The notes beneath the pieces were generated by a model, which was not told the DNA's origin, did no database searches, and saw only the letters and a program-made list of their open reading frames with translations. Made by a program: the position numbers and the translations under genes. Shown here one piece after another: positions 1 through 64,000 of a stretch of DNA of 64,000 nt. Within the stretch, counting starts at the first letter, position 1, and the number at the start of each line of letters is the position of its first letter. Source of the stretch: Holtermannia corniformis (Eukaryota > Basidiomycota > Tremellomycetes > Holtermanniales); the NCBI GenBank assembly GCA_001599935.1, contig BCIJ01000001.1:560277-624276 (forward strand), read 5' to 3'.

Positions 1-2451
1 TCTTGTGGCGCACCGATCCCTCTCTCGTCGCTGCAGGAACACATCTGCCGTCCCGCCTCGGCTTCGGCCTCGTCCCGTCCTTCGCCCGCTTCAGGCAGGC
101 GCACGCCGCAGCCGCACTCGTCGAGGGAGAGTGAGCGATATCCTCAGTCACCGGGCCACGGGCGCCAGCAGACGTTTCCAACGCAACAACGGCCACAACT
201 CTCGACCAATGCAAGCTACTCGCACCCGCCAAGGACAACTCTTGACCCGCCGAGACCGTCCTACCACCATGAGAACGGTCCACCACAGAGATCGGCGTCA
301 CCCACCAACCCATTCTTCCCGCATCCAGAGCGCGAGCGCACGCCGTCGCCGAAAGTAGGCCTGGGTTACGGCGGTGTGGCGAGCGGAGAACAGGGCCGCG
401 TGCAGGCGCCCGGGACTGGTGGTGGCCAACAGCCTGACACGACCAGTGGCGGCGGCGCCGGGATGGCGGGCGTTGGGCGGAGAGCGTTCGCAGCGGCCGC
501 TTGGGGCGTTCGCATGGGTGTCAGCTTGGCCGCGAACGCAAAGGCAGAGGGTAAGTCGGTCCACAGTGTTGTTGATGCAAGCTGACAAGCTAAAGGCCAC
601 GCGCACCCAACCTCCATCTCCACTTCGTCCCCGCACGATCTCCCTCCACCGACTCACACCCCAAACTCGGCTTCACCGCACTCTGCCAGTCCGCACGACA
701 GCGCCAAGCCTGGCTCATCAGCCTGGTCTCAGCGCCCTTCGCAGACACCGGCAGAGTACGCAGCGAGCTTGACGATGCGGTCCAAGCAATCGTCGAGCAG
801 CTCGGTCGATGCCTCGCACGAACGCAAGCAGTCGTCAGCATCCAGCAGTCATCAGTCGAAAGCTTCACTCGAGTCTGGCGCTTCGACTGCATCGATCACG
901 CGCCCACCGCTCACGCGCGGCGCGCACTCCGAGTCGAGTGCCACGCAGCCAATCTCTCAATCCCTCCCCGCAAGTGGCTCAAAGCTGCCTTTCTTTGAGC
1001 GCTACAAGCAAATGGCAGCTTCCGCCAGTGCAGGCACATCATCGCCCGCCATGGGGATCGGCAAAGCCATGACCGACGATGCGACGAGCCCCGTCACGCC
1101 CGTTGAGAACCCCCGGGAGCGCCTGAATTCAATTGCAGAGAGCGCAGACGGCGCGTTTGCGTACGACGATCAGACGGACAGTGATGGCGATGATGAGCCG
1201 CGTTCAGCTCTGCCATGGGCTACCCCAAGCCTGAATACTGCAACGCCGGTCGGGATCGGCAGCTTGGCGACAAAGCGCACATCGTCGCGCTCGAGTCGAC
1301 AGGACAACATGACCGAAACACGGCCGGCAGCACGAAGCCGGCATTCCGCCAAGGGCGGTAGCGTCTCTTCGAGCTCGAGCTCGACCGTCTCGTCGCGATC
1401 CGATCGCCGAGGTGAAAGCGCAAGCGGGAGCGAAGAGGTCGTGACACCCAGCACGAGCTACGAGGGCCTGTCGGAGAAAGCCGGGACCCCACTGGCATCC
1501 AGCAAGCTGCGACCCGACGGCGTCGGACTCGGTCTGGCCGATGCGGCGCGCGATATCCTCGCCAACATTGGCGAGGAGGAAGAAGAGGAAGTCATCTTTG
1601 CGCCGGCGCATCCATTGAGACGATCGATCGAGGCCCGACCGGCTCTGCATAAATCCAACTCGTCATCAGCGGACCATGAGCGCAAGCCGTTGCCGTGGTC
1701 GCCGGAGCGTAGCAACACGATGCCAGAGCCATCCCGGCGGCTCAGCGGGGAGCGCAAGAAGCGCAAGACGTGCCAGAAATGCGGCGATAGCGTTGGCGGT
1801 TCATCCGGTCGCCGCTTCGTGGAGCGCGACGGCGTGGTCTTGTGCGAGACGGATTGGAAGAAGCTGTATCTGCCTTCGGTCCGTACCGCGTCTCGAGGTG
1901 CCAACAGTCACGCTGATGATGTCTCAGTGCCGCCGGTGCAGTCAGCCGATTGAGAAGAGTGCCGTCTCGTCTTCAGATGGGCAGCTCAAGGGCAAGTGGC
2001 ACCGCGCTTGCTTTACGTGCACACGATGTGACAAGCCGTTTGCTGGCGACGATTTCTACGTGCACGCTGGCAAGCCGTGGTGTCAGCTACACTACCACGA
2101 GGAGAAGTGAGTTTCGCGTTTGTGAGTCATCAGCATCGGCTGACAGGCCGTAGCAACTCGCTCTGCGCATCCTCGTCGTGCAGGCAACCGATTGAAGGCC
2201 CCTGCATCCTGACTGCCGCACCGAACGTACAGCGCTTCCACCCCGGTCACCTGCGATGCGATCACCGCGGCGGCGCATCCGGTGCTCAGACGTGCCGTGA
2301 ATCCATGGTCGAATACTATGACGTTGCAGGTGGGCGGTATTGTGAACGCCACGTCAACGATGCGTTGCAGAAGCACAAGGCTAGCACTGGCTCGGCGAGG
2401 GCCGAGAAGCGGCGGACGCAGTTGATCGATCTCTCGAGTATGGGCATGTAG
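1..2451 (+). CDS. LIM-domain protein, 5' end outside the window
   Basis: Partial gene, open from the first base in frame 1. Exons: <1-550, 590-1878, 1928-2106, 2154-2451. The visible N-terminus has a small Cys/His cluster (SCGAPIPLSSLQEHIC), followed by about 500 residues of Ser/Pro-rich, probably disordered sequence. The C-terminus carries LIM zinc modules: CQKCGDSVGG, then CRRCSQPIEKSAV with HRACFTCTRC, then a third beginning CRQPIEGP. The residue order (YLP-CRRC, DGQLKGKWHR, KPWCQLHYHEE) is that of fungal paxillin-like LIM proteins that act at polarised growth sites and in Rho signalling. The first intron is only 39 nt, with CTGAC three bases before its AG. It converges on the next gene with a 76-bp gap. 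Family assignment is firm; the cellular role is inferred. Confidence 0.85.
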
Positions 2452-2527
2452 GGACTATGTAGAGTGTACATGCGATATAGTGTTGTGCTTTCACAGCGAT
2501 CGGCCAGTGCGTACGGTGCGATGCATA

Positions 2528-3533
2528 CTAGAATGTAGAAGCTTTCAAGACCTCGCGGTGCTCGCCAAACTCGAGAGAGAACCCTGCACCGGCCCACGAC
2601 TCCTCTTCTCGCACTCCCTCGGCCCAGAGCTCGTAGCCGGGTAGGTAGCGCTCGACAAAGACCCGGACGTCGTCGTCTGACATGCCCTTGCCCCCGTTCA
2701 ACGCCTTCATCGCGTGCTCCTGCTCTGTGCGCCACGTCAGGATATGATCGAGTGACTGCGGGCGGATCTCGATGAACACTGCGAAGAACGGGTATATGTT
2801 TGACGCAAACACGGACAGCGCCTCGTCGAGCGGCAACAGATGTTCCACTGGGTGGTCAAGAAAGTGCGCATCGAGTTTGACCGCCTGTGCCTCGCTGTAC
2901 CGCCGGACGAGCCCTTCCTGCCCGAGCGCGTTGAAGCCCATACTCCAGCCTTCGAGGATGAACACGTCGAGTGGCCCGTTGATGGTCACGACGTCGGAGC
3001 TGCGGTCTCCTTGGCCGTCGTGGAGTGATTTATCAAAGATGGGAAGACTGACGGGATGCGAGGTCGAGTTGATGTCGAGGACCGAAGTGAGCGTCTGTAC
3101 GGCGAGCTGGGCGTCGTGCGTGCCGGGCAGACCACGACCGGCCAGCAAGGCGTTCCCTGGGTTCTCCTTTGCGATGTCTACGAGCTTGGCGTGGTCGTGA
3201 TAGAGATCTAAGCTTGTGAGTGTGAGTCAAACCACGTCGCAGGCTACTCACCGTCTAGTGACAGGACAGCGACTGTAACGTGGCGCTCGGCTTCCAGGTA
3301 CGCCTTGATCGCATTACACATTGTCGTTTTGCCTGCTCAGCGTAAGACCACCCAAACGTCCGCGCTGTACCGCACGTACCGCAGCCCTGCGGCCCTTGCA
3401 TGGCAACCATGAGCGGTGGTCGAACCGAGCCGACATGTTGCAGCTTGTGTTCAAAGAATCGCTTCGAGATGTGACCGCCTATCAAGCGCGCCTTGTAGGC
3501 TGTACTTGCTGTATCTTCGTATGTATCCTCCAT
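2528..3533 (-). CDS. TDA10: D-glycerate 3-kinase / Tda10-like P-loop kinase
   Basis: Three exons on the minus strand: 3533-3380, 3332-3252, 3207-2528 (304 aa). The P-loop GPQGCGKTT is split by intron 1. Downstream are GRGLPGTHD (substrate loop), a Walker-B-like VFILEGWSMGFN, and a C-terminal RYLPGYELW, in the order seen in plant glycerate kinase GLYK and yeast Tda10. The start is the ATG at 3533. The reading frame stays open upstream without a better ATG, so a short upstream exon is possible. A 441-bp transposon-like element sits 95 bp upstream of this ATG and may have altered the promoter or first exon. Kinase family is secure; the glycerate substrate is inferred from the family. Confidence 0.82.
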
Positions 3534-3627
3534 CGGTGATGTCTGTGTTGCGTGCAAGTCTGTGAGCAGCTCGGCGCCGACATCTCACCAGGCACGGCCG
3601 AATCCCGAGTGTGGCGCGAGGCCAGTA

Positions 3628-4068
3628 GGGGTGTTCAGTTCATGAGTACGGCGGAGAAGGATGATTACGTAAGGCGAGAGTACGGTACGGCGGAAGCAAA
3701 TTTGGCTGGCGGCGAGCGTACCGTGAATTGGGCGGTACGCAAAAATACCCTCATGGTACGGTCAACACTGCAGCCTCAATTTTCGTGATAGAGCCAATCC
3801 AATCACATATTCGGATAGATCACGGACGGAGCTACGCTGACGTGCAAAGAACACGCCGGAAAGCGCGCTCTGGAAGCCGCAATGGGGTTTCAAAGATGAC
3901 CTTTGTTTTGTCTGTGCTTTGTCTGTGCTAGAGCTTAAAACAAGCTGTAAAATTGTGCGTACCGTACTGTGACCGTACCGGGGTGTTCAGTTGTTATTGC
4001 CCCATTAGGAAATACTGGGGTTAGGGGGTCCGACCGTACCTCGGCCGTACTCGTGAACTGAACACCCC
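3628..4068. mobile_element. Miniature inverted-repeat element with TA target duplication
   Basis: A 441-bp block bounded by 25-bp terminal inverted repeats, 3628-3652 and 4044-4068, that differ at one base and begin GGGGTGTTCAGTTC. Both ends are flanked by TA (3626-3627 and 4069-4070), the target duplication typical of Tc1/mariner/pogo elements. There is no transposase ORF, so it would be a non-autonomous MITE. A third copy of the terminal motif GGGGTGTTCAGTT lies inside the element near 3979. Multiple GTACGG/CCGTAC hexamers crowd both subterminal regions and could be transposase-binding sites. Only one copy is present in the window. Confidence 0.75.
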
Positions 4069-4581
4069 TAGTGCAACGACAGTACAGACTCGCAGAGCAC
4101 GCGATCGGGTGGTACAGGCTTGCACACAGTCGACTGCGTACCCTCGCGATCCAAGGAAAGCCTCTTCGTAGGCTGGCCTGGTCTACAGAGCAGTATCCCG
4201 GCTTGTGCTCCATCAAGGCCGATGTGCACCTGTGGATAGAGAGCAGATCGCATACGTATTCGTCTGTCATTTGGTGATCGAATGGCGGGTCGGCTCCGTC
4301 TGATTGGAGCTTCAAGTGATGGACCATTACACTCCTTTGGGTGTGAAAACAATGCAGCCCGCATTTGTCTTCTCGAGTGCCATCGGAGACGCCATGCAAG
4401 GAGTCTGGCGCTCGTTCAAGATCAATCAGAAACTTAGATTGATCAGTAGAACGGAGAGTGAATCCTGCTATGAGCAATGACAAGGCGGATCCATTATCCT
4501 GGCAAGCGACTCCGATCGGCAATTGCCTCTAGCCCGCCTACATAAGTCGGTGGGTCGCTGCAGCAGAACATTGTTCGTATC
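4069..4581. other. Intergenic, no supported gene
   Basis: Between the miniature element and a weak ORF at 4582. The minus strand is open from 4522 to 3935, but that frame runs through the transposon end, has no family motif, and shows no splice structure like that of neighbouring genes. I see no RNA gene or repeat here. Confidence 0.5.
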
Positions 4582-4929
4582 ATGAGCAACGAAGAATCGC
4601 AGAAGCATGAGGAGCTGGCCAAAGAGCTCATGAAGAGAGCAGTTAGTGTTGCCGGCTACGACGGCGAGCAAGCCGAGTCTGCCGTGCTACTTTCCGCTGC
4701 CGCAGGTAGAGACGCTGTCCGCTGTGCCACCGATGGCGAGGCGGGCAAGTGGACCGAGGACCAACGGGATCTCGCTTTCACAATCAAGACCAGCTTGGGT
4801 CTGTCTGACTACAGCTTTCTGTCTTCTAGTGATAGCAGCCCAGCACGTACGTGTTGGAAGGAGGGCAGGTGTGACTTGACGTGCACGCACACGTACCACC
4901 CCAAGGAGAACCCAGACTGGCCGAATTAA
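4582..4929 (+). CDS. Small hypothetical ORF
   Basis: A 115-codon ORF with an ATG in fair context (TATCATGAGC). The first 80 residues are acidic and helix-prone (MSNEESQKHEELAKEL...), plausible as protein. The last third (CWKEGRCDLTCTHTYHP) looks less natural and may be read-through of an unspliced intron. I do not recognise the family. It sits alone in a gene-poor stretch. Confidence 0.3.
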   Translation: MSNEESQKHEELAKELMKRAVSVAGYDGEQAESAVLLSAAAGRDAVRCATDGEAGKWTEDQRDLAFTIKTSLGLSDYSFLSSSDSSPARTCWKEGRCDLTCTHTYHPKENPDWPN

Positions 4930-5126
4930 CATGAACGCATCTGACTCTGATGCCACGTCGATGCCAGACCCAGCCTACACAGAACGCACGATCCAGCGCG
5001 CGACCGTCATGTCAAGGGGATTTCGATCGCTGAACTCTTCGAAAAGGAGACAGTAGCCAGGCTACATCGATTTGCGCTTACTCGGCTGTGCATGCATACA
5101 ATCGACAGCAGCAACGAATTCGAGCA

Positions 5127-5444
5127 TCAGGGATGTTGCCCCGGTTTCGAAGCCTGTGCTACAATTTCCCTTGTAAGAAGCTCGTTATTCCTCGGATGCT
5201 TTTCAGAACAGCCCGTTCGATAGCAACGACCGTTCTTGTATTGAAAGCGAGCTGCGGTGAGGTTCGCGTCTTCCTCGCTTTCGGGCCTGGGGTTTGCCAC
5301 CATGAAGTCCTTCGGATCCACAAAGGTTTCTTCGTAGATGTGACGAGCTGTGAGACGTTGCGCTTCGGTCAAAGTTTTGACATTTGCCAGCCACCAGCAT
5401 TTGGGATCGGTCGTTTGCTTCAGCAAGTTAGTAAAGCTGCTCAT
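5127..5444 (-). CDS. Small hypothetical ORF
   Basis: 105 codons from the ATG at 5444 (MSSFTNLLKQTTDPKCWW). Composition is protein-like, with charged and aromatic residues spread evenly and a CYRTGCSEKHPRN patch that could bind a metal. There are no introns and no recognised domain. It could be a lineage-specific gene or the remnant of a mobile element; evidence is thin. Confidence 0.3.
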   Translation of the reverse strand: MSSFTNLLKQTTDPKCWWLANVKTLTEAQRLTARHIYEETFVDPKDFMVANPRPESEEDANLTAARFQYKNGRCYRTGCSEKHPRNNELLTREIVAQASKPGQHP

Positions 5445-6558
5445 GCTGCGTGAGATGGCTCGATGGCAGAATGCAGCGCCTCTTTTTAGCCCTCTATCCA
5501 AGCGGACAGCAGCCCAGGTGGAACTCCGCAGCGCTTCTAATGCGTCTGCTTGACAGGAGCTGCTAATCAAGCCTGCATACAAGGTCCCAATGACGTAGAT
5601 GTGTTGATGCCTTCGTTGCTGATTTCAATGTACTGTGCGTTCCTTTACGCTCTGTGGTTGCCATTGGCGTTATCAGCCTTGACGAGAAAGGTGTACACTT
5701 TGGAAACGATGCCCGCCCTCAACTCGGGATCCAATTACAGTGTTGCATGGAAGGAAAGACTGCTGTGAGATCGCTTCGCGCGATGACTGATGAGGAAGGT
5801 CCAAAGTGTTCAATACGTACTTATTCAAGTCGGACAATGGAGTCAGGGACTAGTGGTGGATCGCCCACGATGTGAGGCCTTCTGAAGCCGTGCCATGGCA
5901 GAATGCAATCGGTGGCGTCCCTACCTTGGGCTGAGACGTGTATCATGGTTCACGAGCGACAGCAGTGAGCAACTTGAGCTTGCCGCCGGGCGATTGAGGT
6001 TGGAAACTCGGCAGCACTGTTCCAAGCCGGTGTCAATGGAGGAATCATGTCGTTGACGTAGCTGTTTACGGAGGCCGCCTTGAGCAAGGGCTCTATGTTT
6101 TTTTGCACCGGCGACCTCTAGAGGCGAAAAACCTTGCGGTGATATTCGTGCAAGCGCCAGATCAACCTCGCGAGCAGCACTTGTCGGTAGATGTGTGTCT
6201 GATGACTGCTTAGGTACCCATGGTGTCGCCAACTATACCTATAGATGGCCGTCATGAGGTCAAGGGGGACAGACCACGGCAATAGCTCCTCCATAAGACT
6301 CACGAGGCCCTATGTGATGCTTCCTGAGTTGTCTTTCGTTTTGCACGACACAGTGGCGGTGATGAGGAACTCACAATCGACGGTGATAAGGGTGTTGAAC
6401 CGGGGCGAGGTCCTCGGCCGGTGCAGTAGTCTAGTGATGTATTGCGGTTTCCTCTGCAGCTCGACAAAGACGAGGTGGACACTGGAGGAAGTGTCACACC
6501 AGTCATGTACACGAGTTTAAAGTCGCTGCGAGATACATGCATAAGACGTCGCTTGCGC
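5445..6558. other. Gene-poor interval
   Basis: Over a kilobase upstream of the small ORF and downstream of BUD13. All frames are short and broken; none shows a family motif or splice-consistent exons. No tRNA-like or repeated sequence was seen. With 3.6-5.1 kb it forms the least gene-dense part of the window. Confidence 0.5.
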
Positions 6559-7861
6559 TCACATATCCTCCATGCTCCACTGCTGCGCCTCGACCTTTCG
6601 CCGCCCGCGCGCATTCTCATACTGAAAGTATTTCTTCTCGAACCCGGTCGAGCGGTCTGTCGGATCAGCACATGGCACGATCGAGACTCTAGCAAGAGCA
6701 CGCACCGACGCCGTCCCATCGATAGCCTGGTGGGATCCCGAACCGGTTCATGGGGATCGGACCCTTGGTGTACTTGGGCTTTTGAGGGCCTTTTGCCTTT
6801 TTCTTGTTTTTCTGTGACCGGTCAGCAGCGGACGGGGTTAATGCAGGGAGGGGGAGCGGAACACTGTGACTGTAGGGTGCAGTCGCCAGCCACGAGACTG
6901 GGAGCTGCACACTGGGCGATCGAGACTGGACTGACCGTCAAAAAGGCTGCTGCCGGGTCGTTCCACCGCTCTTCCTGCTTGAGTTCGGCATTCATATCCT
7001 CGTCGTCTGCGAATCTGAACCGTCGTGTCAGTCTCTGCACGTCTGTACACTTGAGCACCGCTGACCTCGCCACATCCCGTGTTGCCTCTTTGGCCTCCCT
7101 GATCCTCCTCTGCTCCTTTTCTTCCGCCTGGACCAGACCTTTGCCCCACTCCATCCGCTTTGCCTCCTTTTCCTGTTCGTCTCTGATCCTGCGCTTCTCT
7201 TCCGCCCGGAGCGCTTTCACATCGACCACGCGGCCGGCCTCGTCCCGATGCACCGTCTCGACGGCGCGTTGCGGTTCTGGCGAAGCGGAGCGCGCGCGCG
7301 CGAGGGCGGCAAGACGTTGTTCCTCTGCTAGGTCTGCGGCTGTGCGGAGACCGCCTCGGCGTTTCTTGGTCGGTGGTGGGAGGGCTTGATCTGGTTGTGA
7401 TTGAGCGAGGGGTGAAGCGGAGGATGAGGCGTCGGCGTTGATACTGGCGCTAGCGGGCAGCGGGACTGAAGACTGTTCGTCGAGTTTCGACCAGCCTGCT
7501 TTCGTCTTTACAAACGTCGGTTTCGCCTCTGTGACCACTGCCGGCACATCTCAGCCTTGCCTGGTATAGCCAGCAGGCTCTGCGCGCACTCACACGGTGT
7601 ATCCAAGCCCTCACCCTCGTCATCCTCGTCATCCCTACCGATCGCCAGATCATCCTCATCTTTCAGCACGAGCCCTGTATTCGCCGTCGACTCGTCTCGG
7701 TCCTTGCGCTTCTTCCTGCGCTTCTTGAGCGTTTCGTCGGACGCTCGAGCGAGGATCATGTCGGCTTTCGGGCCGGACATGTACCTGTGCGTGGTGAGTA
7801 GAGTGTGCGTGCAGAGGGCAAGGATGTACTTGGATGCGAGGCAAGCTTTGAGGTCTGCCAT
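6559..7861 (-). CDS. BUD13: BUD13, RES-complex pre-mRNA splicing factor
   Basis: Six exons: 7861-7830, 7784-7594, 7537-7066, 7014-6936, 6811-6706, 6656-6559, giving 325 aa. The N-terminus [19 protein letters not shown] and the C-terminal [25 protein letters not shown] and WSMEDM are diagnostic of Bud13. In yeast, Bud13 joins Snu17 and Pml1 in the RES (retention and splicing) complex on activated spliceosomes. The middle is charged and low complexity with an Arg/Glu/Lys helix ([20 protein letters not shown]). Every exon boundary closes in frame. It shares a 340-bp divergent promoter with NOT4. Confidence 0.95.
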
Positions 7862-8201
7862 TGTGGTCGAGTGAAGCGAGTGCGGGATGGTAGTGGGTAG
7901 TGGTCGTGATCTCGCAGTGTTACCGGGTGGCGAACAATAGGCGCGCGATGTAACCCAAGGGGTTTGGGCAAATAGTACTGCCAGCCAAGGGGGTTACCGT
8001 GCTATAACGTCGTAACTCCGAAAGCACGCTTCGCTCGCCCCCTGCTTCTTTCCAGTTGAACGCGCTCGAGCTATACCATCCTCATCTCGCTCATCGCCAG
8101 CACAGCCACGACCACCACGGCCACGACGCACAGCACAAGTACAACACGTAGACCACTCCCACACCCCAACGGCGCCCAACTCAACCCATCCACTCCTTCC
8201 C

Positions 8202-11200
8202 ATGGCGCCTCCCCACCACCACCACTCGCACCACCCGCTCCCAGCCAACCCAACGACGGGACATGCCGTACACGTCGGCACGTCGGCAGCGGGCGCGAGG
8301 GCAGCCACCCCGAGCGGCTCGGGCGTGAGCAGGGACGTGCTGAGGCATCTGCAGGATGTCGTCTGGAGCGACGAAGAGGTGCGTCTGTAGGGGGTACGGC
8401 AGGCTGGGCGGGAGATGGGTGGCGTGCTACTGGCTGGGTGTTGATTCTCAAGTGCGGCGGAGCGTTCGTGGATATCCCAACCTGCCTGTGATCAAATGGC
8501 ATGATTGCAGTAAACACCTCAGCCGCGCTACTCTGCCAAACAACAGCAGCTGTCACCTAGAGCATCTCCCGCCTCGATCCACAGCCAATCAGCCGCTGAC
8601 ACACTTCAGGACGATCCAGACTGCCTGCTCTGCGCCGAACCGCTCGACCTCTCGGATCTCAACTTCAAGCCGTGCCAGTGCGGTCTCCAGGTCAGTCCTG
8701 AAACGACCATCTGATACCAACTGTCACAATCACCACTCGCTATGACGATCGTAGGACCTCGCTGACCTTTGCACTCTAGATCTGCCAATTCTGCTACAAC
8801 AAGCTGCTCACGACCGACGCTCGCTGTCCAGGCTGTCGGAGGCCATACGACCAAGCCGCCGTCGAGTTTCAGCCCGTCGAGTTTGAAGCCATCAAGCGCG
8901 TCAAGGCGAGCAAGCAGCAGCGCGCAAAGATCAACAAGCAGCTGGAAGCCCTCGGCAGGCGGCATCTGCGTGAAGTCAGGATCGTCATGAAGAACCTCGT
9001 CTATGTCTCGGGGATGAAGCTGCCCGCTGCGGGCGATGAGGTGCGTCACTGGCTGTGTAGATCAGCTGTAGTGAGCTGACACACGCACCGCGTACAGGCA
9101 ATCCCCATCCTGCGCTCGAATGACTATTTCGGACAGTACGGCAAGATCTCCAAGCTGTCCATCCGGAAACCGCCAGCAGAGTCATCCTCCGCCACCGCCG
9201 CCAACTCGTCTGGGATCTACATCACCTATGTCCGGCGGGAAGACGCCCAGCGCGCAATTCTTGCACTTGATGGCATCCCGGCACCGCAAAACCCAGGACA
9301 GACACTCAAGGCGAGCCATGGCACGACGCGCTATTGCGACAGCTTTCTTCGAGGCGTCAAGTGTGATCTCGCGGGCTGTATGGGCTTGCACGAGTGGGGT
9401 GGCGAGAGCGATACGTTTACAAAGGATGAACTGTCCGCTGCGTAAGTTTGCCGAGTGGTGTGGTCAGGCAAGGCGGGGACTGATCTGGTGATAGATTCAT
9501 CAAGAGTAAAGACCCGGCTCCGTCGGCGCCAAAGGCAATCTCGATACCCTCGATGCAGAAATCGGCGTGGCCAAAGCCGTCGGCGGACGAGTCGATTGAT
9601 TGTGAGCTGCGGTAGTGCTATTGTATTCCTGGCGATACTGACGCTCGATAGCGTCCGCACTCCCCCGCTCGGCCAACTGGGGCATGCGCCCGACCCCACC
9701 CGTCATCCCAATCGTCCCCTCGCGCCGCTCGGGCAAGAAACAGGTCCTCAACCTCGTCCCGCTCGGTCGTCCCAACACCAGCGCCTCTTCCTACCCGCCC
9801 GCACCCACACCGACGAAAGAGAAGAAACCGCCAATCACGATCCGCACCAACAGTGGCATCTCGATGGCTCGTGGTCGCAGCAGCAGCTCGAGCAAAAGTG
9901 CGGGCGAGGCCAGTGGCAGTGGTAGTGCTGCTCCTTCACCGCTCGTCACGGCGGCTTCGGTCCGCGCGAGTGCGACATCGACACCAAAGCTCGAGGTCGC
10001 GACGCCGGAGCCGGTCACCGTGTCGGCTTCGGTATCGTCAGCACCACCAGGGATCGCACTGCCGCCTGGACTGTCGTCTGTATCAGTCTCGGCTGCACCT
10101 TCACCCGCGCGACCTACCGTCGAGACGTTGCCAGAGGTTGAGCATTCTCCCGAACCCCAAGCCGGTCCATCAAAACTTCCATCACCCGCTACCGCTTCAG
10201 CTCCCGAGCTCCCACCAGCCGCTCCGTTCCGCGACCCGGCGATCGCGCAAAGCTCCCATTCACCACTCACACGCCCCGCCGCCGTCCAGTTCCCAAACTA
10301 CCCTATCCACTCGCCCTATCCCGACTTTGACGACGTCTTCATGGACGACTTTGAACGCGAGCCGTCTCTTGCCTTTTCATTCGACTTTGACGATTCAGAG
10401 CTCGAGCGCCAGCTTGCCCATGTGGGCAGCTTTGAGCCGTTTGCTCCGTTCACGGCCGTGCTGGATGGTTTGCCAGGGCTGGGGATCACTGGCGCCGTCT
10501 CGGCGTTGATTGCCGTACCGTCGTTTGGGGACGAGAAGACGTATGTAGGTGTGTTTGATCCGTTCGCACACCCCGCGCTCGGCACGTCCGAGGGCACAGC
10601 GGAAGACGAGGCTTCGAGAAAGGCATCGCGATTCGACTTTGCGCGCAGGCCAAGCTCGGAATCACCGGCCCCTCCGGGCTTCACTCGACGCTCACCGGCG
10701 CCAGAGCAGCCAGACTCGGGCTACGCGTCGCACGCGCACTCGCAAGACGTGAAATGGAGCGCGACGGATCCGAGGATCCAGCAGCTTCAACAGCATTTGC
10801 AGCGTGGCTTGGCGGAAGAGCAGCGTAGTCCTTCGCTTGGCCCGCCTCCGGGTTTGGGGTCGGCGCCGTCGGCGCGCTATGAGCAGGCTAGGATTGGCGT
10901 GATGAAGGATGGCCGGAGAGGCAATGGGTTTGCTGACGCTGGTGAGTGGCGTGGGATATGCGCTAGCTGTGATGAGGCTAACGATGTCGTAGACCAACTG
11001 CCGTTCCAAGACCCCGCGATCGCCATGATGCGCTTTGCGTCGCCAACGCAGCCTCAGCCACAGCCGTCGATGCAATACCAGGCGTTCGACCTCCGCCAGC
11101 ACCAGCAATCCCCGCACCAGCAGCTCTACTCGCCCGACGTTGCGTCCCCACACCTCGCCAACGGCACGCCCTACCACCCCTCCCAGCTCGATCAACAACA

Positions 11201-13389
11201 CCCATCGACCGCACGCATGCTCCAGCACCTGCATCAACTCCGTTCCGCCTCGCCCTCGCCCAGCCCCGTCCTCCAACCAGGTGAGTCCAATGCGTGTCCC
11301 TTTCCGGGGGCACTATGACAACCACTGCGGAACACCGTCTCATGTTGTCGTCTCCCATGTGCCCCCCTTTCCACCCCTACGCACGCAATGAAGCATATCG
11401 ACGATTCTGATGAACCGAACCCTGCTTTCGCTTCATCTCTTCATGCCCTTACGACACTCGACACGCACAATCCACCATTGCATAATATCCGACCTAATCC
11501 CGGCATCCGACATTGGCGTGCACCGTGAGTTTGTCGAGTAGCGGTGATCGTGCAAGTTGATGACGGCGCCATGTAGATGATCAGACTCAGCGCCGGCTAT
11601 AGATCCTGCACATCGCGAGGCAGAATTCCCAGCTTTGGCGGTGCCATCGGCTCCACCAGCGCCAACACCTGCACCTGCAACGTCGACTGCAGCAGAGGCA
11701 GCTACGACCGCGTCATCCATCGACTCGGCACGCGTTCCAAAGGTCAAGAAAGAGAAGCGCGAGAAGCGCAAGGACAAGCTGGCGAGGGTTGCGGCCGAGA
11801 ATGCTGCCCCGGAAACACCGACATCGGCAGGCGACATGTTCAGCATCCCGACTCAGCAGGCAACACTGGCTGCGAGCCCGACACCTGTAGCTCCAGAGCT
11901 GGTCACGCCAGACGTTGCAAAGCCCGAGTTGCCGACTGAGCAGGTTGCTCTACGTTTCAGCACTGCAGATGTGGTGGCGGCTACCGAAAGGCCGTCGACG
12001 CCCGCGCCTGAACCTATCTCGGCTCCGTCGAAGCCAGCCGCTGAACCTGCTGTACTCGTCACGCCCAAGCCCATCACCCGCGCCAAGGTCCTTCGCATTC
12101 CGTCCATCTCGGCTACCCCTGCGCCAGCCAGGACGGCGACGCCAAAACCGTCTGCACCGTCTACTCCTGTTCCGACTCGACCGAGCACGCCTTCCCTTGG
12201 TGTTCCCCTGCCTTCTGCCTTTCCCGCTCTCGGCAACCCTGCTATCAACCAGATGACCCTAGCTGCGATTGGCAACGCCGCGTCTAGCAAATTTACCGCT
12301 TCGGTCGTGTCGACGTCCGATGCGACGCCCGCACCAGATAAGGACAAGAAGAAGCGCAAGAAGGGCGGTACAAAGGTCAAGCCGCCAGAGCCGCAAGTGG
12401 CGGTACCAACCATAGGCGAGCAACCGGCGTTTGCACCGCGCAAGAAGGAAAAGGCATACAAGCCGCCGGTAATCAAGCCGCCGAAACCCGCAAAGGTTGC
12501 GCCTGCTCCTCCGCCGGTACCTGAACCGCCTGTACAACAACGCCGCTACTCGGATGTTTCGATTGTCGAAGCCGATGACGAGATTGACGTCTACGAGGCC
12601 GATATGATTGATCAGGACGACGATTACCCGCCAGACCACTCGGAACCCGTGCCGATCTTGACCGTGGCCGAGATGCTCGCGCAAATCAACGAGGTTGTCG
12701 ACGTTCAATCGACTTCGTCATTCTTCTCGCCTCACGACATCAGCTCGCAGAGCTCGTTCGGGCTCGCGACGCTCAGTACCGCTGTGGCAGCGCTCACGGG
12801 CATCAGCGCCGACCAGGACGCCATGCTCGAGCAAACGCTCAAGGACGATCAAGCAAAGGCGTTACGTGACCTCCTGCACACTATGACTCGCGTCTGCGGT
12901 GAACAGTACAAGCTCTTCCCTGGCTCGCCCAGAGTTCTCGACTCACACTTTGTCCTCAAGGGTCCGAGGCAGAAGGTTGAGGGCGAGACCGAGGCTGCGC
13001 GCAAAGCCCGTCTCGCGCACCGAGGGTCAGTCGGTCGAATGCGCTGGGCAACGTGCTGATGAATGCTTAGTCCCGTTACGAACGAGATGATGAGGCTGCA
13101 AATGGAGAAGAGTGAGTCGTCCTTGCATACTGTGGATGAGAACTGACAACATCCAGTCGAGGACTACAAGGCTTCGGTCAACATGCACGCAATCCAGCAG
13201 ATGCTTGGCCGGTGCGCCGAAGAGAACCGCTTCGACATCGAAACTCTCGGCGATGGCTACAACACGGTTCACGAGCTCGAACGCGCGTGGGCGGCGGCGC
13301 GCCAGGAAGAGGCCGCCGTTGCGACCGAGCTGGACATGGTTCAAAGGGAGAATGCAAAGGTGTTGGCCGAGGCAGCGCTCATGTGGTGA
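8202..13389 (+). CDS. NOT4: NOT4, RING E3 ubiquitin ligase of the CCR4-NOT complex
   Basis: Ten exons: 8202-8378, 8610-8690, 8780-9040, 9098-9441, 9495-9601, 9652-10941, 10993-11280, 11603-13025, 13071-13111, 13157-13389, giving 1414 aa. Order of domains: C4C4 RING (DCLLCAEPLDLSD, CQCGLQICQFCYNKL, CPGCRRPY; about residues 64-110), a basic linker, an RRM (LVYVSGMKLP, YFGQYGKISKLSI, GIYITYVRREDAQRAI), then a CCCH-like finger (YCDSFLRGVKCDLAGCMGLHEW region). The remaining thousand residues are Pro/Ser-rich with a helical C-terminal end. This is far longer than yeast Not4 (587 aa). Frames join cleanly across all introns; the weakest joint is the 322-nt intron 11281-11602, so a split into two genes is possible. 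Confidence 0.85.
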
Positions 13390-13421
13390 AACGTGTACGC
13401 CCGTTGACATTGTGTCATGAG

Positions 13422-15483
13422 TCATGCATACATCGCCGCTTCTGTGCTCGTCACTTGGCAGACATCCGCCTCCCATACTCCTCTGTACAGTCCTAGGTGT
13501 CAGCGAGCTCCAAACATCTACGAACGCGCACCTCAGAGCATTGAACCCGATGATGCGATCACCCCTTGACACAGCTTCGTGAAAGTCAGCGACCGTCACC
13601 TCGCCGATGCGAATAGTCCCTCGTTCAAGTAGTTCGGCGCGCGTGACGCCTTGCAATCCCGGCACAGCGTCGTCTGCCAGTCGCGGGGTAACCCAAGCGG
13701 GCGCTGATGGATCTCGTGCATCAGGCGCGTACAGCGCGATGTTTGAAGTGACAGACTCGGTCAAATGCGTCGAAGTATGAAGTAGCACCTCCGGGTGAGT
13801 GACTTGTAGCCCCACGAGTGCTACTACAGCTTGTGTCAGCGATAGTCGGCTGGAAAGTTGGAGAACGGACCACCGCGCTTAGTAGCGCCATCGTATATTT
13901 GACGATTCGTCGTCTTGTACATGAGACAGTCGGTCTCGACCTGGGAGGGTACCAGGTCCTTGGGGTCGAGCACGAGCGGTCGACGGCGAAAATTGCGGGA
14001 GTTGACATCCAACGAGAAGGGGCCTGTCATGTCGTCTTGAGCCCAAGTCTCACTGAAGCAAAGCAAAGCAACGCACCACTGTCTGCCGGCGCAGGAAAGA
14101 GTTCTGCTTTGATGAACCCTCCGGGCGATAGCAAGATGCGAAGCTGCCATGCAAGTCAGCCAAATGTGCAAGCATCTGACGAGGATACAAACACGATACT
14201 CATTCCCGACTTTGCCTGTGCCCGTACACGCCGCTTTCACAGCGTCCCACACGATTTCGTCGCCAGGCCAGTCGCCCCAAATGGCCTTGCCGTCTCTTTG
14301 TCTGTAGTGCGCTTGCGCAGTGCGCAAACGAGTGAGATGCCTCGCATATAGCGGGATGTCTTCGCGTTGCGGCGTCGCTGATGTCGGCGCATAACGAGCC
14401 GTCGTAAACAGAGAAAAGTCTGGAGCCTGTCATATGGTTCAATGCGATGCATATGCCAACATACTACGGGCTGACCTTGGCGGTCGAACCGTTCTTCCAG
14501 TTGAGGTCGTACGCGGCTCCTTGCTATCGACAATGATCAGTCATGGACTGTACACAAGGGGCCTCGACGAACCTTCCACGTCCACCCCTCAAAAGCGTCA
14601 AGCGCGACCCTGCCCCAATCTTTCGCATCCGTGCCTTCGTCAAGGTCAATGATTTTAATCAGGCTGAGGTTGATGGGCTGGATGAATCCCTCGTCCCGAG
14701 CCTGTTGGAGCAACATAACGATTGGGCTATAGAACCCCTTGACTGTGCAACAGGATCAGAATGGCTCTGGCGCTGTCGTCCCCTGCTGACCATTCAAGAC
14801 TACGATTGGCTTCTTGTGGATCCCAAGCTGGTTCCAGGTAACCATCTCCATCATCTGCCCGTGTGTTAGTCACCGACCGTCAATTCCCATTCATCGCGCA
14901 CCTCTTCGAAAGTTCCAAACCCTCCGGGCAGGACAAGGAAACCATCCGAGAGCGCTGCCATCCTCTGCTTACGCTGCACAGTATGTATCAGCAGCGAGTC
15001 GCGACACGAGCGCCTACTCACCGTATGCATGTCATCAACGAGCTCGAGCTCGATCCGACCATCCATCGAGTCCTCATTCTTGAGTGTCTGGTCGCCCGAT
15101 CCCTCGGCGCTTGCGACACCAATGCTCCAATTGGCCTTGGCTTTCTCCTTTGTAGTCAATGCGGTTGGTAGCACGCCGATGACTCGGCCTTGAGGGTGCT
15201 CGAGCGCTGCAGCGGCCGTCATGCCTGTGCCGATCAGTAAGGATTGTGCTCAAATTTAACGATCGTCCGCCCTACCCATCAAGCCACGCATACCACCACC
15301 GTATACTAAAGTGTAGCCATTGTCGGCAAGTGCAAAGCCCACCGATTTGGCAGCCTGTCCGTAGATTGGATCGCTACCAGGTGAAGACGCGCAGCTGAAG
15401 ATGCATCGTCAGGAACTGTCCCGCCGAGTGCCAGTGTCACGATCAGCTTACAATACGCAAACTGCCTTGGATTGAGCAGTCAT
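13422..15483 (-). CDS. LOG-family phosphoribohydrolase fused to 4-amino-4-deoxychorismate lyase
   Basis: Twelve exons: 15483-15452, 15394-15276, 15224-15022, 14973-14902, 14854-14791, 14742-14573, 14523-14476, 14426-14193, 14143-14077, 14023-13874, 13829-13532, 13482-13422, giving 505 aa. Residues 1-236 are a complete LOG enzyme (CASSPGSDPIYG, YGGGMRGLMG, RKQRMAALSDGFLVLPGG, GTFEE), a family that releases bases from nucleoside monophosphates. Residues 237-505 are a fold-type-IV PLP lyase like yeast Abz2 (FSLFTTARY, MYKTTNRQIYDGA with the likely PLP lysine, LTESVTSNIALY, GFNALRGVWEADV), which makes p-aminobenzoate for folate. The joining intron, 14475-14427, is phase 0. If it were retained, LOG would end at a TAG (14466-14464), but the lyase part has no ATG of its own. 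Its 3' end faces NOT4 with 32 bp between. Confidence 0.8.
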
Positions 15484-15742
15484 TAGGGTGACAATGCGTT
15501 GGAACCAGTTGGTTGTCAGTGTATGCGGTCTCGACATGTCATCGATTCCGACTTTGGCACATCACGTGAAACCTTGGTCACTTCGGCACGGACCTCGGCC
15601 GCCGGAATCGGAATCACGGATGCATCACATCGTCAAGCTCGTTCTCGACAAAAAAAGGGCAAAAGCTACACAAGCAAAACGATACACAAGCGGCAGGGTC
15701 AGGGCAGGATACGCTCACACTCGAATGAGGGTGTTGAGGGAT

Positions 15743-18700
15743 TTACAGGCTGGATTCGGCAAAGTCGAGCTGCGCGGTGTTGGGCGAAAAGTGCGGGACT
15801 TCAGGTGCGTTGTCGAGCTGCTTGAAGGTGGAGTCGTGGTGATGGCCTTGAACGGAGGGAGAAAGCTGGTGAGTTAGCAGTGAAGATGATGAAATAAGCT
15901 TAAAACCGACCAAGGCATCAAAGTCTTCAGCCTCGAGCTGGCGACGCCGACCCATCTTCTCCCCGAACAGCTTGACATTGCTTTGCATCGCGCCGAGCTT
16001 GGCCTGCGTCGTCAAAAGATCCGTGAGGGTGCTCTCATGGGTTCTGACCAGAGCGCCGTGGTTCCTTGAACGCTATGTCAGCCAAACGCTCCATACTGTC
16101 GAACAGCACGCACTGTTGCAGAACCAATAGCTCCCCTTCTACGTCCTTGATTCGCTGCGATGCGGCCGTGTGCGCGTTTCTTGCGCTCTCGGCGAGCTCT
16201 GCCGACGTCTTGCTCGTCTGAATCTCGGCTTCGACGCGCGAAAGGGTCGTATCGAGCTGTTGCGAGGTCTCAAGCAAGTCCTGTTCAAGGGCCTGCTTGA
16301 TCGACGTCATACTCGTCAAATCGGCGCGCAGTACCTCGAGCTCGGTTTGCAGCATAGCTTGGGCCTGTTCAGCAGCTGCAACGTTGGCACGCTCCTCCTG
16401 AACGAGCGTTTTCTCAATTCGCACGGCCGCTTCGAGATTTACGACCTTGTTCTTCATCTCCTTCGAGCTGCCGCTGAGAACCGAGACCTCGCCTTGCAGG
16501 TTTGCGACCCCAGCTTGTGCACTTGCGAGCTCCGCATCACGAACAGAAAGCTCGTCAACGAGCTCTGCCTCGCGCAGCTGCTTCGCCAGCGTAGTTGCTG
16601 TCAACTCGGCGATCGTCGCTTCGGCTTGAGCAATCTTGGCCTCGAGAGTCGTGATCGCCTTGCCCGACTCTGCTGCCTCCTCTTGCAGCTCGCTGATTTC
16701 TGCTTGGTAGAGCCCGACGTCCATCTGCAAACCCGAAACAGTCGTTGAAGTCTCCTCGGCCTCCGTCTGTATCTGATCATGTAGCATGGCGATCGTCTCG
16801 CGCGCCGTATCAGTCTGGTCCTCTGCAGTCGTCTGTGCCGCTTTGGTCGCCTCGAGATCCGTCTTGAGAACCGCATTGGCCGCCGTGAGTCCTTCCAACT
16901 CAACTTCGAGCTGTTCCTTGTAGCGTTCGGCCGCACCGAGCTCTTGGCGGCACGTCTCCAAGTCTGCCTGGGAGGAACTGAGGGATTCGAGCGCTTCGGT
17001 CTCTGCTGCCGTAGCTGCATCTCGACCCGCCATGACGTCTGCCAGCTCAACCCGCATCCGCGTCAGCTCCGCCTCGGCATCTTGTTTGGCGCGAGCAACA
17101 CTTTCGACCTGAGCTTTGGCGTTGGCCCTCACGGCGCCGAGGTCTGCTTCGAGTCTGGCGACGGTCTCGTTCATTTCGGTCAGGCTCGTGTTGGCAACCT
17201 GCAAGGCGAGCTCGGCGACAGCCGACGCTTCCACTTTGCTCGCCAGCGCTTGCTGTTGAGCGACGGCGTCATCGCGCGCTTGCTCGGTTTCTTGCAGTTG
17301 CGATTTGAGGTTCTCGACGGTCTTGGCCTGTTCCTCGTTCATGTCCGCGCACTCCTCCAGCTGCTTCCGCGTGCGTTCAGCCGTCGAGACGAGCGTGTCG
17401 ATGCGCTCCTGAAGGTCGCGCTGCTGATCTTCGGCAATCGAGATGGCGTCTTGCTGGACCGAGAGGTCATGCTGCGCTGTGACCAGAGCCTGCTCGGCCG
17501 CATTCTTTTCGTCAAGCGCTTTGTCGAGCCCACCGCTGAGGCTCTGCAGCTGCACGGAACGAGTGAATATCACAATGCGTTGACAAACCTCAAGCTACTC
17601 ACTTCCATCTCGCGCTCGTTGCTTCGCACAATCTTGTCCCGCAAGCTCTCAAGGTACTGGCGCGCCTTGGTGTCCGCGATGAGCGAGCAGGTAGGCGAGG
17701 TGACGCATATCGGCGTCGGGTTCGCACTCAACAGAGCCAAACTGTCAACGATAGCTTGCGAGTCCTGAGTGCCCGCCAGCAGCTCCTCGATCCGCTTGAC
17801 GATCGCAGCGTATCTCTGCGTGACATTGCCAGATGACTTTCCAACCCGCAAGAGGGTTCCGAGACTGTCGACATAGCTCGCTGCGTCTGATTGACCGTCG
17901 CCGTCTAATTCAGTCGGCGTAGCGGGATCGTCGTCGAGATCGAAGGCGTCTTGAGCAGGCGGAGAGGTATACGGCGGGGTCTGGAGGCCTGATTGCATCG
18001 ACTTTGAGTGTTGGCTCACTAGCAGGCGCTGCTCCTGGGAGCTTGTAGGGCTGCGCCTCAGATGTCAGCGCCAGTTCCCGCAGTCGAGGGGCTACGCACA
18101 TATCTTCCGTGCCGTCGTCGAGCACATCTTGCATATCGAGCCCGTGATCTGACCGATGTTGGTGATCGGGCCGACGGCTGCGCTCGGCCTCTTGTGCGAG
18201 CTCATCTTCGCGATCGCCAATGTCGAGCTCGCGATCGTCGAGCTGTTGCTCCCGCTTTTCAAGATTGGCAGCCTGCTGCTCGAGCTCAGCGCGGCGATTG
18301 TCCAGTGCCGTCTGCTGGGCCTTGGTGATGCCCGTGGAGCGTTTGGCTGGTCTCTGTAGGAATCAGTCACTGAGGGCACGGCTGCAAGGCCGTTTCGCCC
18401 ACCTTGACGGGTTCAGGCGTGTCTTCCAGCTCGTCATCCTCATCTTCCTCAACGCTCGCCAGCCTCTTCCTCTTGGTCGCCTTGGCAGTACTGCCCGCGC
18501 GTCCACTGGGCGCGCTCACCGCACTCTGACGCCTAGTGGTCTGCCCTGTCCGATACTTGGCTGGTGAGCTGTTGCCGGTGAGATTCGGCATCGACTGCCT
18601 TGACTTGCGGGGCAGCGTGCGAGTATTCGCATTAGCGGCAAGAGATTGGCGGCGAGATGGCAGGCTCCGTTCGCCTGGTGATGCACCGGCAAGAGGCGAG

Positions 18701-19315
18701 GGGCCGACGGCTACGTCCTGGCCAGTGAGCGCGGCGAGTGAGGTGTAATGCCTGGCGACGACGTGCCAGAGGGTCTACAAGCAGCCGATCAGCGATCAGC
18801 GCCAGTTGGGTGCTCCCGCATGTAGACTCACGGCTTCGTCCTCGGCGCCGAGCCCAAGCCGTTTCTTGGTCGCGTCGATAAACTTGCGCCCCTGTTCAGT
18901 GAAGTCATATGCCAGCTGGTGGCTCTTGGCAGTGTCGCCACCAGGGCCGGTGGATGCCCTCCTTCCGCTAGCGGTGTATTCCGGTACTTGCAGAAGCCCC
19001 GAATCGGTCTATCGAAGGTCAGACTGTCGCGCCGATAATCCTGGCTCGGAGACTGACCATGGCCTTGAGCCCCTTTGTGACATATTGCGTGGCTGCCGGC
19101 CCAAGCGTCTCGCCGTGCTCAGCCGCGTCTCTACGGACCTGCGCATGGATCGTCTTGTGATGGATCGCATGCTTCTTACTACTCCGCGCGAGCTGGTGCA
19201 ACGCCGCGAGCGAGCCTGCGTTCGAGATCAATAAATGTTGAGATGACGTGTGCGGATCCGACTGACGCTCTGCATAAGTCGGCTTTTTGACTTTGGAGAT
19301 CTTGACAGGGGCCAT
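15743..19315 (-). CDS. Large coiled-coil protein of unknown function
   Basis: Seven exons: 19315-19058, 19008-18832, 18774-18403, 18353-18100, 18056-17603, 17549-16110, 16072-15743, giving 1094 aa. The N-terminal 145 residues look folded (SLAALHQLARSSKKHAIHHK, then GLLQVPEYTASGRR) and resemble no family I know. A basic Ser-rich stretch with a KRKR patch follows, then an acidic turn (VEEDEDDELEDTPEP) and a first short coil. Residues from about 505 to 985 form an almost unbroken Ala/Glu/Gln-rich coiled coil (LQSLSGGLDKALDEKNAAEQ onward). The design suggests a scaffold of the spindle pole, nuclear envelope or kinetochore, but that is inference from architecture only. It is divergent from the next gene across 219 bp. 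Confidence 0.75.
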
Positions 19316-19534
19316 GGCGGGGTCTTGTACCCGACTGGGAGGGGCGTACAAGGTACAGGGTCTGTCAAGAGTAGGGTATGGCAAGTGGTCGAGACGGATC
19401 TGCACCAGCCGGAGGAAATGGCAGATGTGCCACGTGTTCCGACCGATCGGTGATACACAAGCGGTACAAATACAGAGTATGAGCGCGAGCGCGAGGGTCT
19501 GGTCAGTCTGCTCCAAGTCTACGCACATTTCAGA

Positions 19535-20570
19535 ATGAGTAGTCTCACGGAAGCGACAACGATCCTCGAATGGCTGCATGCTCTACCAGATTACGCCTAT
19601 CACGCAGGGCCCTTAATTGACTCGAACGTGTTGGCACCATCTGGCACGCATGAGCGCCCGGCTACCGCCCGAGTCCGGCTCGAACTCAGGCAGGACATGG
19701 TCTACGAGGCCCGAAGCTTGTTGCACGCCAGTAGCGTCGCGTTTCGCCGCCTCACCAAGCACCAAGATCCGCTAGACATGAAGATCTTGTATGAAGACGA
19801 AGACGATCGGCGCGACCTCGCTCGAAGGCGCAAGGACGACCCCAAACCAAACAATAGACGTATGCGCCAGTTCTACAGCAAGACAATTCTGAACTGTGCG
19901 TCTGAAGGCACTGTCAAACTTGGAGCGGACCTCTGCCTCGCTGAGCCCGATTTTCTCGAGGGCGGCTTCCGTTCAGTGTCACAGCTCCCGGGACCCAGGG
20001 ACGAGCCGTCGACACTGCCTCTCCCCGACTTGCTCGAGTTTCACTGCGATCGCGTGCGTGCATACACGCCGTTGGATGTCGATGAAGCACCCTACGTCCT
20101 TGGCGTCTTCATGCTCGACGCCGATCCCATAGCACTACGCGCAGTGGTCAAAGCCGATGCCGCCGGGAAAACGCTGAATGACGCCAGCGATCGGCGGGAC
20201 ATCAGTAAAGCCCAAGACGTCATCTCTCACGTCAGTATTAGTACACTCTTCTCTCATAGCCACTAACGGGTCAACGCAGGTCACGGCGGCCATGCTAGAA
20301 GCAAACCTCAATTACAGTATCCTCTTCATCCCCGCCGGCATGATCGTCGCCTACCTCTCCAACGGCACTCTGGCTTTCGAGATACTCGAGCCACGCGCGC
20401 CGCGAGACGTCTACCCTACCGAGGAGATCGGCTTTGTCGAAGCCTACACCTACATCACCTACGCCGCCTGGGCGTCTCGCAAAGTCATCGACGGCAAGCT
20501 GTGCCTGACGCATTCTCTCGTCGAACCGAAAGAGAAACAGCCAGAGGTGCAGCCAGATTCGGTGCTATGA
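19535..20570 (+). CDS. Hypothetical protein, 328 aa
   Basis: Two exons: 19535-20230 and 20280-20570, joined in phase 0 by a 49-nt intron (GTCAGT...CGCAG). The protein starts MSSLTEATTILEWLHALPDY and is well composed, with acidic and basic helices (LYEDEDDRRDLARRRKDD) and a C-terminal part that looks like a compact domain (VLGVFMLDADPIALR, YSILFIPAGMIVAYL, VEAYTYITYAAWASRK). No motif lets me assign a family. Clean splicing and codon use argue that it is real. Confidence 0.7.
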
Positions 20571-20721
20571 GCTACAGTGATTTGACGACGTTCTCCGAGT
20601 ATGACTCCTGAAACCGTCATCCTCCCAACCTGCAAACATTTCAATTGTGTTCTATTGTATCTTTGTAAATAAGCCTGGCGCTCGACGCCATGATGTCACG
20701 TCCACTTTTGCAACGGGTGCT

Positions 20722-20780
20722 CATCACATCCGCGTTACTCCATCCGCGTTTCTCCATCCGCGTTTCTCCATCCGCCGGTG
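20722..20780. repeat. 14-bp tandem repeat derived from the PRE5 3' end
   Basis: Three 14-bp units beginning CATCCGCGTT (20727-20768) plus a partial fourth. The block opens with CATCACATCCGCGTTACTCC, which matches 20928-20947 at the end of PRE5 with one mismatch. It ends with CATCCGCCGGTG, also present in the PRE5 coding end near 20975. It therefore looks like a small duplicated and internally expanded copy of the PRE5 terminus lying just beyond the gene. Confidence 0.65.
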
Positions 20781-20940
20781 TTTGACCGGCATCGGCCGCC
20801 ATACTGCATAGTTGATCCCTTCTCTTTGTGACTGAGCCTGTACTGTATGTCATAGTGTCATGCCACATGCTCGCCACCGCTTGTCTGTCAGCTGCAGAAA
20901 GTCACCGGTCGAGCGCTGTATCCATCTCATCACATCTGCG

Positions 20941-22221
20941 TTACTCCTGCATCTGGACATCGCCATCACCATCCGCCGGTGCCGGCGGAGGCGCCTGCGC
21001 CGCCTCGCCCGCACCCGCACCCGTCGCTGGCGCCTCTCCCTCTCCCTCAGCCGGTGGGTTCTCCTCCGCCTCCCTCTGCCTCATGACCTCCAAAAACGGT
21101 TCGACGCTCTCGTTCTCCAGCATCCTAAAGTTACCCTTGAGCGCGGCGCCGACGTGTGCATTCGGCTCCAGATCGGTCGCAGGGCCAACAATGGCAATCG
21201 ACGTGTTGAGCGCCGTCAACGTCTTGTCTTGCTGCAGCGTGTCGCGGAGCGCTTTGAGCCCGTGCTGGATCAGGGACGCGAGATCGGCGTGGCGGTACTC
21301 TTCAAAGTTCTTTTCGAGGTACGTCTTTGCGCTTTGCGAGCGCGCGCCGATCGAGTGGGCAAAGTATTCGAACGCGACGCCGGCGGGCGAGAACTCGTAT
21401 AGGTGCGGGCCGGTTTCCTGTGTGGTGTCAGCTGTGTTGAGATTTGGAAAGTCTGCGTCGACGCACGTCTTGACCGATGACGAGGAAGCCGACACCGTAT
21501 GGCCGCTTGCCATATTGCTGCGTGTTCGTCTGAGCCCCTATTGCGTGGTGATCAGCCCAAGACAGGTTGAAGAATGCAGGCGACACTCACGCTCCGCAAT
21601 GCTACCCACGATCCGCCCAACAGGGATCGGCCGTCCATACAGCATCCTTGACCGCATCGCCTGCTGACGCATAAAGTTGCTAAAGTCATGGATGAGCCGT
21701 CATGCAATCGGTACAGGAAGCAACACACCTCAGTACCCTCGCATCACTCGTCAAGCCCGCAATCGCCACGCCGACGTGATCATCGATCCTGATCATCTTC
21801 TTTTGGTACGTCGCGAGCTCGCCGGTCGAGCGCTAAAGGCGATCAGCGGGGTACACAAACGGAGCAAGGGAGGGTAAGCACGCACCTTGAGAGTCAGCAG
21901 AATGGCATGGCTGTCTGATCGCAAGCCGATGGCGGCTGAGCCCTGCTTGACGGCTTCCATCGCATACTCGACCTGAAGGAGGGTGAGCGTACGCTTTCGG
22001 CGTCCTACTAAGCGGCGGACCTGATGCAGCTTGCCCTGTGGGCTCTGCAAGTATCGTCAGCTCGATTCGGGCGTCCATAGGTTGCTGTACTCACAAATGT
22101 GGTGTTGTCACCGTCATACGAGTTGCGGAACTGGACGAAGACGTCAGCGTGCGTTCGGCGGGTGCGATCACGACGGCTGCAACGACAGGCATCGGTACGC
22201 GCTCATGCTCAGACGCACCAT
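20941..22221 (-). CDS. PRE5: 20S proteasome subunit alpha6 (PRE5/PSMA1)
   Basis: Eight exons: 22221-22219, 22130-22095, 22044-22021, 21972-21886, 21832-21729, 21679-21591, 21537-21467, 21417-20941, giving 296 aa. The first coding exon is the ATG alone, followed at once by a GTGCGT donor. Removing the 88-nt intron yields [20 protein letters not shown], the exact alpha6 start. Other landmarks are [62 protein letters not shown] and [14 protein letters not shown]. The acidic, Ala/Pro-rich tail ending [10 protein letters not shown] is longer than in yeast. Alpha6 forms part of the outer ring that gates substrate entry. Divergent promoter with NIP7 (196 bp). Confidence 0.96.
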
Positions 22222-22417
22222 GCTGTGTGAATGCTGTGTGAGCTGATCCGACTCGCTCAGTGCTGCCCTCGTCCACACGGTGATCCAAGCTGAGCTGCAC
22301 CAGCGTCCACCCACGCGTGGCTTCGTTTTTATCTTGTCATTAATTTGATTAATCCAATAAAGTTGACAGTCCTCATCGCCAACCGGTCTATAGTACACTG
22401 CAAAATCACTCGACACC

Positions 22418-24395
22418 ATGCGGCCACTGACAGAGGTAGAGACAAAGGCAGTGTTTGAGAGTGAGTCGCTGTGGTTGGATTCGGGTGCGGCCGCAGTCTG
22501 ACGTTTCGCAGAGCTCGCCAACTACATTGTGAGCCCGGTTCAGTAGGATTACTCTCAGTCGGGACTGATGAGACGGACGACAGGGCAAGAACCTCGTACA
22601 CCTGATTGACAGAGATGAGGACGACGCATACTGCTTTCGGCTACACAAGGATCGGTGAGTCTCGCTAGGCAATTCCTGACATGCTCGTGTCACCGCACGA
22701 GACTTGACAGGTTCAGCAAGCTCACACCTCATAGGGTCTACTACCTCCCCGTGCGCACAATGCACCTCGCAACATCGATCGCACGACCAAACTTGATCTC
22801 CATGGGGACCTGTTTTGGCAAGTTCTCAAAGAGCGGCAAATTCAAGCTTGGGATCACTTCGCTCGACTGGCTCGCAAAGTATGCAAAGTACAAGGTTAGT
22901 CGGAGTTGGGAGTTTGCGCGAGAGCGGTGTGAAAGCCTTGTGCTTCAAGTGCAAATGGCTTTGGCGTCGCGGTGGGGGCGAAGAGCAAGCCACGTCAGCT
23001 TGAGAGGCTCTCAACTCGGTGACTCGGGGACAGCCGTGCTATCTCCCAGTGCGCCGATTGCAGAGCCGTGATATTCAAGCAGGTGCGCTGTGCTAGGCAT
23101 CAAGCACCATGTCCGACTGCCTTGCACATGCAAGGCAGTCGGGTGCTCAAGAGGCCTCACGGGAGGCAACGTCCGCGAAATCAAGCCGTGGGCGTGCGTC
23201 TGCCATGCCACCTTGATGAACTTTGCATTCATAAGGTTTGCAACGAGCAGTCAGATGGGAAGATGAGGCCGGCGGTCTGACTTGAACATGCGTGTGCGCC
23301 AGCGCTCAGTTGGGCTGCATTCGGCCAAGTCGGATCTGTCGTACGTGCAACAGAATGAATCGTGCGATGAACTTCTCGGTGTCAACGCTGCGGACGACAT
23401 GCGTCAGCGACTTCGCTATTGCAAATCGATCCGTTGCGTTGCCGACTCGAAGGGAACAGTATATGACGAGACAGGTGAGGAGTTCGAAGCATGTCTGCCA
23501 TTTGTGCCAGATGCACGTCATGTGCCCTCGCCAACCCAGGCATTTGAAGCGGAACCCTCTGCTTGGGCGTAACGATAAGCTGTTACCTAGACGGCTCCAG
23601 CGATTGGTTCTCATAATCACTTGACTTGGTGCTTTCGTAGCTACTTCGCCAGGACCCGCTGCTTGATGGCTTTCTACGACACTCGCGCCGCGTGCCTCGT
23701 AGCTCAATAATACCCGTCGTGCTCAAAGAACTGTCTCGGCTGCCGCTTCGAAGCTGTAGCGCTGTCTGCTGCCATGCAATTGGCAGTCAACAGCCCACCA
23801 GCCGAAGCTGGAGCCTTTGAGTGGAGAGTCAGCGACCCTTGTGATCAGGTGTATCAGGAAGTGGTCGATTGTCTAAGCGGCGCACGGCATCGTTCGCTTT
23901 TCTTCGCTCTACCATAGTCGAGTGCTCACCCTCAACAGATCTGGATCAAGCCGCCCGGAGAGCTGCCCTTTCTGTACGGCAACCACGTCGTCAAAGCCCA
24001 CCTCGGTCGGATCACCGAAGATACACCAGAACACCAAGGGGTGGTCGTGTTCAGCATGGCCGATGTACCATTGGTGAGTGCTCTGTTTGGTGATCACCAC
24101 GCATGACTTGGATGCGCGGTGGCCGTCCTGATGAGCTCTGGATTACTAATATGGTGCTCGCAGGGCTTTGGCGTGACGGCGCGATCAACTATCGATACCC
24201 GGAAACTTGACCCAACGGGGATTATTGTCTTCCACCAGGCGTAAGTATTCGAACTCCATCGTGTACAGCAAGCATCTATCTGACATTTCACAGCGATGTT
24301 GGAGAGTTCCTCAGAGACGAGGTCAGTCCACCGCTCAGTCGGCCAATCTACGAAACCCGAAAACTGACGTCCATCGCAGGACACCATGTTCTGAT
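22418..24395 (+). CDS. NIP7: NIP7, 60S ribosome biogenesis factor
   Basis: Eight exons: 22418-22460, 22512-22528, 22584-22654, 22735-22894, 23939-24073, 24164-24240, 24294-24321, 24381-24395, giving 181 aa, the normal Nip7 length. Landmarks: [79 protein letters not shown] and a short LRDEDTMF tail. Nip7 carries an N-terminal alpha/beta domain and a C-terminal PUA RNA-binding domain and works in pre-60S rRNA processing. Two exons are tiny (17 and 15 nt). Intron 4 (22895-23938) is 1044 nt, about twenty times the local norm, and contains a strong hairpin. Confidence 0.95.
23103..23147. repeat. Perfect 13-bp-stem hairpin inside the long NIP7 intron
   Basis: CGACTGCCTTGCA (23114-23126) and its exact reverse complement (23129-23141) are separated by two bases. 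A further 6-bp outer stem, AGCACC (23103-23108) with GGTGCT (23142-23147), is offset by a 5-nt bulge. The 45-nt structure could be a small-RNA precursor or the tip of a degraded inverted-repeat element; nothing else in the intron distinguishes these. Confidence 0.6.
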
Positions 24396-24497
24396 TGGGA
24401 TCTTTGCCTTTACCGCATCTTGTACTTGTATCTAGCCTGACGGCCCATGTGACATTAGTTTGGCCCCATTAGCCTATGCATCGATGCAAAGCATGCA

Positions 24498-25974
24498 TCA
24501 CTCGCCATCACTCATGAGCTCTGCGAGCTCTGCCTCCTCTTCGGCCGTCAAGCCCGATTCTGGCTTTTCGGGCGCCAAGTCCCAGTTGAGCGGTTTGGGA
24601 TGCAGCAGGTCTGCGCCGCGTCAGCATCTGCGTGCTACGACGATCAAGCACTAGACAAGACGTACCGTTCACACTCCAGCGCCGCAGGAAGCCATCCAAG
24701 CCAGCACTGATCACCCAGCCCTCCTTCCCACCCTCCTCGCTTTGCTTGATCCAAGTCTTCAGCGCTCCGACTTCACCGAAATGCCCCTCGACGACCGACA
24801 CGAGTTTGGCGTCCCCGCCATCCGGTACGTCGAAATTCGACACGTCCCAGACGCGGATATCCTCGTCCGAGGAACCAGTCATGACTAGTGGGGTTGAAGA
24901 GGGAGTGAAGGATGCGGGCAGAGGGAGGATGGCTTTGACGTAGGTTTTGTGTGGGATTGCACGGGGGTTGGTAGGGGTCGGGTGGTGTGGGAAGGGGTGG
25001 AAGAGGGCTGTGCTATCAACGGACGCTACGTGGGTTCAGTGCATGTTGATGGGTAATGTGACAAAGACATACCCGACCAGAGCCCGTCAGCCGTCAATTC
25101 CAAGTCTGCAACACTCGTCTCGTGTCCCTTGAGCTCTCCGAGCAGACTATAGCGCTCCGCCTGCCCAAGCCCCGACACAATCTGGATGTCCGGACACCGA
25201 CTCCCGCCCTGCGCTTTGCCAGCTTGGCCCTGGACCCGCCAGATCTTGATCACACCCATACTGTCTGCCGAGTAGACTGTTGCGCCCTGCGCCTGCCCTT
25301 GAGAAGGGATAGACGTCAAGCACTCGACGGGTCGAGTATGCGCCTTGAACGTTGCAACGTGAGGTGGAGGGCTGATGGCGTCTCGTGACGACGTGAGCAA
25401 TGCAGTCAAGTCCCAGACTTTGATAGTGCGGTCTGAGGAGGATGAGAGGAGTAATGATTCTGATGGGAGGATATGGAGCGTCTTGACGAAATCGGCGTGC
25501 GCTTCGAAGCTTATGAGAAGCTCGCCCGACTGCATTGCGTCAGCACGGGCATGGCGAAGATGTAGGAGTATCACCCACATCTGCATCCCAGATTGCAATC
25601 TTCTTATCCCATGATCCGGTCAGAAGCGCGAGCCAGGGTGTACCGGATGGCGGCGTGATGGGCAGTAGTCGAACACAAGTCACTGGTCCAGAGTGATGTC
25701 TATACAGCTTTCTCGTCTTGCCAGTCTACGGCACATGTCAGTCACATTTCTGGCTTCAGACACAGCTGCATACGATCAAATCCAGCCGCCGCGCCTGCCA
25801 CCCACTCTCTGCCGTCCACGCCTCGTTTCCACGAATGATCAGGTCCAGAGCCTTGCTCGAGAGCTCGATGGGGGCACCGACATCTTTGACGACCTGGGCT
25901 TTGCGCTCATGACGCTCTGCAAGCGCAATCTGAGCGTCAGTCTGGAACAGCTGGTTGTCCGAGGTCGACTGCAT
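24498..25974 (-). CDS. WD40-repeat protein, 419 aa
   Basis: Five exons: 25974-25774, 25725-25579, 25529-25073, 25007-24666, 24610-24498. Repeats with GH and WD dipeptides are visible: HHSGPVTCVRLL...SWDKKIAIWDAD, AHADFVKTLHI...SSSDRTIKVWDL, HTRPVECLTS...GVIKIWRV, GHETSVADLELT, and SSDEDIRVWDV followed by a last GLDGFLRRWSV. This suggests a single beta propeller. The tail is acidic (AEEEAELAELMSDGE). I cannot assign an ortholog; the short N-terminal helix before the first blade is unremarkable. The ATG at 25974 is the first in-frame ATG. Confidence 0.85.
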
Positions 25975-26798
25975 CCTTGCTGATGGCAGATACAGCACGG
26001 CTTACAGCTTCGCGTCTCGACTTCTGGGTCGGTCACGTGGCTGTCTCACGGCATCGGACAATTATCGGAACTCCGAATCGATAGTGGCGGTGCAAGAGGC
26101 GAAGGGGCTGAGCTTGTGCTCAACCTGAGTCTGTCGACATACACTTGGACACCGTGTCCCGCGTTGGCAGGTGGTGGATTAGAGCTCGTGCTGATCAATC
26201 GCGCGTTCTGAGCGTGACAACAATGCCAACAATGCACTGATCGCCTTGCGCACGGATGAAACGCGCGCACAGACCGCCGTGTTTCAACGTTCAACAGAGG
26301 TGGCCATTGTCGCTGACGACATTTGTTAATTACATGGATGACAGTAGCGCCCCTCGGCCCTTCAAGATACTAATGAACGTAGCGTTGTAGGGTCTGCTTC
26401 TCGCACCGACCTCGTTTCACTCGGTTGTCGCCCCTATCATCCTGCACGCGATGCTGATCCGCCCCGTGCGAACCCCTTTGCACCCATGCGGTCCAAAGGA
26501 CATCTCCTTCAGGGGTCTGTGTTTTGGCGAGGTCGATGCGCGGCCGCGCTGCTCCGAGCCAAGGCATGGGAACAGCCGAGCGTGCTCTCGCCCCTTTATC
26601 CTCACAGTCATCACTCTCCCTCTGTCTCCTTTGACGACCGACTCCCAGTTCCCGCACCTGTATCACCACGCCCGTCCACCGCAGTCAGGCCTTCACAAGC
26701 CGCACCACATTCCTTACCTTGCCTTTGCTACTAGCTGATAGTGCCGCCGATCCCCGCTGAAACGACACTACGTCTCGGTCCCAAACTTCGGATCCATC
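25975..26798. other. Intergenic / promoter region
   Basis: About 0.8 kb between the WD40 gene start and the PriA-like gene start, so it should hold two divergent promoters. Open frames on both strands are short and lack motifs. The last 150 bases upstream of the secreted protein are C/T-rich, as often seen before highly expressed fungal genes. Confidence 0.5.
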
Positions 26799-27569
26799 AT
26801 GCTTGCCACCAACCGTCTCGCATTTTTCGTTACATTTCTGCTCTCTGCGTTGGCAATCACTGCGCTCGCTCATCCAACGACCACCACACCTACCCGCACC
26901 ACCGACCTCGAAGCTCGGCACGGACATGACCACGGACATGACCACGGACACGACCACGGCGGGCATGAGCACCCGTCGCCTTCGCCCAGCCATGGTGGCC
27001 AGCGCCCTGTCGTCAGTGTCTAACAAGCTTCATGCACGGCGAGGAGCATGAGTACTGACACCGAGTAGAAAAAGGCGATCCTGCCCATCACCGAGCCACT
27101 CGGCTCCGCCACTGACCTCGCTCGCTGCCCCGCGGGTCTCATGGCATGCCCGATCCTGGGTGCTACCGGTCTGACGAGCGACTACGAATGGTGCGTCAGT
27201 CAGTTTCGGAGTGGGATGCCCACTGACATAGCTTTGAGCTTGGACCCACTCGAGGAGCTGACGAGCTGCGGTGGCTGCGCCTCGCTCCAGTATGTCACCT
27301 ACCGTGCAGAGTCTGACGGGTCCACTGACAAACATACAGGACCGGTCAAGACTGCACCATCATCCCATCGGCCCTCAGCGTATCGTGCGATATTGGCGCA
27401 TGCAAAGGTCAGCCACTCCCTCCCCCTCGCTCTCGCTAACGCCAACACAGTGCACACCTGCGCAACCGGTTTCGTACCAAATGGCGCAGGTACAGGCTGC
27501 GTCCGCGGTTCCGCCAGCGAAGTCGCGTTCCATGCACGTAACGCCGCTCGTCGATCTCGACACATCTGA
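26799..27569 (+). CDS. Secreted cysteine-rich PriA-like protein with a His/Asp/Gly repeat
   Basis: Five exons: 26799-27011, 27069-27190, 27239-27289, 27340-27407, 27451-27569, giving 190 aa. A signal peptide (MLATNRLAFFVTFLLSALA, cut near ALA-HP) precedes a metal-binding-like repeat of HGHD units (residues about 43-60). The cysteine core reads CPAGLMACPI, CLDPLEELTSCGGCASLQ, GQDCTIIPSALSVSCDIGAC and VHTCATGFVPN, the spacing of the basidiomycete PriA family first described from Lentinula. These are small extracellular or wall-associated proteins of unclear function. The His-rich insert could bind copper, zinc or nickel; that is inference. Confidence 0.8.
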
Positions 27570-27981
27570 TCCCTATCGACTGTTTTTCTTCTCAATGGAC
27601 ATCGGCGCGTGCTTGAAAGCACGGCGCTGGAATATCTTGGACTCTGTGACCATCTAGATGCTTTATGACACTTGTTTTGGGCGTTACTCCTATTGGCGAT
27701 TGGGTGCCGTTCGTACTGCGCACGCGAGAGGGGAAGGGCTGCACCTTCTTGCCTGTTGGGTGTGCGCAGCTTGTGATCGATGGTAAGGCCCGAGAAGTCA
27801 CACGAAAGCAGTTTGCTTGAGCGGCACCTAAATCGCAGACCTTCAACAAGACGGACAAAACGGCAACACAGAACGGCAACGCGAAGGCATGTTGCACACT
27901 AATATGAGATGAAACCGACTGAATCGTAAAAGATTGACCACGACGTGTCATTTCATCGCAGAAAGGAGGCGCTTTGCCGGC
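27570..27981. other. Intergenic, convergent 3' ends
   Basis: A 0.4-kb gap between the PriA-like gene and a small minus-strand ORF. No coding or repeat signal was seen. Confidence 0.5.
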
Positions 27982-28293
27982 TTATGACGACTTTTGGTTT
28001 CTCCACCATGTACCGCAGGCCGTCTCCTTGACCTCCGGCGGCTGCGACTGCCAGACTTCAAACCAACGGTTTCGCGCCTCCTCATACTCCGCATCAAACA
28101 GGTCATCGCCGTCGCTGCGCACCTCGACATCCAACAAGTTCCCCTGGCGCGCAACCTGCGGGTCCTCACTGGGCATCCAGCCCTTCTGCACGCTGCTGAG
28201 GGTGACGGTGACAGGGACACCATTGATGCTCATGGTAACGACACCTCTGTTGATGCGTGAGTCGTCGACGTCTTTGACTCTCACTGAACTCAT
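27982..28293 (-). CDS. Hypothetical protein, probably an exon of a longer gene
   Basis: A 103-aa frame starting MSSVRVKDVDDSRINRGVVT, with natural composition and a charged C-terminal half (VEVRSDGDDLFDAEYEEARN, then WWRNQKSS). The frame remains open for a few codons upstream. A second plausible exon (GGRFFAFALLFNKHKYKQ) lies just 5' around 28330-28400 in another frame, hinting at a membrane-anchored N-terminus. I could not find splice sites that join them convincingly. No family recognised. Confidence 0.4.
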   Translation of the reverse strand: MSSVRVKDVDDSRINRGVVTMSINGVPVTVTLSSVQKGWMPSEDPQVARQGNLLDVEVRSDGDDLFDAEYEEARNRWFEVWQSQPPEVKETACGTWWRNQKSS

Positions 28294-28888
28294 GTTTGAG
28301 AACAAGGTAGCTTGGCTGGCTCGTCAGCGTCCATGATTGCTTGCTTGTACTTATGCTTGTTGAAAAGCAACGCGAAGGCGAAGAACCGACCGCCGACACC
28401 TAGGAATGGTTATATTACAACAGGTATTTTCGAGACAGGGTCTTCGCGGTCATGGAAGCCCTCGGTTGGATGCGGACCCTTTCTCATCCGCTTGCTGGCT
28501 TATCCATCGCAGACATCACTTTTGTTGTTCAAGGGAGGTCTAGAGAATGGAGAAGACTTTGGGGTTTTAGGAGAGGTGCGGTCAGTTGTAATTCTACGGC
28601 TTTGCACGTCTTCAAGCTTCACCGTCGGGGATCTTTGTTACCGAATATGAAGTTGACCTAGTTGCAGTAGTCGCTTGGATGTCCAGCGATAGCCTTAGTC
28701 GCTACTTGCGTCGGTGCCGGGATGCTTTGACACTTGCACGTAGTTGGCTGCACACACTATCGTGCAAGCATCTGGAAAGCCCACTCCCAAATTCTTCGCG
28801 ACTATGTGTTGCTGGCGCCAGCAAGACTTCCCTCGAAACCCGACTTCGCATAATCTCCCTACAACAAATGCAAATGCAAAGCCCTCAA
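28294..28888. other. Intergenic, no secure gene
   Basis: Between the hypothetical ORF and the GH16 stop codon. It may contain the missing 5' exons of the upstream ORF. A plus-strand frame from 28679 is antisense to the GH16 last exon and is rejected as a shadow. Confidence 0.45.
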
Positions 28889-30581
28889 TCAATCGTAGCA
28901 GATCAAGATGGCCGTCAAGGCAACGACAAGCAAGGACACAACCCCAGTCGTTCGAGCGCGCGGTGGTGCGTCCGAGGCGGGCTGTACTTGACCCCAACTG
29001 CCTCCAGGCTCATTGGCTCGAGCGTTGGTCGTCTCGGGGTTAGTGAACGCGCGAAGCCACTTGATACGCCATGCTGCGTTTGCGAAGCTGCGTGGCTGTC
29101 AGTAGGTGTTGACGAGGTGCCATATGCCAACGAGAATATGTCCTGACGGCATATGCAAAACTCACTTTGATCCAGTCATGACCTGCTCCTCGCAAGTGCC
29201 AGGGCACCCAGAGGAAGGGTACGCGGAGCCGGCCCAGTCACCACAGAGCTGCAAGAGCCAGTTAGCAATCGTGTTTCTCCCTGGTACCTCACCCGACGCA
29301 CGGTAATGTCTGTTGACTGGGTCAGCTGAGGCGAACGGCAGGAAATCTGGACTCACCAAAGATCAACTCCATGTCTTTGAAGTAGGTATACGGGTCACAC
29401 CGTGAGGCAGCCCAAGCGGCTGCAGGTACGGGCCAGTACTGTGGCGTTGGGTTCATGCCCCAGATGTCCTCGGGCGCTTCAGAGTGGGCAAAGCTCCCTT
29501 GTACGATTTCAACGAACGCCGAGGCGTCCGGGGCCAGACTCACAGACTTTGACACCGTCACCGTCCCACTGCATCGCATACACGGCAGGGCTGCCGAGTG
29601 AGCCTTCTCGGGTGTCGATCGCACCACAGCCGTTGTTGTTGGACCCAGACGATGCACAGTTTTCACCCTAAGACGTCAGCAACATAGGAGATTCGAGAAC
29701 TCACCGTCGAATCTCCATAGAAGCGACCTGGGGTGGTCATGAAGCATCCTATGTCAGGTTAGTACACGCCCATAATAGTCTTCTGACCCGCCATCTTTTG
29801 TGTGCAGCGACGCCTGATTCCGAGTGTTGCCGTTCACCCCTTCGACAACGTCAATCTGTATCAATCAGCTCGTGACCGTGATGGATTGCATACCCACCTC
29901 GCCGCCGTTCGGCCAGCTTTCCGAGCCAAGAAGCCAGAAAGCGGGCCACGTCGCGCAACCCTGCAACCGCTTCAGCGTGCTCTCTTAGCCTGAAAGAGCA
30001 ATTTACAGTGGGAACCTGAGCGGCGTCGAGGATGAACAGACCACCGCGGTACCGCTTCTCGGAAGAGATGCGGACTGACTGGCGTTTTTGATACAAGCCG
30101 AGGTTTGACCACTTGACATTGTCAGCTAACAAGCCACAAGGCACGTCACCGTACTCACGCTGTCAACTTGCATCACAGCCTGCAACGATCAGCCTTTGAT
30201 TCCTCAATGCGAAGCTCTCACCTGATTCCAGTCATCGATGTAGACGAGTCCTGTGTTCCAAGCTGTCTCAGCATCCACGTAGTCGACAGTGCCACTGTTG
30301 GAATAAGCTCGTGTCGCGAAGCCCACATGTAACTGACTGAGTGGGATCGTCGTCGGCGTAGAACTTCCAGCCACTGGTCGTATCAGTATGTCTAAGGCAT
30401 AGTCCCATGATACTCGCTCGAAGAATGTGTCACCGCTCCACTCGTCTTGGAGTGACCAGTTGGAGGTATCACGCGCTTGTAATGCTGCAGAGGAGTTGTA
30501 GTGGGGACTTAGAGGGGATGCCAGGGTGCTAGAGAGCAGGAGGGCGGTAGCGAGGAGAGAAGGGGAGATTGTGAGGAGCAT
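28889..30581 (-). CDS. GH16 endo-beta-glucanase with C-terminal membrane segment
   Basis: Eleven exons: 30581-30222, 30179-30159, 30111-30016, 29960-29898, 29855-29792, 29748-29705, 29667-29544, 29497-29357, 29309-29302, 29248-29166, 29087-28889, giving 400 aa. A signal peptide (MLLTISPSLLATALLLSSTL) leads to a laminarinase-type GH16 domain: GLFILDA, GCATWPAFWLLG, WPNGGEIDVVEGVN with the two catalytic Glu residues, then GDGVKVW and CGDWAGS. The C-terminus ends in a hydrophobic helix (VVSLLVVALTAILIC) followed by YD, which suits a GPI signal or tail anchor. It likely trims wall beta-1,3/1,6-glucan. Exon 9 is 8 nt; the fifth intron needs a GC donor. Confidence 0.88.
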
Positions 30582-31565
30582 GACTACGGTGATGAGCTTT
30601 GCTCCTCAGCTTGGGCGGGGTGATATAGCTCGTGAAGGGCGAAATGGTGGGGCAGTGGGGCGGAGGGAATAGACTGGGGTAGACGGAATGATGATGGGAT
30701 GAGTTACGTGAACGAAAGCTCACCACGCGTCAAGCCCTCCAGCCCGTGTCTCAAGCTTCCTTTGCAGCTGCCCACCTGAACTCCCTTGAGCCCGTGCAAC
30801 TCCCGGGGGCGAAAACGTTGCGGCGGTCAGGTAGGAGCACGCATAAGCACGCTCTGGCAGTACTACGGTCTGTGCGTGATTGCCTGTGTGTGATCTACCT
30901 GATGCCCGGTTCGGTCGGGTCAGCACTCGGGCGGTGGAGCGGGCGGCCTGAGCGCGTCTGAAACTTGAGTATTAGCTTCATGTCGGTCAGGGTTCTCATC
31001 AGCAGAACGTGAGATTATAGTACGCGCTGTCTCGTGTCAGTTCTGTTCAGTATAGCGATAAGGCGGTGACAGTATCCGAACAAAAAGCCGACCGAAAGGG
31101 AGCGGCGACGATCATTGTGTGATCGCTCAGTGATGATTACATAAGCCGAGGGCTAGATATGAGGAAGACCTGCGCTGCAAAGACGCTCATGTACTCGCAT
31201 GTCAGCGAGCTTGCTGCGTGCTCGAACCAGCAGGACCTCGCAGCGGCACCGTCGTGATGTTGAAACGCTGACTCAATCGAAGCGCGCGTCGCGCTTCGGC
31301 AAAAGTGGCACTTGGACCAAGGCTTCGGCTACAGTGTCTCGGCGAGTGGTTTCGCAACGCGTATTCTGTTGTGACCCTCCCCACAAAAGGTGCATACCTC
31401 ACACACTTTTCGAAAGAATCAAAGGTATAGCCTCCTTTCCACGCTCAAACTCTGCGACCCATAAAGAGATAACCAAGACCTTACGATCAACCCATCGAAC
31501 GATTCGTATCCCTGGTGGATCCTCTCATCGTCGACGTCGTCAATCTTTTGTATCGCGCGTATAAC
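30582..31565. other. Divergent promoter region between two secretory genes
   Basis: Nearly 1 kb separating the GH16 gene (minus) and a secreted cysteine-rich gene (plus). Open frames in it are short and motif-free. A CATAAAGAGATAACC stretch about 100 bp before the plus-strand ATG is the only weak TATA-like sequence. Confidence 0.5.
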
Positions 31566-32225
31566 ATGGTCTTCAAGGCTTCATCTATCACCCTCGCGGC
31601 CGCGGCGGCCTTCATGGCGCTTCCAGCGGCAGTCACTGCTCTTAGCGGGCCGTGCACGTATCACCCGTGGATCCAAATTGGGTTGACGGATCCAGCGTCG
31701 TACAGTGACAAGACGACGACGTGTGGGACCAACTATGGACACCTCAACATCGGCTATGTCATGTCGATCGACACGGGAACCGGCCACGGCTGCAACAAGT
31801 GCTACTCTGTCAAGTCTGCCGCGACCGGCAAGCAAGTCTACATCCTTGGCGTCGACCTCAAGGGTTCCCCCGGGCTCGATATCGGCGAATCAGCCTGGAG
31901 CGATCTAGGCCACAATAGCCACGATCTAGCCAGCCCGCTGCACTATGCCAGCGGCCAGACGTGCGAATACGAAGAGGTCGAAACCTCGAACTGCGCTAGC
32001 ATTTGCAAGTCTCAAAAGCCCGAACTCGACTGCACGAGCGGCTGCATGCAAGCCACCGCGTGGCCTCAATTCTCGACGGCGGCAGACGCACAGCAGCAGC
32101 AGGCGCTCTCGCAGTGCTCTGGCTTCCCACTACTGCCGGACAGTACGGGGTTGACCGACTACAAGGGCAAGAAGGTCAACCAGGGGTACATTGACAGTAT
32201 CAACCGTGGCACCTTCACCCAGTGA
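31566..32225 (+). CDS. Secreted cysteine-rich protein, possible double-psi beta-barrel fold
   Basis: Intronless, 219 aa, from an ATG preceded by CATAAC-like sequence. A signal peptide (MVFKASSITLAAAAAFMALP, cleavage near VTALS) is followed by about ten cysteines. The segment TTCGTNYGHLNIGY, GTGHGCNKCYSV, YILGVDLKGSPGLDIGESAW resembles the expansin/RlpA barrel core (a CG-x-C-Y motif, then V.D, then a D-I-...-A-W helix), but the usual HFDL is replaced. The absence of introns is exceptional here. Function may be wall loosening or carbohydrate binding; this is inferred from weak fold resemblance. Confidence 0.7.
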   Translation: MVFKASSITLAAAAAFMALPAAVTALSGPCTYHPWIQIGLTDPASYSDKTTTCGTNYGHLNIGYVMSIDTGTGHGCNKCYSVKSAATGKQVYILGVDLKGSPGLDIGESAWSDLGHNSHDLASPLHYASGQTCEYEEVETSNCASICKSQKPELDCTSGCMQATAWPQFSTAADAQQQQALSQCSGFPLLPDSTGLTDYKGKKVNQGYIDSINRGTFTQ

Positions 32226-32334
32226 TTTGTGTCTTCGTAGCTATGCATCATGCTGTGACTTTCAGCTCACCAGTACTAGTCTTGACTTTGCGCTTCTTGG
32301 CTTTGCCAGGCTTTTCGGGCGCGTCCTCCAGAGT

Positions 32335-33651
32335 TCAGGTCGCTGGTGAACTCTGAGCAACGGCTGGCTCCCGATCATTTGGCGCCGGCGAGGCCATGGC
32401 GACGTCGTTGTTGCCGTGTGCACCCTGGTCATCTGCGCCACCGGGCAACACAAGTCGAGGCTGCGATAGTACACCTTTGTACGTCTTGCGAGCCTCTGCA
32501 AAATCTCAGTCTCTCGTCGAGCACCGACAATAAGCGACTCACGTGCTCTTAACAGCACCGACTTTGGCGTTGAGCTGACCGCGTCTTTGGCGAGATTCGC
32601 CGGCATGCCCAGCAAAGTCGCACTACATCCATCAGCGCTTTGTGATGATCCTCCAGAAGCCGACGTACAGATTGACAATATCCAGAGGACTTCGCATCGA
32701 ATCCGACCCGCCTGGACCAGACGAGAAGATGACGCCGTGGCCCTTTGTGACCCTAACGACTTCTCTTGCATTTGCCATGAAGTTTTGGCGGTAACGGCGC
32801 GCTTGCTCAGTACTGCCAGCAAACAGAGCCTCGGAGTAAAGGATCTCGAACTGATCTTTGTGAGTGTGACGCGGCGGGAAATCGCTGAGAACTCACTACG
32901 GCTCCGTTACGAAGGATTGTTCGGACTGCTGGGCGTTTAAGATGATAGGGGAGTTTGGGACTGTAGTGACAAGGGATGGTGACGATAGACACCTGTATTC
33001 CACGTCAGCACGCGTCATGCGTGTCGAGCAACTCACCTGCAAGGGACCGGGCGCTGTGAGTGCGACAACGCCAGGAAGTGAATCTCGAGTCAACGGCATC
33101 ACAGAGATCAGATCATATTGCTGAAGCGCTCCGTGATTCATCGGCGTCTGCGCCGGGTCAAATTGGTGCTACAAGGCCAACTCTAGAAGCTTACAAAGGG
33201 GTGCTTGCCCGAGTTATCCATGATGAGATGTAGTCGTGATATCTGTACCAGATCTGGTGTGGGGATGTGAGAGACCCGCTTGGAAGCACTGGCGGCTGAT
33301 CGAGGATCCACAGCCGGATATGGCATACCGCTAGCAAAGGGAGATGGGTAGCACGACTGGGATGGGTCCGGGCACACTGTGCATGCGACGACGCCGTACC
33401 CCACTGTCCGTGGTTAGAGCATATCCTATCGTGATCGTTCACTTACAATGTCCAGACATTGCCATACTCGAGGCAACATTCGCTGTCTCTGTCGGCCCCA
33501 AGCCGGCCCAGCATGACTTGCTGCTGGAAGCTACAGCCGTCTCCGCCGGTTCGACCGCTGCCGCCTTGCCCTTGCCCTTTTTCGACTTTTTCGCGGCTTC
33601 ATCGGTATACGAGGCCGAGATAGGGAACGGCAGGAACAGGTTGGCGTACAT
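32335..33651 (-). CDS. RPP1: RNase P/MRP subunit p30 (RPP1/RPP30)
   Basis: Seven exons: 33651-33447, 33403-33195, 33147-33037, 32992-32897, 32850-32669, 32622-32543, 32495-32335, giving 347 aa. The N-terminus MYANLFLPFP, the strand AKHLGYGVVACTV region, YDLISVMPLTRDS, NGAVFEILYSEAL, RYRQNFMANAREVV, IFSSGPGG and SPLDIVNLATLLGM follow the TIM-barrel order of the p30 family. The protein binds the catalytic RNA of RNase P and MRP, and so acts in tRNA 5' processing and pre-rRNA cleavage. It diverges from IPI3 with only 149 bp between start codons. Beyond the TGA the same frame runs on into a Lys-rich tail (see findings). Confidence 0.88.
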
Positions 33652-33800
33652 ATTGCCCTCCTGAGCACTGACAGCGACGTTTGTAAGCGTCTGTAGAAAT
33701 CTCATGGTGGTGATGATCGCAGTCACGTGGTGCGATCACAAGTTTCTAGACTTTGTCGTCTTGCGGTCGTCAACAGCGATACAGGGCAGTACGCACAGTC

Positions 33801-35532
33801 ATGGCACCCCAGGAAGTCATCCTGTCGGCCTCGTCGGCGTCGACATCCGCATCGGCGGCTACAATCACCTCGAACGGTGTCACTTCAACCCCGGCTGTCC
33901 ACCTCCACGACCTCCTCACCCCATCCCATGTGCACGCATTCAAGCCGTCTTCGTCACTCAGCAACTCGGTCTCGTTTGTCAAGAGCGAGAATGGTGTCGG
34001 TGGTGTCTTGATGGCGGTGCAGGAAGGCAAGAGCTTGGTGAATGCATGGGCGTGGCAGAAGGTACGTCGTAGTTGAGCTCGCATGGGCCTGCACATACGG
34101 GTGCTGATAGTCATGCAGGACCAGCTGCATATGAAGATTCACCTACCAGAGAAGCTGACATGCTTTGTCATGTCGCCAAACGGGGTTTGGGCCGCAGGAG
34201 GCAACGCCAGCGGCCATGTCTACCTTTGGGAGGTGAGCTCGGCCGTTTGGTCAGAGCATGACTGACGCGGCATCAGGTCGCGTCCGGTCTCCTTCTTGCA
34301 TCTTACACCCCTCACTACCGTGCCATCACCACTCTGACCTTCACTCCCGACTCCCTCGTCCTCCTCACCGGCTCGCTCGATTCAACCGTGCACGTCTTTG
34401 TCGTCGCGCACCTCGTCGATAATGCAGCGGCATCAGGTAGCAACATGAATGCGTTTGGCTCCAGTTCGAGTGGCGGACCTCTGGGGCAAAAACCCTACGG
34501 CACTCTTGGTGATCACACTCTTGGCATCCGAGCTGTTGTGGTTGGGCAGACTTCTAGTGTGCGCGGCGGGAGGTGTTTGACCGCGTCGGATGACGGAACC
34601 GTCAAGGTGAGTGTGTTGCAGTCCCATTATCATACAACGCTGACAGACTGCAGCTTTGGTCGTTGCAACACCCCTTCCCCCTTCTAACTACGTTCAACCT
34701 CCCGCCATCCATGACCCCATCAGCACTGGCGTTCGAAGCAGCCGAACGATCGTTCCATGTCGGCACCGACTCGCCAAAGGGCGAAATCTTCCAGGTCGCA
34801 CTATACAGACGGAAAGTGGAAGTAGGTGACGCCGCGCGGTCGGCAGCGGTCGAAGCGGTCGGAGGTGGTGGGTTGGGAAGCGCAGGCGTCAAGATTGATG
34901 GCGCTGCACTGGCAGTTGGGTATGTCGGTGCATTGGACAGATGACCAGCGACTGACCCAAGCAGCGCACCGATCACATCACTCTGCCATACGCTGTCCAA
35001 CACCCACCTGCTCAGCGGGACATCTACCGGACAAATCCACATTCACTCCCTTCCCTCGCACCAACTCCTCCGATCAATCAATGCTCACCAAGGCAACGGA
35101 CCAGTGACTCATCTCGCCACGCTATTGCGACCCCCAGACCTCGTCTCGGGCGTCGGTCAAGCCCCAGTTGGCCGGATAGGCGACTCGTGGCCCCTGATGG
35201 AGATCAAGCCACTCGAGCGGATGCGCGTTGGCAAGACTGCACGCGAGGTGCAAGAAGTCAGCCTCATGCTCGGTCCCACGGCAGATTTCTCTTTCCTCGA
35301 GTTATTCGGGTACGAGTCACCCGCGACCGCTGTGGATGCAATTGCTCCATCAGTGGCCAATGGCGGTGCGGACGATCTGACGGCCGTGGCGCGGATAGAG
35401 GAGCTCGAGCGGGAGAACAAAAAGTTGCGTGCTGCCTTTGACAAGGCGACGCGGATCAATGAAAAGATCTGGGATGGCTTTGTGGATCTCAAGATGGGGC
35501 AGAGGGGTGGCGAGGACGTCGCGATGGGTTAG
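33801..35532 (+). CDS. IPI3: IPI3/WDR18, Rix1-complex WD40 protein
   Basis: Five exons: 33801-34061, 34119-34232, 34277-34606, 34654-34919, 34965-35532, giving 512 aa. WD blades include VMSPNGVWAAGGNASGHVYL, LTFTPDSLVLLTGSLDSTVH, GGRCLTASDDGTVKLW and THLLSGTSTGQIHI. The VNAWAWQKDQLHMKIHLPEK start and a C-terminal coil (IEELERENKKLRAAFDKATR) are the Ipi3 pattern. In yeast Ipi3 joins Rix1 and Ipi1 to process ITS2 and release pre-60S particles, and also helps load MCM. It pairs head to head with another rRNA-processing gene, RPP1. Confidence 0.88.
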
Positions 35533-36499
35533 TTGTATCACACTTGCATGGTTCGATGCATCGCACTGCATTACCACCCGATTTAGCTCGCAAGCAAGGC
35601 TGAGAACCCTTGCTAGTCGTCAGGTCAGGACGTGCTACAGCTTGTTAGCGGCGTGCTTGCCCCAGGCCAGCGAACGGCAGCTTGTAGCAAGTCTCTAGCA
35701 GAGCTCTACAGCAAGATGCTGCAGTAGATGTAGCCGTTTCTCTGTCACCGGGACGCATCATGAAACACACAGCGTCTTCTTCTGATAAGTCAAGACAGTG
35801 TGAAAAGATCCTGTACAGGGATATTCACCGACTCGACTGGGCTCACACCAAGCGTTAAGGTCCACAGCGTCGCCTCTTGCCGTTCTTCCCGAGTTACCTG
35901 CCTGCGCTTTTCTAACTACCCATCAATCTTTCGCGGAATACTCTGCCTCTCTGGCGCTATGGTTCCTCAGAATCGCAACAGAAGTTTTTGCTCCCCGTCG
36001 TGTGTCTCTTCGTTATGTTCGTCTCGTCTTCTGGTGGTGTTTTTTCCCTCTCGTTCGTCTCGTTTGATCAGACCGTGTCTTGCTGCTCGATTCGTTGCTC
36101 ATGGTTGGTACCCAGTTTCTTCCATCCTTTAATGTGCTACCCTGGCTAAAACACTGTGCGGCTGAGCCATGTCCAGAGTTTGCGGCTGGACGCCACCTGG
36201 GTGGAGCTATAAGGATCGCCGCCGGGTATCAGCTCATAATAGAGATGAGCCGCCCGTCATCGCATGCAGATGACAAAAGAAAGCAACGTCAAGCCAGCAG
36301 ACGGCGCAATCAAAGGAGCGTGCTCGATCAAGAGAGGAAACGCGACAGCGAGCGCCTCCTTTCAGCCAGCCGTCTCAGCCTTTACCCAGAGGTTGGCCTT
36401 CTGAGAAGCAACCATCTCACGCCATCGGCCCATCGGTGACCGCTCGTCTAACCGTATAACCACTACCAAGCTGTGTGTACTCGTATATCCCTGCTCGCC
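35533..36499. other. Long intergenic region, probable promoter and 5' leader
   Basis: Almost 1 kb upstream of the gene at 36500. The middle (about 35980-36080) is strongly T/C-rich (repeats of TCGTCTCG and TTTTTTCCC), a common fungal core-promoter texture. Short frames here have no motif. No RNA gene recognised. Confidence 0.5.
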
Positions 36500-37393
36500 A
36501 TGTCACCCATCACGATTGACCCGAATACCGATTACCAGCGACCGGTGATCAGCCAGGCGCACGCCACCATGATTCAACAGGCGACGCCGCGCCTTCTCGC
36601 GACCGGCGGCATGTACACGCCAGCGAACAGCTTGGCCGATGAGATTAGAGGGGTCAAGGTGCAGACGCCTGGTGGGCGCCCGATCAGCGGCGCAAAGATG
36701 GCTCTGGGAAGACTGGGCCTCGCCACCCAGAACCAGGCGGTCCACACGCCAGGGAACACGCCGAGCAGTGTGGAAGCGCTCGGGCGGCGGATCCACAATC
36801 ATCTCGGCATTGGCTCGCTGTCGAACACGATGCCTCTAGGGGAATCAGCATCGAACCGGATCGTACCGAGCTATGAGTGAGTCGCGCGAGCGTTTCGTGA
36901 CAAGGCTGATTGCGGAACCAGGCGCAAGTTTACAGCTGGGCTGAAGAACCTGGAGTGAGTCGACCGCAAGTACAGCGTATTTGAGCTGACACACGCAGGG
37001 TTCGTCTTGCACAAGCTGAACCGACGTACGTCCACGGCTGCAGCTCAAAGGAACTCAGCTGACCAGACTGACAGCGACCGCCGCCGGTTCCCTTCAACGC
37101 CCCCCACGCCGCCCAACTTTGGCGCCTCACCCGCGTTCCCCCGCGGACAGAGCGTGCTAAACGGGACGTCTATCGAGCGCGGCCGGTCCAACCTCGCGTT
37201 CCCAGCGTCCTTCTCAGACATGCCTAAACTCGAGACGAGCCGCGCACCAACAATCATCGAATCCGACGCCGAGAGCGCGCACAACGTGCCCGTCGTCCGC
37301 GTCGCACCGCTATCTCCTAACGCCAAGGGCGACCAGAAGCGCACGCAGTCTCCAAAAGTCGAAAACTCGCGCGACTCGGATCTCTTGTTCTGA
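36500..37393 (+). CDS. Hypothetical Ser/Pro-rich protein, 251 aa
   Basis: Four exons: 36500-36876, 36922-36954, 36999-37025, 37075-37393; exons 2 and 3 are only 33 and 27 nt. The N-terminal half has regular composition with repeated Gly/Thr-Pro turns (VQTPGGRPISGAKMAL, VHTPGNTPSSVEALG). A short helix (KFTAGLKNLEVRLAQAE) is built across the three small exons. The C-terminal part is disordered with SP/TP sites (RRFPSTPPTPPNFG) that look like kinase targets. Family unknown; exon joins are all in frame. Confidence 0.65.
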
Positions 37394-37454
37394 GACTGGG
37401 CAGGTGGTGGGTTGGCATCGTGTTCCCTAATTCCGTCGTGTCGTTGCATGCAGT

Positions 37455-39103
37455 TCATTCGTTTGTGGCTACGAGCTTGAGCTCGGCGTGGACCGCGGTC
37501 GAGACTTGTACGGCCGTGGCGAGAGGACCGGCGTTTGGCGAGCCGGTTTCGAGCCACCCGCCTGAGGCGATGGTTGCCGACAGACACTGCTCGGCTAGTG
37601 TCGCGAAAGATGCCGCCATGCGGAGCGTGACAGGGTTAGACGAGGGCGCCGACATGCACTCGTTCAAGTAGTAAGTCGCCGTCGCGAGCAACTGCGTCCC
37701 TGTGGTTCTCAGCCGCGCGTTTGGCGATCATATCAAGAGACTGACCAAGCAGCGGCCAAGTCGGGCCGTAGATGACAGCATACACCGTACATAGCCGCAT
37801 CGAGAAGCGCGCCGCGTCCGCCCACGCAGCCCTGTCCGCATAATGCAGTACCGTCTTTGACAGATGAGCGACAGCGTCAGGATGCATGTGCAGATATAGC
37901 CCGACCGGCAGTTGATCATATGTCGGGTTCGTGACGCGAAAACAGAGCTCGTCGGTCGTTGCGCCAAAGACGTGTTTCAGTAGCTGTGGTACCGTGGTCG
38001 CGAGTGCGTCTACCGCCGCGGCATCGAGACTTTGAGGGAACGGGTTGGCTTCTTGGAAGATGCAACGATGGCAGGCGCAGTCGAAGCCATATGTCTTTGC
38101 GAGCGCTGTTCGGCGCTGGTCGAGGCTCTGCACAGGGTCGAGGTAGGGTATAGTGATCTGGTGTGACGTTCGCGTTAATCGTGATTCCACAAAAAGTGAG
38201 CTGTGCAGCAACCTACCTCCTCGCCAGCCTGCACATCACGCAACAGCCTAACCGCAACGCGCAACCCTCCCTCGGTCCAACGCGCACAAAGCGCCCCGTT
38301 CGGCACACACGAATGATTCAGTGCGCGTGAAATCTTTGGCCTGAGAGCCTCACATCAGCCTGCTCCCTGACCTTGATGCCCAGCTCACAGCACAGCAATG
38401 CCAGCAGGGTACAGCGCCTCGGTCTCAATCTGATGGTTATTACTCGCGTACCGTGCCAAGCTGTACCGTAGTGCTTGTATCGAGATCTTGCGATCGAATG
38501 CTGAGAACAGCGCTTGACTGATCTGATCCGACGTCGTCTGATCCTGTGCCGATCTCGGTGCCGGTAGGAGATCTAGGAACAGGTCGAGGGCATCCCGACT
38601 TGGAGTCTTCGACCGTGTCGGATCTCGTATCCGCTCGGCCGTCTTTGGATCACTCAGTACGCGAGCTACAAGATTGGCCAGTAATCTCGCATTCGTGACC
38701 GTCTCTGGTCCCCAGTCGTACTCGATGGCCGCTCGATCGATCCGCTTCGAGATTGGGCACAGCACCGCATGGTACGCGACGCTCGCCTCTCTCCGGCCTA
38801 TACGCATGAGCCATAGTCCCGCCAAGTGAAGGACATACACGACTCGGAGCAATAGCCTTCTTGACGACAGGCCAAGCACCGGGACTGAACGACGGCTTTC
38901 AGGCATGCTGTACAGCGGTCTGAGAGCGGTACGAATGCAAACGGTTTACAGTCGAGGATGGTCTGGCCTTTGGTCAGAGCGTGCGAGGCGATGGCTTTGG
39001 AACGGCCGTGAGGGATGGCGCGGAGCTCGACGTCTCGGTCGTTCAAGGCTGATGATGAGCTGAGAGCGGTGGACGGTGTTGATGTCGTCGTAGTAGAGCC
39101 CAT
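37455..39103 (-). CDS. MYND-SET (SMYD-type) protein lysine methyltransferase
   Basis: Five exons: 39103-38839, 38797-38389, 38340-38217, 38157-37746, 37699-37455, giving 484 aa. The SET N-half (RDVELRAIPHGRSKAIAS, KGQTILDCKPFAFVPL) is interrupted by a MYND zinc finger (CTACLKAV, CLACRQEGYCSESC, AYHAVLC). After a helical insert come LPKISRALNHSCVPNG (the SET NHSC motif), GEEITIPYLDP and the post-SET cysteines YGFDCACHRC. A helical C-terminus resembles the TPR-like end of SMYD proteins. It would methylate lysines on histone or non-histone proteins; target unknown. The MYND is completed only by splicing exon 1 to exon 2. Confidence 0.88.
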
Positions 39104-39270
39104 GGCGCTGTTGGCTCGAGTGCAACTCGAGCAGGTTGCTCAAAACCAAAGTGGAGGTCCAAACCGGGAACAAGCAAGCAGACTGCATCCGATTACAGCG
39201 AGCGCTACAACGATCTCCTCTAGCTTTGAGATGGCGTATACAAATTACAAGAGTGTCCTCGGCCCGCACG

Positions 39271-39991
39271 CTAAAAGATACCGAGCAACCTCGGGTCCCT
39301 CGAGGGGTTATAGTGCTTTTTACCGTCCGAGTCGGTGCGCTGCATCTCTTGTGCTTGGGCGTGTTTGGGAGCGTGAGCGGGGGTCATGCTGAGTGATTTC
39401 AGTTCGGCGAGGTTGGGACGCGTGGTGAGGGATGAGAGGAACGAGGGGCGGCGCGAGGCTGGAGGCGTCGTGGTGGGTGTGGGTGGGTTGGCTGGCTGTG
39501 TCAGTCCAAGTCGGATGAGGTGGGCAGAACGTACTAGCCGCTTTGCGGTGGATCAGACCCTGCGCCTGCGTTTGAGCTTGAGCATCGTCGTGGCTTGCGC
39601 TCCCGCCCCATGCTGATCCCGAGCCCCAGCTGGAACCCGTCAGCATCGGACTGAGTCCCGCGCCCGGTTCGTCCTCGTCTGCCTCTGCGAGGTCGATCGC
39701 GTCTTCGACATGGCGGTGCGCAGCGTGCCAGGCTTCTTCATCCCACCCTTCGCGGCTAAAGCTGTGCGTGCCCGATTCAAGCTGTGAGAGCAGAAAGCTG
39801 AGGCGTGATTCGGGACGGACGCCCTTGATGTGCTGGTGCTGGTACTGGGCGTCTGAGCCGGGCGAGGGCAGGGTCGTCATCCCGAGTGTTTGCAGTTTCG
39901 CCGGCATCGACGCTCGTCTCGGCGGCATCGACTGTGCGCCCTGTGGCCTCGGGAACGGGATCGTAGGCACTTGAGCTTTTGTGTCTGCCAT
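39271..39991 (-). CDS. Hypothetical protein, 225 aa
   Basis: Two exons: 39991-39535 and 39491-39271, phase 1. Starts MADTKAQVPTIPFPRPQGAQ. It contains a helical segment RLSFLLSQLESGTHSFSREG, an acidic stretch (DAIDLAEADEDEPGAG) and a C-terminal SLTTRPNLAELKSLSM followed by YNPSRDPRLLGIF. The acceptor used skips an AG five bases earlier, which would lead into a poorer frame. No known domain. Length, composition and frame closure support a real gene. Confidence 0.6.
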
Positions 39992-40814
39992 GTCGAGAGG
40001 TTGAGCTAGTGGCGATTCTGGTGCGAACCGTCGAGTAAAGTACTGTAGCACCGGAGCGGGCCGCGGGCGGAGACGGCACAGACGATCGTCGCGATGGGAT
40101 GTGTGCGTGTGCGCACTAGTTTGCAAAAGGACAAGAGGGGTCCGACTAGCGCGTGAAACGCTACGAGTGGTGCGCTCCGTTGGTTCGGTCGGTGCCACTC
40201 TGGGCCACACACGGTCCTTTGAGATTGGCTGTGCACGCGTAAAGGGGCTGCTCTCCGACGTGGGGACTGCGGTGCTAGATGGCGATGGCGACAGTAGCAG
40301 TCGAGCACACGATCGAGAGGCGAGACGCGAGGGAGATAGAGGACCGGAGCGCCGATCGCGTTTTCATGTGTCGGCTCGGTTCGGCCCTAGGCGGTCACCA
40401 CCACTCGGTCGATGGATGCCATGCTGTAGATGGTAGAGATGTACAGCACTCGGCTGCCCATCAGACCATGTGTACAGCGTGATGCATCACAGTTGAGATG
40501 GATCTTCACTCGTCCCGACTGCCGCACCGATCGCCAGGGCCGGACGAGCAGAGCAGTCACACGCAGCTTGAACGGGGCACCACCCATCCTTGTCACCGGC
40601 GCATCATCCCAAGCTGCAGCTGGTGCCAGCTCGGCAGCTGTCAAGAGTAAGTATGCGCTGTGTGCGCTGTGAATGCATCAGGCAGAGCGTGCGCGATCCC
40701 GTCCGAGCCGAGAGCTTGTTCAAGCACAAACGTGGGCTGACAATCATCCAGTCCGGTCGTCCTGCCTCAACTTGCAAACACTCTATCGACCGCAGCTGAA
40801 CCAGACCCCGGTCC
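39992..40814. other. Intergenic / divergent promoter region
   Basis: About 0.8 kb between the hypothetical minus-strand gene and the CBS gene. Both strands carry only short, Arg-rich frames typical of GC-rich noncoding DNA. Nothing recognised. Confidence 0.5.
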
Positions 40815-42067
40815 ATGCCTTCTCTCGCTACGACTGCGACCGCGACCGTCCCCATCCCACGCCAAGCAGCTCCACTGGCCGTCACCGTCCCACGAGCGAT
40901 CCCGACCGCTCGCCATCACTCTCTCCCGAGCCCCTCGCGGCCCACGCACGCAGCGACGGCAGCACAAGACGATGCCTGGCTAAGCGTGACTGCGCGCGAG
41001 CTGTTTGCCGAAGAGCGGGACGAGGACGGCTGGTTGGAGATCCGAGGCGACGTCGCGGTCGAGCACGCTGCCGAGGTGCGTAGAACTGCCTGCTACGAGT
41101 GAGCGCTGACAGGGCCCAGAAACTACTCGGATCCGACGTCGCTTGCCTGCTAGTCGACCAAGCAGGCCAGTACGCGTTTTTCGACGTCAGTCTCGGCCGC
41201 TTGGCTGTCGACTGCACGAGCTGATGAACGCAGTATGCGGATCTGAACACGTTCTTGCTGCTAGTGCTACATGCTGCTTCGCCTGCCGGCGACGGCGATG
41301 AGACCGAACCGTTGATGGCCGGCAAGGGCAGAGAGGTCGCGCGCCGACTTCGTAACGGGGACCGAGTCCCCGTCTGGACCGTCTGTGGTCAGTCGCCGTC
41401 TGCAGCGATAGATGACTGCTGATCCTCATCTCGCGCGCCAGACCTATCCCAGAAGAACCCATATCACGCCGTCCCACCGTCCGCCCCCCTCCGGACCGTC
41501 CTGCCACTGTTCGCGTCTGGCCTGCACAGACTCGCAATCACCAATCCGAGCCCGACCGCTCCTCAAGTCCTCACGGCCCAATCCCTGCTCTCACACCTCG
41601 CTCACCTGACCAACCCTCCAGACCCATTCACAAGCTCGATCAGCGCTCGTCTGAACCCACTCATCTCCCTCAACGGCGCCGCGAGCGTCCTGGACGCCAT
41701 GCAAGTCATGTCTCTCGCAGGCTTATCCGCCCTCGGCGTCCTCCGCTCACCAGCCCTAACCGTCGGCTCACCAGTCTCGCGCAGCCATCAACGGCGCAAC
41801 AGCTCAACCTCCCTAGGCCGCGCCAACAGCCTCCCGCGCACAGACTCGCCGGAACCAGACGCAGGCCCAGGCGATCTAGTCCACATCGTGACGGCACGAG
41901 ACTGCGCAACGATCGTCGTCCCGAGTGAGGGCAGGAGGGCGTTAGGCATGGGACTCGAGGAGATGGGTAGGAGAGTTCAGGTCGATGGCGAGTGGTTTGA
42001 GAGGGGTGAAGAGAGGGTCCCGAGTGAGTCTTGGCTGGGCGGATGGGTGATGCAGTGGCAAGGTTGA
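40815..42067 (+). CDS. CBS-domain protein, AMPK-gamma-like
   Basis: Four exons: 40815-41075, 41120-41185, 41234-41387, 41442-42067, giving 368 aa. A disordered leader precedes CBS-like segments: SVTARELFAEERDEDGWLEI, LGSDVACLLVDQAGQYAFFD, DLSQKNPYHAVPPSAPLRTV, then LFASGLHRLAIT and a third block with VLDAMQVMSLAGLSALG. These match the adenosyl-binding Bateman modules of Snf4-type or Sds23-type proteins. The closest in feel is Sds23/Moc1, a stress and phosphatase regulator, but I cannot distinguish it from a divergent gamma subunit. The C-terminal end is well folded (GWVMQWQG). Confidence 0.7.
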
Positions 42068-42278
42068 CTCCATTCAAATTGGCTCAAGCGAGTCCAGCGT
42101 TCTGGACTCGCCGCGTCGTGCCGCGCAGACGAGGTGGCACATTGGCGCTGATGCTGCTCTGCCTCTGTTCCCGTCATTTCGCTTCGTGGGCCGGTTTGTT
42201 TCTGCGAGCGCATGGTCTTGCATCCACGATCGGCCGCATTCACGCCACCACTGGAGCTTGACGCACTTTATCTTATGA

Positions 42279-42938
42279 CTGTGAGCCGCCTAAGGTGGAT
42301 GAGTCAGTGGAGCGTCTGCGCTCCGCTGCCTCTGACGACCAAGGCATGACCTGATGACGGTGTCTCTGCTGCTTGATAGACAGGCAGGATCATGAGCTCG
42401 GCACACTACTGCACTCGACTGAAAGCTGACGCCCGCAGTCCACACAATCTCCTCCCACACGACCCTGCTCCACGCCTCGCACCTCATCCTCGCCACCTCG
42501 TCCGCACGCGTCTTCCTCCGCCCCAGCTCCACCCACAGCTCATTCGACAAATCCCCGCCCATCTCCCCCACTCCATCCCTGACTTTCTCAGCCTCGCCAT
42601 CCTCCACTTCCCTCTCTTCGCTCTCGTACTCGGGCTACCTCCCACCTGTCCCCGCTTCACCGCTGCCACGCCCACCGAACACCCAGCTCTCCCCACACGC
42701 CGTTCTGTCGATCCTCGACGTGCTTTCCATCCTCGCCAAGACGCACAAGCACAAGCTGGACCCGACATCACCACTGCTGGTCGCCTCACCCGGTGGCCTA
42801 CCGCCAACGTCTGAAGCGGATGAATGGGATCTGGATCCTTCGCGGTTGGGTAAGAGGAGGCGCGCGAGTAGCTCGGCGGGCGCGGTGGCCGGTGGCCCCG
42901 CTCTCGGGTGGGAGTGGGCCGGCAGGGTACCTCGCTGA
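42279..42938 (+). CDS. Hypothetical protein, 5' structure uncertain
   Basis: The main coding exon runs from about 42430 to the stop at 42936-42938. It reads SSHTTLLHASHLILATSSAR, a Ser/Pro-rich middle, then AVLSILDVLSILAKTHKHKL and EADEWDLDPSRLGKRRRASS. Possible first exon pieces start at an ATG near 42275 or 42391, but I could not settle the splicing. The KRRR patch suggests a nuclear protein. No family recognised. From 42939 to 43245 I see no gene. Confidence 0.45.
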
Positions 42939-43245
42939 ACACGCAAGCTGTATCATACTGTATCAACAGGCCGGACAGGTGTTAGGAAACCATGACCATG
43001 AAGAAACGGCAAGGAAAGGAAAGGAACCCCAATTGGTTGTTGGCAGTACTCGAGAGTCATGAAATGATGGATGTCGTACATTCTCCACAGCCTAGTGTTT
43101 CAGCTCAAGAGGCGTGTTTCGAGTCGGCGCTGGCGCCGGCGGACCCCAAACTGTGTTCAGAGCACGAGCGTGTGTGCAGAGCTGTGCAGTCCTTGACGTC
43201 CACTCGAGGCTGCGGACAGCGTGTACAACCAATGCTTCGCGGAGG

Positions 43246-44528
43246 ATGAGACGGCGCCGCAAGACGTCGATCGTGTGCGCGCTGGCCGTGCTTCAGTCTT
43301 TACCGAGTCTAGCTGCGGGCGGCAACGTGACGTGCTCTGGGAGTGCGGCAGATTGGGCTGCTAACAAGAACGGGCAGAGCGCTTGTGAGTGCCGCTGCTC
43401 GGCGTGTGGCTTTCGAGCGCTGAGATCCCGATCACAGGCGAGGTCTATCAAACGCTGCTGAACGCGTGTGTGAGCTGTGAGTCTGACGGGAGGCTGGGAG
43501 AGCTGCTGATGCAGTTGTTACTAGTTGAAATGTTTGATACTCGTCCACCCCCGGCGGCGTTTGCATGCAATCAACCAGCGAGCAGCTGTTGCTGTAACAG
43601 CGTCGCGTTCGCATTGATGGAAGCTTGTGTTGCGTGAGTCGGCTGTACGTCGCTGGGTAGCAACTTGCTGACTCTGCGGTGCAGATGTCAGTGGTGAGCA
43701 GCGAGCGCGGACCCAGAGCACAGGCTGAAGGAGAATAGGAACTTGACAAAGATGGACGGACAATCGTTTGCTTCGTTTGTTGGCGGTTGCTCGGATCCAA
43801 AGATAGCAGAGTGAGTCTATCCTCCTTGACTCGACGCTACCTGACATGATGTAGGCTACCGCAGAACGTCTCCAACAAGCTCGCGGTAGGTATCCCGCCG
43901 CGGCCAAGATACCAAGCGGGGCTGACTGGCCCAGGATCTCGACATCCCCGAATGGGCGTTCATCGAGCCGGCGGGAAACACCTCGGATTACTCTTGGTAT
44001 GTGATATTCTGTAATCAGCTACACATCCTTGAATGATGCACCAGGAACTTGACGGCGGCATCGCAGAACGCTGTTGCGGATTCGGTGCCTACAACTACAT
44101 TCTCATCTTCGTCTTCGATCACTGCAGCGTCGTCCGTCACCAGCACTCCAACGTCCTTTTTCAGTACTTTGCCAACAGGTAGCGCGTCGAATGATCCAGT
44201 CCCGCCCAGCACAATGTCCGCATCGGGATCAAGCGCGCAGACAATGGCGGCGGAGAGCTCTGGGACGGGCGTGGGCGCTGGCGCCATTGCAGGCGTGACG
44301 GTCAGTCGTAATCTGACAAGCCAGAGTTTCGCGCTCACAGGCTATTCAGGTCGGTGCAAGTGCAGGTCTCTTGGCTGTATCAGGGCTGTTATTCCTCGTT
44401 TCCAGAGGTGCCAAGTGGGTGCAAGCTCTTCCTTCGCGCAGTCCAACGCTGACACTGGTCGCAGTGCCAAGCGCTTTCGCGATTCGATACAGCGTTTCCG
44501 GAGAAGCGAGAAGGGTGGCATGGTTTGA
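43246..44528 (+). CDS. Single-pass surface membrane protein, Ser/Thr-rich
   Basis: Ten exons: 43246-43384, 43438-43476, 43525-43633, 43685-43693, 43739-43810, 43855-43885, 43935-43996, 44045-44300, 44350-44414, 44465-44528, giving 281 aa. A signal peptide (SIVCALAVLQSLPSLAAGG) leads to a cysteine ectodomain: CSGSAADWAANKNGQSACEV, CCCNSVAFALMEACVACQW, SFASFVGGCSD, DIPEWAFIEPAG. This is the pattern of basidiomycete Axl2/Mid2-like surface proteins. A Ser/Thr stalk, a transmembrane helix (GASAGLLAVSGLLFLVS) and a basic tail (AKRFRDSIQRFRR) follow. Exon 4 is nine bases and carries the invariant CQW junction. Probably a wall-stress sensor or adhesion protein; function inferred. Confidence 0.78.
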
Positions 44529-44597
44529 TCGTGACGGTTGGTGACGGACGATAGCAACCGTGTCTGAGCAGTGAGCGCGATGTACGCCATACATAGT

Positions 44598-46702
44598 CTA
44601 CAATTTGATCCTGTATCGCCGAATGGCCCACGCTATACTTGACACGACGGCACTGTACGCCACCAGCACGGCAAGGGCGAGCTTGGGACCCACGTACATT
44701 GTCTTGATTGATATGTTGACGAGGCCGGTAAGCAGGTTGGCCTATAGTCAAGTTAGCTTGACCTTGACCTTTGGATGGGAGGCGAGACTCACTGCGAGGA
44801 ACACGACGAGACCGTTGGCGTTGATGGCGTCAAGTAGAGGCGGTACTGCCGGTGGGATCGACGCACTCGGAGACGAACCGGCTGTGATCTTTGTGCCGTC
44901 GACGTTGACAATCGAGAACGAGAGCTTCATCTCGAGGACGAGGTAGCCGAGCAAAAAGGTCGTGTTGAACGCCGCAGTCCAAGCTACGTACGGCAAGTTG
45001 GCCTGCAAGACCCTCAGTGGCGCTCGAAACGATTTCCCGCTGATCACATACCAAGCGTCGCGAAACACCACCACCAGCCCCCAGCACACTCGTCACTGTG
45101 ACCCACCATGCAACAGCGTATCCGAAAAGCGCGAGCGCAAGCTCGGCCTGTCTACGCGCCTCACTCGTCACGGACGCCTTTGACCGTACGCGCGTAGCAG
45201 GCAGGATATGCTGGCCGGTCGAGATACCGATAAAGTAGATGGCGAGGTAGCCTGGAAAACTGACAATGCCTTCTTTGTTTTGGCCAACGAGGCCAATACG
45301 GGCTTCTGAGAGGACATAGGATTGGAGGGATAGCGTTGAGAGGGAGATCTGGTGGACTGTGCGGTGTCAATGGTTGCCATGACCACGATGGGATACTCGC
45401 CAATCGAGATTGAAAGTGCCATGACGGACCATCGCCAGCCCTGCCTTCGAAGCGGCTCCAACAAGGCGCCAAAGAAAGGTAGCAAACCGAGAGTAAAGAA
45501 AAAGTTCCAATGCACGCCGTACTCGGTCACATGTTCCTAAGAATGTCAGGGGCGCTCCGACCGAGTCGAGGTCGACTCACGGGATACTCTGTACCCTTGA
45601 CCATCAGCACGCGAATGATGCCCAATGCCAGGATTGGGAGGCTTCCGCGCACTGAGCCGTATAGACTCGACACATAGCCTTCCCATTGAAAGCGCTGCAA
45701 CTCGCGCTTGCTCAGCGCCTTGGCAGCAACCAAACCAAGCGAGAACACGAAGGAGCCGACACCGACGTCCATCTATGCTCGTTAGGTGTGACCTTGAGCG
45801 CAACGACTCGCTCACCAGACTCGTACCAAAGTCCTCGCATTTTGCTTGGACGCGTGGAAAGACGTCAAAGTCGACAGCGAGGATAGCAAGGATCGTCATG
45901 ACCATCATGTGGGCGCGGTAGACTGAGAGAAACGGTTTTTTGTTGGCATCATGCCGAACCGCGTGGCTCTGCGCAGGTCGCAGATTCGGTGGACTGTCCA
46001 GGCTGGGTAGTGTTGGATGTTCAGGCCGCCTGTGTGAAAGCGAAGAAGGCGAATCAAACACATCGATGGTAGTGTGTGAGAGGGCGGGACTAGGCGAACG
46101 GCGTCGAACCGGCGTTGGGCTGCGCGTGTCGGGAGATGCGTTGCTTGGTGTAGTCGAGGTAGGCGAGATCAAGCTCAAGGGTGATGGAGGTCTGGTGCTT
46201 GCCGGACTGACATCTAACAATGTCCGAAGGGGCGTGTGCGATGCCAAAGGCACCGAGAGGTGTGAAGGTTCCTCATCAGAGTCTGACTCTTCCAGCCATT
46301 GTCCTTTGGTTCGAGGCCGTGATGGTGTTGCTGGCGGTCTGCCGTGCAGAGTGCCAAGAGCCGAGGGAGGCGCGAGGATCCGAAGGTGGTAGCTGCGCGC
46401 AGCGAGGCAAAGGAGGGCGAGGGCTAGGTTGTAGAGGTGTGCATGCGCCGCGAACACGGTTTGTCCAAGCAGCAAAGGTAAAACGGCAAGGATATAGTCA
46501 GCAACCGGCGAAGTATCTCGCAACAGCGGCTGAACGGTGAGGTACAGCCCGTAGGAGGTCTGCACGGGCGTTAGCGGTCGAGGCGGGACCGAAGCAGCAG
46601 GGACCTCACCAAGCCGACCAAGCTGACTGCGTTGACCTGCCACACGGATTGACCAGGATTGCCAGCTACGAACGCCTCCTTTTCAGCCTTGTAGTCGCCC
46701 AT
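44598..46702 (-). CDS. GWT1: GWT1/PIG-W, glycosylphosphatidylinositol inositol acyltransferase
   Basis: Seven exons: 46702-46610, 46559-45816, 45772-45581, 45536-45401, 45356-45052, 45002-44793, 44741-44598, giving 607 aa. The start [20 protein letters not shown], the repeated ER membrane helices, [59 protein letters not shown] and the C-terminal [10 protein letters not shown] are Gwt1 signatures. The enzyme acylates inositol of early GPI precursors in the ER and is the target of manogepix-type antifungals. A cytosol-facing insertion of about 150 Ser/Pro-rich residues (46420-45970) separates helices and is not typical. The fourth intron needs a GCGAGT donor. Divergent from the next gene by 208 bp. 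Confidence 0.93.
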
Positions 46703-46910
46703 GCGCCATACAGATTGACTGTTGGCGGCAGCACTAGTAGTGGGTGTTCTGTCAGCAAGCGGTTGTCCATGTGCTACCTCGGCTAGCAATAAAATTGTTG
46801 TCAAGTGCTACTCCAGCTAACCACACGCTAGCAGCAACCGGCAAAAGTCGATACGCGTAGTTGTCAGTCTGCTCTCCCGACTCTGTACCGTCCCAAGCTC
46901 TGCACTCGCA

Positions 46911-49900
46911 ATGTCCGAGGATGACGAGTTTGGCGATATTGACCCCTTGTTCTGCGATCCGACTATCCTGGAAACCGTCACAAAGGTCGAGACAGCCCAT
47001 CAGGCATCTCAGCACGCACCACGGCAGGGTCGACATCACTTTACGACCCAAAAGCCCAAGCGACTGTCGGCGCCGCAACGTGTTCTCACTCCTGCTCCGG
47101 CTCAAGAAGACGACGATCAAGACTATCCTTCGGTCGCAGTCGATGACGATGGCAACTATGAGCTCAAAGACACGAGATACCCTGCTCCAGCAGCAAGGGT
47201 CAATGCTGTTGCTGGACCGTCGAAGCCTCCACTCAGGCAAGCCGGCCCACCTGTGCAGACTGTACAATCTCGGAGTCGTCAACCGCCGCCACCAGCCCGC
47301 TCAAGCCAGCTCGGGAACCGCGGTCCGATCGCTCGAAGCGTCTCGATGGGTTCACAAGCAATGTCTCAAGGATCGATCAATCGGATGAATGCTATCCGTG
47401 CTGCCTCTCAGAGCCCGAATATCGACCCGCAGCCGCAACTATTGCCACCCGCTGCACTCCCGGCCGTGCCAAAGCGTACAGTCGACGACGCCGCTGCAAA
47501 AAGCCAGATTGCCGCAATGGAGCAGCAGGTCGAGATGATCAAAGCTCAGCTCGAGGCATTGCAAAAGACGCGAGATGGGGATTTGGAGGAGTCGAAAAAG
47601 AGGCAGAGCGAGATCTGGCAATACCGAGGCGAGGCCGAGAACGTGAGAAGGACTTTGGCGGGGGTGAGTGGCGTCTGCAATCTCGAGCTTGAAACTCATC
47701 GTCGTAGGAAAGGACCCAGCACGAAGCCGACGCTGCACGTTGGCAGCAAAAGCTTGACGACTTGGCTGAACAGCTAGCCCAAAAGGATAAAGAAATGAAG
47801 CGGCAGACTGATGCGATCCAATCGACCATGGCATTCAAGGTATGCGCATGCAGTCGTCAGTGTAAGCGCGCTCATTTTGTCGTAGAATCACAACCTGTTG
47901 CAGTCGGCACAGCGTGCAAGAGTGCAGCAAGCGCACGGCTCTCCGTCACAAGCTCGTCTACCGCCCCCGCCATTTGCGCTCCACTCGACCCCAGGTCGTA
48001 GCGCTACGCCACGCCGAGGCTCAGCCGCGCTCGGACCAAACACAGTTTTTACCACGCCGTTTGCAAAGCAGGCTAAAGGCACATCAGTGACGCCAGCTCC
48101 AGCACGGCCCGCCCGAGGCTTTTCACACCTACAAAACGGGTTCGAGACGGCTGCGCCTGCTGCAAAGCGCGCCCGGGTCGGGACCAAGAGCCCCGGGCCC
48201 GGACTGTCACCGATCCGATTGACGCCGAAGAAGGCCAAAGAGGCCTCCCAGCAGCCACGGCACTCACCGCGACAGTCCTCGCCGATCGAAGCGGCGGACG
48301 ACGCTGTGGGTGACTGGGGAGGTGAGGGCGATGTCGACATGTTGGACGAGGATGGTGGCGAGGCCGAGGTCGAGCACGATGCTTTGCTTGATGTCTTCCC
48401 AACTCCAGCAGAGGAGAAAGCAGAGGTAGGCGCAGTGAACGCATGTCGGAGATAGGAGAGCTAATCCGGCCTAGGTGCTCCACGCAATCTTCACGAATCG
48501 ATATCTCAATCCCTGGCTGCAAGATGCACAGCAGCCTGCGTTACAGCAGATCCTTCACTGCAATCTACCGTCGGATGCAGTGGATGTTGGCCACATGCAC
48601 GGCGCCTGCTCTGATCTGCTGCAAGCGTGTGGCTCCACAGAGCTGGAGGCGGACGAGATTGCGGTGCGGGCGGTTACGTCCCTGGCAGTCATTGCGGGCA
48701 CGATGATGTCCAATCAGAGAGTGAGATCATTCTCTTTACCTTGGACGTCGTAGCTGACTCGAATGCAGTATCCAGAGGCAAGCACTATATTCACACTCAT
48801 GTCGACACTGGTGCTACTCCGCCCGACGGCCGCGTCCAAAGTCGCTCATCCCTCCTTGGCAACACTGCTCAAAGCCATCGTCACACCCATGCAGACTCTC
48901 AATGTCCCCAAGAGTCCCAACAAGGCCACACAGGCCGCTGTTCTCAATGAGCTCCAGGAACAGGTCGTGCACATGACGGTGCGGTTTGCAGAGCTGCTCG
49001 TGGCAGTCGCTTGGGTTGCGCCGGGCGTGTTGTCGATGTCAGTGTCATCCGACTTTGACGCTCACATGTGCAGGCTGACGCAGACGTAGCCCCGACCAAG
49101 CGCTCTTGAGCTTTTTGAAACTCGGCCTGGAGATCTCGTATATCCTGCAAGTGACTTGCAACGTTGTCGACGTCGTCTTCAGCCTCGCAACGCGTACGTC
49201 CCGTCCGTCTCGAAGTCATGTCACTGCTAAGAGTTCCAGGACACGAAATGTTCCGAACACTGCTGGCGACGACACCCGGTACGCGTAACGAGCGCATCCT
49301 GCTGCTCGAGCCGCTGTGCCGCCTGCTACGCCACCCACCCGAGGTTGAGAACGAGCGGGAGGTTAGTCCACGCCGTTACACGTTTGTCACGTCTGACGCG
49401 GACGTTCAGTGTGCCAGTTTGATGCTCAAGATCCTGGACGCCATCTGCATGTTGGCGGTCGCCCATTCAGACGCCGTCACGCTGCTAGGCGATCAGTCTT
49501 CTCTGGTGCCGACGCTCGTCATGCTGCTCGACCGCGAGTCGAGCTATATCTGGGGTTTGCAGGTTGATTCGCCTCAACTGGCTCGGTGCGTCACGGTCGC
49601 CCTCGTTGAGGATCAACTAATGCTCAGCAGTGCAATGACCCTGCTGAATCACGCGATCACTCTGCTCCACTTCCTCGTCCTCCCACCACCGCTACCACTT
49701 CGTAGTCCTCCCGCAGACGGCGAGACGCCACCGGGGGTCAACCTGGTCCAGATCCTGCATACTGCATCGGCGCAAAGGGAGTTCAACGGGCTTCAGCATG
49801 TCTTTATTGCTGCGATTGGGCGGATCAGCTATGCCGAAGCGGATGTGGGGGACGATGCGGTGGTGCTGAAGCAGCTCCAGGGCTTGCAGTGTGAGCTGCT

Positions 49901-50105
49901 CGGTGAACGAGGGTCAAGCACTAATGCCAACACAGTTATGGCACAAGATCTGCTCGGGTGCGTGGTGGAAGGTCCAGAGGAAGACTCGATCTATGAGGTG
50001 TATGCTATCGAGTCGCAAGAGCCAGCTCAGGATGTGGACGAGGACGAGGCGGCGGTTGCAGAATTGGCAAATGGCAACGATGACGACAATGATGACCTGA
50101 TGTAG
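46911..50105 (+). CDS. ATRIP/Rad26/Ddc2-like DNA-damage checkpoint protein
   Basis: Eight exons: 46911-47663, 47708-47839, 47904-48425, 48475-48720, 48769-49037, 49090-49193, 49240-49361, 49410-50105, about 947 aa. A further 45-nt intron at 49892-49936 is likely but does not break the frame. The N-terminus is acidic (MSEDDEFGDIDPLFCDPTIL), then a coiled coil (KSQIAAMEQQVEMIKAQLEA), a disordered basic region, an acidic patch (GDVDMLDEDGGEAEVEHDAL) and a C-terminal helical-repeat region (FRTLLATTPG, LSSAMTLLNHAITLLHFLV). This order matches fungal Rad26/UvsD, partners of ATR kinase that bind RPA-coated DNA. Sequence similarity is low, so the name is tentative. Confidence 0.5.
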
Positions 50106-50174
50106 CTATAGCCACGCTTGTATCAATACGACCAGCATGAACTGGATTATACAATGCCTTGGATTGATATGATC

Positions 50175-51473
50175 TCACTTGGCAGCCTTTGCCTTCTTCT
50201 CAGCTTTCCGCTTGGCCTTTGCCTCCTTTTCTGCAGCTTTGGCCGCTTTGCGCGCAGCTTTGTCCTCCTTGCTCTCCTTGACCTTTTTCGCGGGCTCGGC
50301 ATTCTCCTCGGCGTTCTTCTTTGACTGCTTGGATTTTTGCTTCTCCGCCTTGGTATCGACCGTCACTGCGGCAGCCTCGGCGTCGGCCTCGCGCTTGCGC
50401 TTCTTCCCCTCTTTGCCCTGCTTGGCCTCGACCCTCACTTCCATGCTATGACTCGAGCCCTCGGCAGCTGCCTCGAGCTGGGTAGCAGCAGCAGGCTCCG
50501 TCTCGAGCAACACCGTCTTCTTGCCCTCGAATACGACGCCTCCGACCAGTTTCGCATCCGGCACGACCGAGTATTTGCTGATTTCCTCGACAATCACCGG
50601 CGGCGCACCAGTGGCGCCAGCCTTGGCCGCACGCTCAAGCGCTTTCAGCCGCATCTTTTCACGAAAGTAGTCGTTGACGGAGAGGGAGGATTTGGTCGTG
50701 ATCTCTTCAGAGATCTTGCCTTCTTCAGGCTGATCTGTAGTTGGTGTTGGTGTTGGGGAGGGGGACGCGACTGGGGTGGCGGTGACGGATGCTGGGAGTG
50801 AGGAGATTGGGATTCCGAGGATCTCGGCTAGGGCTGCGGGGGAGCTTGTTGCGTTGCGTTTGGCTAGTTGATGTTTTTGACGCGAGCTATGAGGTGGATC
50901 AGGATCCATACAGGCGAGCGGGCCGAGCCGATAGCCTTTGAGCCCGTATCGCGACTCACGCCATACGCCTTGGAACAGGCATGATGACTTTGGGTTTATC
51001 ATCCACAACCGCCTCGACTTCACCCTCATCGCTCTTGACCTCGGCGACTGCAGGCACCGGCGCCGGCGAGCTCGTTTGACTCGCCAGACGCCTCAGCACG
51101 GCTTCAAAGCTGGCCCCAGCCTGTCCTGCGCCACTCGCCATCTCTTCGCCTTCACGCCGGGCACGACCGACCCCAATCCCAGAGTTGTCAAGCTTGCGCG
51201 CAACGGCAATGTGGTTCGGGTTGCCAGATTGGTTTGCGCCTAGGCCTGAAGTCGTGTCCCACCCGAGCGAAGCCATGTGCTTGTATGAGAACCTGTTGGC
51301 GTCTGTTGGGCAATAGTGGTTAGTGCTGTGCAGGTGATGCAAGGTGGCAGACGGACCATTGCTCCAGCCGAGGTTGCGGGGGTCGTGCCCGATCTTTTCT
51401 GTGACGAAATCAGTAAGTACATCGCGCCTTGCGCCTACCACGCACGCTTGTCCTTGCGCGCTGCCAATCCCAT
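50175..51473 (-). CDS. PXR1: PXR1/PINX1, G-patch nucleolar protein
   Basis: Four exons: 51473-51446, 51398-51357, 51302-50960, 50886-50175, giving 374 aa. Splicing creates the canonical start MGLAARKDKQKIGHDPRNLG followed by WSNDANRFSYKHMASLGWD, then a G-patch ending SGLGANQSGNPNHIAVARKL and DNSGIG. The tail is Lys/Ala/Glu-rich (KAARKAAKAAEKEAKAKRKA), a nucleolar localisation type. Pxr1 activates the helicase Prp43 in pre-rRNA and snoRNA processing and can inhibit telomerase. It shares a 194-bp divergent promoter with NSA2, another ribosome factor. Confidence 0.93.
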
Positions 51474-51667
51474 CCTGCGTTACGAGTTGTACACTGTTCA
51501 ACATGCAGTCTCAGAAAATGCATGTTGATGTGGTCACGTGACCAGCCGCAGGAATTAATGACGTGTTAGTGATCCATGCGGTGGCGAGGAACGAGAGATT
51601 TCCTACCGTTTGCCGCTCACGCTGTCTCCATCGATCCGATCATACTACTCGGGTACATCAAGCCATC

Positions 51668-52650
51668 ATGGTCAGTCTGCTGTTCGTAGACAAGGAGAGA
51701 TGCTGATGTCTCGTACTACAGCCTCAAGTGAGCTTGCCGCGCTGACGGATGCAGACTCGTACTGATGGCATCCTAGAATGAGTATATGGAAGAGCACCGC
51801 AAGCGCCATGGGCGGCGGATGGATCACGAGGAGCGCAAGTGGGTCTAATCACTCGAGCTGGAGCGATGTGGACTGATGATCTCCAGGCGCAAGCGGACGG
51901 CACGTGAGGTGCACAAGTCCTCTGCCGACACTCAAAAGATGTACGGTCTCAAAGCTAAGCTGCACCACGCCAAGCGACACAACGAAAAGGTCCAGCTCAA
52001 GAAGACGCTCAAGGCGCACGACGAGCGCAACGTCAAGCAAAAGGACGACGGCGCCGTCCAAGAGGGCGCTCTGCCTGCTTACCTGCTCGACCGTGAGGGT
52101 CAAAAGGACGCAAAGGCGCTCAGCAGCGCGATCAAGGATCGGCGCAAGGACCGCGCGGCAAAGTACTCGGTCCCGCTGCCGAAAGTGCGAGGGATTGCAG
52201 AGGATGAAATGTTCAAGGTGTTGAAGACGGGCAAGCACAAGGGCAAGAGCTGGAAGCGCTTGGTCAACAAGGCGACGTTTGTTGGTGAAAACTTTACGCG
52301 CAAGCCTGTCAAGATGGAGCGCTTTGTCCGGCCTATGGCGTTGCGGCAGACCAAAGCCAACGTCACGCACCGTCAGTCTCATTCATCCCACACCCCTCTG
52401 CCCTCGCTGACTTTGGCCCACAGCCGAGCTTAAAGCAACGTTCCAACTCCCCATCCTAGGCGTCAAGAAGAACCCGCAATCCCCTCTCATGACCTCTCTT
52501 GGCGTCCTCACACGCGGTACCGTCATCGAAGTCAACGTGTCCGAGCTCGGCCTCGTCACGACCGGCGGCAAGGTCGTGTGGGCAAAGTACGCTCAGGTGA
52601 CCAACAACCCAGAGTTGGACGGTTGCGTCAACTCGGTCCTGTTGGTTTAG
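51668..52650 (+). CDS. NSA2: NSA2, pre-60S ribosome biogenesis factor
   Basis: Five exons: 51668-51670 (ATG only), 51722-51727 (CCTCAA, Pro-Gln), 51777-51838, 51887-52371, 52424-52650, giving 260 aa, the family length. Joined, they read [20 protein letters not shown], exactly the conserved Nsa2 start. Other landmarks are [84 protein letters not shown] and [20 protein letters not shown]. Nsa2 resembles an S8e fold and binds pre-60S particles before 27SB cleavage. Without the 3- and 6-nt exons the first three residues would be lost. Confidence 0.96.
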
Positions 52651-53293
52651 GCGGATGGGTCTGGCTATGAGACGAGGACGCTTGTTTGTATGTATTAGAC
52701 TTGCATGGATTGCTGCTACGACCATGCGACTGGCGGTTGTTGGAAGCCACGTAGGCTGCTCAGCTGTGATCAACGCTCGACTCTGGTCGAGATTCGCCTG
52801 CCGTCAGCTCGCGGGCGGCTCAAGCGCGTCACTTGTGTAAGGCAACCTTGCGTCACAGGATGGCGACGGTTCGCAAGATTCGATAGTCCGGGCATCCCAC
52901 ACCGGTACCGAGTGGCAAACACCGTCCGGGGGGACAGACGCACAACGACTACCCACTAATCTTTGCACATCGAGAGAGATGCAAAAAACTGGTGGCCAGC
53001 CAGAAACCCCGACTTGCCTCTAGGGGTTTTTTGGATCGAGCAAGCTTTGACGATGATCCGAATCCCAATCCCAAACCAATCCCAGTCGAGCAAGCAGTCA
53101 AAACCCAGAACAGTCAGGCATCCACGGGGAATCGATCGCAGGACAGAAGTCCAAAGTCGGTCGGTTGCGATTGTAACGTCTTGTCCGTTGCGACATCGGG
53201 TTGTCGGCGCTTAAAAGGACGAACGGGGTCATATGTGTTGAACGCACAACGTCGTCATAGGATGAAGCTTTGCATTGCCCTCATCCCGATCAT
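52651..53293. other. Intergenic, convergent
   Basis: A 0.64-kb gap between the NSA2 and NDUFA1 3' ends. Short frames only; a few short purine runs but no repeat array, RNA gene or domain. Confidence 0.5.
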
Positions 53294-53767
53294 CTAGTTG
53301 ATCTTCTCCGTCTCCCAGACCGAGTTTGTCGCAAACGTCTCGGGCGCGACCGGATCGGACTGTAGGGTTGTCAGCGTCTTTCACGACATGGATAGCAGAG
53401 CTTTCTACGGGAGCGCATCAAGACAAGGTCGACGTACCCTTTGACCTCGCCAGCTGCCTGTTAACCGCTCATCCCGATCAATCATCATTTGGTCCCATTG
53501 GTCAATGTTATACCGCGGAGCCTGTGCAGGCGATCGTCAGCTATGGAGCAAACGACGCTAGGCGCAGAAGACCGCCTGAGCTGAGCTGCCAGACTGTTGA
53601 CTGACCTTGCCGTCGTTGGTTGCCCGCTTGGCAATGTTGAACAGGGTCCCGGTCGCACCAAAGCACGCGGTGAGGAGCGCTGAGCGGCGTCAGCTGATTA
53701 CGTTCTGCGAATACACAAGCCGAGCCTGCGTACCAAAGGGGATGAGGGCCTCGAACGGAACAGGCAT
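53294..53767 (-). CDS. NDUFA1: Complex I accessory subunit NDUFA1 (MWFE)
   Basis: Four exons: 53767-53734, 53679-53606, 53521-53438, 53359-53294, giving 85 aa. The start MPVPFEALIPFALLTACFGA is a single hydrophobic helix, followed by IAKRATNDGKAPRYNIDQWD, RDERLTGSWRGQ and FATNSVWETEKIN, the fungal MWFE pattern. The subunit anchors the membrane arm of mitochondrial NADH:ubiquinone oxidoreductase, so the fungus keeps complex I. More than half of the locus is intron. Confidence 0.9.
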
Positions 53768-53966
53768 GGTGCTAGTATACAACGCTCAACGCTGCCGGTG
53801 CAACCTACAACCAATGACTGCAAGGTGAACTCAGAAAGGGGGTTACTGACCCATCGGCATTCCGGCGTTAAGCTCCGCACATAGGGGTTTGGCACCCATC
53901 TTTTCGACCCGTGGCACTGCATGCTTCATACATCTCCTCATGACTTCATCTACAGACAACCAAGAT

Positions 53967-55396
53967 CTAGTGCAGAACCTTGCGCAGCTCTCGCCTCGCT
54001 TCGGGCGTGAGCGAAGTTGGCAACACGACGTTCCAGCGGACAATGAGATCGCCGCGCTTCTTGGCGGAACCGACTTTTGAGACGGGCATACCTTCGCCTT
54101 CGATCCGGGTTTCCGAGTTTGGCTGGACGATTTGCTGTGGGCGAATATTAGCGTGGACTGCTGCATGTGCTCGCGAGAATACTCACCCCTTGCGGAAGGG
54201 TGACGGAGATCCGCCGGCCGTCGAGCTGCTCGACCTCTTTGGTGATTGAACCGCCGCCTTCGGGCCCCAGCAGCGCTTGCGAGAGTGTCAAGTTCATCCG
54301 GATGATGAGATCGTCGTCTACGCGCTCGAATCGACCGTGTTTCTTCTCCTCGACGACGAACGCGATAGTTCTGTGTGCAGCCCGGTCAGCTTCCGCCTCG
54401 TGGTGACGGCCAGGCCATCGCGTTGCACGTACTGTGACTGTCCAGACTCCTCCTCGTTGCCCGCGCCAGCAAACTTGATCTTTGTGCCCTACGACGAGTC
54501 AGCACTCTTTCGACGACGACCAGAGTGGGCTACTGACCTTTTTCCAGCCAGCCTTGTATGCAACCTCGAGGATCTTCTCCTCGCTACCCCCGTTGAGCTT
54601 GAAGCGGTTCAACTTGAGTCTTTTCTGGCCGCCCTTGTACAATTCCTCGAGCGTCAAAGCGAGCGGCTTGATGACTTCTGTTGGGGGTGCGGTGGGCGCT
54701 GACGGTTGACCGCCCATCCCGCCCATCCCGCCCATTCCACCCATTCCGCCCATGCCAGGCATCCCACCCATCCCGCCTCTTGTTCGTCGTCCGCCGCCCA
54801 TACCGCCGAACGGGTCATCTCCCATGCCACCCATTCCACCGCCGCCGAACAAGGAGCTGAGCAGTCAGTTGTGCCCCAGCTTGACGATCTCAGAGCTCAC
54901 GCAAAGATGTCGTTGGGGTCCGTAGCGTGGAAACCACCACCGCTGAAGCCGCCAGGGAACCCGCCCGCTCCACCCGGGAAACCGCCGCCACCACCACCTG
55001 GTCCGCCAGCCTTGAGGCCCTCGGCACCATACTGATCATATATCGCGCGCTTGTCCTGCATAGCTATCAGCCTCTGAACTCGTACTACACGTCACAAAGC
55101 CCTCACAGGGTCGCTCAAGACCTCAAATGCCTCGCTAATCTACGATCGACGTCAGCTATGACAACCATCGCTCACAAGACCACAGCGCCACGCACCTCTT
55201 TGAACTTGTTGCTGGCCTTCTCATCGCCCGCATTCCGGTCCGGATGGTACTTGAGCGCCATCTTCTTGTACGCCTTTTTGATCTGCCCAAAGTGTCTCAG
55301 CGACTGAACGGAGCAGCCACTTGCTCCACCTATGCTCACCTCGGCGTCGGACGCATCCTTGGCGAGCCCGAGCTCCTTGTAGTAGTCTGTGCCCAT
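53967..55396 (-). CDS. SIS1: SIS1-type Hsp40 (class B DnaJ)
   Basis: Eight exons: 55396-55340, 55282-55196, 55139-55107, 55055-54901, 54856-54538, 54488-54433, 54370-54187, 54134-53967, giving 352 aa, the same length as yeast Sis1. The J-domain ([34 protein letters not shown] with HPD) is followed by a Gly/Phe region ([14 protein letters not shown]) and a Gly/Met region with repeated GGM, then two beta-barrel domains ([58 protein letters not shown]). The C-terminal dimer helix ends RRELRKVLH. It delivers clients to cytosolic Hsp70 and promotes prion maintenance in yeast. Confidence 0.95.
54711..54777. repeat. CCCATCCCG-like tandem repeat coding the SIS1 Gly/Met region
   Basis: Irregular 9-bp units (cccatcccg, cccattcca, cccattccg) in the plus strand encode consecutive Gly-Gly-Met triplets of SIS1 on the minus strand. 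The unit length keeps the frame, so copy number can change without breaking the gene. Confidence 0.7.
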
Positions 55397-55600
55397 GCTG
55401 CAATGTTGACTGCTTGTTCTCTGGTGATCCTCACGCGACGTCAATCCGCCCGTCGTCTTTACACGCTCAAGCGGTCGCACCCGCCAGTTCTCGAACCTCC
55501 GAGAACGCACGTGACTGTTCGTCAACGAAACACCACCCAGACGGTCGCACAAGGCCATGACATGCATGAATTCCCAGGAAAGAGACAGTAATCTACCCAA

Positions 55601-55615
55601 GAGAGAGAGAGAGAG
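55601..55615. repeat. Short (GA)n microsatellite
   Basis: About seven GA dinucleotides in the 250-bp gap between the SIS1 start and the stop of the downstream minus-strand gene; likely within the SIS1 promoter. Confidence 0.7.
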
Positions 55616-55650
55616 GCGAGACACATGAGAAGCATACAACAGTGGAGCGA

Positions 55651-58600
55651 TCAAGCGCGGCGTTGACCGGCCGGAGGACCCATGATATCCGCCACGTTAC
55701 GCCGCCACGTCCCGGGGTCATTCAGGACTTGTTGACGGCCTTGTGACGCCGGCTGCGCCGGCTGAGTCTTCGGAGACGGCTGTTGGGGTCCAGCCTTGCG
55801 CGACACAGGCGATGGAGTCGAGTTTTCGCGATTGACGGCCGAAGCTGAGATCAACGTCGCGGGCAGAGCTTTGCGCCACGACGTCGGTTTCGTGTTACCG
55901 CTCGATGGGGTGGCGGGCGACGCTTGAGCCTGAGTCTGCGCCTGCGCAGGGAGCATCTCACCACCAGACTTGTGCCGACGGAACCCAAAGCGCGACTTTG
56001 TGGGTGAAGCCGAGGCCGGTGGTGAGGGCAACGGCGCTATTATGCGCTGGACTGTTGGCGGAGTCGGAAGCGGTGGTGTCGTCTCGCGCGGTGGGGTGCC
56101 GCGATCATGCAGGTCGAGCTGCTCGAGTCGGAGCGAAGAGCTAGGGTGACGACTGACGCTGGGACGAGCACTACGGGGTGAAGTCTGTCGCGAGCTGGTG
56201 ATTGACGGGCTAGCGAGCGGCGAGCTGTGCACCGATGATGGTGCTGGATCGGCCACAACCGGGTCGGAAGGAGCAGCACCGGGCGGCAATGCCAGGGCTG
56301 CGACTTGCGGACTGCGACTACCTGTCGTGACGTCGCTCATGGCGTGACTGGCGAGTGAAGCTAGCGATTGCCTGAGCTCTGACGGCGCACGACCTAGCAG
56401 GCCGGGGCCACCGCCCTGCGGACTGGTCTGCCAAGGTGCCGCTTCGCTCGGCGAGACGCCAGAGACAATGTCCCACCAGCCACCGTCGACCTGGCTGGCA
56501 TCAGCTGGCGACAGCGCAGTGCCAGGGCCCGACGTCGCCGAGGTGCATGTACTTTCCTCAGTTGCGATTGTTGAGACCGAAACTGAGCGATAGGGCACGC
56601 TCGCCGAACGAAGGTGGCTCGGTGCATGCACAAACGAGCCGAGCGCCGTGGGTCCACCAGGAGTCTGCGTGACCACAGTCGGTCGAGTGACTTGAACGGC
56701 GGATGATTGGGCGCGACGATGCACTGCTGGCGAGTTGGGGCTCGAAAATGTGGGAGACAGCTGCGTGACGTCGAGCGAGAGCATCGGGGTCGTCGGCTGG
56801 CTTGCGCCGATCCCAAGCTGAGCACGTACGGTCGCAAACGCCTCTGTATATGATGCGTCGGGGAACTGGTATAGTCAGTACCTAATCAATACCCACCATG
56901 GCGAACTCACCCGCTTCTCAACCGCCTCCAGCACACCCTCGATCCAAGCGCGCCACTGATCTTCATTCCTCCGCTGGTCCCACTGTCCCCTTTCACGCTC
57001 GGCCTCTACCAGCTCGCCTAGAACAGCAACGGCGTCGACCTGTGACAACCTCGGGTTCTGATACAGTGCACCCGTTGTGCTCTGCACCGTCGTTTCCCTC
57101 AGTGGAACTTGATCACCCTCCGGGGGCGCCGGGATCAAATGCTCATACTGTTCCACTATGGCTTCCGGCAGACCCGTAGCCGGCAGCGCAAAGTCGCGCC
57201 GAAGCGTCAGGAACGTAGGGATCAACGTCTTGTGCGGACCGGCAATGCAGAATGCATGCTCGATCTCGTTGAAGTCCTTTGCGAGTGCGTCGCGGCCTGA
57301 TTTGGCCCAGCGCGCTTTCAGCATGTGCTCGCGCTTCTCGCGCGTCAGGTATTCGGCCAGGAGCTCGAACACATAGTCTGCAATGGGATTGCGTGAAGCC
57401 GAGGTGGAATTCATGTATAGTTGTGGCGAGACGGGAGCGGACGCGCCACCAGGAAGGGCTTGAGACGAGTGCGTGGGCGTCGACGGCTTGCTGGCGGTAC
57501 CAGTCGCAAAGTGGAACACGCCACCGATTGATGGACTCTGCTCGCCGCGCTTGTAGTTTGTTGGGCTGGGTGGGGCCGGCGCAACGCCCGAGGGGTCCTT
57601 GATGAATGCTTGGATCAGCTTGATGCACTGCGATTTGGACGGCGCAGGCAGTGGAATCTGATACGTCGGTGCTGGTGGGAGTGAGGTGCGGACTTTGGCG
57701 GAGCGATATGCGGGTCGTAGCGACGGTCGTTTAGAGTTCGTCTGCAAGCCGTCAGCTTAAGATCCTTGCGGGCTGCGCTCACCATAGACTCGAGCATGAC
57801 GAGCTCGCGCCCGACGCCGAACCGACCCTCGCCCTGCACTCTTCGACGAACATGCTGCACAAGGGTCCGCTCGGCATACGCGAGTGACAGGTTGGTGTTA
57901 CACAGCTGGTCCGCAAGCTCTGCCAGCGTGAAGTACGACAGGCTCAGCCTGAGGCTCAGTACGAGCGCTCTCGCTTCGGCCAGAGTGTCCTCGTCTTCCT
58001 CATCTCGTCCCTTGATCGGTATTCCCGCCTCGATCTCACCCATGCGCTTCCCGAGCTCCTCTAGCCCCTCCTTTCCAATCGTGCCCTTGCCGCCACGGGC
58101 ATGGCGTCGCTCGAGCACCTTTTGCTCTTTGGCGAGTACGTATTCGAGGATAACTTCGCGCGAGTGTTCGAGTGTTGGCGGAGGGTACGAGAGGAGGTGT
58201 TGGAGGATCGTTGAAGGGTCTTTGGACCGCGCGAGAGGAAAGTGTCCGACAGGTGGGGTAAGGTCGGACGCGGGTGGGAGGTGGGTTTGATAGCGTGCAC
58301 GAGAGAAAGCAGGAGCGAGCGCGGGGTGACACTGAGGGTGTGAGCGGTGAGGCGGACGTAGGCGGTGCAGTGCGTAGACATGAAGACTGAGAGGGACGCA
58401 GTGTCGTCCGAAACGAGGTCACTTTTCGAGCAAGTGAGGTATAGCTGCTGCCAGCCATTGAGTGCTTGCTCGGCCCTGCTTGCCAGGTCCTAATCCCGCA
58501 TCGTCTATACACCGATTTTGGCCGTTACTCACCTCGTCCTCAAGCTGGATGAGAAGGACGCTGACTTCAAACAGCGTGTCGCCTTTTGCCCGCCTCGTCC

Positions 58601-58700
58601 AGATGAACTCTTCCAGAGCCTCGGTCGCAAACGCTTCGGTTGTAGTCTGTGGGTTCCTCAGCAGCGCCGTGAGCGCTACTGGGACGTTTGAAGGCGCCAT
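55651..58700 (-). CDS. Large hypothetical protein, 948 aa
   Basis: Five exons: 58700-58533, 58489-58270, 58219-57783, 57741-56911, 56841-55651. The first 500 residues look folded and helical: [96 protein letters not shown] and [20 protein letters not shown]. The remaining 450 are disordered and Ser/Pro-rich, ending in a short conserved-looking helix ([16 protein letters not shown]). I do not recognise the family. The helical half could be a scaffold of a trafficking or TOR-type complex, which is speculation. Frame closure across all five exons supports the model. Confidence 0.72.
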
Positions 58701-59171
58701 GGCGTGGTGCCAAGCGGTCGTGAGCCAAGAATGGACGCCAAGCGGCGCGGCGTCGTCGTCAAAAGTCGTCGGTCTAACGGTCGTTTGCAGTCGTTGCGAG
58801 AGCTCGTTGCTTTGCGTTTTGGAGATGCAGGGTACGTCCTGGCGAGATCAGAGCTCTACGGCCTGAGACGCAGTCGCAGCATACACTACGCCGTTTGCGC
58901 CGCGTCTATGCTTTGTACAATGGGCAAGAGCACCCGCACTGGCGCCGGATTACAATTCTCATTAGCTTATAGATTCTAATGCATTTGCAAAAGTGAAAGA
59001 GGGCAATTCTAATCAATTAGGACGGCAAGCTAATGCACTAGCGCAGCAAAACCAATTCATTAGGAAAATGATCCTAATGCCGCAGTTACGTAACGACGAT
59101 TGCCGCCACTCGGATTTTTGTACGCACCGGCTTGTATCGCAGCAGCGGATCTAGCAAGTCGTACAGCAACA
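58701..59171. promoter_or_regulatory. Divergent promoter with a cluster of CTAATG boxes
   Basis: The 471-bp region between the 948-aa hypothetical gene and MPP10 contains an AT-rich island at 58955-59080. In it CTAATG/CATTAG occurs five times: at 58960, 58976, 59030, 59058 and 59074, in both orientations. Two shorter CTAAT/ATTAG copies lie at 59010-59020. The island stands out in this GC-rich sequence and lies 90-210 bp upstream of the MPP10 ATG, a normal position for activator sites. Confidence 0.5.
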
Positions 59172-61609
59172 ATGGCAGCGACAGTCATGGCCGACCCACT
59201 GCCGGGTACTCTCCCCAGACTCGTAACTACTCTCGAAAGCAAGCTGCACTTGCTGGCCACCGAGGGCGACAAGCAGCTGTCCGACGATGCCCTACAAGCC
59301 GCAAAGAGCTTGTTCGACCTCGGTGTGTACTCCTCAGTTCCGACTACGGCTAGTGAGCAGCCGCTGACAACCTTACAGGCCTGTCGCTTGAACCCTACTC
59401 TCACATCCACCTCCACCCATTCCTCGCATCTATCTCACAGCACGCACCGGCCATCACCACACGCTCATCAAAGACCAAGAAGGGGACAGACTCGGTACCG
59501 AGTGCAGACGAGATCCTTCCGTACACTCCGCTGTCAGGTCTGACAGTTGACGGCCTTGACGCCGAGCAAGTATGGGAGCAGCTCGAGCTCAGAGCAAAGG
59601 CTATCGGGACAGTCATTGCGAGCATCGGTCCGGGCAGTGGCGGTCCTGATAATGGCGAGGAGGAGGGGGACAGTGAGGAGGATGAGTTTGATCAGGATGG
59701 TGGGAGCGATGATGAGGAGATGACGCTCGAGGAGTATGAACGCTTGATGGCCGAACAGGGGAGTGACTTTGACTCCGAGGAGGACGATGAAGAGGGAGGC
59801 TCGGACGATTCGGATGAGAGTGGGAGTGGGTCGGACGAGGACGACACGGTCAAGTTCAACGATGAAGAGGGCGAGTTCGAGGGGCTGAGCGGTGAGGATG
59901 ATGAAGACGCTCAAGGCGACTTTTCCGACATGGAAGACGAAGACGCAGATGGCATGCAAGTCGACGACGACGAGGACGGTGCGGAAGACGATGCATCCGA
60001 CGACGACGGCGATGCCCCACCGCCAATCGCACAACCTTCCTCATCCAAGAAGAAACATCCCGAGCTTGACGACTCGTTCTTCTCAATTGACGCCTTCAAC
60101 AAGTTGACTGAGCAGGCCGAAGCTGGGCGCGTGACGTCTGGCAAGCTCGGTGCGGGAGACGACGATGATGACGATGAGGAGGAGGAGGGGTTGGGAGACA
60201 TGGCCGGCATGCTGCTGGATGACCTTGGTGCCCCTGGCGAGGACGATGGTACGTGCATGCATCCACGCTGATGGTAACCAATACTAACGATGTATAGTCT
60301 TAATGTACAGCGACTTCTTCCCGCCTCCGAGGGAAGAGTACGTCCGCCCGCCCCGAGGGTCAGGCAAGGAAAAGGACAAAAAGGACGCCAAGAAGTCAAA
60401 GACCAAGACCAAGACCAAAGGTGTCAGCTTTGACGACATGGAGGACGAGGAAGATGACGAGGTCGACGTTGAGCGCGATACCATGGGTCGTGTCAAGGGT
60501 GACTTGTTTGCCGACGACGATGATGCAGAAGAAGCCGAGGCTGAGAAGAGTAGGTACCCTCCAGATCTTAGTAAAAGGGCACGCTGACGTGACTAGACCT
60601 CTCATCGCACGAGAAACGCCAGCTCGCGCTCCGTGCCCAGATCGCCCAGCTCGAGCAAGACATCGTTGGGCCGAAAGACTGGACACTGCTCGGTGAGGCT
60701 TCATCGCGCGCACGGCCGGAAAACTCGCTGCTGGAGGAGAACCTCGAGTTTGAGCAAGTTGGCAAAGTCGTGCCCGTTGTGACCGAGGAGCGCGTCAAGA
60801 GCCTAGAAGAGATCATCAAGGCTCGGATCCGTGATGTGAGTCGAGCTCGCTTCATCGTAGCAAGGAGCTGACGCTCCGCAGAACAACTTCAACTCACCGA
60901 TCCGTGTACGCCCCATGGACACCAAACCGTTCCTTCCGTCTAGGCTATTCGAGGTCCAAGACACGCAGAGTGCAAAATCGCTCGCGCAAATCTACGAAGA
61001 CGAATACCAGGATGCGGCGGCAGGTGGCAAGAAGCGCGATGCGCGGGATGAAAAGCTGGCAAAGCAGCACGACGAGATCGAGGAGCTGTGGGGCGAGATC
61101 TGCTACAAGCTTGACGCGCTGAGCTCGGCGCACTTTGTGCCAAAGCAGGTTGGTTGTTTGGTTGGCGTTTCAGGAGGCGGTTGCTGACGACGACGCAGCC
61201 TAACGCCAAAATCACGACGGTGTCCAACGTCGCGACGGCAACTATCGAGAGTGCTCTACCTTCGACGAGCTCGGCGACTACCATGCTCGCGCCGGAAGAG
61301 TTATTCGCCCCACCATCTGCTGGCGATCTCCGCGCCAAATCCGAGATGACGCCCGAAGAGAAGCAAAAGGCACGCCAAGCATCGCGCAAGCGCAAGCAGG
61401 GCCAGGTCAAGCGTCTCGGCGACGCCGTTGTCAACTTTGGCAAAAAGGAAAAGAAGGGCGCCAAAGCCGAAAAGGAGCGTGCGCTCGCTGGCCTCGTCAA
61501 GACAGGCAAAGGCGTCACGGTCGTTGGCAAGGGTGCTGGAGGCGATGCGGCAAACAAGCGCAAGAGAGAGGATCCGGCGCGTGAGGATGCCAAGCGGCTC
61601 AAGCTTTGA
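59172..61609 (+). CDS. MPP10: MPP10, U3 snoRNP / SSU processome protein
   Basis: Six exons: 59172-59322, 59379-60248, 60298-60549, 60597-60835, 60882-61148, 61199-61609, giving 729 aa. The centre is very acidic (long Asp/Glu runs around residues 170-350). Diagnostic Mpp10 motifs are MYSDFFPPP, LALRAQIAQLEQDIVGPKDW with LGEA, NSLLEENLEFEQV, NNFNSPIRV, SLAQIYEDEYQ and LSSAHFVPKQPNAKI. A Lys-rich tail (RKRKQGQVKRLGD, KRKREDPAREDAKRLKL) should direct it to the nucleolus. Mpp10 binds U3 with Imp3 and Imp4 for early 18S pre-rRNA cleavage. A second ATG six codons in (MADPLPG) could also serve as start. Confidence 0.94.
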
Positions 61610-61716
61610 TGCCTGTCACTTGATGCATGTATTCCTACGCACGCTAGAGCTTCATCACAAGTTGCGGAACTCGTCGGCTGCCTATGCGAACGATTCAGCG
61701 TCGGCTGACGACAAGC

Positions 61717-63282
<1,566 letters not shown>

Positions 63283-63454
63283 CTTGTCTGAAGTGGTCCT
63301 CGCGGTCTGTTTGAACTGGTATCCACTACGATCGGACAGTTTCGGGCTTCCGCTGATCCGATCGGCAGTGCGTCGGCAGATCGCCCCTTTGCCGAGACCT
63401 CCACCGCGTAACCTGGCAACCAACAAGGCATTCTTCTACCGCGAGCAAGGCAAG

Positions 63455-64000
63455 CTGTCATGAACTCTGCACGTACTGCTCCCCGAGGCTGGCGAGATCG
63501 TCATCAAGGTTATGGGCGCCGCGCTGAACCCTGTCGGCGAACAGTTGCGAGTCTCAGTATAGGTTGTGCAACACGCATATGTAGCTGATCGATGCCAGTG
63601 TATCCTCGAGCGAATGCCTGCTCAAATTTTTGAGCATGTCAATCAGTTGTGAAAAGGTCCCAGGCTTTTCCTGACATCGTGCCTACTGCCGGAACCGGTG
63701 TCAAGCGGCTATGGGCGACGAGGTTTTCGGCGTTTGCATAAGCTCGAACGGTTAGCCCACCGAGCACTTTGTGAACCAAGCGCTGACGACTGCAGGCGAT
63801 AGGACATCGCAGCCGTATCTGCGCTTACCCGCTGGCACTGCAGTAACATACAAGCCCGCCTCTTTGCCCCACAGCGAAACCGTTGCCATTCCACCGTGCA
63901 CACTGCTCTCATCCAGTACGGCGGCGCCGCGATACAGCTCGCAAAAGCAATGAACGTGCATGTCGTCACGACATGCTCTGGCAAGAACGTCGACTATCTC
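63455..64000 (+). pseudogene. Degraded zinc-type alcohol dehydrogenase / quinone reductase (MDR), truncated by the window edge
   Basis: Pieces of one medium-chain dehydrogenase appear in order but in different frames. PEAGEIVIKVMGAALNPVG at about 63484-63540 matches the GroES-like start. GDEVFG lies at 63713-63730. LPAGTAVTYKPASLPHSETV and AIP lie at about 63826-63892. GGAAIQLAKAMNVHVVTTCS lies at about 63915-63978, from the nucleotide-binding domain. Stops, frame changes and the loss of roughly 30 residues before the last piece separate them, and no intron consensus repairs them. Continuation beyond 64000 is unseen, so a badly spliced but working gene is not fully excluded. Confidence 0.6.

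Follow-up and report, generated by a model that had tools for sequence, protein, structure and literature searches.

The yeast aminodeoxychorismate (ADC) lyase Abz2 (4K6N) is a 383-residue chain without a LOG domain, and type-I LOG enzymes of known structure (5ZBJ/5ZBK from Pseudomonas, 5ITS from Corynebacterium and 5AJT from Claviceps) lack a lyase domain, their chains being 203-274 residues long. In this they differ from the Holtermannia corniformis gene described here, in which the two domains are joined, although Abz2 has the KTTxR motif in common with its lyase half, and the type-I LOGs the PGGXGTXXE motif and the catalytic and prenyl-site residues with its LOG half. Yeast LOG1 (YJL055W) belongs to the LOG family, as does the first half of the fusion, and is a single-domain protein, unlike the fusion. 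Degradation of non-canonical nucleotides was proposed as the original LOG function in PMC5940212, and ABZ2 figures in PMC6023522 as a general target in fungi.

Fungal LOG domains are also found joined to other enzymes. In the prenyltransferase-LOG fusions of Fusarium, Claviceps and relatives (P0080, P0093), the partner according to precomputed domains is of the isopentenyltransferase family and not a lyase. In the LOG-ABC ATPase fusions of Ustilaginomycotina (P0019, P0021 and P0023; also P0025, named CAF16 in one source), the LOG domain comes first and an unrelated partner follows, as in the LOG-lyase fusion, and P0019 and P0023 have a GYxxW-like tail before the partner, which is however an ABC ATPase. 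These proteins, a second LOG-first fusion in Basidiomycota, were seen in Kalmanozyma, Testicularia and Exobasidium and, by precomputed domains, in Sporisorium and Melanopsichium. With such other partners of LOG in fungi, it is harder to argue that the lyase is functionally special as a partner.

Gene model and LOG half

The gene lies on the minus strand of the 64,000-nucleotide stretch of H. corniformis DNA that was analyzed (the window), with the following features.

13422..15483, minus strand: complete fusion gene of 12 exons (503 aa plus stop), with 17 two-domain homologues
14476..15483, minus strand: LOG half, exons 1-7, residues 1-236, with the PGGFGTFEE motif
15483-15452, 15394-15276, 15224-15022 and 14973-14902, minus strand: LOG exons 1-4
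14854-14791, 14742-14573 and 14523-14476, minus strand: LOG exons 5-7
14476..14523, minus strand: exon 7 (48 nt), flanked by phase-0 introns and coding for the LOG C-terminal tail AAYDLNWK
14427..14475, minus strand: junction intron, 49 nt, phase 0, GTCAGC...ATGACAG, containing the LOG-only stop and without CTRAY
14420..14489, minus strand: 70-nt in-phase alternative to the junction intron, GTTCGA...CTCCAG, giving WKN-D-FSLF
13422..14426, minus strand: ADC-lyase half, exons 8-12, residues 237-503, with the presumed PLP lysine K373 in KTTNR
14426-14193, 14143-14077, 14023-13874, 13823-13532 and 13482-13422, minus strand: lyase exons 8-12

The 12 exons splice to 1512 nt with an open frame throughout, encoding 503 residues and a stop, and the 11 introns are each 47-57 nt long. 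The outer coordinates given in the earlier note (15483 and 13422) agree with this model, as do its donor, acceptor and length for the junction intron; its count of 506 codons was in error, the model having 504 with the stop. Its central claim, that LOG and ADC lyase domains are present in one gene, was borne out by Pfam matches above the curated cut-offs for both families in the one spliced frame: PF03641 (Lysine_decarbox, LOG family) at residues 50-196 (116.6 bits, cut-off 27) and PF01063 (class-IV aminotransferase) at residues 370-487 (33.8 bits, cut-off 28.5). An open frame on the plus strand (13147-13389), with no Pfam match, ends 32 nt from the stop of the fusion gene, to which it is a possible convergent neighbour.

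Based on these data and those below, the gene probably encodes one two-domain enzyme, a LOG phosphoribohydrolase and an ADC lyase on a short flexible linker that would connect the two domains. At the level of sequence, the two domains occupy one spliced frame, their active-site residues are conserved, and the same fusion extends across Tremellales and Trichosporonales. Translation as one chain in H. corniformis, the activity of both domains in vivo and a benefit of the fusion, if there is one, are inferences.

The solved relatives of the first half are LOG proteins (5ZBJ, E 1.3e-41). Matched by spacing to the catalytic Arg and Glu and the prenyl-site M, H, K, E and W described in PMC4979012, the H. 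corniformis residues are PGGFGTFEE, R119, E142, M116, H117, K120, E145 and W149. Since these active-site residues, the prenyl-binding set among them, occur with hardly any variation in the aligned fusions, the LOG half is predicted to cleave nucleoside monophosphates and should do so; prenylated or non-canonical nucleoside 5'-monophosphates would be converted to free base and ribose 5-phosphate. The relatives P0001, P0003 and P0010 passed TIGR00730. On the NCBIfam equivalog for cytokinin LOG (NF058542, cut-off 300 bits) the same three scored 89.6-91.8 bits, below the cut-off, and the free-standing Naganishia LOG P0111 also fell below it, with only 95.3 bits.

Relatives with one or both domains

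A whole-protein search, limited to scoring the 7993 candidates with most words in common, found 105 proteins, among them 17 with both domains, all from Tremellomycetes. They represent nine named genera, Cryptococcus (2), Kwoniella (7) and one each from Tremella, Naematelia, Kockovaella, Vanrija, Trichosporon, Cutaneotrichosporon and Cryptotrichosporon, and one further Tremellales isolate. A taxonomy look-up placed Vanrija, Kwoniella, Cryptotrichosporon and Kockovaella in Tremellales or Trichosporonales; the orders of Tremellomycetes to which we assigned the remaining genera are presumptive. Query coverage was 95-98%, except in Kockovaella (80%), whose model lacks the LOG start. The domain order was the same over the full length in the 17, the best of which had 46% identity over 97% of the query, and at E <= 0.001 PF03641 matched all 17 and PF01063 16 of them. 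The earlier note had proposed searching for proteins carrying TIGR00730 and class-IV PLP domains together and knew of no such fusion; these 17 proteins were already in databases, so the H. corniformis gene is not singular. Their database names are lysine decarboxylase, TIGR00730, LOG-type, cytokinin riboside phosphoribohydrolase, uncharacterized and hypothetical. Among the titles and abstract starts listed by full-text literature searches, which covered few subscription papers, none described a LOG-ADC lyase fusion, and none of the viral contigs scanned contained a relative. We consider the fusion to be real, present in databases and apparently undescribed in the literature.

In three close relatives the annotated protein has just one of the halves. 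V. albida and C. spelunceum have the fusion, but the models of their congeners Vanrija pseudolonga (P0120) and Cutaneotrichosporon cavernicola (P0117) consist of LOG alone, with a tail and a stop, and that of Kwoniella sp. B9012 (P0106) of lyase alone. Such half-only models could reflect isoforms, the choices of annotators or genes that are truly separate. Separate genes in related species had been named in the earlier note as grounds against the fusion; at the level of annotation, these three records go part of the way towards that. The search with the lyase half found seven proteins, among them Kwoniella and Kockovaella. One protein, P0109 (314 aa), has no LOG domain, but its reading frame stays open for about 64 residues before the first lyase strand; this may be a lyase that has its own start, or the product of reading unspliced sequence. 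Among the best 120 of 7488 matches, LOGs standing alone were annotated in Filobasidium, Mrakia and five species of Naganishia. A taxonomy look-up assigned Naganishia and Mrakia to different orders of Tremellomycetes from those of the fused genera, and Filobasidium, in Filobasidiales, is likewise in another order.

In two LOG trees, the fused Tremellales and Trichosporonales formed a clade with good support (99/96 in the first, 99/94 in the second), and H. corniformis fell outside it. Beyond that it was unplaced in the first tree, and in the second it lay beside Filobasidiales with support of only 51/61. The second tree omitted the Bosea, Nakaseomyces and P0118 rows; P0007, P0014 and P0015 were in neither. 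One clade comprising 14 fused rows, H. corniformis and the two LOG-only congeners was compatible with the data (p-AU 0.33), such that a single origin of the fusion was not rejected.

The junction between the halves

Retention of the junction intron would end the LOG protein in STAKVSP, with the TAG stop at 14466-14464. This position confirms that 37 nt separate the LOG-only stop from the lyase exon, and the other statement of the earlier note about this region also held, as no in-frame ATG precedes that exon: immediately before it comes CAG, and the second codon upstream is an in-frame TGA. Also in phase is a donor at 14466 (GTAGTA), which would add VSP. The CTRAY branch-point motif was sought in all 11 introns and found in nine of the ten other than the junction intron, starting 13-21 nt before the intron end, compared with a rate of 0.094 in shuffled introns; it was found neither in the junction intron nor in intron 9. 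Intron 5 has the same donor hexamer as the junction intron (GTCAGC). Intron 9 (14076-14024, minus strand), inside the lyase half, has the same ATGACAG end as the junction intron.

These features bear on whether the locus makes one product or two. If the junction intron were kept, LOG alone would result, and if it were removed, or exon 7 skipped, the fusion would result, a reading that we regard as fairly unlikely and that refines, and is compatible with, the one-enzyme explanation. The LOG-only end would be much like those of the free-standing Naganishia LOGs (YNLQWKEEGK and YNLQWKEHK, each followed by a stop), and a tail resembling the AAYDLNWK of exon 7 occurs in the free-standing LOGs P0111, P0112 and P0113. 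With its 48 nt and phase 0 on both sides, exon 7 could be skipped in frame, leaving 487 aa and a stop. In the V. albida model P0010, EWEFP runs straight into the lyase, whereas the very similar LOG of V. pseudolonga P0120 continues into a tail and stop. The junction intron without CTRAY, the LOG-only end like that of free-standing LOGs and the three half-only relatives together make a splice switch possible. However, all of these points come from gene models and not from transcripts, intron 9 also lacks CTRAY, the GYxxxW form of the tail is kept in 14 of the 17 fused models (P0001, P0010 and P0016 lack it), and intron retention may be noise. That a switch at this junction is conserved in Tremellomycetes and sets the ratio of LOG alone to bifunctional protein we think unlikely. 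As the lyase lacks its own start codon, splicing of a weak intron would in that case control the supply of p-aminobenzoate, and hence of folate, in step with nucleotide clean-up.

Alternatively, the LOG and ADC lyase could be two neighbouring genes that predictors have merged by an artificial intron skipping the LOG stop. Among 2000 dinucleotide-shuffled junctions, 1574 had an interrupted frame, and in 899 of these an in-phase GT-AG join (40-75 nt) was possible, 580 of them by an intron of 45-58 nt. In-phase joinability is thus little above chance, and we rejected it as weak evidence for the fusion. What lifts the fusion above chance joinability is its recurrence in the 17 relatives. The LOG-only and lyase-only annotations would also fit separate genes, and the three fused models without the LOG tail could be forced merges. 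In addition, two candidate 5' exons for the lyase start from an ATG at 14628 in a frame other than that of LOG, with in-phase introns of 142 and 127 nt. The other three candidates within 200 nt, by contrast, start at 14716 in the LOG frame, inside LOG itself, and the 37 nt upstream of the lyase exon, with their in-frame TGA and no ATG, speak against a separate gene. Moreover, in 16 of the 17 relatives' models, all but that of Kockovaella, the stretch from the LOG WG motif to the first strand of the lyase contains no methionine, and the linker is kept and alignable in those of C. neoformans and C. gattii, these counts, like that of the tail, depending on the splicing predicted by the depositors. 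The stronger evidence that the fusion would be genuine is this absence of a linker methionine together with the recurrence in relatives, and we consider two merged genes decidedly unlikely.

The lyase half and the meaning of the fusion

The C-terminal PLP domain of the one two-domain enzyme would act as an ADC lyase, producing p-aminobenzoate and pyruvate, for folate synthesis. A class-IV PLP fold was recognized over the full domain. Against the lyase half as a single sequence, yeast ADC lyase 4K6N was a weak match (E 0.012), and against two profiles of relatives it reached 7.9e-17 and 8.5e-17. In the profile ranking, 4K6N (8.5e-17) was the closest solved class-IV relative, followed by 3QQM (1.4e-8), 3CEB (6.8e-4), Pseudomonas ADC lyase 2Y4R (0.056) and branched-chain transaminases (0.32), in line with the identity first proposed for this half. 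K373, invariant in 19 alignment rows, is presumed from the class-IV pattern to be the PLP lysine, and KTTxR and other family-invariant residues are kept. Five relatives, four of them with the lyase half, were scanned with TIGR03461 (proteobacterial PabC, cut-off 176.85 bits), and only P0106 matched, with 15.8 bits.

The AlphaFold model of the relative P0001 had two folded domains (mean pLDDT 83.4, pTM 0.53), with pLDDT below 50 at residues 83-103, in LOG, and 231-240, in the linker. Its halves matched LOG structures and class-IV enzymes. For the lyase half, 3QQM, whose function is unproven, was slightly ahead of 4K6N by structure (Z 24.0 versus 22.7). With yeast ADC lyase far ahead of 3QQM and the branched-chain transaminases by profile, it is highly improbable that this half is a class-IV PLP enzyme of other specificity, such as a D-amino-acid transaminase.

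The H. corniformis genome (20.2 Mb, 55 contigs) was searched exon by exon, and all matches to PF03641 and to the lyase half fell in the fusion gene. PF01063 likewise recovered the fusion gene only, and no branched-chain transaminase, an enzyme expected in a fungus; absence in such searches is therefore weak evidence. DHPS was clear in the genome. Pieces resembling ADC synthase were below the cut-off, and since the same model matched below its cut-off in 14 of 14 control genomes it is not specific, and these pieces prove little.

We also considered bacterial gene neighbourhoods as a link between LOG and pabC, using 28 draft genomes, mostly of alpha- and gammaproteobacteria, from the 80 LOG loci kept of 189. 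In ten of the 28 a pabC match was above the TIGR03461 cut-off, and in none of these ten did it share a contig with an above-cut-off LOG. The result lends no independent support to a functional connection of LOG and lyase. In the genomes of two Stappia loci (G018 C4:251136-253691, L073; G019 C5:48575-51529, L075), a LOG gene has a weak class-IV PLP match on its own strand at a distance of about 2 kb; both class-IV matches are far below the pabC cut-off.

The LOG and ADC lyase reactions are not known to share a metabolite. Given this, and with no sign of linkage in the 28 bacterial genomes, we consider substrate channelling less likely than coupled expression and stability or than an ancient read-through fusion that became fixed by accident. 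If confirmed, the fusion would mean that an ADC lyase of Tremellomycetes sits in a gene named lysine decarboxylase, TIGR00730 or hypothetical, where it is hidden from searches by name, which would bear on models of the folate pathway in this class. It would also provide a defined gene with which to ask whether nucleotide clean-up by LOG and the supply of folate are physiologically linked in fungi.
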